From Aquibium carbonis (lineage in GTDB: Bacteria > Pseudomonadota > Alphaproteobacteria > Rhizobiales > Rhizobiaceae): 44,341 bases of DNA. Numbering within the stretch: position 1 is the first letter of the stretch; the number at the start of each line of letters is the position of its first letter. The stretch covers positions 1 to 44,341 of the forward strand of contig NZ_RWKW01000011.1 of assembly GCF_003970795.1 (NCBI RefSeq), read 5' to 3'. Position numbers and translations under genes: made by a program. This document shows positions 1 to 44,341 of this stretch, one piece after another. The notes under the pieces were generated by a model. That model did no database searches. It saw only the letters and a list, made by a program, of their open reading frames with translations, and was not told the origin of the DNA.

Positions 1-632
1 CGTCCGGCCCGTGCCGCCTGGCGCCCGGCATCGGCGGCGTAGTGACCCGCGTCGGCCGCGTAAGCACTGGCGCGGTCCTTCGCGTCGCGAACCGCGTCGG
101 CGGCATCGGCGCCCAGGCGGGACGCCGCATCCGCCACCGAATGGCCCGCATCGGAAACACGGTGCGCGGCGTCGCCGGCGCGCTCGCTCCAGGTAGAGGT
201 GTCGACGCCGTTGCCGTCTCGCGCCTCCAGATAGCCGAGGCCGCCGGCGCCGGTCTGGACGGGCCCGGTGCCGCGGCGCGGCGTGTTGCCGATGACGCCG
301 TCATCCACCGCGCCGTCCGGATAGAAGGCGCTGTCGCCGTCATAGCCGAAGCCGCCATCGTCGGGATAGGGATAGTATTCGCGACGCACCGGCCGGGGAC
401 CGGCAAAGAGCCACGCCATCCCGGCGCCGATGAGCGCGAGGCTGAGCGGATTGTCGCGGACCTGGCGACCGAGGTTCGACACGGCGGCGGAGCCGTTCGA
501 GTCGCCCATGTAGCGGAAGACCTCGTCGACCAGCTGGCCGGGCGACATGCGGTCGCGGATCTGCTCGGCGGTGCCGGCCATCCGGGCGCGGACTTCCTCC
601 GCGTGACGTTCGTGTTCTGTCGAGGATTTCAT
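1..632 (-). CDS. DUF3618 domain protein, C-terminus cut by window edge
   Basis: The reading frame stays open from an ATG at 632 to the window edge, so about 210 residues are visible and the end is missing. The N-terminal ~50 residues (charged helix with RARMAGTAEQIRDRMSP, then a region around NPLSLALIGAGMAWLFAG at ~65-80) fit the DUF3618 pattern: a soluble helix followed by one short hydrophobic segment. The middle is Gly/Tyr/Asp rich (YYPYPDDGGFGYDG) and the tail is an Ala/Asp-rich helical repeat (DAADAVRDAK, YAADAGHYAADAG). An AGGAG sits ahead of the start. Start and upstream stop overlap as ATGA, so it is translationally coupled to the holin-like gene. Function is not known; the context is a stress-induced envelope operon. 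Confidence 0.75.
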   Translation of the reverse strand, partial: MKSSTEHERHAEEVRARMAGTAEQIRDRMSPGQLVDEVFRYMGDSNGSAAVSNLGRQVRDNPLSLALIGAGMAWLFAGPRPVRREYYPYPDDGGFGYDGDSAFYPDGAVDDGVIGNTPRRGTGPVQTGAGGLGYLEARDGNGVDTSTWSERAGDAAHRVSDAGHSVADAASRLGADAADAVRDAKDRASAYAADAGHYAADAGRQAARAG

Positions 633-1024
633 CGCACCTGCTCCTTTGCAACGTCCATGTCACGGCTGACCTGGGCCAGCGTCTTTTCCGGCACCAGCTC
701 CGACGGCGACATGTTGGCCGTGCCGCGGCGAACCAGCATGTAGCCGATCACGGCCACGACCAGTCCGACGAGAAGCGATGCCCAGCCTGCGCCGAGGCCG
801 AGATTGGCCAGGGCGACGACGAGCGCCTGCAGCAGCACCAGAAGCGCGGCCAGAAGCATGACGGCGCCGGCCGCGACCTCCATCAGGCCGGTGCCGGCCT
901 TGCTCATCTTTTCCTGCACCTCGGCGCGCAGAAGCCGCGCTTCGGTGCGGATCAATTCGGCCATCTGGTTGACGAGGTCCGTCACCAGCGTTCCGAGGGG
1001 TCGGGGATCCTGCTGGACGCTCAT
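629..1024 (-). CDS. Phage-holin-family (DUF1469-type) membrane protein
   Basis: A 131-residue protein with an amphipathic, charged N-terminus (~1-45, including LIRTEARLLRAEVQEKM) followed by two hydrophobic segments (about 48-72 and 76-97), then a short charged tail. This layout matches the Holin-X/DUF1469 family found widely in non-phage bacterial chromosomes. There are no phage genes nearby, so a lysis role is unlikely; a role at the membrane under stress is an inference. It overlaps the preceding gene by four bases (ATGA, 1021-1024) and the following DUF3618 gene by four bases (629-632), so the three are one translation-coupled operon. Confidence 0.75.
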   Translation of the reverse strand: MSVQQDPRPLGTLVTDLVNQMAELIRTEARLLRAEVQEKMSKAGTGLMEVAAGAVMLLAALLVLLQALVVALANLGLGAGWASLLVGLVVAVIGYMLVRRGTANMSPSELVPEKTLAQVSRDMDVAKEQVR

Positions 1025-1620
1025 GACATGCCTCCCGTCCGGCTCGAGGGGATCGTGGGCTCGGCGGCGCCGTAAGCACCGGCGGCCGGCGTCGGGCGCG
1101 GCCCCTGCGGCGGGCGCGGCGCGCCGGTGCGCGGGCGGGCGTGGTCGTGCTGCGCGGAGGCGCCGGCGAAACGTCCGATCGCGATGCCGGCGAGGACGCT
1201 GGCGGCGATGAAGCTGACCGGGTGGCGGCGGCCGAAGTCGCGCACCTTGTCGACCATTTCGCCCGCGGACGCGCCCTGCAGGTTGCGCGACAGGCTTTCC
1301 AGCCCCTCGGCGGCCTGACCGACGAGACCGGAGATCGGCCCCATGTCCTTCTTGTCGAGCTCGTCGCGGGCGCTGCGGACGGCGTCGGCGAAGGTCTTCA
1401 GCCCGTCGGCCGCCTGATCCTTCAGGGCCTCGCCGCGCTCGCGGATCTCTTCCTGGGCCTCATGCGCCATGGACGAGGCCTGCTCGCCGATCGCCGCGCG
1501 AGCCTTGTCGAACTCACGGGCGGCAGCCTGCTTCTCGTCTTCGAAGCGCTCGCGGGCGGCATCGGCGTCGGCGCCGACCCGCGTTTTCGGATCGTTGGTG
1601 AAACTGTTCTGATCGTTCAT
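1021..1620 (-). CDS. Amphipathic DUF883/nutrient-deprivation-induced-like protein
   Basis: A 199-residue protein. Residues ~1-110 are a long charged, Ala-rich helix likely to form a coiled coil (RERFEDEKQAAAREFDKAR, EAQEEIRERGEALKDQAADG), followed by a GRRHP motif and one hydrophobic segment (VSFIAASVLAGIAIGRFAG, ~134-152), then a Pro/Gly/Ala-rich tail. The GRRHP-hydrophobic ending resembles DUF883/ElaB-type membrane-anchored proteins, and rhizobial relatives are often annotated as nutrient-deprivation-induced proteins. It starts 12 bases after the 24-aa peptide gene and overlaps the holin-like gene by four bases. The molecular function is unknown; a stress role is inferred from the promoter at 1752-1776. 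Confidence 0.7.
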   Translation of the reverse strand: MNDQNSFTNDPKTRVGADADAARERFEDEKQAAAREFDKARAAIGEQASSMAHEAQEEIRERGEALKDQAADGLKTFADAVRSARDELDKKDMGPISGLVGQAAEGLESLSRNLQGASAGEMVDKVRDFGRRHPVSFIAASVLAGIAIGRFAGASAQHDHARPRTGAPRPPQGPRPTPAAGAYGAAEPTIPSSRTGGMS

Positions 1621-1632
1621 TGATCGCTCTCC

Positions 1633-1707
1633 TCAAGCAAGTCCGAGAAAGGACAGGATGGCCAGGACCACGACGATCAGGCCGATGACGTAGATGATGG
1701 AATGCAT
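1633..1707 (-). CDS. 24-residue hydrophobic peptide, first gene of stress operon
   Basis: A 25-codon frame (ATG at 1707, TGA at 1633-1635) encodes a peptide that begins MHSIIYVIGLIVVVLAILS and ends FLGLA: almost entirely one transmembrane helix. A strong GGAGGT ribosome binding site lies 7 bases before the ATG. It is the first gene after the EcfG-type promoter at 1752-1776 and is followed after 12 bases by the DUF883-like gene. Very similar mini-proteins occur in rhizobial genomes as unnamed hypotheticals (recalled, not searched). It is too short for most gene callers. Function unknown; a small membrane stress peptide is the likely class. Confidence 0.7.
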   Translation of the reverse strand: MHSIIYVIGLIVVVLAILSFLGLA

Positions 1708-1751
1708 GGCGAAATACCTCCGCTGCTGTTCGGTCCGCGTTCAGCTGGAAG

Positions 1752-1776
1752 AACCTGCGGACGGGAAACCTGTTCC
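1752..1776 (-). promoter_or_regulatory. EcfG/RpoE2-type promoter of small-peptide operon
   Basis: On the minus strand GGAAC (1776-1772) is followed by 16 bases and GGTT (1755-1752). This fits the alphaproteobacterial general stress consensus GGAAC-N16/17-CGTT with one mismatch, and the Sinorhizobium RpoE2 form GGAAC-N18-TT exactly. It would start transcription about 40 bases upstream of the 24-aa peptide gene. Confidence 0.6.
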
Positions 1777-1924
1777 ATCGCGCCGGGAAAGTTTCGCCGG
1801 CCGGGCGTCGGTGCGGAGATGTCAGAAGGCAACTACGTAAGTGTAGACGCACATAACGGCTCGACGGACGGTTCGCCTTGCGATCCCGACGCGACGGTGC
1901 GGCAACGGTAACGGCGGTGTGGCG

Positions 1925-3316
1925 TCAGGCGGCGACGCTGTCGGCGCCGCCGGCGCCTTCGAGCTGGTCGATGAAGGTTTCCATCCAGATGCCGACGTCG
2001 CTCTGCTTCACCCGGTCGAGCAGACGCGCATGCCGGTTCTGCCGCTCCTCCAGCGGCATCCTCAGGGCCAGTTCCATCTTCTCCCCCATCTCCTCGGTGT
2101 CGTGGGGGTTGACGATGAGGGCGTCCTCGAGCTCCTCGGCAGCGCCGGCGAACTGGGACAGGACCAGCACGCCAGGATCAGCCGGATCCTGCGCGGCGAC
2201 GTATTCCTTGGCCACCAGGTTCATCCCGTCGCGGAGCGGCGTGACCAAGCCGACCTCGCTGGAGCGGAACATGGCCGCCAGGCGCGGCCGGGGGACAGGC
2301 CGGTGGATGTAGCGGATCGGCACCCAGTCGATGTCGCCGAACTTGCCGTTGATGGAGCCCGACAGGCCTTCCAGCCGCATGCGGATCTCGGCATAGGCGG
2401 TGACGTCCTCGCGCGTGGGCGGTGCGATCTGCAGGAAGGTCACCGTCTTCTCGAGTTCGGGGTGCAGGTGCAGCATGCGGGAAAAGGCCTCGAACCGCTC
2501 GGGGATGCCCTTCGAATAGTCCAGCCGGTCGACGCCGACGATCTGGCGCTGACGCAGGATGGCGCGCCGCATGTGATCGATGTTGATGTCCTCGAACGTC
2601 TTCTCGGCCAGCTCCGTGAACTGGGCGACGTCGATGCCGATGGGAAGCCGAAGCGCGCGCACGGTGCGGCCGCCGCAGCGGATGACGCCGTCGGCGCCCA
2701 TGGCGTCGGGGATGTTCTCCTCGACGTAGCGGTTGAAGTTGTTGAGGTCCGTCGACGTCTGGAAACCGACCACGTCATATTGCAGCAGCGCCTCGACCAG
2801 ATAGGCATGGTTCGGGGAGGCGGCGATGATGTCGGCCGGCGGAAAGGGAATGTGGAGGAAGAAGCCCATCTTGTGCCGGCACCCGAGCGCCCGCAGCCGC
2901 TCGGCGAAGGGAATGAGGTGGTAGTCGTGCACCCAGACCATGTCGCCCTGCTTGAGGAAGGGCTTGAGCAGGGCGGCGAACTTGCCGTTCACCCGCATGT
3001 AGCCCTCGAAATACTGCGGACGGTAGTCGACCAGGTCGACCCGATAGTGGAAGAGCGGCCACAGGACGCTGTTGGCGTAGCCGATGTAATACTGGCTGTA
3101 GTCCTCGACGGTGAGGGGCGAGGAAATCACGTCGACGTCGCCGACCCGATCGATGCCGAGCTTCTCGGTCTCGTTTTCCAGCGTGTTGCCGTCCCACCCG
3201 AACCAGACGCCGCCCTTGGCCTTCAGCGCGTCGGCGATCGCGACGGCGAGGCCGCCCGACTGCGTGGCCTGGCGCAGGTCCGCCACCCGATTGGACACGA
3301 CGACTAGACGGCTCAT
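1925..3316 (-). CDS. otsA: Trehalose-6-phosphate synthase OtsA
   Basis: A GT20-family glucosyltransferase of 463 residues, the usual length. It makes trehalose-6-phosphate from UDP-glucose (or another NDP-glucose) and glucose-6-phosphate in the cytosol. The family landmarks are present: VVVSNRVA at the N-terminus with a QSGGLA loop, WVHDYHL, FFLHIPFP, GVDRLDYSKGIPER and LRDGMNLVAKEYVAAQ. The ATG at 3316 is chosen because the conserved MSRLVVVSNR sequence begins there; the open frame extends farther upstream but overlaps otsB. GGGAG and AAAGGA precede it. It lies 53 bases downstream of otsB, in one operon, and also has its own EcfG-like promoter candidate at 3372-3396. Confidence 0.95.
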   Translation of the reverse strand: MSRLVVVSNRVADLRQATQSGGLAVAIADALKAKGGVWFGWDGNTLENETEKLGIDRVGDVDVISSPLTVEDYSQYYIGYANSVLWPLFHYRVDLVDYRPQYFEGYMRVNGKFAALLKPFLKQGDMVWVHDYHLIPFAERLRALGCRHKMGFFLHIPFPPADIIAASPNHAYLVEALLQYDVVGFQTSTDLNNFNRYVEENIPDAMGADGVIRCGGRTVRALRLPIGIDVAQFTELAEKTFEDINIDHMRRAILRQRQIVGVDRLDYSKGIPERFEAFSRMLHLHPELEKTVTFLQIAPPTREDVTAYAEIRMRLEGLSGSINGKFGDIDWVPIRYIHRPVPRPRLAAMFRSSEVGLVTPLRDGMNLVAKEYVAAQDPADPGVLVLSQFAGAAEELEDALIVNPHDTEEMGEKMELALRMPLEERQNRHARLLDRVKQSDVGIWMETFIDQLEGAGGADSVAA

Positions 3317-3369
3317 TCCTTTGCTACTCCCGGTGGTATCGATTTCTTTCTTCCCTCTCGGACGTAAGG

Positions 3370-4140
3370 CTAACTCGACCCGGCCCGTTCCGTTCCGCCC
3401 GATGGCGGGCCTGCCATTCCCCTCAACCAGGCATGCAGCGCCGCCGGGTCGGGCATTCGATGGGTGGCGATGGTGGGGCCGCCGCCGATCTTGACGGAGA
3501 CGCCGTCCCACCGCGGCAAGGCACCGAAGGCGTCTTCATCGGTCACGTCGTCGCCGAAGAAGACGGGTCGACGACCGCGAAAGGGGGCTTCCGCCATGAA
3601 GTCGGCGACGAGGTCGCCCTTGGTGCGGCCGCTGAGCTTCAGTTCGGCGACCATCTTGCCTTCGAGAAGCGAGAGGCCGGAGGTGTCGGCGACCGCGCGC
3701 GCCAGTTCGCGACAGGCCCGTTCGAGTTCCGGCCGGCGGCGATAGTGCAGCGCCACGGAGGTGCGCTTCGCCTCGACCAGAAGCCCCTCGTGGCTGGCGG
3801 CAAACCGGTTCAGCTGCTCGACCACGCGCTCGATGGACTGGCGGTCGGCCTCGACCTGGTGCCGCCGGCCCTGCGGATCGCGTCGCTCGGAGCCGTGCGC
3901 GCCGCCCAGCGGCAACCGCAACGGCGACAGGAAAGCGTCGAGGGCATCGATCTCGCGGCCGGACACCACGGCAACCGCCCCGCCGGACATCCGGTGCAGG
4001 CGGCTGAGCGCCTCTAGAACCTCGGGGGCGATCCGCACCGCGCGAGGGTCTTCGACGATCTCCGCAAGGGTTCCGTCGAAGTCGAAAAAGAACGCCGTGG
4101 AGGACGGCGGAAAGGCCAGCGTCGAAAGGTCGTCGTACAA
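3370..4140 (-). CDS. otsB: Trehalose-6-phosphate phosphatase OtsB
   Basis: A HAD-superfamily phosphatase that removes phosphate from trehalose-6-phosphate to give trehalose. The nucleophile motif FDFDGTLAEI lies at residues 19-28, VVSGREI is motif II-like, GRTKGDLVADFM supplies the conserved Lys region and FFGDDVTDEDAF is the Mg-binding acidic motif. The frame stays open to a GTG at 4167, but that codon lies inside a good -10 box (TATAGT, 4171-4166) and has no ribosome binding site. The TTG at 4140 has AGGAG ten bases ahead, so it is preferred (256 residues). otsB precedes otsA by 53 bases, forming otsBA. If the TATAGT box is not used, the GTG start adds nine residues. Confidence 0.9.
   Translation of the reverse strand: MYDDLSTLAFPPSSTAFFFDFDGTLAEIVEDPRAVRIAPEVLEALSRLHRMSGGAVAVVSGREIDALDAFLSPLRLPLGGAHGSERRDPQGRRHQVEADRQSIERVVEQLNRFAASHEGLLVEAKRTSVALHYRRRPELERACRELARAVADTSGLSLLEGKMVAELKLSGRTKGDLVADFMAEAPFRGRRPVFFGDDVTDEDAFGALPRWDGVSVKIGGGPTIATHRMPDPAALHAWLRGMAGPPSGGTERAGSS
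3372..3396 (-). promoter_or_regulatory. EcfG/RpoE2-like promoter candidate for otsA
   Basis: Minus strand GGAAC (3396-3392), 16 bases, then AGTT (3375-3372), overlapping the otsB stop codon. It matches GGAAC-N18-TT, with one mismatch in the CGTT form. Transcription would start about 50 bases ahead of the otsA ATG. otsA is a known general-stress target in rhizobia. The match lies inside otsB coding sequence, so chance is possible. Confidence 0.4.
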
Positions 4141-4165
4141 GGCTCCATTGCTCCTGCTGCACTGC

Positions 4166-4193
4166 ACTATAGCGCCAGCCCGGAGAAATCCAA
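4166..4193 (-). promoter_or_regulatory. Sigma-70-type promoter candidate of otsBA
   Basis: On the minus strand TTGGAT (4193-4188), a 16-base spacer and TATAGT (4171-4166). Also read as TTGGA with CTATAG, close to the alphaproteobacterial CTTGAC-N17-CTATAT. The short leader it produces would contain the AGGAGC ahead of the TTG start at 4140. Confidence 0.45.
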
Positions 4194-4319
4194 CCCTCCG
4201 TTGTGCGTTTTGCGATGGCTACACAATTCTAGCGTGTATCACCGCCGCTGCACAATCCGGTTCGTCCGGGGAAGGCGACCCTCGCCGCCGCCCCGTCGCC
4301 CGGCCTTCGGACGGTCCGG

Positions 4320-4583
4320 CTAGGCGCGATATGCCCATGACCGGAACACGGCTCCGGTCTCGTCGGACCCGACCGGGACCCGGCGCTCGGCCCGACCGAA
4401 GGCTTCGGCCAGGCATCGGATGGCGTCCTTGGCCTTGACGAGCGCTTCGGTGGGGCTGGCGTCCGCGGCGTCGAGCGTGATGGTGCCGGTGGCGCCATCC
4501 TCGGTGACGAAGCAGATGGGCGTGGCGGCGGCCTCACCCGGCACGATGGCGTCGAGCTCTGGCGAGCGAGTGATCTGGGGCAT
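4320..4583 (-). CDS. Hypothetical 87-aa protein with EcfG promoter
   Basis: A soluble 87-residue protein without a signal peptide or membrane segment. It starts MPQITRSPELDAIVPGEA, has a central segment that looks like beta strands (ICFVTEDGATGTITLDAAD) and an alpha-helical second half rich in Ala, Lys and Glu (PTEALVKAKDAIRCLAEAFG). I do not recognise a family. The ATG at 4583 has an excellent AGGAGGAAAGA ribosome binding site, and a perfect GGAAC-N16-CGTT promoter lies 42-66 bases upstream, which argues strongly that it is a real, stress-induced gene. It lies between otsBA and the divergent glgE operon. Confidence 0.7.
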   Translation of the reverse strand: MPQITRSPELDAIVPGEAAATPICFVTEDGATGTITLDAADASPTEALVKAKDAIRCLAEAFGRAERRVPVGSDETGAVFRSWAYRA

Positions 4584-4622
4584 TCTTTCCTCCTCCCGGA
4601 TGCGCGGTCAGGCGCATTCCAC

Positions 4623-4649
4623 GGAACGCAGAAGTTGTCTCGCCGTTCC
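4623..4649. promoter_or_regulatory. Symmetrical, two-way EcfG promoter
   Basis: The segment begins GGAACG and ends CGTTCC, so each strand reads GGAAC-N16-CGTT with no mismatch: plus strand GGAAC 4623-4627 and CGTT 4644-4647, minus strand GGAAC 4649-4645 and CGTT 4628-4625. The minus reading would start the 87-aa gene about 35 bases upstream of its ATG. The plus reading points toward glgE. Confidence 0.65.
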
Positions 4650-4703
4650 CTGCCGCCATCGAAATTTCGCGGGACGATGTCCGGGCGGACGCCTTCCGAA
4701 GGG

Positions 4704-4728
4704 GGAACTTTTCCGTGCCGCTCGGGTT
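4704..4728 (+). promoter_or_regulatory. EcfG/RpoE2-type promoter of glgE operon
   Basis: GGAAC (4704-4708), 16 bases, GGTT (4725-4728): the same one-mismatch form as the site at 1752-1776. Transcription would begin near 4735, about 185 bases ahead of the glgE ATG and about 23 bases ahead of a small leader ORF. The rest of the 4584-4921 intergenic stretch holds the two-way site at 4623-4649 and that leader ORF. Confidence 0.6.
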
Positions 4729-4757
4729 GAGCAAGGGTGACGGAGCGGAGACCGACC

Positions 4758-4916
4758 ATGCGAAACACGATCTGGACTCGAGCCACGAGCCAGTCGCGGC
4801 CTGACCGTGGAACGGCACGCCTGCCCGACGAGCCGGCCATCCGGACGGATTTGCGCAGCGGCGGCGGCGACCCCGCCTCCCCCGCGCCTCACCCTTTCCC
4901 TTCGTCGAACGTTTGA
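4758..4916 (+). CDS. Possible 52-aa leader ORF ahead of glgE
   Basis: An ATG at 4758, preceded by GGAG at a normal distance, opens a 52-codon frame that begins MRNTIWTRATSQSRPD and stops at 4914-4916, five bases before the glgE ATG. glgE itself has no visible ribosome binding site (GTTTGAGAACC), so ribosomes finishing this ORF could re-start on glgE. Against it, its GC3 (about three quarters) is lower than in the neighbouring genes and the peptide is rich in Pro, Arg and Ser with no family resemblance. It may be a translated leader rather than a functional protein. Confidence 0.3.
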   Translation: MRNTIWTRATSQSRPDRGTARLPDEPAIRTDLRSGGGDPASPAPHPFPSSNV

Positions 4917-4921
4917 GAACC

Positions 4922-6954
4922 ATGGCCACGAACGCAAAGAGAAAGCCGCAAGGCGGCCCGGCGCGCGTTGCGCGGAAGATGACGGACCCGCGGCTTGGGC
5001 AACTGGCCGAACGGCGTCTCGCCATCGAGGGGATCGACCCCGAGATCGACGGGGGCCGGTTTCCCGCCAAGGCGGCGCAGGGCTACAGCTTTCCCGTGGA
5101 GGCAGACGTCTTCGGCGAAGGGCACGACGTCGTCGACGCGGCGCTGCTGTGGCGGCGCAAGGGCTCGAACCAGTGGACGGAGGTGGCGCTGGAATTCGAG
5201 GTCAACGATCGCTGGCGCGGCGAGATCGTGTTCCCGGAGATCGGCGACCACGAATACACCGTGATCGCCTGGCGCGACCTCTTTGCCGGATGGCGACGCG
5301 ACGTGGACAAGAAGATCAAGGCGCGACAGGCCGTCGCGCTCGAACTCGAGGAGGGCATCGCCCTCGTGCGGGAGGCGGCCCGCGACCCGCGCGAACCCGG
5401 CGAAGGCGCCGCGCTGGCGGACTTGCTGGCCGAACTGGATCGGCAGCCCGACGAGGCGGCGCGCCTTGCGCTTCTTCTCGGCGAGGACGCCGCGGCGCTG
5501 ATGAAGGCGCTGGCGCCGCGCAACAGCCTGACCTGGTACGAGCGCGTTCTCGACGTGATCGTCGACCGCGAACGCGCGGTCTTCGGCGCCTGGTACGAGA
5601 TGATGCCGCGGTCGCAGTCGTTCGAGCCCGGCCGCCACGGCACCTTCGACGACGTGATCAAGCGCCTGCCCTACGTGAAGGATCTCGGCTTCGACGTTCT
5701 CTACTTCACGCCGATCCATCCGATCGGGAAGATCAACCGCAAGGGACCCAACAACACGCTGACGCCGACGGGCGATGACCCCGGCAGCCCCTACGCGATC
5801 GGATCCGACGAAGGCGGCCACGACGCGATCCATCCCGAACTCGGCACGATCGAGGATTTCGACCGGCTGGTGGAAGCCGCCGCCGCCCACGACATGGAGA
5901 TCGCGCTCGATTTCGCCATCCAGTGCGCGCCCGACCATCCCTGGATCAAGGAACATCCGGAATGGTTCGACTGGCGCCCGGACGGGACGATCAAGTTCGC
6001 GGAGAACCCGCCGAAGAAATACGAGGACATCGTCAACGTCCACTTCTACCGCGATTCCATCCCGGACCTGTGGCATGCGCTGCGCGACGTGCTGTTCTAC
6101 TGGATCGGCCACGGGGTGAAGATCTTCCGCGTCGACAATCCGCACACCAAGCCGTTCCCCTTCTGGGAATGGGTGATCGGCGAGGTGAGGAGCCAGCACC
6201 CCGACGTGATCTTCCTGTCGGAGGCCTTCACGCGGCCCAAGGTGATGAAGCGGCTGGCCAAGGCCGGCTTCACCCAGTCCTACACCTACTACACCTGGCG
6301 AAACCTCGACTGGGAGCTGGAGCAGTATCTCACTGAGCTGACGCAGGAGGAATGCCGCCACTACATGCGGCCGAACTTCTTCGCCAACACGCCCGACATC
6401 AACCCGCGCTATCTCCAGACGGCGGGCCGGCCCGGCTTTCGGACCCGCCTGCTGATGGCGGCGACGCTGGCCGGGAACTACGGCATCTACAATGGCTACG
6501 AGATCTGCGAAGCCGCCGCGCTGCCGGGCAAGGAGGAATATCTGGACTCCGAGAAGTACCAGCTGCGCGAATGGGACTTCGACCGCCCGGGCCACATCAA
6601 GGACGACATCCGCCTGGTGAACCGGCTGCGGCGCGAGCACCCGGCGCTGCGGGACTTCACGTCGCTGCGCTTTCACAAGGTCTCGAACGAGAACGTGCTG
6701 TCCTATTCGAAGGGCACGCCGCAATCGGGCAGCTATCTGCTTTTTCACGTCAATCTCGATCCGCACCAAGCCCAGACGTTCCATTTCGAGGTGCCGCTGT
6801 GGGCGTTCGGCCTGCCCGACGACGGCGCGGTGAAGGTGCAGGATCTCGTGAATGGAAACAGCTTCGCCTGGGTCGGCAAGAATCATACGCTGACCCTCGA
6901 CCCCCAAGCCCGGCCCTATGCGGTCTGGCGACTGCTAGGACCGGTGACGACCTG

Positions 6955-6955
<1 letters not shown>
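4922..6955 (+). CDS. glgE: Maltose-1-phosphate maltosyltransferase GlgE
   Basis: A GH13_3 enzyme of 677 residues. GlgE extends alpha-1,4-glucans by transferring maltosyl units from alpha-maltose-1-phosphate and releasing phosphate. It has the family's N-terminal beta/helical domain (~30-215), then the barrel beginning near WYEMMPRS. The catalytic set is visible: nucleophile D405 in FRVDNPHTK, acid/base E434 in FLSEAFT, and an Asp near 492 in [10 protein letters not shown]; the first two are 29 residues apart as in Streptomyces GlgE. The ATG at 4922 is preferred to an upstream TTG at 4913. It is the first large gene of a five-gene glucan operon and overlaps the next start by one base (TGATG). 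It is likely driven by stress promoters upstream. Confidence 0.93.
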
Positions 6956-10247
<3,292 letters not shown>

Positions 10248-10251
<4 letters not shown>

Positions 10252-12455
10252 ACATGGCCAACAAAGGGTCCGCCCCGCCGGCCGGCGATGTCGACGCCAT
10301 CGTCGCCGCGCGCCACGGCAACCCCTTCGTGGTGCTCGGCATGCATGGCGGGGGCAGCGCGCCCCTGCTGGTCAACGTGTTCGCGCCGGAAGCCGGCGAG
10401 GTGGCCGTCATCGATCGCGCCACCGGCAAGGACGTGGCCGCGCTGGCGCGGATTCATCCGGACGGCTTCTTTTCGGGCCCGATCGAGGGTCGGTCCGATC
10501 GCTTCGACTACCGCTTGCAGCTCACGGCAGGAGAGCACCGCTGGACGATCGACGATCCCTACTCCTTCGGACCGATCCTCGGCGAACTCGACGAATACCT
10601 GATGGGCGAGGGCCGTCACGCCGAACTCTACAAGCGGCTCGGCGCGCATCCCGCCGAGGTCGGGGGCGTTCACGGCACCGTCTTCTGCGTGTGGGCGCCC
10701 AATGCGCGCCGGGTCAGCGTCGTCGGGCCGTTCAACAACTGGGACGGCCGGCGCCACCCCATGCGCAACCGCGTCGGCGTGGGCGTCTGGGAGCTGTTCG
10801 TTCCGGGCCTTCAGGCCGGCACGACCTACAAATACGAGGTTCTCGGCGTCCACGGCGAGGTTCTGCCGCTCAAGACCGATCCGGTCGGCTTCTTCGCCGA
10901 GGAGCCGCCGGCCACCGCCTCCATCGTCAGCGGGCTTCCGCGACACGACTGGAACGACGGGGGCTGGATGAGCCAGCGCGCGGTGCGGCAGGCGACCAAC
11001 CAGCCGATGTCGATCTACGAAGTCCATCTCGGCAGCTGGCGCCGCGGCGCGGCCAACGAAATCCTCGACTACGACGCGCTGGGAGACCTGCTGATCGACT
11101 ACCTCCAGGACATGGGCTTCACCCATGTGGAGTTCCTGCCGGTGACCGAGCATCCGTTCACCGGTTCGTGGGGCTACCAGCCGATCGGTCTGTTTGCGCC
11201 GACGAGCCGGTACGGTTCGCCCGAAGCCTTCGCGCGGATGGTGGACCGGCTGCACCAGGCCGGCATCGGCGTCATCGTGGACTGGGTTCCGGCGCATTTT
11301 CCGTCCGACGAGCACGGGCTGGCGCATTTCGACGGGACGGCGCTCTACGAGCACGAGGATCCCCGTCTCGGCTTCCACCAGGACTGGAACACGCTGATCT
11401 ACAATTTCGGCCGCACGGAGGTGTCGAACTTCCTCCAGGCCAGCGCGCTCTACTGGCTCGACCAGTATCACGTCGACGCCTTGCGCGTGGATGCCGTCGC
11501 CTCGATGCTGTACCTCGACTACAGCCGCAAGCCGGGCGAATGGGTGCCCAACCGCCATGGCGGCAACGAGAACCTCGACGCCGTCGCGTTCCTGCGCGAG
11601 ACCAACCAGCGCATCGTCGAGCGTCATCCGGGCGCGCTGACCATTGCGGAGGAATCGACGGCATGGCCCGGGGTCAGCCGTCCGGTGGGCGACGGCGGCC
11701 TCGGCTTCGACTACAAGTGGAACATGGGCTGGATGCACGACACGCTCGCCTACATGAGCCTCGACCCCGTGCATCGCCGGCATCACCATCACCAGATGAC
11801 CTTCGGCATGGTCTATGCCTATTCGGAAAAGTTCGTGCTGCCGATCAGCCATGACGAGGTGGTTCACGGCAAGGGCTCGCTTCTCGGCAAGATGCCCGGC
11901 GACCGCTGGCAGCGTTTCGCCAATCTCCGCGCCTATCTCGCCTTCATGTGGACCCACCCGGGCAAGAAGCTGATCTTCATGGGCTGCGAATTCGGGCAGG
12001 AGCGCGAATGGAACCACGACCAGTCGCTCGACTGGCACCTGCTCGACGATCCCATGCATGCCGGCACGCGGGCGCTGGTTCGCGACCTGAACGCGCTCTA
12101 CCGCTCCAACGCGGCGCTGCACGAGCTCGACTGCGACCCGCAAGGCTTCGAGTGGCTGGGCGCCGACGACACCGAAAACAGCGTCTATTCCTTCGTGCGC
12201 CGCAGCGGCAGCGGAGAACCGGTGGTGGTGGTGTGCAACATGACGCCGGTGCCACGGCCCGGATACCGTGTCGGCGCGCCGCGCCCCGGCTCCTGGTCGG
12301 TGCGGCTGAACAGCGACGACGCGGAATATGGCGGCTCCGGCGCGGGGCCAAAGGAACCTGTCAAGGCCAGCCCCGTTTCATGGCATGGCAGGCCACATTC
12401 GATGGAGCTCGACCTGCCCCCACTCGCCGTGGTGATTCTCGCTCCGCATCCCTAG
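10248..12455 (+). CDS. glgB: 1,4-alpha-glucan branching enzyme GlgB
   Basis: A GH13_9 enzyme of 735 residues, the normal length. It cuts alpha-1,4 chains and re-attaches them as alpha-1,6 branches. An N1 carbohydrate-binding module (~20-110, [11 protein letters not shown]) and a second CBM48 (~135-235, [20 protein letters not shown]) precede the barrel. Catalytic residues: D415 in [15 protein letters not shown]468 in [11 protein letters not shown] and D536 in [10 protein letters not shown]. The frame is open far upstream through the treS gene; the ATG at 10248 is chosen because it overlaps the treS stop (ATGA) and gives the family's usual N-terminus. It would branch the linear glucan made by GlgE. 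Confidence 0.95.
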
Positions 12456-12462
12456 GAGCACC

Positions 12463-14535
12463 ATGCGCCGCAACGGACAGATCAAGACGGGCTCCCCCTT
12501 TCCGCTGGGGGCCCACTGGGACGGCTCGGGCGTGAATTTCGCCCTGTTTTCCGCCAACGCCACAAAGGTGGAACTCTGCCTCTTCGATGGCGCCGGCCGC
12601 CGCGAGATCGAGCGCGTGGAACTGCCCGAGTTCACGCACGAGGTCTGGCACGGCTATCTCCCGGACGTCCGCCCCGGACAATTGTACGGCTACCGGGTGC
12701 ACGGGCCCTACGAGCCCTCGGCCGGCCACCGCTTCAACCCCAACAAGCTGCTGCTCGACCCCTATGCGCTGGAACTGCGCGGCGACATCCGCTGGCACGA
12801 CGCCGTGTTCGGCTACCGGATCGGCCATCGGCGCGAGGACCTGTCGTTCGACCAGCGGGATTCGGCCTTCGTCATGCCGAAATGCGTCGTGGTCGATCCG
12901 GCCGTGACCTGGGGAAACGACGTGCGGCCCGGCCGCGCCTGGCACGACACGATCATCTACGAAGCCCATGTGAAGGGCATGACCGCGCTGAACCGCGATC
13001 TGCCGGAACAGTATCGCGGCACCTTCACCGGGCTGGCCGATCCGCGCACGATCGACCATCTGGTGAAGCTCGGCGTCACCGCGGTGGAGCTGATGCCCAC
13101 GCAGGCCTTCTTCGACGACCGGCATCTGATCGAACGCGGCCTTTCCAACTACTGGGGCTACAACACGATCGGCTTCTTCGCGCCGGCCACCCGCTTCATC
13201 GCGCCCGGCGCCGGCATCCACGACTTCAAGCTGATGGTGCGCCGGCTGCACGAGGCCGGCATCGAAGTGATCCTCGACGTGGTGTACAACCACACCGCCG
13301 AAGGCAACCAGATGGGGCCGACGCTCTCCTTCCGCGGCATCGACAATGCCAGCTACTACCTGCTCGGCGATGATCCGCGCTATTATTTCGACACCACCGG
13401 CTGCGGCAACACGGTCAACCTGCGCAACCAGCGCGTTCTGCAGATGGTGATGGATTCGCTGCGCTACTGGGTGCAGGACTGCCATGTCGACGGCTTCCGT
13501 TTCGACCTGGCGAGCTCGCTCGGCCGCGACCGCGACAGCTTCGACCAGAACGCGGTCTTTCTCGACGCGGTGCGCCAGGACCCGGTGCTGTCGATGGTCA
13601 AGCTGATCGCCGAGCCGTGGGACACGGGCAACGACGGATACCAGCTCGGCAACTTTCCGCCGATGTGGGCGGAGTGGAACGACCAGTACCGGGACACCAC
13701 CCGCGCCTTCTGGAAGGGCGACGACGGCATTGCCTCCGACCTGGCCGGGCGGCTTCTCGGGTCGGCCGACTGTTTCGAGAAGCGCGGGCGCCGGCCGTGG
13801 GCGAGCGTCAACTTCGTGACCGCCCATGACGGTTTCACGCTGATGGACCTCGTCAGCTACAACGACAAGCACAACGAGGCGAACGGCGAGGAGAACCGGG
13901 ACGGCCACTCGCACAACCTGTCCTGGAACTGCGGCGTGGAAGGCGAAACGGACGACGAGGAGATCCTCGAACTGCGCGACCGGATGCGCCGGAACCTCGC
14001 CGCCACGGTGCTCCTGTCGCAAGGGACGCCGATGATCCTCATGGGCGACGAAATCGGCCGGACGCAGCACGGCAACAACAACACCTATTGCCAGGACACC
14101 GAGATGAACTGGCTGCGCTGGGGCGAGGATGTCGCGGAGCGCGACCAGGCCTTCTTCGAGTTCATGCGCAAGCTCATCCGGCTTCGCCACCAGCAGCCGC
14201 TGCTGCGCCAGCGGTACTTCCTGCATGGCGAACCGCGCCCCACTGGCGCGAGCGGTGTCTGCTGGCTTCGCGCCGACGGCGAGCAGATGACGGACGAGGA
14301 CTGGCACCAGCCGCACACCCGCGCCTTCGCCATGCTTCTGTTCACGACGGAGCAGAAACTGCTGATCGTGTTCAACGCGCATTACGAGGACATCGACTTC
14401 GCCCTTCCCGAGGCGTTCGCGACCGGATGGCGGCGGCTTCTCGACACGGCCGACCCCGGCGCCGAAGACGCGGCGATCGATGGCGGGTTTACGGCTCGCA
14501 GCCGGGCGCTGATGCTTCTGGAGACCACGGCTTGA
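12463..14535 (+). CDS. glgX: Glycogen debranching enzyme GlgX
   Basis: A GH13_11 isoamylase-type enzyme of 690 residues that hydrolyses alpha-1,6 branches, releasing short malto-oligosaccharides. The N-terminal CBM48 starts near GSPFPLGAHWDGSGVNFALF; the barrel carries D348 in FRFDLASSLGRD, E384 in LIAEPWDTG and D456 in TAHDGFTLMDLVSYNDKHN, the typical GlgX signature. AGGAG stands seven bases ahead of the ATG, eight bases after the glgB stop. Its stop overlaps the treZ start. It would supply debranched chains, the substrate type for a TreY/TreZ route back to trehalose. Confidence 0.95.
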   Translation: MRRNGQIKTGSPFPLGAHWDGSGVNFALFSANATKVELCLFDGAGRREIERVELPEFTHEVWHGYLPDVRPGQLYGYRVHGPYEPSAGHRFNPNKLLLDPYALELRGDIRWHDAVFGYRIGHRREDLSFDQRDSAFVMPKCVVVDPAVTWGNDVRPGRAWHDTIIYEAHVKGMTALNRDLPEQYRGTFTGLADPRTIDHLVKLGVTAVELMPTQAFFDDRHLIERGLSNYWGYNTIGFFAPATRFIAPGAGIHDFKLMVRRLHEAGIEVILDVVYNHTAEGNQMGPTLSFRGIDNASYYLLGDDPRYYFDTTGCGNTVNLRNQRVLQMVMDSLRYWVQDCHVDGFRFDLASSLGRDRDSFDQNAVFLDAVRQDPVLSMVKLIAEPWDTGNDGYQLGNFPPMWAEWNDQYRDTTRAFWKGDDGIASDLAGRLLGSADCFEKRGRRPWASVNFVTAHDGFTLMDLVSYNDKHNEANGEENRDGHSHNLSWNCGVEGETDDEEILELRDRMRRNLAATVLLSQGTPMILMGDEIGRTQHGNNNTYCQDTEMNWLRWGEDVAERDQAFFEFMRKLIRLRHQQPLLRQRYFLHGEPRPTGASGVCWLRADGEQMTDEDWHQPHTRAFAMLLFTTEQKLLIVFNAHYEDIDFALPEAFATGWRRLLDTADPGAEDAAIDGGFTARSRALMLLETTA

Positions 14536-16373
14536 CGGGCGGCAGGCCCCCTCGCGCCCTGCCGCCGCTGTCGTGGGGGGCCGAGCATACGGGCGACGGG
14601 GCGGTGCGCTTCCGGCTCTGGGCGCCGGGGCTCGACGCCCTGACGCTGCGGCTCGGCGGCGAGGACCGGCCGATGACGCGCGGACGCAACGGCTGGTTCG
14701 AGCACGTCGCCGACGGGATCGCGCCGGGCACGGCCTATGCCTACGTCCTGCCGGACGGAATGGCGGTTCCCGACCCGGCCGCGCGCGCGCAGGCAAGCGA
14801 CGTGCACGGGCCGTCCCTCGTGGTCGATCCGGCCACCCATCGCTGGACCGCGCCGGACTGGACGGGCCGGCCCTGGGAACAGGCTGTCATCTACGAGCTG
14901 CATGTCGGCACGTTCACCGAGGCAGGCACGTTCGAAGCCGCCATCGAGAAGCTGGACCACCTGGCGGACCTCGGCGTCACCGCGATCGAACTCATGCCGG
15001 TGGGGCAGTTCTCAGGCGATCGCGGCTGGGGCTACGACGGTGTCTTGCCCTATGCGCCGCACCGGGCCTATGGCGGCCCGGACGGCCTGAAGGCGCTGGT
15101 GGACGCGGCCCACCAACGCGGCCTGATGGTTCTGCTGGACGTGGTCTACAATCATTTCGGGCCGGACGGGAACTACATCTCCCTTTACGCGCCGGACTTC
15201 TTCCGCGCCGGGAAGCACACGCCCTGGGGACCGGCGATCGCGTTCGAGGCCGAGCCGGTCCGGCGCTTCTTCGTCGAGAACGCGCTCTACTGGCTCGCGG
15301 AGTACCGTCTCGACGGCCTGCGGCTCGACGCGGTCGATCATGTCGCCGACGACCTGCTGGTCGAGATCGGACGGCGCGTGCGCGAGACGTTTCCGGACCG
15401 CCACATCCACCTGACGACGGAGGACAACCGCAACGTCACCTTCCTGCACCAGCGCGGCGAGACCGGCACGGTGCCGGGCTTCACCGCGGAATGGAACGAC
15501 GACTTCCACAGCATCGCGCACGTGATCGCGACCGGCGAGACGGACGGTTATTTTGCCGACTTCGCCGACGATCCGGCCGGCAAGCTCGCCCGCGCCCTGG
15601 CGGAGGGCTTTGCCTATCAGGGCGAGGTGTCGCCGCAATGGGGCCGGCCGCGCGGCGAGCCTTGCGCGCACCTGCCGCCGACCGCCTTCGTCGATTTCCT
15701 GCAGAACCACGACCAGGTGGGCAACCGGGCCTTCGGCGAGCGCCTGCCCGCCCTCGCCTCGCCCGACATGCTGCGGGTGCTGACGGCGATGCTGCTGCTG
15801 TCGCCGCACATCCCGCTGCTGTTCATGGGCGAGGAGTTTTCCGAGGATCGGCCGTTCCTGTTCTTCACCGATTTTCGCGGCGATCTCGCGAAAGCGGTGA
15901 CCGAAGGCCGGCGGCGCGAATTCGCGACGTTCGCGGCCTTTCGCGACGGGGAAGCGGCGCGGCGCATTCCCGACCCCAACGACCCCGGGACGTTCCTCGC
16001 GTCCAAGCTCGACTGGACGAAGCCCGGCCTCGGACGCGGGCGGATCCGGCTCGACCAGATCCGCCGGCTGCTCGCGACAAGGCGCGAAACCATCGCGCCG
16101 CTGCTGGCCTCGGCGCGCGGCCACAGCGGAACCATCCGCGACGCCGCCGAGGGTGTGGTGGCGGTCGACTGGAGGCTCGGCGGCGCGAGGCTGAGCCTGC
16201 GCGCCAATCTTTCCGGCACGACGCGCAGCGCACCGGGGCTCGATGCACCGGTTCTCTTCGCCGAACCGGCGGAGACGATGGCCGTCCTGGCCGACCGGGT
16301 GGAGATGCCGCCCGTTTCGATCGTGGTTGGCCTTGCTCCGCAGGGAGAAGCGGCAACGCGCGCCGAGGGCTGA
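14532..16373 (+). CDS. treZ: Malto-oligosyltrehalose trehalohydrolase TreZ
   Basis: A GH13_10 enzyme of 613 residues that releases trehalose from malto-oligosyltrehalose. The N-terminus [20 protein letters not shown] is the family's CBM48-like domain. Barrel motifs: D266 in [13 protein letters not shown]297 in HLTTEDNRN and D394 in [16 protein letters not shown]. No suitable ATG exists ahead of the conserved part; the TTG at 14532 has GGAG eight bases upstream and overlaps the glgX stop (TTGA), so it is taken as the start. Its usual partner TreY (malto-oligosyltrehalose synthase) does not follow; upp does. Either treY lies elsewhere or this TreZ works alone. Confidence 0.9.
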
Positions 16374-16455
16374 TCGCCGGCTCCTGTTTCCCCGTCGCCA
16401 CCGATGCGCTAAGGGACCAGATCGAGAGAAATGCGCGCAGTCCGAGGAGCCCCCC

Positions 16456-17085
16456 ATGAAAGGCGTCACCGTCGTCAGCCACCCGCTTGTCCAGCACAAG
16501 CTCACCATCATGCGCAAGAAGGAGACCTCGACGGCGAGTTTCCGGCGGCTGCTGCGCGAGATTTCGCTGCTTCTGGGATATGAGGTGACGCGCGAGCTGG
16601 AACTGACGACGACCACCATCGAAACGCCGCTGCAGACGATGGAGGCGCCGACGCTGGAAGGCAAGAAGCTGGTCTTCGCCTCGGTGCTTCGCGCCGGCAA
16701 CGGCCTGCTCGAAGGGCTTCTCGACCTCGTGCCGGCGGCGCGCGTGGCCCATGTCGGGCTCTACCGCGACCACGACACGCTGGAGGCGGTCGAGTATTTC
16801 TTCAAGGCTCCGAGCGACCTCGGCGACCGTCTGGTCATCGTGGTCGACCCGATGCTGGCCACCGCCAATTCCGCGATCGCCGCAATCGACAAGCTGAAGG
16901 AGCGCGGCGCCACGAACATGCGCTTCCTGTGCCTGCTGGCCGCGCCGGAAGGGCTCGAGCGCTTTACCGCCGCGCATCCCGACGTGCCGGTGTTCACCGC
17001 CTCGATCGACGAGAAGCTGAACGAGAAGGGCTACATCGTGCCCGGTCTCGGCGACGCGGGCGACCGCATGTACGGCACCAAGTAG
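16456..17085 (+). CDS. upp: Uracil phosphoribosyltransferase Upp
   Basis: A 209-residue cytosolic enzyme of pyrimidine salvage: uracil + PRPP gives UMP. The protein is conserved end to end, with [13 protein letters not shown] at the N-terminus, [10 protein letters not shown] (~79-88), the PRPP-binding [12 protein letters not shown] (~129-140) and [14 protein letters not shown] at the C-terminus. The ATG at 16456 follows GAGGAG at good spacing; longer in-frame extensions overlap treZ and are not used. It lies 82 bases after treZ, likely with its own expression. It would use uracil produced by the deoA/cdd genes at the far end of the window, although it is not in that operon. Confidence 0.96.
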
Positions 17086-17109
17086 ACCCCGGCGCAAACG
17101 CTTCGTTCA

Positions 17110-17138
17110 CCATGCGCAGCGCAAGCCTGCGCGGATGG
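17110..17138 (+). terminator. Hairpin after upp (no T-run)
   Basis: CCATGCGCAG (17110-17119) pairs with CTGCGC..ATGG (17127-17138) around a 7-base loop, with a two-G bulge. No T-run follows, so it may be an RNA-stabilising or Rho-assisted end of the upp transcript rather than a full intrinsic terminator. Confidence 0.3.
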
Positions 17139-17196
17139 TGGCGAGCTTAAACCGCCTTCAACACAAAGCCTCCAGGGTTCGCCGCGGAGGTTTTCG

Positions 17197-17754
17197 ATGA
17201 AGAGACTGCTGCTTGCCCTCTGCGCGATCGTGGCCGCCGCCACCGCGGTGCCGCTCGTCTACCAGTCAGATCCCGAGCGGTTCCACGACATGGCGTCCTG
17301 GGCGCTGCGCCCGGCCGAGCCGGAGCCGGTTCCGGTGGTCATGCTGGCGTCGCCGCGCGAGACGGGCGTGCGGCAGCTGACGGGCCGGCGCATCGAGATC
17401 CCGATCGATCGCCGCGGCCATTTCAGCGCGGAGTTCCGCGTCAACGGCACGCGGCTCGACGCCATGATCGACACCGGCGCGACGCTGGTGGCGATCAACC
17501 GGAGCACGGCGGCGCGCATCGGCCTGAACCTCATGGCGAAGGACTTCGTCTACAAGGTCGACACCGCCAACGGGCCGGCCCTGGCCGCCGCCGCCGTGAT
17601 CGACAGCCTGCAGATCGGCCGCATCCGCCTCGACGGCGTGGAGGCCGTGGTGCTGGAGGACAAGTCGCTGAAGCAGACGCTGGTGGGCATGAGTTTCCTC
17701 AACCGGCTGTCCGCCTTCCGCGTCGAGCGCGGAACCCTGCTGCTGGAGCAGTAG
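17197..17754 (+). CDS. TIGR02281-type clan AA aspartic protease
   Basis: A 185-residue protein with an N-terminal hydrophobic segment (RLLLALCAIVAAATAVPLV, 3-21) that is either a signal anchor or a signal peptide, a Pro-rich linker (~38-50), and a retropepsin-like domain with the catalytic motif IDTGAT (D92) and a following AINRSTAARIGL strand-helix. LVGMSFLNRLSAFRVE at the C-terminus is the family's second conserved block. One DTGA motif per chain implies action as a dimer. It probably acts in the periplasm on unknown substrates. GGAGG precedes the ATG at 17197. The gene stands alone between upp and corA. Confidence 0.85.
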   Translation: MKRLLLALCAIVAAATAVPLVYQSDPERFHDMASWALRPAEPEPVPVVMLASPRETGVRQLTGRRIEIPIDRRGHFSAEFRVNGTRLDAMIDTGATLVAINRSTAARIGLNLMAKDFVYKVDTANGPALAAAAVIDSLQIGRIRLDGVEAVVLEDKSLKQTLVGMSFLNRLSAFRVERGTLLLEQ

Positions 17755-17833
17755 ACGGCGGGTCGCCGCCGCCCGCCCCCTCGCTTCGCGCCCGGGGTCG
17801 CGGTAAGGACGGCTCTCCTGGAGAAAGCCGCCG

Positions 17834-18907
<1,074 letters not shown>

Positions 18908-18962
18908 CCGGCCGGACGCGCCGGCACCGCCCGGCGGGCGCCGGTCTCCCGGGAAATTGCCG

Positions 18963-18991
18963 CTGGCAATCAAACGTGTTTTGCACTATAT
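18963..18991 (+). promoter_or_regulatory. Promoter candidate for rpsO
   Basis: CTATAT (18986-18991) is a perfect alphaproteobacterial -10 box. A 17-base spacer separates it from CTGGCA (18963-18968), a weak -35. It would give a leader of roughly 100 bases before rpsO. Confidence 0.4.
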
Positions 18992-19099
18992 GCGCCGCAC
19001 ATCTCGCATTTCGCGTCATGTGTACATGGCCCCTGCTGGACGACATCCCGGCCGCGGGCGACCCGTTTTCCTGATCCAACAACAGAAAGGACCAGCACG

Positions 19100-19369
19100 A
19101 TGTCGGTAACTGCCGAGCGCAAGCAGGAGCTTGTCAAGGAATTCGCGACCAAGCAGGGCGACACCGGTTCTCCGGAAGTCCAGGTTGCCGTTCTCTCCGA
19201 GCGCATCAAGAACCTGACCGAGCATTTCAAGGGCCACGCGAAGGACAACCATTCCCGCCGCGGCCTTCTCAAGATGGTGTCCCAGCGCCGCAGCCTCCTC
19301 GACTATCTGAAGGGGAAGGATGAGGCCCGCTACAAGACGCTGATCGAGAAGCTCGGCCTGCGTCGCTGA
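19100..19369 (+). CDS. rpsO: 30S ribosomal protein S15
   Basis: An 89-residue ribosomal protein, the exact family length. S15 binds 16S rRNA early in 30S assembly. The conserved blocks are [35 protein letters not shown] and the basic [15 protein letters not shown] lies ahead of the ATG. The gene is followed by a strong terminator hairpin and then by pnp, the classical rpsO-pnp order. Confidence 0.98.
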
Positions 19370-19376
19370 CGAACGT

Positions 19377-19416
19377 CCGGCCGGCGGCGCCAACGGGTGC
19401 CGCCGGCCGGTTCATT
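19377..19416 (+). terminator. Intrinsic terminator after rpsO
   Basis: CCGGCCGGCGGC (19377-19388) pairs perfectly with GCCGCCGGCCGG (19399-19410); three further inner pairs (one G-U) leave an AACG tetraloop. A short T-rich TTCATT follows. The very stable stem would limit read-through into pnp. Confidence 0.75.
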
Positions 19417-19441
19417 GGGCAGGGCTGACAGCCCGCCCGCC

Positions 19442-19622
19442 CGGTTTCCATCGCGCAAGGCGACCGTGGAAACCGCCCATGGCCAGGTCATGGGGCAGGA
19501 TTGCAGGACGCTCGCGCGGAGATCGCGCCGGATCATCGAGCCTCCCGTTGTCTTGCCCATGGCTCGGCCCAACGAAGCCACAGGGGGAAAGGCCGCCCGC
19601 GCGGACTGCGCGGCCCCTTTCC
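19442..19622 (+). promoter_or_regulatory. Hairpin-rich pnp leader
   Basis: The rpsO-pnp gap carries two stems. Stem one pairs CGGTTTCCA (19442-19450) with TGGAAACCG (19467-19475), with TCGC/GCGA inside it. Stem two pairs GGAAAGGCCGC (19586-19596) with GCGGCC..CTTTCC (19610-19622), with a two-base bulge, ending 17 bases before the pnp ATG. In enteric bacteria pnp is autoregulated through an RNase III-cut leader hairpin; a similar role here is inference. The rest of the gap shows no other element. Confidence 0.4.
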
Positions 19623-19639
19623 GCACAGAAAGACGAAAC

Positions 19640-21787
<2,148 letters not shown>

Positions 21788-21811
21788 TCCTTTTCGGATC
21801 GACGAAACGGG

Positions 21812-21841
21812 ACGGGCGCGCCTTCGGGTCGCGCCCGTTTT
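21812..21841 (+). terminator. Intrinsic terminator after pnp
   Basis: ACGGGCGCG (21812-21820) pairs perfectly with CGCGCCCGT (21830-21838) around CCTTCGGGT, followed by TTTT. It lies 25 bases after the pnp stop. Confidence 0.85.
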
Positions 21842-21852
21842 CGCGTGGCGGC

Positions 21853-21884
21853 CCGCCTGATCCGCACGAAGGCGGATCAGGCGG
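21853..21884. repeat. Perfect 13-bp inverted repeat ahead of methyltransferase
   Basis: CCGCCTGATCCGC (21853-21865) and GCGGATCAGGCGG (21872-21884) are exact complements around a six-base loop. No T-run follows, so it is not a standard terminator. It starts 11 bases after the pnp terminator and ends 24 bases before the methyltransferase ATG; it may be an operator or a palindromic repeat unit. Confidence 0.6.
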
Positions 21885-21908
21885 ACCGTCGTGCCACCAA
21901 CTCGAAAC

Positions 21909-22940
21909 ATGGCCTCGATGACGATGACCGACGACGCGCTCAAGACCCTGTCCCACCCGTTCGAGGCGGGCCTGCTCGAAGCGCCCGGCCGCCGCGCGCT
22001 GTTTCTCGGCGCGCGTGCCGGCTTGCGCCTGCCGCGATCGATGGATCTCGAGCTCCTGGCCGTGCAGGGCTTTCGCCCGGACGTTCTGGCGCTGGAGAAG
22101 GCCGGCTTCACGGTGAAGCCGCGCGCGGAGGGGACAGGCTATGATCTGGCCCTCGTGCTGCTCGGCCGCCATCGCGGCCAGAACGAGGCCTGGCTGCGCG
22201 AGGCCTTCGGGCGCACGCGCGAAGGCGGGCTGGTGGTAGCCGCCGGCGGCAAGACGGAAGGCGCAGACAGCCTGCGCAAGCGCTTCGAGGGCGTGCTGAC
22301 GCCTGCGGGCCACATGCCGAAGCACCACGGCGTCGTGTTCTGGTTCGAGCGGCCGTCGGACGAGCAGCTGGCGACCGCGCCCTTCATGACAGCTGGACCG
22401 GCCGACCGGGTCGACGGCCGGTTCCTCACCGCGCCGGGCATGTTCTCGCATGAGCGCATCGACCCGGCCTCGAAGCTGCTGGCCGACAACCTGCCGGCGG
22501 CGATCAAGGGGCGGGTGGCCGATTTCGGCGCGGGCTGGGGCTATCTGTCGTCGGAGATCCTGAAGCGCGCCGAAGGCCTGACGGCACTCGACCTGCATGA
22601 GGCGGACTTCGAGTCGCTGGAGGCGGCGAAGGCGAACCTGGCGGGTCTGACCGGCGATGCGCCGATCGGGTACCACTGGCGCGACCTGCTGCAGGAGCCG
22701 GTGGCGCGGCAGTACGACCTGATCGTCATGAACCCGCCGTTCCACCAGGGCCGGGCGGCCGAGCCGGCGATCGGGCAAGGCATGATCCGCGCCGCATCGG
22801 CCGCGCTGAAGCCGGGCGGCCGGCTGATGATGGTGGCAAACCGGGGGATGCCCTACGAGCCGGTTCTGGCCGCCGCCTTCGCCGCGACCGGCGAAACCTG
22901 CCGCGACGACCGCTTCAAGGTGCTCTGGGCGAAGCGGTAG
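21909..22940 (+). CDS. RsmC/RsmD-like class I SAM methyltransferase
   Basis: A protein of 343 residues in the two-domain layout of RsmC (16S rRNA m2G1207 methyltransferase): a degenerate N-terminal half (~1-170), then an active methyltransferase half with the SAM-binding DFGAGWGYLS (205-214) and the catalytic NPPFH (275-279) typical of base N-methylation. Possible starts are GTG 21891 and ATGs at 21909, 21918 and 21924; none has a clear ribosome binding site and 21909 is a compromise. It follows pnp after a terminator and converges with the minus-strand GGDEF-EAL gene. The substrate (rRNA guanine) is inferred from the family. Confidence 0.82.
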   Translation: MASMTMTDDALKTLSHPFEAGLLEAPGRRALFLGARAGLRLPRSMDLELLAVQGFRPDVLALEKAGFTVKPRAEGTGYDLALVLLGRHRGQNEAWLREAFGRTREGGLVVAAGGKTEGADSLRKRFEGVLTPAGHMPKHHGVVFWFERPSDEQLATAPFMTAGPADRVDGRFLTAPGMFSHERIDPASKLLADNLPAAIKGRVADFGAGWGYLSSEILKRAEGLTALDLHEADFESLEAAKANLAGLTGDAPIGYHWRDLLQEPVARQYDLIVMNPPFHQGRAAEPAIGQGMIRAASAALKPGGRLMMVANRGMPYEPVLAAAFAATGETCRDDRFKVLWAKR

Positions 22941-22966
22941 CGCCGTTCGGCCGCCGCCGCCGTGCG

Positions 22967-24496
22967 TCAGTGTATGGCGAACGAGGGCAGTTCCACGGCT
23001 TCGCCGCCGCGGATGACCAGCGGGCCCGGCCGGCCGTAGAGATAGCCCTGGAACACGTCGCAGCCGGCGGCGCGCAACAGCACCGCCTGGTTTTCGGTTT
23101 CCACGCCTTCCGCGATGGTGCGCACGCCGAGCGCCCGCGACAGGCCGACGATGGTCGAGACGACCGCGCCGCCATTGTCCTTCTCGATGCGGCTGACGAA
23201 GGACTTGTCGATCTTCAGCTTCTGGAACTGGAAGTCGATGAGATAGGACAGGTTGGAATAGCCCGTGCCGAAATCGTCGACCGCAACCGAGATGCCGATC
23301 GCCGAGAGCTGGCGCAGCATTTCAGCGGCGCGCTCCTTGTCCTGCATCATCGCCGTCTCGGTCACTTCGAGTTCCAGCCGCTTCGGATCGAGCCCGGTCT
23401 GTTCCAGCACCGACTGGACGAAGCGGACGAAATCCCTGGTCATGAACTGGACCGGCGAGATGTTCACCGCCACGAAGCAGTCGTCGGGCAGGCAGTGCGC
23501 ATCCTCGCAGGCCTTGCGCAGGACCCATTCGCCGATCGGGCCGATCATGCCCGTCTCCTCGGCGATCGAAATGAACTCCATCGGCGGGATGGAGCCGCGC
23601 TCCGGGTGGTTCCAGCGCAGCAACGCCTCGTATCCGACGACACGCCCCTTCAGCAGATCCATCTGCGGCTGGTAGTGGAGATCGAAATCGCCGCGCTGGA
23701 AGGCCACGTTGAGCTCCGATTCGAGCCATTGGCGGTAGTCGGCGACCTGTCCCATCGTGTCCTGGAAAACCGCCCAGTTGCCGACGCCGTTGGCGCGGGC
23801 GTTCTGCAGGGCCAGGTTGGAACGGCGCAGCAGCTTGATGGCGTCCTGGCCATCCTTGGGCATGGCGACCAGCCCGACCGAGAGGTTGACGGTCTGCTGG
23901 TGGGTGGGGAGCTTGTAGGGCTTGCTCATTTCCTCGAGCATGCGCTCGACCATCCGGTCGATGCGGTCGACGACCTTGCTTTCGGGCACGAGGACGATGA
24001 ATTCACCGGCGCCGATGCGTCCGAGCTCCAGTCCCGCCGGGAAGTGCTTCTTCAGGCGGCGGGCAAAGACGCGGATCAGCTGGTCGCCCTGGCTGTAGCC
24101 GATCGCCTCGTTGATCTGCTTGAACCGGTCGATGTCGAGGTCGATCAGGTAGACCGGTTCGCCGGTGCGCACGGTGCTGGCGGCGGCCTCGGCGATCTTG
24201 CCGATCATGGCATTGCGGGAGTGGAAACCGGACAGCTTGTCGACCTGCGTCTCCTGGAAGACGTAGTTGGCCGATTCGTCGACGCCGGCGAAGAAGGAGA
24301 GCGCCGTTCCGGCCGCCGCCAGGGCGCAAAGGGCCGCGATGACCCCGCCGAGAATCCCCGGGTCCAGCCGCGTCATGTTGTCGAGCAGGCCGAATTTCAG
24401 CGCCCAGATGCCCAGCAAAAGGCTTCCAAGCCCCGCCGCCGCGATCGTGATCAACCTGAAGACCGGCGTCCTGGTGGGGTTGCTTGCCGCAGCCAT
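22967..24496 (-). CDS. Membrane GGDEF-EAL protein, GGDEF site degenerate
   Basis: A protein of 509 residues: two transmembrane helices (~13-36 and ~47-70), a short linker, a GGDEF domain (~80-245) and an EAL domain (~255-500). The GGDEF active site reads GAGEF (162-166), losing the metal-binding Asp, so cyclic-di-GMP synthesis is unlikely. The EAL domain keeps EALLRW (290-295), NIS (345-347), EVTET (377-381), DDFGTGYSNL (407-416), K431 and EGVE (463-466), so phosphodiesterase activity is likely, perhaps with GTP sensing by the dead GGDEF. The ATG at 24496 with AGGA upstream is preferred to a TTG two codons earlier. It follows fabI after 110 bases and may be part of the same transcript. Confidence 0.9.
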   Translation of the reverse strand: MAAASNPTRTPVFRLITIAAAGLGSLLLGIWALKFGLLDNMTRLDPGILGGVIAALCALAAAGTALSFFAGVDESANYVFQETQVDKLSGFHSRNAMIGKIAEAAASTVRTGEPVYLIDLDIDRFKQINEAIGYSQGDQLIRVFARRLKKHFPAGLELGRIGAGEFIVLVPESKVVDRIDRMVERMLEEMSKPYKLPTHQQTVNLSVGLVAMPKDGQDAIKLLRRSNLALQNARANGVGNWAVFQDTMGQVADYRQWLESELNVAFQRGDFDLHYQPQMDLLKGRVVGYEALLRWNHPERGSIPPMEFISIAEETGMIGPIGEWVLRKACEDAHCLPDDCFVAVNISPVQFMTRDFVRFVQSVLEQTGLDPKRLELEVTETAMMQDKERAAEMLRQLSAIGISVAVDDFGTGYSNLSYLIDFQFQKLKIDKSFVSRIEKDNGGAVVSTIVGLSRALGVRTIAEGVETENQAVLLRAAGCDVFQGYLYGRPGPLVIRGGEAVELPSFAIH

Positions 24497-24606
24497 ACCC
24501 AATTCCTCAATTTCGACCGAACCCTAGTCCGGTGTCACTGAAGTTTCGGTGCAGGGCACGTCTAAATGTTTAGCGATTGGCGCGAATGCGACAGGCACGC
24601 GGTGGT

Positions 24607-25407
24607 TCAATCGGCCTTCTTGAGCTCGTCGAGCGCCGGCATCGAGACGATGTGATAGCCGCTGTCCACGTAGTGGACCTCCCCGGTGACGCCCGACGCG
24701 AGGTCGGAGAGGAGATAGAGCGCCGAGCCGCCGATCTCGTCGATGTCGACCGTGCGCCGCAGCGGCGCATTGCGCGCCTGGTAGGCGAACATGTGGCGGG
24801 CGTCGGCAATGCCCGCGCCCGCGAGCGTGCGCACCGGACCGGCCGAAAGCGCGTTGACGCGGATGCCCGAGGGTCCGAAGTCGTTGGCGAGGTAGCGGAC
24901 GCTCGCCTCCAGCCCGGCCTTGGCGACGCCCATGACGTTGTAGTTGGGCATCACCCGCACGGAGCCGGCATAGGTCAGCGTGAGGAGCGAACCGCCGCCC
25001 GACATCAGCTCGGCCGCCCGCCGCGCCACCTCGGTGAAGGAAAAGCAGGAGATCACCATGGTGCGCACGAAATTGTCGCGCGTGGTGTCGGCGTAGCGGC
25101 CCTTGAGCTCGTTCTTGTCGGAGAAGCCGATGGCGTGGACGAGGAAATCCATGCCGCCCCATTCGTCCTTCAGGGCACCGAACACGGCGTCCATGGAGGC
25201 GGTGTCCTCGACGTCGCAAGGCAGGACGAGGCTCGCGCCAAGCGATTCGGCGAGCGGCTTGACCCGGCGGCCGAAGGCATCGCCCTGGTAGGTGAAGGCC
25301 AGTTCCGCGCCCTGCGCGGCAAGCTTCCTGGCGATGCCCCAGGCGATCGAATGGTCGTTCGCGACGCCCATCACGAGCCCGCGCTTGCCCTTCATCAGAT
25401 CCTGCAT
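24607..25407 (-). CDS. fabI: Enoyl-ACP reductase FabI (NADH)
   Basis: A 266-residue SDR-type reductase for the last step of fatty acid elongation, the target of triclosan-type inhibitors in this family. The N-terminal nucleotide site GVANDHSIAWGIA (14-26) is the divergent FabI form. The catalytic Y146, Y156 and K163 fall at the same numbers as in E. coli FabI (TYAGSVRVMPNYNVMGVAK). It is the third gene of fabA-fabB-fabI, 12 bases after fabB. Confidence 0.95.
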   Translation of the reverse strand: MQDLMKGKRGLVMGVANDHSIAWGIARKLAAQGAELAFTYQGDAFGRRVKPLAESLGASLVLPCDVEDTASMDAVFGALKDEWGGMDFLVHAIGFSDKNELKGRYADTTRDNFVRTMVISCFSFTEVARRAAELMSGGGSLLTLTYAGSVRVMPNYNVMGVAKAGLEASVRYLANDFGPSGIRVNALSAGPVRTLAGAGIADARHMFAYQARNAPLRRTVDIDEIGGSALYLLSDLASGVTGEVHYVDSGYHIVSMPALDELKKAD

Positions 25408-25419
25408 GACCGGTGTGCC

Positions 25420-26637
25420 TTAAGCGTGACGCTGGAAGACGAGCGTGGCGTTGGTGCCGCCGAAGCCGAACGAATTGGACAGGACGGTGTCGAGCTTCGC
25501 GTCGTCGATCCGCTCGCGCACGATCGGGACGCCCTCGAATTCGGGATCGAGCGTCTCGATATGGGCGCTCTTGCCGATGAAGCCCGCCTGCATCATCAGG
25601 ATCGAGTAGATCGATTCCTGCACGCCGGCCGCGCCCAGAGAATGGCCCGTCAGCGACTTGGTGGACGAGATGTGGGGGATCCGGTCGCCGAAGACCTCGC
25701 GGATCGCGCCGATCTCGCGCTGGTCGCCGACCGGCGTCGAGGTGCCGTGCGTGTTGATGTAGTCGACCGGGCCATCGACGGTGGCGATCGCCTGCTTCAT
25801 GCAGCGAACCGCGCCCTCGCCGGACGGCGCGACCATGTCGTAACCATCGGACGTCGCGCCGTAGCCGACCACCTCGGCATAGATCTTCGCGCCGCGCGCC
25901 CTGGCATGCTCGAGTTCCTCGAGCACGAGGACGCCCGCGCCGCCCGCGATGACGAACCCGTCGCGGTCGACGTCATAGGCCCGGCTGGCGACGGCCGCGC
26001 GGTCGTTGTACTTCGACGACATCGCGCCCATGGCGTCGAACAGGTTCGACATCGACCATTCGAGATCCTCGTGGCCGCCGGCGAACATGACGTCCTGCTT
26101 GCCCCACTGGATGAGCTCGTAGGCGTTGCCGATGCAATGCGCCGAGGTGGAGCAGGCCGAGGAGATGGAGTAGTTCACGCCGTGGATCTTGAACCAGGTG
26201 GCGAGCGTCGCCGAGGCGGTCGACGACATCGCCTTCGGCACGGCGAAGGGTCCGATGCGCTTGGGGCTGTTGTTCTTGTTGGTGATCTCGGCCGCGTCGA
26301 CGATGGTGCGGGTCGACGGACCGCCCGAGCCCATCACGATGCCGGTGCGCTCGTTGGTGATGTCGCCCTGCTCCAGGCCGGAATCCCGGATGGCCTGTTC
26401 CATGGCCACGTGGTTCCAGGCGCCGCCCTTGGACAGGAATCGCATGGCGCGGCGGTCGACCAGCTCGGTCGGATCGAGCGTCGGCCGGCCCCAGACCTGG
26501 CAGCGGAAGCCGTGCTCGGCGAAGGAATCCGAAAAGCTGATGCCGGAGCGCGCGTCGCGCAGCGACGCCTCGACCTCCGCCGCATCGTTGCCAATCGAGG
26601 ACACGATCCCCAGCCCGGTCACGACCACTCGTCTCAT
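25420..26637 (-). CDS. fabB: 3-oxoacyl-ACP synthase I FabB
   Basis: A 405-residue ketosynthase. With FabA it forms the anaerobic unsaturated fatty acid route, elongating cis-3-decenoyl-ACP. The Cys-His-His triad is C162 in [13 protein letters not shown]297 in [11 protein letters not shown] and H332 in [11 protein letters not shown], with K327. The frame is open upstream to the fabA region, but [16 protein letters not shown] marks the ATG at 26637, with AGAAGGA seven bases upstream. It is 61 bases after fabA and 12 bases before fabI. Confidence 0.96.
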
Positions 26638-26698
26638 GATGGTTTCCTTCTCGCCGTGTTGTCTCGCGACGCCGCCGCGGCGGCTCACCGCGATCGTG

Positions 26699-27214
26699 TC
26701 AGGCCGCACTCTGCTTGGACAGGCCGACCTTCAGGTCGGATGCGTGATAGATGGTCTCTCCATCTGCCTTTAGCCAGCCGTCGGCGATGCCGAGCACCAG
26801 GCGGCCCCGCATGACGCGCTTGAAGTCCACGCCATATTCGACGAGCTTCACCGAGGGCGTGACCATGCCCTTGAACTTGACCTCGCCCGTCGACAGCGCC
26901 ATGCCCTTGCCCGGCTCGCCCAGCCAGCCGAGATAGAAGCCGGTCAGCTGCCACATGGCATCGAGCCCCAGGCAGCCCGGCATGATCGGATTGCCGATGA
27001 AGTGGCAGGGAAAGAACCAGAGGTCGGGCCGGATGTCGAATTCGGCGCGGATGTAGCCCTTGCCATGTTCGCCGCCGGTCTCGCTGATGTCGGTGATGCG
27101 GTCGAACATCAGCATGGGCGGCGCGGGCAGCTGCGCGTTGCCGGGTCCAAACAGGTCTCCCCGGGCGCAGGCCAGAAGGTCCTCGTAGCCGTAGCTGGAT
27201 TTCTGCGCCGCCAT
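26699..27214 (-). CDS. fabA: 3-hydroxydecanoyl-ACP dehydratase/isomerase FabA
   Basis: A 171-residue hot-dog-fold enzyme, the normal size. It dehydrates 3-hydroxydecanoyl-ACP and isomerises trans-2 to cis-3-decenoyl-ACP, which makes this cluster the unsaturated fatty acid branch point. The active site is H71 in [14 protein letters not shown] and D85 in [21 protein letters not shown] stands before the ATG. It is the first gene of fabABI, with a promoter candidate at 27251-27279. Confidence 0.97.
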
Positions 27215-27250
27215 GTGTCCCTTCCCTTCGTCGCCGGCTTCCTGCCGATC

Positions 27251-27279
27251 AGATAGCGTTTTGCCCGTGCCGCTGCAAA
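27251..27279 (-). promoter_or_regulatory. Sigma-70-type promoter candidate of fabABI
   Basis: Minus strand TTTGCA (27279-27274), a 17-base spacer and CTATCT (27256-27251). The -10 differs from alphaproteobacterial CTATAT at one base and the -35 keeps the TTG core. It lies about 37 bases upstream of the fabA ATG. The rest of the 27215-27449 gap holds no recognised gene; the iron regulator gene irr often found beside fabA in rhizobia is not there. Confidence 0.45.
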
Positions 27280-27449
27280 TCGTTGCCTGCGCTTATCGCG
27301 ATGCCGACCGGGGGTCAATGCGGGCGCCGGTTCCGTCGGGTGCCGGCGGCGGCGAGATCGGGGGTTTTCCAACGAGAGACCGATCGCGGCCATGCTTGAC
27401 AGCGCGCGACACGTATCGTTCGCTGGCGGGGCGGGAGCGGGGACGTTCG

Positions 27450-28181
27450 ATGGACGCAGCGAGTTCTGGCGCGATGGGGCCGTCCGGCGGAGACCTCGGC
27501 AAGGGGTGGGGCTGGACGCCGCCGCTCGCCTGGGTGGCGCTGACGATGCTTCTCGCGGCGAGCGGCGTTTATTCCACGCTGCCGCATGCGTGGAACCCGT
27601 CGCTGCCGGCGTTCCTGACCACCTATCTCCAGGCGAGCCTGGGCGTCTCGGTGGTGAACATCCTCTGGGGCGGATGGATCCTGGCGGCCGCCCATTCCCG
27701 CTCACGCGCCCTGCGGCGCGGTTTCCTCGCCTGGCAATCGTTCAACATCGTCGCCGTGGCGGCATCGGTGGGATACACCGGCTTCGTGGCCGAGTTCGTC
27801 ACGACGGCCTCCAGCGTGTTCCTTCCGCTGATGGAGTTCGCGGTCGGCATCGCGCTGATCGTCTATGCCCGGCGGCTTCCCGACGCTCCGGCGCCGGCCG
27901 TGCCAGCGCCCGTTCCGGCGACGGCGGGACGCAAGCCCTCCGCCGCGCTCTACCTCGTCAACGGCGTGATCGGCGGGATCGTCGGCGCGATCCTCGGCGG
28001 CGTCGCGGGCTTCCCGTTCGGCGCTCTTCTGGCGGACGTCCTCGACATCTCGTGCTTCGAGGGCGGCTGCGGATACTTCGCGGCGGCGATCGGGCTCCTG
28101 CTCATCCTCGTCGGCCTCGTCGCCGGGATCGTGGTGGCGGTGATGCGCACCCGCCGGGCGGCGCGGCGGCCACCCGCCTGA
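27450..28181 (+). CDS. Polytopic membrane protein (DUF2569-like first half)
   Basis: A protein of 243 residues with about six transmembrane segments. The first four (~25-130; LAWVALTMLLAASGVY, ASLGVSVVNILWGGWILAAA, FNIVAVAASVGYTGFV, EFAVGIALIVYARRLP) resemble the four-helix DUF2569 layout, a weak assignment. An Ala/Pro linker (~138-158) follows, then two more segments (~163-190 and ~205-230) separated by a short stretch with two Cys residues (CFEGGC). The ATG at 27450 follows GGAGCGGGGA; a longer frame to 27213 overlaps the fabA start and is not used. Function unknown. It is divergent from fabA. Confidence 0.6.
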   Translation: MDAASSGAMGPSGGDLGKGWGWTPPLAWVALTMLLAASGVYSTLPHAWNPSLPAFLTTYLQASLGVSVVNILWGGWILAAAHSRSRALRRGFLAWQSFNIVAVAASVGYTGFVAEFVTTASSVFLPLMEFAVGIALIVYARRLPDAPAPAVPAPVPATAGRKPSAALYLVNGVIGGIVGAILGGVAGFPFGALLADVLDISCFEGGCGYFAAAIGLLLILVGLVAGIVVAVMRTRRAARRPPA

Positions 28182-28287
28182 TGCTGCGGGCGTCACATTC
28201 GCGTGTAGCGATTGAAGCCGGCCGGCCATGGCCTTACATCGGCGGGGACGATAGACTTGGCCGCGGCAATGATCCGGGGCAGCAGGC

Positions 28288-28608
28288 GTGATACGGTTCT
28301 TCTTTCGATTTCTGTCGGTGGTGTCGCTGGCCGTGGCCGTCATTCTGGCCGTCATCGACGCCACCCGGTCGATCGCGGCATCGGAACTCGTCCTGACCCC
28401 ACTCGGCACGAGCTGGTTCGCCGTCTCGCCCGAAACGCTGAACCTCGCCCAGGCCGTCGTTCAGCGCCACGTGTTTCCGGCCTTGTGGGATCCGATCCTC
28501 GTGACGATCCTGACCTTGCCCGGCTTCGTGGTCTTTCTGGCGCTGGCGCTGCTGTTCTACATGATCGGACGCAGACCGGCGCGCCGCTTCGGCAGGGTGG
28601 GCGCCTGA
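28288..28608 (+). CDS. Conserved two-helix membrane protein of unknown function
   Basis: A 106-residue protein starting at a GTG, with a hydrophobic N-terminal segment (FFFRFLSVVSLAVAVILAVI, 4-23), a soluble middle (DATRSIAASELVLTPLGTSW, with LWDPILV), and a second hydrophobic segment (~72-92) ending in a basic tail (GRRPARRFG). I recall similar short proteins in rhizobia carried as hypotheticals. No clear ribosome binding site is seen before the GTG. It lies 38 bases ahead of msrA and may be co-transcribed. The 106-base gap before it holds nothing I recognise. Confidence 0.6.
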   Translation: MIRFFFRFLSVVSLAVAVILAVIDATRSIAASELVLTPLGTSWFAVSPETLNLAQAVVQRHVFPALWDPILVTILTLPGFVVFLALALLFYMIGRRPARRFGRVGA

Positions 28609-28646
28609 CGCGGACCCGCCCGATGGTTCAAAGGAGCTGACACAGA

Positions 28647-29312
28647 ATGTTCTTCCTCGGCGATCTCCTCAACAAGAAGCAGACGATGCCCAAGCCGGAG
28701 GACGCGCTTCGCGGCCGCGACGCGCCGCTGCCCACCGCGCGGGTTCACGACGTCAACGGCCGGCCCCTGAAAGGCCCCTATCCGGACGGCCTCGCGGTCG
28801 CCTATTTCGGCATGGGCTGCTTCTGGGGCGCCGAACGGCTGTTCTGGCAGACCCCGGGCGTCTGGGTCACCGCGGTGGGGTACCAGGGCGGCTACACGCC
28901 CAACCCGACCTATCCCGAAACCTGCACCGGCATGACCGGCCACGCCGAAGTGGTGAAGGTGGTCTACGATCCCGGCGAGGTTTCCTTCGCGGACCTGCTG
29001 AAGATCTTCTGGGAGAGCCACGATCCGACCCAGGGCATGCGCCAGGGCAACGACGTCGGCACGACCTATCGCTCGACCATCTACACGACCACGCAGGACC
29101 AGCTGGACCAGGCGCTCGCCTCGCGCGATGCCTATCAGGCCGAGCTGCGCCATGCCGGGCGCGGCAGAGTGACGACCGAGATCGCCGAGGCGCCGGAATT
29201 CTATTTCGCCGAGACCGAGCACCAGCAGTACCTGAGCAAGAATCCGGGCGGCTACTGCAACCTTCGGGGCACCGGCGTGTCCTGCCCGATGCCCGGCGTG
29301 GCCGCCGAGTAG
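28647..29312 (+). CDS. msrA: Peptide methionine sulfoxide reductase MsrA
   Basis: A 221-residue enzyme that reduces methionine-S-sulfoxide in oxidised proteins, using thioredoxin to recycle its cysteines. The catalytic motif [12 protein letters not shown] places the nucleophile at C58; [26 protein letters not shown] is split across ~78-103 as expected, and [14 protein letters not shown] carries resolving C204, with C213 nearby. AAAGGAG precedes the ATG. It is the long MsrA form with an N-terminal extension of ~45 residues, as in E. coli. A small hairpin with TTTT follows. Confidence 0.95.
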
Positions 29313-29321
29313 GCCGCGTTC

Positions 29322-29338
29322 GCCGGTCTTCGGCTTTT
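29322..29338 (+). terminator. Weak terminator after msrA
   Basis: GCCG (29322-29325), loop GTCTT, CGGC (29331-29334), then TTTT. The stem is only four pairs, so termination may be partial. Confidence 0.4.
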
Positions 29339-29378
29339 CCGGAAGGTCAAAAAATCCGCGTGAATTTTGCCATCCGGC

Positions 29379-29459
29379 GTGCAAGAGTGACGGCGAGCGG
29401 GGGTAAAAACCCCTGCCTGGGTTCGCGCGGGGGCGAAAGCTCCACAGTCGAGCCTGCAC
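29379..29459 (+). ncRNA. Structured leader RNA before BMP gene (riboswitch candidate)
   Basis: GTGCA (29379-29383) pairs with TGCAC (29455-29459) to close a domain with two inner stems. The first is GGC plus GGGG (29392-29394, 29399-29402) with CCCC plus GCC (29410-29413, 29415-29417), capped by an A-rich loop. The second is TTCGC (29422-29426) with GCGAA (29433-29437), or alternatively GGGGC-GAAA-GCTCC. The start codon of the nucleoside-binding protein follows 38 bases later. No known riboswitch class was recognised. Confidence 0.35.
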
Positions 29460-29497
29460 ATAAACCGTTTGGAAAAACCAACAGGGTGTGGATCACA

Positions 29498-30487
29498 ATG
29501 AAGCGTCTCGTCCTTGGCCTCCTGGCCGCAACAGTCCTGTCGGTGCCGGCCTTCGCCGCCGACATCGCACCCGCGATCATCTATGATCTGGGCGGCAAGT
29601 TCGACAAGTCGTTCAACGAGGCGGCCTACAACGGCGCCGAGCAGTTCAAGGCCGAATCCGGCATCGAATACGTCGAGTTCGAGATTTCCAACGACGCGCA
29701 GCGCGAACAGGCCCTGCAGCGCTTCGCCAATGACGGCCGCAACCCGATCGTGATGGCCGGCTTCTCCTGGGCGGCGGCGCTGGAGAAGGTGGCGGCCGAG
29801 TATCCGGACACCAACTTCGCCATCATCGACATGGTGGTGGACGCGCCGAACGTCCGTTCGGTCGTCTACAAGGAACACGAGGGCTCCTATCTCGTCGGCG
29901 TGATGGCTGCGATGGCTTCGGAGTCCAAGAAGGTCGGCTTCATCGGCGGCATGGACATTCCGCTGATCCGCAAGTTCGGCTGCGGCTATGTCGGCGGCGC
30001 CAAGGCGGCCGGCGCGACCGACGTGATCCAGAACATGACCGGCGACACGCCGGCGGCCTGGAACGACCCGACCAAGGGCGGCGAAATCGCCAAGTCGCAG
30101 ATCAGCCAGGGCGCGGACGTGATCTACGCCGCGGCCGGCGGCACCGGCGTGGGCGTGCTGCAGGCGGCGGCGGATGCGGGCAAGCTCGGCATCGGCGTCG
30201 ATTCCAACCAGAACGGCCTGCAGCCGGGCAAGGTGCTCACCTCGATGCTGAAGCGCGTCGACGTGGCCGTGTACAACGCCTTCAACGACGCCAAGAACGA
30301 CCAGTTCACCTATGGCTTCAACGTGCTCGGCCTGGCCGAGGACGGCGTCGGCTACGCGATGGACGACAACAACAAGGATCTGGTGAGCCAGGACATGATC
30401 GACGCGGTGGAGAAGGCCAAGGCCGACATCATCGCCGGCACCGTCGAGGTGCACGACTACATGTCGGACAATTCCTGCCCGTACTGA
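29498..30487 (+). CDS. BMP-family nucleoside-binding protein of ABC importer
   Basis: A 329-residue periplasmic binding protein of the BMP/PnrA family. A clear signal peptide (MKRLVLGLLAATVLSVPAFA, cut before ADIAP) precedes the mature domain, with YDLGGKFDKSFNEAAYNGAE and the hinge motif VGFIGGMDIPLIRKFGCGYV. The family mostly binds purine or other nucleosides; the downstream ABC and salvage genes support nucleosides here. The ATG at 29498 is set by the signal peptide; the longer frame overlaps the leader RNA. A strong terminator follows, so it is transcribed apart from its ATPase and permeases, which start 4.1 kb downstream. Confidence 0.92.
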   Translation: MKRLVLGLLAATVLSVPAFAADIAPAIIYDLGGKFDKSFNEAAYNGAEQFKAESGIEYVEFEISNDAQREQALQRFANDGRNPIVMAGFSWAAALEKVAAEYPDTNFAIIDMVVDAPNVRSVVYKEHEGSYLVGVMAAMASESKKVGFIGGMDIPLIRKFGCGYVGGAKAAGATDVIQNMTGDTPAAWNDPTKGGEIAKSQISQGADVIYAAAGGTGVGVLQAAADAGKLGIGVDSNQNGLQPGKVLTSMLKRVDVAVYNAFNDAKNDQFTYGFNVLGLAEDGVGYAMDDNNKDLVSQDMIDAVEKAKADIIAGTVEVHDYMSDNSCPY

Positions 30488-30507
30488 TCGAGGGCCTTTC
30501 TCGTCGA

Positions 30508-30541
30508 AACCGCCGGGCCCAGCGCCCGGCGGTTTTGTTTT
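30508..30541 (+). terminator. Strong intrinsic terminator after BMP gene
   Basis: AACCGCCGGGC (30508-30518) and GCCCGGCGGTT (30524-30534) are exact complements around CCAGC, followed by TTTTGTTTT. It lies 20 bases after the stop and cuts the binding-protein gene off from the genes downstream. Confidence 0.9.
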
Positions 30542-30642
30542 GGGCCACGTCCGGCCGGCCGTTGTGGGAACCGACACCGAGCCTGTATGCATCGGCGTCC
30601 CCGGGGCCGGCTTCGATTCGGCCGCCATGCGTGAGCCGAACC

Positions 30643-31824
30643 ATGACGCCGAATGGAAGCACCCGCCGCATCGCGGCCCTCGTCATGCTCCTCGTGGCCG
30701 GCATCCTGGCGGGCGCGCAGCTGGCCAAGATCGCGCCGCTGGTCGACTGGTACCAGCGCGAGGCGGGCTACTCGCTGGTGACGATCGGCTGGCTGACCTC
30801 GACCCTCGGCCTCTTCGTCGCGCTGGCGGCGCTGCCGGCCGCCTTCGCCATCGACCGTGTCGGCATGTACGCCTCGTTCGTCGGTTCATCCGCCGCGCTG
30901 GCGGTGGGCGGGGTGATGCTCGCCGGCTTCGAAGCCCCGGCCGCCGTGCTGGCGGGCCGCCTCGTCGAAGCGCTCGGCTACCTGGTGATCGTGATCGCCA
31001 CGCCGGCGCTGCTGGCCGCGCTCGCGCCCGAACGGCTGAAGGCGCCGGCGCTCGCGGTGTGGGGCGGCTTCGTCCCGCTCGGCTATGCCTTCGCGGATTT
31101 CTCCGCGGCGGCCCTGCTGCCGGTGGTGGCGCCGCGCACCTATCTCCTGATCGTCGCGTTGTGCTTTGCCGCCAGCGCCGCCGCAGCGGCCGTGCTGGCG
31201 CTTCGCCTGGACCCGGTCGACGACGGCGCGCGGGACCGGTCTCCCCTGTCGCTTCGGTCCAACTTCACCCTGCCCGTGGGCGCGGTGGCGGCCGCCTTCG
31301 GCGCCTATGTGGTGCTGTCGCTCGGCTTCTTCTCGTTCCTGCCGAGCTTCGCGGGCGACGGCACCGGCGCAATCCTGCTCTCGGCGGGTTTCGTCGCGCT
31401 GATGGTGCCCTTCGGCAACGTCCTGGCCGGGGTTCTCGTGGAGGGCCGGGGGCCGCGCTTCATCGCCTGGCTGACGGTGGCGGGCTTCGTCGCGAGCGCG
31501 GTCTCGGCCGTGCCGTTCTTTTCGTCGCCCGATCCGGTGATCGCGACCGCGGCCGCCGTGGTCTTCGCCATTTCGGGCGGGGTGGTGGCCTCGGCCCTGT
31601 TTGCCTGCATTCCCTCGGTGGTGCCGGTCGGAGGGTCGGTGGCGGTGGGCATCGGGCTCGTCGCCCAGACCGGCGGCATCGGCACCCTGGTCGGGCCGCC
31701 GCTCGCGGGCTACATGATTTCCGAATACGACTGGCCGGGCTTCGGCTGGTTCCTGGCCATCGTCTCGCTGGCGGGCATCGTGTGCCTGACGCCGATGCTC
31801 GGCGCCCGCACGCCAAGGGCCTGA
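30643..31824 (+). CDS. Major facilitator superfamily transporter (CynX/NimT-like)
   Basis: A 393-residue protein with about 12 hydrophobic segments and no signal peptide, i.e. an inner-membrane MFS permease. The second segment carries GWLTSTLGLFVALAALPAAF and the loop AIDRVG, a reduced form of the MFS loop 2-3 motif. The N-terminus (VAGILAGAQLAKIAPLV) and overall layout recall the cyanate/2-nitroimidazole (CynX/NimT) branch, but the substrate cannot be read from the sequence. The ATG at 30643 gives the usual short N-terminus. It stands between two halves of a nucleoside ABC system, which may hint at a related substrate. Confidence 0.8.
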   Translation: MTPNGSTRRIAALVMLLVAGILAGAQLAKIAPLVDWYQREAGYSLVTIGWLTSTLGLFVALAALPAAFAIDRVGMYASFVGSSAALAVGGVMLAGFEAPAAVLAGRLVEALGYLVIVIATPALLAALAPERLKAPALAVWGGFVPLGYAFADFSAAALLPVVAPRTYLLIVALCFAASAAAAAVLALRLDPVDDGARDRSPLSLRSNFTLPVGAVAAAFGAYVVLSLGFFSFLPSFAGDGTGAILLSAGFVALMVPFGNVLAGVLVEGRGPRFIAWLTVAGFVASAVSAVPFFSSPDPVIATAAAVVFAISGGVVASALFACIPSVVPVGGSVAVGIGLVAQTGGIGTLVGPPLAGYMISEYDWPGFGWFLAIVSLAGIVCLTPMLGARTPRA

Positions 31825-31846
31825 TGCGCGACCGGTGGGCGCCCGC

Positions 31847-32566
31847 CTACGGAGCGCCGACGGGCCGGGCCATGCCTTCGAACAGGATCGATCCGTCCGC
31901 GAAGGACATCCCTGCCGTCACACGGTAGCGCTGTCCTGGCTCGGGATTCGGCAGATCCGGCCCGCGCCACCGCGTCGTCTCGGCGGACTGCAGCGCGCCC
32001 AGCGGCACGAAGCCGATCACGTCGTCGTAGATCGTCCAGAGATGAAACCCGGCGCCATCGACCGCGCCTTCGAGCGCCAGGGGCACGAAGCGAAGCGTGT
32101 CGTCATTGCCGACCTCGAGAATGCCGCCGAGGCCGCCGCTCTCGTCGGTGAGGGCGACGACCATGGCCGGCGTGGCCGGGCTCGACGATCTGTCGCCCGC
32201 GACATAGCTCGCCCCGCAGGCCGCGGCCACGCCGGCAACCAGAAGGGCGCCCTTCCAGCCGGACGCGAGAGGCGAGCGCGCAAACGACGAACGGCCCGTC
32301 GCGCGCGCCGACCGGCCGGTCCGGGCGGCGGGCGAGGCGACGGCCTGCATCTGGGGAAGGCTGTTCAGCCCCGCTTCGACGGACCGCCACAACTCCCTGT
32401 CGGTGAGGGTGTCGCTGCGCCGGATCCGCTCGGAAAGACGCAGCACGGCCTCGCGGAACTTCGGGTCGAGCTCGAGGTCGCGTTCCGCGCGCTCGCGTTC
32501 GGCCGGCTCCATCCGGCCCATGACATAGTCCCCCGCGCGTCCGTAACGTTCGCTGTCGCTGCTCAT
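31847..32566 (-). CDS. RskA-type anti-sigma factor, no sigma gene beside it
   Basis: A 239-residue membrane anti-sigma factor. The cytosolic N-terminus (1-70; GDYVMGRMEPAERERAERDL, DPKFREAVLRLSERIR) is the anti-sigma helical domain without a zinc HxxxCxxC motif. A Ser/Arg-rich linker, one transmembrane helix (~103-122, WKGALLVAGVAAACGASYVAG) and a periplasmic RskA/anti-sigma-K domain (GFHLWTIYDD, YRVTAGMSFADGSILFEG) follow. It would hold an ECF sigma factor of the SigK type at the membrane. Such genes normally lie next to their sigma gene; here the upstream gene is slyX (95 bases away) and no sigma gene is in the window. No clear ribosome binding site precedes the ATG. Confidence 0.78.
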   Translation of the reverse strand: MSSDSERYGRAGDYVMGRMEPAERERAERDLELDPKFREAVLRLSERIRRSDTLTDRELWRSVEAGLNSLPQMQAVASPAARTGRSARATGRSSFARSPLASGWKGALLVAGVAAACGASYVAGDRSSSPATPAMVVALTDESGGLGGILEVGNDDTLRFVPLALEGAVDGAGFHLWTIYDDVIGFVPLGALQSAETTRWRGPDLPNPEPGQRYRVTAGMSFADGSILFEGMARPVGAP

Positions 32567-32661
32567 GGCGTCTGATCCGCAGTCGGTCCTCCCCGGACCG
32601 AGGCCATGATAGAGCATCCGGCGCCGCGGCGGAACCGTGAACAGGCGTCCGTCACCACCAG

Positions 32662-32868
32662 CTACCAGTGCGGCGGCTTCGTCACCGGGACGTCAGAACC
32701 CGTCCGTTCCTCGACGGCGAGGAAGCGTTCGGTCAGGAGGTCGAGCTTCTTGCGCATCTTCTCGACGACGACCCACTGCTCGGCGAGCTGGCCGGACAGA
32801 TCCTCGATGGTGCGCTCCTGTTCGGCGACGATCATTTCGAGCCGGGCGACGCGGTCGTCTTCGTTCAT
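32662..32868 (-). CDS. slyX: SlyX family protein
   Basis: A 68-residue protein that is nearly all one amphipathic coiled-coil helix (RVARLEMIVAEQERTIEDLS, LAEQWVVVEKMRKKLDLLTE) with the family's C-terminal PPHW. SlyX has no established function. Its ATG overlaps the thioesterase stop (ATGA, 32865-32868), so it is translated from the same minus-strand transcript as the Fe-ADH and thioesterase genes. Confidence 0.88.
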   Translation of the reverse strand: MNEDDRVARLEMIVAEQERTIEDLSGQLAEQWVVVEKMRKKLDLLTERFLAVEERTGSDVPVTKPPHW

Positions 32869-33299
32869 GTCGCGATCCCCTCGAGCGCGACGCGCAACGC
32901 CTCGTTCAACGGCATGGGCTTGCGGCTTTCGCGGTCGACATAGACGTGGATGAAGAAGCCTTCCGCCGCCGCCGTTTCATCCGCGTTGCGAAACAGGCCG
33001 ACCTCGTAGCGCACCGAACTGGACCCGAGCCGGGCGACGCGGATGCCGGCGGTCACGACATCGGGAAACGCCATCTCGGCAAAGTAGCGACACCCCGTCT
33101 CGACCACGAGGCCGATCTGGCGGCCACCGTGGAAATCGAGCACGCCGCGTTCGACGAGCCAGCCATTCACCGCCGTGTCGAACAGCGAATAATGGACCAC
33201 GTTGTTCATGTGGCCGTAGACGTCGTTGTCCATCCAGCGCGTCTGGATGGTGCGGAAGGCGCGATAGCCGGCGCGGGTGCCAGGCGCGGGGCGCGTCAT
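32865..33299 (-). CDS. 4HBT/YbgC-type acyl-CoA thioesterase
   Basis: A 144-residue hot-dog-fold thioesterase that hydrolyses acyl-CoA thioesters. The active-site motif RWMDNDVYGHMNNVVHY (21-37) carries the catalytic Asp and the HMNN helix of the 4-hydroxybenzoyl-CoA thioesterase group; ETGCRYFAEMAFPDVV and FIHVYVDRESRKPMPL are the other family blocks. The substrate is not evident. The start overlaps the Fe-ADH stop by one base (TGATG) and its end overlaps slyX, so the three genes form a coupled operon. Confidence 0.88.
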   Translation of the reverse strand: MTRPAPGTRAGYRAFRTIQTRWMDNDVYGHMNNVVHYSLFDTAVNGWLVERGVLDFHGGRQIGLVVETGCRYFAEMAFPDVVTAGIRVARLGSSSVRYEVGLFRNADETAAAEGFFIHVYVDRESRKPMPLNEALRVALEGIAT

Positions 33300-34474
33300 C
33301 ACCAGGCCGCGCGGTAGATCGCCAGCGCGTCGGATTCGCCCACCGGGCGCGGATTGTTCACCAGCAGGCGCTGCTGCTTCATGGCATCCGCCGCCATCTT
33401 GGCCAGATGCTCCTCGCCGATGCCGACGTCGCGCAGGCGCGGCTGCAGCCCGACACGGGCGGAGAGATCGGCCAACGCCTCGATGAAGGCGGCGCAGCGA
33501 CCCTGGACCCCTTCCTCGCGGGCCAGGCCGGGGAAGGCGTCGGCGGCGATTTCGGCGTAGAGATGCGCGGCGTCCGGCGCGTTGAAGCGCAGCACGTGCG
33601 GCAGCACCAGCGCGTTCGACAGGCCGTGCGGAACGTGGAACGTGCCGCCGATCGGATAGGCCAGCGCGTGCACGGCGGCCACGGGCGAATTGGCAAAGGC
33701 CTGCCCGGCCAGCATGGAGCCGAGCAGCATGGCGCCGCGCGCGGCGATGTTGCCGCCGTCGCTCACGGCCGTCTCGATGTTGGCGCCGATCAGCTGCAGC
33801 GCCTGCTTCGCCAGGCTGCGCGACAGGGGATTGTTGTTGGCGCTCTTCGACGCATAGGCCTCGATGGCATGCACCATGGCGTCGATGCCGGTGGCCGCCG
33901 TGATCGCCGGCGGCAGGCCGAGCGTCAGCTCGGCATCGAGCACGGCGACGTCGGGGAGAATGACCGGGGAGGAAACGCCGCGCTTTTCCTCGTCGCCGAC
34001 CGTGATGATGGAGACCGGCGTCACTTCCGATCCGGTGCCGGCCGTCGTCGGCACCAGCACCAGCGGCAGGCGCGGCCCCCTGGCATTGCCGACGCCCCAG
34101 GCGCCGTCGAGATCCTCGCTGGAACCGATCAGCAGCGCAGCCAGCTTGGCCACGTCGAGCGACGAGCCGCCGCCGAAGCCGACCACGCCGGTCACGCCGG
34201 CGGACCGTCCCGCGCTGGTGGCCTGCATCAGCGTCGCGAGCGAGGGATCCGCCTCGACCTGATCGAAGATCGTCACGGGGATGCCCGCCGCCTCGAAAGA
34301 GGCCAGCGCCGGGTCGCAAAGCCCCAGCCTGCGCAGGCCGGGGTCGGTGACGAACAGGACCGTCTCTCCGAGCCTCCTGCCGGTGAGCTGGCCCAGCCGT
34401 CTGGCGGCGCCGTTCTCGAAAACGATCGAGGGGGTGGTGTTGAATGTGAAGGGAGGGAATGCCGGATTTGTCAT
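33299..34474 (-). CDS. Iron-containing (group III) alcohol dehydrogenase
   Basis: A 391-residue dehydrogenase of the Fe-ADH family. The NAD(P) site is GFGGGSSLDVAK (99-110). The metal ligands are D198 and H202 in TGIDAMVHAIEAY, H269 in VHALAYPIGG and H283 in HVPHGLSNALVLP, with the spacing seen in FucO. VPTTAGTGSEVTP (141-153) is also typical. The substrate (a primary alcohol, lactaldehyde or hydroxy acid) is unknown. The ATG at 34474 is chosen because the conserved part begins soon after; no clear ribosome binding site is present. It heads the minus-strand operon and is divergent from the ABC ATPase gene. Confidence 0.9.
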   Translation of the reverse strand: MTNPAFPPFTFNTTPSIVFENGAARRLGQLTGRRLGETVLFVTDPGLRRLGLCDPALASFEAAGIPVTIFDQVEADPSLATLMQATSAGRSAGVTGVVGFGGGSSLDVAKLAALLIGSSEDLDGAWGVGNARGPRLPLVLVPTTAGTGSEVTPVSIITVGDEEKRGVSSPVILPDVAVLDAELTLGLPPAITAATGIDAMVHAIEAYASKSANNNPLSRSLAKQALQLIGANIETAVSDGGNIAARGAMLLGSMLAGQAFANSPVAAVHALAYPIGGTFHVPHGLSNALVLPHVLRFNAPDAAHLYAEIAADAFPGLAREEGVQGRCAAFIEALADLSARVGLQPRLRDVGIGEEHLAKMAADAMKQQRLLVNNPRPVGESDALAIYRAAW

Positions 34475-34594
34475 GGCGCGGAAATTGACAAGCCGCGAGC
34501 CTTTTGTCGAGAGTGAAGGATGGGCAATTGGCAACCGTGGTCGCGCGTGTTAGCAACTTTGATCAAACGATAAAAAACGAGGGGACCCGGTTGC

Positions 34595-36127
34595 ATGGCG
34601 CCAGCTGCAATCGAACTCAAAGGCATCAACAAGAGTTTCGGCGCGGTTCATGCCAACCGTGACATCGACATCGAGATTCCGAAGGGCACGATCCACGGGA
34701 TCATCGGCGAGAACGGGGCCGGCAAGTCGACGTTGATGTCGATCCTCTACGGCTTCTACCAGGCCGACAGCGGCGAGATCTTCGTCGACGGCAAGAAGAC
34801 CGACATCCAGACCCCGAACGATGCCATCGCCGCCGGAATCGGCATGGTGCACCAGCATTTCATGCTGGTCGAGAATTTCACCGTGCTGGAAAACATCATC
34901 CTCGGCGCGGAGGGCTCGCAGCTGCTCAATGCCGGCATTTCGCGCGCGCGCTCCGAACTGCACCGGCTGGAGCAGGATTACGGCCTCGAGGTCGATCCGG
35001 ACGCCGTCGTGGAGGAGCTGGCCGTCGGCCTGCAGCAGCGCGTCGAGATCCTGAAGGCGCTCTACCGGGGCGCCGAGATCCTGATCCTCGACGAGCCGAC
35101 CGGCGTGCTGACCCCGGCCGAGGCCGATCATCTCTTCCGCATCCTGCGCATGCTGAAGGACGAGGGAAAGACGGTGGTGCTGATCACGCACAAGCTGCGC
35201 GAGATCATGGCCGTCACCGACAACGTCTCCGTGATGCGGCAAGGCACGATCGTGGCGACGCGCAAGACCGCCGCGACCACGGTGGAGGAACTGGCGGAGC
35301 TGATGGTGGGTCGCCGCGTCCTGCTGCGCGTCGACAAGGGCGAACCGAACCCCGCGGCGGTCAAGCTGTCGGTCCGGAACCTGACGGTGAAGGATTCGCG
35401 CGGCGTCACCATGGTCAACGACGTGTCCTTCGACGTGCGGGCGGGCGAGATCGTCGGCGTGGCGGGGGTGGCGGGCAACGGCCAGTCGGAACTGATCGAG
35501 ACGATCGCCGGCATCCGCAAGGCGGTTTCGGGAACGGTCATGCTCGACGGCAAGCCGATCGACGTGACGGGCGCGGCCGACCCCGGCGAATTGCGCGACC
35601 GGGGCCTGGCGCACGTACCCGAGGACCGCCACCATGTCGGCCTCGTGCTGCCCTTCGAGGAGAACGAGAACGCGATGCTCGGCTACCACGACGACCCGAA
35701 ATTCCTCAACGGACCTTTCCTGAACATCGACGCGATCCGCGCGGACGCGCGCGAGAAGATCCAGAAATACGACATCCGGCCTGCCGACTGCCGCCTGAAG
35801 ACGGCGAATTTCTCCGGCGGCAACCAGCAGAAGATCGTGCTCGCCCGCGAGATGGAGCATGATCCGGGCGTGCTGATCGTCGGCCAGCCGACGCGCGGCG
35901 TCGACGTGGGCGCCATCGAATTCATCCACAAGCAGCTGATCGCCATGCGCGACGGCGGCAAGGCGGTGCTGCTGGTCTCGGTCGAACTCGACGAGGTGCG
36001 CTCGCTGTCCGACCGGATCCTGGTGATGTTCGACGGACGCCTGGTCGGCGAGCGCGGTCCCGACGCCACCGAAGGCGAACTCGGCCTGCTTATGGCCGGC
36101 GTCGAAGCCCGGGAGGCGGCGGAGTAA
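34595..36127 (+). CDS. Nucleoside ABC importer ATPase (two ABC domains)
   Basis: A 510-residue duplicated ATPase of the simple sugar/nucleoside (CUT2-like, BMP-partner) type. Domain one has Walker A GENGAGKST (38-46), a signature region VGLQQRVEILKAL and Walker B ILILDEPT. Domain two has a divergent Walker A (VAGNGQSELIE), a good signature NFSGGNQQKIVLARE, and Walker B ending GQPTRGVD, so its catalytic Glu is lost, as is common in these transporters. AGGGG precedes the ATG. It begins the transporter-salvage operon running to deoA, and its stop overlaps the next start by one base (TAATG). Confidence 0.93.
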   Translation: MAPAAIELKGINKSFGAVHANRDIDIEIPKGTIHGIIGENGAGKSTLMSILYGFYQADSGEIFVDGKKTDIQTPNDAIAAGIGMVHQHFMLVENFTVLENIILGAEGSQLLNAGISRARSELHRLEQDYGLEVDPDAVVEELAVGLQQRVEILKALYRGAEILILDEPTGVLTPAEADHLFRILRMLKDEGKTVVLITHKLREIMAVTDNVSVMRQGTIVATRKTAATTVEELAELMVGRRVLLRVDKGEPNPAAVKLSVRNLTVKDSRGVTMVNDVSFDVRAGEIVGVAGVAGNGQSELIETIAGIRKAVSGTVMLDGKPIDVTGAADPGELRDRGLAHVPEDRHHVGLVLPFEENENAMLGYHDDPKFLNGPFLNIDAIRADAREKIQKYDIRPADCRLKTANFSGGNQQKIVLAREMEHDPGVLIVGQPTRGVDVGAIEFIHKQLIAMRDGGKAVLLVSVELDEVRSLSDRILVMFDGRLVGERGPDATEGELGLLMAGVEAREAAE

Positions 36128-37266
36128 TGAGCACCCCCTATGCCAAGCTGCCGGCCTGGGCCGACTACGGCCTGATCCCGGTGATCAACCTCTTCGTGGC
36201 TTTCGCGGTCGCGGGCCTCGTGGTGCTCCTGGTGGGCGAGAGCCCCGTCCAGGCGGCGACGCTGCTGATCAAGGGCGCCTTCGGCTCGGGCGCCGGCATC
36301 GGCTACACGCTGTACTATGCGACGAGCTTCATCTTCACCGGGCTCGCCGTCGCCGTCGCCTTCCATTGCGGCCTGTTCAACATCGGCGGCGAGGGCCAGG
36401 CCTATGTCGGCGGGCTCGGCGTCGCCATCGTCTGCCTGTCCTTCGACAGCGTGTTTCCGTGGTGGGTCAACTTTCCGCTGGCCATCCTCGGCAGCGCCGC
36501 GATCGGCGCCTTCTGGGCCATGATCCCGGCCATCCTGCAGGCCAAGCGCGGCAGCCACATCGTCATCACGACGATCATGTTCAACTTCATCGCCGCGAGC
36601 CTGATGGTCTACCTGCTGGTGGGGCCGCTGAAGCCGGCGAATTCGATGGCGCCGCAGACCCGCACCTTCGCGCAGGACGCCTGGCTGCCCAAGCTCGGCT
36701 GGGTGCTCGAACTGTTCGGCGCGTCGATCCGCTCGACACCGCTCAACCTGTCCTTCGTGCTGGCGCTGGTCATGGCGGTGGTGGTGTGGGTGCTGATCTG
36801 GCGCACCAAGCTCGGCTACGAGATCCGCACCTACGGGTTCAGCCCCAAGGCGGCGAAATATGCCGGCGTCGGCGAAGCGCGCATCATCGTCGTCACCATG
36901 ATGCTGTCGGGCGCGCTGGCGGGGATGATGGCGCTGAACCCGGTGATGGGCGACCAGCATCGGCTGCAACTCGATTTCGTCACCGGCGCCGGCTTCGTCG
37001 GCATCGCGGTGGCGCTGATGGGCCGCTCGCATCCGGCCGGCATCGTGCCCGCGGCGATCCTGTTCGGCATGCTCTACCAGGGCGGAGCGGAAATCTCCTT
37101 CGTCATGCCCAACATCTCGCGCGACATGATCGTCATCATCCAGGGCCTGGTGATCCTGTTCGCGGGCGCGCTGGAGCACATGTTCAGGCCGAGCCTGCAG
37201 GCCGCGCTCGCGAGCCTTTCGCCGAAATCGATGGGCATGAACGCGACCAAGCGGGAAGGAGCCTGA
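36127..37266 (+). CDS. Nucleoside ABC importer permease 1
   Basis: A 379-residue inner-membrane permease of the BPD_transp_2 (YufP/RbsC-like) family, with about ten hydrophobic segments. Typical blocks are FHCGLFNIGGEGQAYVGGLG, AKRGSHIVITTIMFNFIAAS and SPKAAKYAGVGEARIIV. It forms the translocation pore with the next permease. It is coupled to the ATPase gene by a one-base overlap and is followed by the second permease after one base. Confidence 0.92.
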   Translation: MSTPYAKLPAWADYGLIPVINLFVAFAVAGLVVLLVGESPVQAATLLIKGAFGSGAGIGYTLYYATSFIFTGLAVAVAFHCGLFNIGGEGQAYVGGLGVAIVCLSFDSVFPWWVNFPLAILGSAAIGAFWAMIPAILQAKRGSHIVITTIMFNFIAASLMVYLLVGPLKPANSMAPQTRTFAQDAWLPKLGWVLELFGASIRSTPLNLSFVLALVMAVVVWVLIWRTKLGYEIRTYGFSPKAAKYAGVGEARIIVVTMMLSGALAGMMALNPVMGDQHRLQLDFVTGAGFVGIAVALMGRSHPAGIVPAAILFGMLYQGGAEISFVMPNISRDMIVIIQGLVILFAGALEHMFRPSLQAALASLSPKSMGMNATKREGA

Positions 37267-37267
37267 C

Positions 37268-38230
37268 ATGGATACGCTGGTCCAGCTCCTCGACGCGATG
37301 GTGCGCGTTTCCGTGCCGTTGCTGCTCGCCTGCCTCGCCGGCCTCTATTCGGAGCGTTCGGGCGTCTTCGACATCGGGCTGGAGGGCAAGATGCTGGCCG
37401 GCGCCTTTGCCGGCGCGGCGGCCGCGGCCGCCTCCGGCTCGGCCTGGATCGGCCTGTCGGCCGCCATCCTGGTGGCGGTGTTCCTGGCGCTGGTGCACGG
37501 CTTCGCCTCGATCACCCATCGCGGCAACCAGATCGTCTCGGGCGTCGCGATCAACTTCATCGCGGCGGGCTCGACCATCATTCTCGGCCAGGCCTGGTTC
37601 AGGCAGGGCGGGCGGACCCCGTCGCTGGCCGGCGATGCGCGGTTCCAGACGATCGAGCTTCCGGGGGCGGCGGCCGTGCGCGACGTGCCCGTGCTCGGGC
37701 CGATCTATTCCGAGATCATCTCTGGCCATTCCATCCTGGTCTATTTCGCCTTCTTCATGGTGCCGTTCACCTGGTGGGCGCTGTTTCGCACCCGCTTCGG
37801 CCTGCGGCTGCGCGCGGTGGGCGAAAATCCGGCCGCGGTCGACACCGCCGGCATCTCGGTCACCTGGCTGCGATACCGCGCGGTGATCATCACCGGCATC
37901 CTGACCGGCGTCGCGGGCGCCTATCTCTCGGTGGCGCAGAACGCCGGCTTCGTGAAGGACATGACGGCGGGCAAGGGCTTCATCGCGCTCGCGGCGCTGA
38001 TCTTCGCCAAGTGGAAGCCGGTGCCGGCCATGTTCGCCTGCCTGCTGTTCGGTTTCCTCGAAGCCTCGTCGATCCGCTTCCAGGGCATGGACTGGCCGCT
38101 GGTGGGCCGTGTCCCCGTGCAGCTGATCAACGCCCTGCCCTTCGTGCTGACCGTCATCCTGCTCGCCGGCTTCATCGGCCGGGCCGTTCCGCCGAAGGCC
38201 GGCGGGGTGGCCTATGTGAAGGAGCGGTGA
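37268..38230 (+). CDS. Nucleoside ABC importer permease 2
   Basis: A 320-residue permease of the same family (YufQ-like), with eight to nine hydrophobic segments. SGVFDIGLEGKMLAGAFAGA, HRGNQIVSGVAINFIAAG and GLRLRAVGENPAAVDTAGIS are family blocks. It pairs with permease 1. The 164-base gap before cdd contains an inverted heptad repeat, so the operon is interrupted by a palindromic element although no terminator is visible. Confidence 0.92.
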   Translation: MDTLVQLLDAMVRVSVPLLLACLAGLYSERSGVFDIGLEGKMLAGAFAGAAAAAASGSAWIGLSAAILVAVFLALVHGFASITHRGNQIVSGVAINFIAAGSTIILGQAWFRQGGRTPSLAGDARFQTIELPGAAAVRDVPVLGPIYSEIISGHSILVYFAFFMVPFTWWALFRTRFGLRLRAVGENPAAVDTAGISVTWLRYRAVIITGILTGVAGAYLSVAQNAGFVKDMTAGKGFIALAALIFAKWKPVPAMFACLLFGFLEASSIRFQGMDWPLVGRVPVQLINALPFVLTVILLAGFIGRAVPPKAGGVAYVKER

Positions 38231-38251
38231 GGGGGAGTGGGAAGTGGGCAA

Positions 38252-38376
38252 TCGGCAGTCGGCAGTCGGCAGTCGGAAACAAGTGGACCCGTCCGACGTC
38301 CCGCCAGAATAGCCGCTGCCGCCTCAAAGGCGCATGAAACAATCTCGACTGCCGACTGCCGACTGCCGACTGCCGA
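38252..38376. repeat. Inverted arrays of a 7-bp repeat between permease and cdd
   Basis: Three full and one partial copies of TCGGCAG (38252-38276) face four copies of CTGCCGA (38349-38376), i.e. the same heptad on the opposite strand, about 70 bases apart. Transcribed, the arms could form a stem of 20 or more pairs around the central segment. The flanks are unlike coding sequence. It looks like a small palindromic mobile or repeat unit inserted in the operon. Confidence 0.75.
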
Positions 38377-38394
38377 TTTTCCCCCGGAGCCCCC

Positions 38395-38787
38395 ATGTCC
38401 CACGATCTCTTCGAAGCAGCGCGCAAGGCCATGGCGAGGGCGCATGCGCCCTACTCGAAATTCCCGGTCGGGGCCGCCCTGCGCACCACTGACGGCCGCA
38501 TCTATGCCGGCGCCAACATGGAGGTGGCGTCCTATCCGGAGGGCTGGTGCGCCGAGACGACAATGCTCGGCCACTATGTGATGGACGGCGGCGGGGAGAT
38601 CGCGGAAGTGGCGGTCTTGGCCGAGCGCATGGCCCGCATCACGCCTTGCGGCGGCTGCCGGCAGCGACTGGCCGAGTTCGGCCGCGCCGACACGAAGCTG
38701 CATTTGTGCGACGAAACCGGTATAGTGGAGACAACGACCCTGGGGGCCATGCTTCCCCTGGGCTTCCAGGGAGACATTCTGAAGTGA
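38395..38787 (+). CDS. cdd: Cytidine deaminase Cdd
   Basis: A 130-residue tetrameric-type deaminase that converts cytidine and deoxycytidine to uridine and deoxyuridine. The zinc site is C52-A-E54 (WCAETTM) with C85 and C88 in PCGGCRQ; E54 is the proton shuttle. SKFPVGAALRT (21-31) is the substrate loop. A CGGAG lies upstream of the ATG. Its stop overlaps the next GTG start by four bases (GTGA), so it is coupled to the phosphorylase gene. Confidence 0.96.
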   Translation: MSHDLFEAARKAMARAHAPYSKFPVGAALRTTDGRIYAGANMEVASYPEGWCAETTMLGHYVMDGGGEIAEVAVLAERMARITPCGGCRQRLAEFGRADTKLHLCDETGIVETTTLGAMLPLGFQGDILK

Positions 38788-39578
38788 AGACCGCGATCGA
38801 TCATCTCGTCGAGAAGCTGGCCGGGCGAACGGCGGACACGGCCCTCGTGCTCGGCTCCGGCCTGGGCGGCCTCGTCGACGACCTGGAGGATGCGGTGCGC
38901 ATTCCCTATGGCGATCTGCCCGGTTTTCCCGTCAGCGGCGTCTCGGGCCATGCCGGGCAGATCGTCGCCGGCCGCTTCGGAGGGGCGCCGGTGCTGATGC
39001 TGGCCGGCCGCGCGCATTATTACGAGCATGGCAATGCCGCCGCCATGCGCCCGGTGCTGGAGACGCTCGCCGGGATCGGCGTGACCAAGCTCGTCCTCAC
39101 CAATGCCGCCGGCTCGCTGCGGCCCGAGATGGGCCCGGGCTCGGTGATGCTGATCACCGACCACATCAATTTTTCCGGCTCCAACCCGCTGTTCGGCGAA
39201 CCGACCGACCGTCGCTTCGTGGGCCTGACGGAAGCCTATGACGCGGGCATCCGCGCGGCGCTGAAGGCCGCCGCCGCCGCGACGGACACGCCGCTGCACG
39301 AAGGCGTCTACATGTGGTTTTCCGGCCCGTCCTTCGAGACGCCGGCCGAAATCCGCATGGCCCGCATCGTCGGCGCCGACGCGGTGGGCATGTCGACCGT
39401 GCCGGAAGTGATTCTCGCCCGCTTCCTCGGCATGCGGGTCGCGGCCTGTTCGGTGATCACCAACCTGGCGGCCGGCATGACCGGCCAGGAGCTTTCGCAT
39501 CAGGAGACCAAGGACATGGCGCCGCTGGGCGGCGCGCGCCTGGCCGCGATCCTGCGCAAGGCGATCGGAGAGATTTGA
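38784..39578 (+). CDS. punA: Purine nucleoside phosphorylase (trimeric PNP type)
   Basis: A 264-residue phosphorylase that splits inosine, guanosine and their deoxy forms into base and (deoxy)ribose-1-phosphate. Family motifs: GSGLGGLVDDL (24-34, phosphate site), H56, AGRAHYYEHG (74-83), TNAAGSLRPEMGPGS (106-120) and FSGPSFETPAEIRM, VGMSTVPE. These place it in the PunA/XapA group, not the hexameric DeoD group. The start is a GTG at 38784 overlapping cdd; a longer ATG frame inside cdd is not used. Its stop overlaps the deoC ATG by one base. Confidence 0.93.
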   Translation: MKTAIDHLVEKLAGRTADTALVLGSGLGGLVDDLEDAVRIPYGDLPGFPVSGVSGHAGQIVAGRFGGAPVLMLAGRAHYYEHGNAAAMRPVLETLAGIGVTKLVLTNAAGSLRPEMGPGSVMLITDHINFSGSNPLFGEPTDRRFVGLTEAYDAGIRAALKAAAAATDTPLHEGVYMWFSGPSFETPAEIRMARIVGADAVGMSTVPEVILARFLGMRVAACSVITNLAAGMTGQELSHQETKDMAPLGGARLAAILRKAIGEI

Positions 39579-40591
39579 TGAACGCCAGAACCGCCGAGCC
39601 CGCGTCCGGCATGGCGACCGGGCTGGTGAGGATCGAACAGCCGCAGGCGCGCGTCGAGGGCGTGCCGTTCCAGGCCGACTGGTTCGACGCAGTGGACGTG
39701 AACCTGTCGGCGGTCGAGCGCCGGACGGCCACGCTCGGCGCCCGTCGCTCGGTGAAGAAGGAGTGGCAGGCGGCCTGGCTGGTCAAGGCGATCCAGTGCA
39801 TCGACCTGACGACGCTGGCCGGCGACGACACGCCGGGCCGCGTGCAGCGGCTCTGCGCCAAGGCGCGGCATCCGCTGCGCGACGATCTCGTCGAGGCGCT
39901 GGGGCTGACCGGCCGCCGGCTGACGACGGGCGCGGTGTGCGTCTATCCCACGATGGTGCGCACGGCGGTGAAGGCGCTCGAAGGCTCGGGCATCCCGGTC
40001 GCCTCGGTGGCGACGGGCTTTCCCGCCGGGCTGACGCCGCTGGAGCAGCGGCTGGCCGAGATCCGCTACGCGGTCGGCGAGGGCGCCGAGGAGATCGACA
40101 TCGTCATCACCCGGGCGCATGCGCTGACCGGCAACTGGCAGGCGCTCTACGACGAGATCAGCCTGATGCGCGAAGCCTGCGGCAATGCCCACATGAAGGC
40201 GATCCTGGCCACGGGCGAACTGAAGACGCTGACCAACGTCTACCGCGCCTCGATGGTGGCGATGATGGCCGGCTCCGATTTCATCAAGACGTCCACCGGC
40301 ATGGAAGGCGTCAACGCCACGCTGCCGGTCAGCCTCGTCATGGTGCGCGCCATCCGCGACTTCCTGGAGCGGACCGGCCAGCGCGTCGGCTTCAAGCCGG
40401 CCGGCGGCATCCGCGCCGCCAAGGACGCGCTCGCCTGGCTGATCCTGATGAAGGAGGAACTGGGCCGCGACTGGCTGGACCCCGACATGTTCCGCTTCGG
40501 CGCCAGCGCGCTGCTCTCCGACATCGAGCGCCAGCTCGAGCATTTCGTGACGGGGCGCTATTCGTCGACGGACCGGCACGGGATGGCGTGA
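39578..40591 (+). CDS. deoC: Deoxyribose-phosphate aldolase DeoC
   Basis: A 337-residue aldolase that cleaves 2-deoxyribose-5-phosphate into glyceraldehyde-3-phosphate and acetaldehyde. The Schiff-base lysine is K237 in GSDFIKTSTGM; KAILATGEL and RVGFKPAGGIRAAKDAL supply the partner residues. It is of the long form (about 80 residues longer at the N-terminus than E. coli DeoC), like eukaryotic DERA. It starts on the last base of punA (TGATG) and is followed after 10 bases by the aldehyde dehydrogenase gene, a logical consumer of its acetaldehyde. Confidence 0.95.
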   Translation: MNARTAEPASGMATGLVRIEQPQARVEGVPFQADWFDAVDVNLSAVERRTATLGARRSVKKEWQAAWLVKAIQCIDLTTLAGDDTPGRVQRLCAKARHPLRDDLVEALGLTGRRLTTGAVCVYPTMVRTAVKALEGSGIPVASVATGFPAGLTPLEQRLAEIRYAVGEGAEEIDIVITRAHALTGNWQALYDEISLMREACGNAHMKAILATGELKTLTNVYRASMVAMMAGSDFIKTSTGMEGVNATLPVSLVMVRAIRDFLERTGQRVGFKPAGGIRAAKDALAWLILMKEELGRDWLDPDMFRFGASALLSDIERQLEHFVTGRYSSTDRHGMA

Positions 40592-40601
40592 GGCACAGCG
40601 G

Positions 40602-43019
40602 ATGAACAAGATCGTGACCATCCTCGACAGCATGGACTACGGCCCCTCGCCGGAGGAAGACAGCCATGTCCGCGCCTGGCTGACGCGTCATGGCGGCCGG
40701 TTCGGCCAGTTCATCGGCGGGCGGCTGACCAAGCCGGACGGGACGACGTTCGAAGTGCGCAATCCGGCCGATGGCGAATTGCTGGCCGAGGTCGCCGAAG
40801 CCGGCGAGGCCGAGGTCGAGGCGGCCGTGAAGGCGGCGACGTCGGCGTTCAAGTCCTGGTCGGCGCTGTCGGGCACCGAACGCGCGCGCCATCTCTACGC
40901 CATTGCCCGCCAGGTGCAGAAGCATGCCCGCTTCCTCGCGGTGCTGGAGACGCTCGACAACGGCAAGCCGATCCGCGAGACGCGCGACATCGACGTGCCG
41001 CTGGTCGCGCGGCACTTTTACCACCATGCCGGCTGGGCGGAACTGCGCGACGACGAATTCCCCGGCCATGCGCCGGCCGGCGTCTGCGGCCAGATCATCC
41101 CGTGGAACTTCCCGCTCTTGATGCTGGCCTGGAAGGTCGCGCCCGCGCTCGCGGCCGGCTGCACGGTGGTGCTGAAATCGGCCGAGCACACGCCGCTGAC
41201 GGCGCTCGCCTTCGCCGAGCTCTGCGCCGAGGCCGGGCTGCCGGCCGGCGTCTTCAACCTCGTCAATGGCGGCGGCACCACCGGCGCGCTGGTGGCCGGC
41301 CATCCCGGCCTCGCCAAGCTCGCTTTCACCGGCTCGACCGAGGTGGGCCGACTGCTGCGCCGCCAGACGGCCGGCTCGGGCAAGAAGCTCTCGCTCGAAC
41401 TCGGCGGCAAGTCGCCCTTCATCGTGTTCGACAGCGCCGACATCGACGCCGCCGTGGAGGGCGTGGTCGACGCCATCTGGTTCAACCAGGGCGAGGTCTG
41501 CTGCGCCGGCTCGCGCGCCCTCGTGCAGGAGGGCATCGCCGACCGGTTCCACGCGAAGCTGCGGGCGCGCATGGAGCGGCTTCGCGTCGGCTCGCCGCTC
41601 GACAAGTCGACCGACATCGGCGCCGTCGTCGCGCCGGTGCAGATCGCCTCGATCCGCGCCAAGGTCGAGGCCGGGGTGGCGGAGGGCGCAACGCTGTGGC
41701 AGCCGTCCTGGGCGGACGAAGCGTTCGCCAGGGCGACCGAAAAGGGATGCTTCTTCCCGCCGAGCCTGTTCACCGGCGTCTCTCCCGCTTCGGCGCTGGC
41801 GCAGGAGGAGATCTTCGGGCCGGTGCTGGTGTCGATGACCTTCCGCACGCCGGGCGAGGCGGTCACGCTCGCCAACAACAGCCGCTACGGCCTTGCCGCC
41901 TCGATCTGGTCGCAGAATCTCGACGTCGCCTTCGATGCCGCGCGCAAGGTGAAGGCCGGCGTGGTGTGGATCAATTCCACCAACCTGTTCGATGCCGCCG
42001 TCGGCTTCGGCGGCTACAAGGAAAGCGGCTTCGGCCGCGAGGGTGGCCGCGAAGGCATGCTCGAATATCTCGTGCCGGCCTGGGAGAAGAAGGCGCGGCC
42101 CGTGCCCGCCGGCAAGGCGCTGCCGGCACCGGTGCCGGTCGATGGCGACGCGGGTCCCGGCTCGGTGTCCGCGTCGCTCGACCGCACGGTGAAGCTCTAC
42201 ATCGGCGGCCGGCAAATGCGGCCCGATTCGGGCTATTCCTATCCGGTGCTCGACCCGAAGGGCCGGCTGATCACCGAGGCCGGCTGGGGCAGCCGCAAGG
42301 ACATCCGCAACGCGGTGGAGGCCGCGCGCAAGGCCGACGCCTGGTCCGACATGACCGGCCATGCCCGAGCGCAGGTGCTGTGGTTCCTGGCCGAAAACCT
42401 CGAACTGCGGGCCGCAGAGTTCGCCGCCCGCATCGACCGCATGACCGGCGTCGGTTCCAAGCAGGCCACGCGCGAGGTGGCGGCCTCGGTGGCGCGCATC
42501 GTCCACTACGCCGCCCGCGCCGACAAGCATGACGGCCGCGTGCGCGCGCCGCAGGGCCGAATGCTGGCGCTGGCGCTGCCCGAACCCTTCGAGGTGATCG
42601 GCATCTCCTGCCCGGACGAGGCGCCGCTGCTCGGTTTCGTCTCGCTGGTGGCGCCGGCGATCGCCATGGGCAACCGCGTCGTCGTCACGCCCTCGCAGCA
42701 CCATCCGCTGGCGGCCTGCGACCTCTACCAGGTGCTCGACACGTCGGACGTGCCGGACGGCGTGGTCAACATCGTCACCGGCGACCGCGACCAGCTCGCC
42801 GTCGTGATGGCCAGACACGACGACATCGCCGCCTGCTGGTATGCCGGCTCGGCGGACGGCAGCGCCATGGTGGAGCGCGAATCGGCCGGCAATCTCAAGG
42901 CCACCTGGGTCAACCACGGCAAGGCGCGCGACTGGCATGATCCGGCGCAGGGACAGGGCGAGGAATTCCTGTTCCGGGCGACGCGGATCAAGTCGATCTG
43001 GACGCCGTTCGGGGTGTGA
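40602..43019 (+). CDS. ALDH16-like two-domain aldehyde dehydrogenase
   Basis: An 805-residue protein made of two ALDH units. The first (~30-500) has [29 protein letters not shown], the base E266 in LELGGKSP and the nucleophile C300 in [11 protein letters not shown], so it should be active. The second (~525-805; [40 protein letters not shown]) is shorter and has no Cys at the place of the nucleophile. An active plus a dead domain and a total near 800 residues match ALDH16 (human ALDH16A1, Loktanella ALDH16). Between deoC and deoA, it may oxidise acetaldehyde from DeoC (inference). The ATG at 40602 follows deoC by 10 bases. Confidence 0.88.
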
Positions 43020-43055
43020 GGGTGGGTGGTCTCGTCATGATGTCTTTGCCCTACG

Positions 43056-43212
43056 GCGCCCCCCTCTGCCTGCCGGCATCTCCCCCACAAGGGGGGAGAT
43101 CGGCGGCTTCGGCCTCGACGCTTCTCCTGCGACGTTGGCGATTGGCGAAGACTGCCGAGCGAGCGATCTCCCCCCTTGTGGGGGAGATGGCCGGCAGGCC
43201 AGAGGGGGGCGC
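43056..43212. repeat. RIME-like palindromic intergenic element
   Basis: A ~157-bp element with near-perfect inverted arms (43056-43102 and 43164-43212, differing by two single-base gaps). The outer ends read GCGCCCCCCTCTG and the mirror CAGAGGGGGGCGC, and each arm holds a nested hairpin of the form ATCTCCCCC-ACAA-GGGGGGAGAT. Elements of this composition are abundant between rhizobial genes (recalled as RIME-type). No open frame of interest is inside. It fills most of the 235-base gap between the ALDH gene and deoA. Confidence 0.85.
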
Positions 43213-43254
43213 GAAGAAGCTCGACGCTGCGGTCTGGCGGTCGGGGGCCACCTG

Positions 43255-44341
<1,087 letters not shown>

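Follow-up and report, generated by a model that had tools for sequence, protein, structure and literature searches.

Candidate EcfG promoters join trehalose, GlgE glucan and membrane peptide genes at one locus of Aquibium carbonis

The window analysed here, a stretch of 44,341 nucleotides from Aquibium carbonis (contig NZ_RWKW01000011.1), carries genes for trehalose and glucan metabolism next to those of several small proteins (Table 1), which an earlier note on this DNA had proposed to be joined into one regulon by four promoters of the general stress sigma factor type lying within 3 kb. On the plus strand, the five-gene GlgE operon postulated there was recovered in full, with glgE, a treS-maltokinase fusion, glgB, glgX and treZ all identified, the last starting at TTG 14532 or GTG 14604; the enzymes by which we recognised the GlgE pathway (GlgE, TreS, maltokinase and GlgB) are thus encoded together. 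A leader ORF before glgE (4758-4916; 52 codons) has no evident likeness to its 43-codon counterpart in the related locus L033. On the minus strand, the OtsBA pathway is represented by a synthase (PF00982) and a phosphatase (PF02358), both above cut-off; the codon model places the otsB start at TTG 4140, and an earlier GTG would give 3370-4167. The predicted RNA fold of 4140-4330, between otsB and the 87-aa gene, was unremarkable (z -1.38). Beyond otsA lies the operon of a 24-aa peptide, in which the gene for a 199-aa protein starts 12 nt past the peptide's stop. The earlier label of membrane-stress genes fits this neighbourhood, as the products are a small membrane peptide, a holin-X-like protein and a coiled-coil-like protein, while a function in stress is putative.

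Table 1. Genes and promoter-type sites of the locus, in window coordinates
Feature	Coordinates	Strand	Evidence or remark
Holin superfamily III-like membrane protein	629..1024	-	PF07332 E 6.8e-25
199-aa coiled-coil-like protein, second in peptide operon	1021..1620	-	Sub-threshold apolipoprotein match only
24-aa single-helix membrane peptide gene	1636..1707	-	Stop codon 1633-1635
EcfG-type promoter, 24-aa peptide operon	1752..1776	-	GGAAC-N16-GGTT exact; same place in L033 and L032
otsA, trehalose-6-phosphate synthase	1925..3316	-	PF00982 E 3e-119; TIGR02400 560.5 bits, slightly below cut-off 564.85
otsB, trehalose-6-phosphate phosphatase	3370..4140	-	PF02358 E 4.1e-36; TIGR00685 above cut-off
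EcfG-type promoter, otsA	3372..3396	-	GGAAC-N16-AGTT exact; overlaps otsB 3' end
87-aa protein, no family	4320..4583	-	No Pfam or NCBIfam model
Inverted-repeat partner of 87-aa site	4623..4647	+	GGAAC-N16-CGTT exact; absent from L032 and L033
EcfG-type promoter, 87-aa gene	4625..4649	-	GGAAC-N16-CGTT exact; N17 in L033, N16 in L032
EcfG-type promoter, glgE operon	4704..4728	+	GGAAC-N16-GGTT exact
glgE, maltose-1-phosphate maltosyltransferase	4922..6955	+	PF11896, PF21702, PF00128 above cut-off
treS-maltokinase fusion	6976..10251	+	TIGR02456, TIGR02457 above cut-off
glgB, glucan branching enzyme	10248..12455	+	NF003811, TIGR01515 above cut-off
Site inside glgB 3' end	12353..12377	+	GGAAC-N16-CGTT, 85 nt before glgX
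glgX, glycogen debranching enzyme	12463..14535	+	TIGR02100 above cut-off
treZ, malto-oligosyltrehalose trehalohydrolase, fifth gene	14532..16373	+	TIGR02402 698-699 bits (cut-off 538.8)

All four proposed sites are exact matches to GGAAC-N16-NGTT in the places and orientations claimed, including the CGTT-type site before the 87-aa gene, and the distances, earlier called sensible, are 44 nt to the 24-aa ORF, 55 nt to otsA, 41 nt to the 87-aa ORF and 193 nt to the glgE ATG at 4922, the last of which counts against the promoter reading. Two further matches were absent from the earlier note. One occupies nearly the same bases as the 87-aa site on the opposite strand, forming the inverted repeat GGAAC-N17-GTTCC; it is readable toward glgE and is possibly a distal second promoter. 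We rejected a bidirectional promoter as a special device at 4623-4649, since the inverted repeat is absent from both related loci, L032 and L033, and treat the repeat as incidental because any GTT followed by CC creates it; other overlapping motif pairs occur in the genome on C19, C44, C161 and C166. The second additional match, at the 3' end of glgB, is doubtful as an internal promoter, and we discarded a glgX promoter at this place, with matches in the 250 bp before glgX found in just 2 of 37 relatives.

Within the window, the N16 spacer gave six matches, five of them in the 3-kb stretch, versus 0-4 for each of 21 further spacers in the range 8 to 29. The comparison with genomic background suggested in the earlier note, run with the exact pattern, revealed 162 matches in the whole genome, or 0.09 expected per 2977 bp versus the four sites found; a second-order Markov model expected 0.06, and at least four matches came up once in 2000 draws. 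When 158 sites were placed at random across the genome, a number chosen manually because some of the 162 overlap in pairs, a four-site cluster of this size arose in 23 of 2000 simulations. As the reversed-pattern control gave 108 matches in this 68% GC genome, about two thirds of the genome-wide matches are background; the counts against the control were 65 versus 37 for the CGTT variant and 55 versus 23 for GGTT. Among C/GGTT sites with the N16 spacer, 62 of 120 were intergenic with a called start at most 300 nt downstream (22-47 nt away in 27 of the 62); in the same DNA, 18 other spacers gave 25 of 81. The proportion of 62 in 120 is rough, because the ORF caller was a home-made codon model trained on few window genes. 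This caller missed treZ, took a later glgE start (250 instead of 193 nt from the site) and left the site before a DUF1328 gene without a start.

The genome encodes the components of the general stress switch, namely PhyR (NF006623, 377.5 bits, cut-off 240), NepR (E 2.5e-13), an EcfG-type sigma factor and an HWE kinase. The complete sigma factor gene beside nepR scored 339.2 bits against NF009199 (cut-off 219), a model named merely 'RNA polymerase sigma factor', and we assign it to EcfG because it adjoins nepR and phyR. The motif also stands before phyR, the HWE kinase gene and the DUF1328 gene at this PhyR-NepR-EcfG-type locus, and the one other equally dense cluster of sites lies beside and within it (C161), among the matches listed (the first 100 of the 162, and all 120 C/GGTT sites). 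Among 14 control genomes, NepR was found in Caulobacter only.

We next consider how far the sites are conserved. For glgE, the best 80 of 172 relatives were examined, and GGAAC-N16/17-NGTT was present within 600 bp upstream in 43 of them, versus at most four for other spacers. The upstream regions (46.6 kb) held 45 plus-strand N16/17 matches, versus 59 in the remaining 1.02 Mb with both strands counted; the minus strand of the upstream regions held 14 N16 matches and one N17 match. Motif-like pairs can also accumulate simply because coding sequence is conserved, as spacer 22 gave 97 matches outside these upstream regions. In the 37 loci lacking a strict site, one-mismatch motifs occurred in 17 at spacers 16/17 versus 5-11 for other spacer pairs, an excess that is suggestive only. 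NepR was found in all 22 genomes tested from the 80, four of which belong to the 37 relatives lacking the strict motif. We rejected the notion that the Rhodobacterales lack partners of EcfG, as NepR was found there and the locus has been described (PMC5830050). By this conservation, the general stress response would govern GlgE synthesis in at least two alphaproteobacterial orders; one of them is the Rhodobacterales, in which the role of PhyR has been unclear.

Among the genes tested, the motif was commonest before the 24-aa peptide gene, where it occurred in 38 of 60 loci, the start lying 23-102 nt beyond its 3' end. These loci comprise a first set of 30, a second set of 29 and a second copy in the A. 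carbonis genome. The peptide is 24 residues long to the stop in 59 of the 60 homologues, residues G9, V12 and G22 are invariant, differences at the three codon positions number 14109/2826/22411, and a Shine-Dalgarno-like motif precedes the gene in 53; at two loci the alignment does not begin at a start codon. It matched no Pfam or NCBIfam model, and a tblastn search of a plasmid collection with the consensus peptide, weak for 24 residues, gave no match. The peptide often directly follows an EcfG-type promoter, and often has close behind it either a coiled-coil-like protein or a 'YIDW' membrane protein, the latter also without a family model. It recurs in non-alphaproteobacterial Proteobacteria without NepR. 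In 24 of 26 further loci (L356 and L360 were dropped as repeats), the motif was found in 9 of 16 from alphaproteobacteria (8 of 15 without L357, which repeats L151) versus none of eight from other classes, the latter coming from 8 of the 15 non-alphaproteobacterial genomes with a match and from only three families; NepR was present in 16 of 16 and none of eight of the respective genomes. Seven of the 16 alphaproteobacterial loci had no motif despite NepR, five of them from a single genus. We think it probable that the peptide represents a new family of single-helix membrane micropeptides of constant length, serving as a widespread EcfG stress effector, which would be driven otherwise in the non-alphaproteobacteria without NepR.

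Upstream of the 87-aa gene, conservation could be followed in L032 and L033 only, as the narrow distribution of the gene (2 of 121 family genomes, counting that of the window, besides these two loci) precludes a broader comparison. The otsA promoter is the weakest of the four. Its site sits in the last codons of otsB and ends in AGTT instead of CGTT, and in 30 loci from 59 genomes with a match, the motif preceded otsA in 7, the window's own counted, and otsB in 4 more. This leaves some room, though we regard it as the less likely course, for a reading in which only three of the sites, those before glgE, the 87-aa gene and the peptide gene, act as promoters; the otsA match would then have arisen by chance from the codons of otsB, with otsB and otsA transcribed together from the 87-aa promoter. 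Consistent with this, a search of the minus strand from the 87-aa gene to otsB found no terminator-like site. Arguing against it, 24 of the 25 bases of the otsA site are kept in L033 amid diverged flanks, an N17 version occupies the same place in L032 and L167, and spacers other than 16/17 occurred before otsA in at most one locus; a terminator-like site also lies inside otsB on the same strand (4109-4093), though the region shows no surplus of them (3 found versus 2.1 expected).

Alternatively, the sigma factor acting at these motifs might be another ECF factor, or a paralogue of EcfG that recognises the same sequence, as EcfG paralogues have been published for other species (PMC7083833, PMC4814048); we consider this improbable, since the nepR-linked sigma gene is present and complete and, among the genomes tested, the motif preceded the peptide gene only in those with NepR. 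Chance clustering in GC-rich DNA, for which the level of the reversed-pattern control and the random placements might be cited, is very improbable given that all four sites point the right way at a plausible distance, and that distant genera conserve the motif before glgE and the peptide gene in a spacer-specific manner.

Taken together, the four gene groups very probably share the promoter type of the general stress sigma factor, each site standing in the orientation and at the distance expected of an EcfG regulon member, and conservation upstream of orthologues points the same way, weakly so for otsA. The proposal of one stress-promoter type over all four genes is borne out by the NepR, PhyR and EcfG-type genes and by conservation of the motif at the correct spacer, which for glgE and the peptide gene extends to distant alphaproteobacteria and in L032 and L033 covers all four genes. 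We therefore favour, with good though not complete confidence, a reading in which the four sites would be EcfG promoters switching on the trehalose, glucan, 87-aa and peptide genes, and we infer EcfG use, the signal, the flow of metabolites and the role of the peptide as follows. By the published switch model, stress would act through the HWE kinase so that phosphorylated PhyR takes up NepR and releases EcfG. The freed sigma factor would read GGAAC-N16/17-NGTT and turn on otsA, glgE-treS/mak-glgB-glgX-treZ, the 87-aa gene and the peptide operon, with otsBA possibly also reached by read-through from the promoter of the 87-aa gene. Trehalose from OtsBA would serve as osmoprotectant and as feed for the TreS-Mak-GlgE-GlgB glucan pathway, and a single signal would then raise both pools; an envelope arm would be formed by the membrane peptide together with its partners. 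One locus and one switch may thus give three protective outputs, trehalose, GlgE alpha-glucan and a membrane peptide. The peptide is the least expected part, its gene being shorter than those usually annotated, and it is a candidate envelope effector missed by annotation.

The trehalose part is known biology, whereas the link to glucan and especially the tiny peptide appear to be new; our literature search did not find GlgE named together with EcfG or RpoE2. In Bradyrhizobium, otsCB, otsA and treS are reported to be under EcfG (PMC8092242), and in Ensifer an otsBA operon is described as RpoE2-mediated (PMC8877191). Physiology may differ between species, as R. etli otsA is reported to be constitutive in stationary phase and otsB to be (p)ppGpp-induced (PMC3188799), and an rpoE2 deletion in Ensifer aridi is described as having no phenotype (PMC8877191). 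Bradyrhizobium diazoefficiens matches the reading proposed for A. carbonis in having the trehalose-6-phosphate pathway and treS under EcfG, and differs in its otsCB-otsA layout and in a main text without glg terms (PMC8092242). Sphingomonas melonis has an EcfG-dependent treY/4-alpha-glucanotransferase/treZ/glgX cluster, with a motif given as GGAAC-N17-20-GTT (PMC6599016); glucan and trehalose genes are under EcfG there, as proposed here, and treZ and glgX are common to the A. carbonis operon, whereas the cluster as described lacks GlgE and the glgX upstream region is presented as a putative indirect target. Trehalose and GlgE glucan are also metabolically linked in Pseudomonas aeruginosa, a gammaproteobacterium, in which trehalose is reported to serve in osmotic stress and GlgE glucan in desiccation (PMC8084333). 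A close likeness is also to the EcfG (ECF15) general stress regulon of Alphaproteobacteria, with its GGAAC-N16/17-NGTT promoters, its PhyR-NepR-EcfG locus with an HWE kinase and its trehalose targets, and the A. carbonis locus differs from it in bringing otsA, the GlgE operon, the 87-aa gene and the peptide operon, each with its own site, within 3 kb.

Four copies of GGAAC-N16-NGTT, a motif of the type recognised by the general stress sigma factor EcfG, had been described in the earlier note within 3 kb of the window, and a pattern scan of the window found every one of them to be an exact match (table); as an observation, the four-site finding is right. The same 3 kb holds five of the six matches in the window, the fifth being the site of the 87-aa gene in the opposite reading direction, and spacers other than N16 gave 0-4 matches each across the 44 kb. 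In the whole genome (5.34 Mb in 188 contigs, the window being contig C20), the pattern occurred 162 times versus 108 for its reversal, the CGTT form 65 versus 37 times and the GGTT form 55 versus 23 times, so that a lone match carries little meaning. The local density, which the earlier note had proposed comparing with the genomic background, proved to be rare, as four sites in 2977 bp arose in 23 of 2000 random placements of 158 sites.

Sites and features in the Aquibium carbonis genome and at locus L199
Feature	Position	Strand	Remark
Site of 24-aa peptide gene	window 1752-1776	-	GGAAC-N16-NGTT
Site of otsA	window 3372-3396	-	GGAAC-N16-NGTT
Fifth match	window 4623-4647	+	GGAAC-N16-NGTT
Site of 87-aa gene	window 4625-4649	-	GGAAC-N16-NGTT
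Site of glgE	window 4704-4728	+	GGAAC-N16-NGTT
24-aa peptide	window 1636-1707	-	single-helix membrane peptide
Second peptide copy, same genome	G000:C14:293-364		own N16 site 30 nt upstream
52-codon open frame	window 4758-4916		starts ~30 nt past glgE promoter, stops just short of glgE
treZ	window 14532-16373	+	directly after glgX
Two overlapping bidirectional EcfG-type sites	L198 (G000:C161:31000-43500) 2406-2536		upstream of glycine-zipper protein, beside phyR-nepR-ecfG
~300-aa membrane protein after peptide	L199:389-1279		YIDWxAI...GSAIGL-like motif; example from many genomes

Among the dense clusters seen, a second lies at the stress regulator locus itself. There, phyR diverges from nepR and a sigma gene of the EcfG type; DUF1328 and HWE kinase genes are nearby, and an N16 or N17 motif ends 36 nt upstream of the kinase, 41 nt upstream of the DUF1328 gene and 60 nt upstream of phyR. 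The context of all 120 CGTT or GGTT N16 sites of the genome, window included, was inspected. Sixty-two were intergenic and had a called ORF start no more than 300 nt away in the correct direction, at 22-47 nt in 27 cases, while 6 were promoter-placed within a gene, 17 were intergenic without a called start and 35 lay inside genes. For 18 control spacers in the same DNA, 25 of 81 sites were intergenic and promoter-placed.

The left arm of the window encodes, on the minus strand, the 24-aa peptide, a coiled-coil-like protein of 199 aa and a holin-X-like protein, and further otsB-otsA and the 87-aa gene. The right arm contains the five-gene GlgE operon previously described (glgE, treS-maltokinase, glgB, glgX and treZ); the position of treZ means that the operon includes the glucan-to-trehalose enzyme TreZ. 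The short open frame preceding glgE had no evident likeness to its counterpart in Aquibium sp. ELW1220.

Over the best segment, GlgE of the window shares 86% identity with the Aquibium sp. ELW1220 protein and 79% with that of an uncultured Mesorhizobium, which places the organism close to Aquibium within the Hyphomicrobiales. In both loci GGAAC-N16/17-NGTT stands at the corresponding place upstream of all four genes, in intergenic DNA that aligns poorly; the otsA site is identical at 24/25 bases in ELW1220 and has the N17 form in the Mesorhizobium and in another genome of the same genus as the source. When 600 bp upstream of glgE were compared on the coding strand in the best 80 of 172 relatives, an N16 or N17 motif was found in 43, including Aquibium, Chelativorans, Paracoccus, Cereibacter, Roseovarius, Amorphus and a Kiloniellaceae genome, versus 0-4 loci for each control spacer (6-15 and 18-29). 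This upstream DNA (46.6 kb) has 45 plus-strand matches, versus 59 on both strands of the other 1.02 Mb. The motif was not found in this interval in the Aurantimonas-Aureimonas-Fulvimarina-Jiella loci, Afifella or Microvirga. As NepR was present in 22/22 genomes tested from this set, four of them lacking the glgE motif, a missing motif does not equate to a missing switch. For otsA, the motif was upstream in 7/30 loci, the window's own counted, and upstream of otsB in 4 others, with control spacers reaching at most 1 locus. The 87-aa gene occurs in 2/121 family genomes (its own counted) plus the ELW1220 and Mesorhizobium loci, a distribution so narrow that its promoter could not be compared widely.

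Searches with the 24-residue peptide retrieved it from 49/121 family genomes, 29/385 class genomes (31/385 by profile) and 47/398 phylum genomes, 15 of the latter outside the class and one of these marginal. It matched no family model in Pfam or NCBIfam. Of 60 loci, 59 have a frame of 24 residues and one a frame of 25; G9, V12 and G22 are invariant, and 58 loci have M, V or L as the first residue. Differences numbered 14109, 2826 and 22411 at the three codon positions and an SD-like motif precedes the frame in 53/60 loci, which indicate that the peptide is coding. The stress motif lies upstream in 38/60, ending 23-102 nt from the start, while control spacers reached at most 1 locus per set of loci. 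In additional loci it was found in 9/16 from alphaproteobacteria (one a repeat) versus 0/8 from non-alphaproteobacteria, the latter from three families, and NepR in 16/16 versus 0/8 of the same genomes, suggesting that the motif goes with the EcfG system rather than with the gene. Seven alphaproteobacterial loci lack the motif despite NepR, five of them from one genus. The peptide is frequently followed either by a coiled-coil-like protein, the arrangement seen in the window, or by a YIDW-motif protein, which also adjoins the second copy on C14; the YIDW copy tested had no match in Pfam or NCBIfam, and at other loci neither neighbour was seen.

Taken together, the interpretation of the cluster as part of an EcfG regulon is very probably right. 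Release of EcfG by PhyR would lead to joint transcription of the peptide operon, the 87-aa gene, the glgE operon and otsA, or perhaps otsBA. As established for these enzymes, TreS-maltokinase and GlgE draw on trehalose. The peptide, whose family is the part worth following, probably acts by modulating a partner in the membrane. Searches of the literature, with most subscription papers and all supplements outside their reach, found neither four 9-residue strings typical of the peptide nor, for small membrane proteins with EcfG, anything on it, so it may already have been listed elsewhere; GlgE was likewise not found named together with EcfG or RpoE2.

For P. aeruginosa, PMC8084333 describes trehalose and glucan metabolism as integrated, trehalose being protective under osmotic stress and GlgE glucan during drying; by analogy, joint induction in Aquibium carbonis would cover both. 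PMC8877191, where deletion of rpoE2 gave no phenotype, PMC5830050 and PMC3188799 speak against a physiology that is uniform between species. In Bradyrhizobium, otsCB, otsA and treS have been shown to be EcfG-controlled (PMC8092242), and in Sphingomonas a treY/4-alpha-glucanotransferase/treZ/glgX cluster is EcfG-dependent (PMC6599016). The Sphingomonas motif is given there as GGAAC-N17-20-GTT, whereas the spacing here is N16/17. The regulon is of a known kind, with GlgE as a target representing a modest extension.
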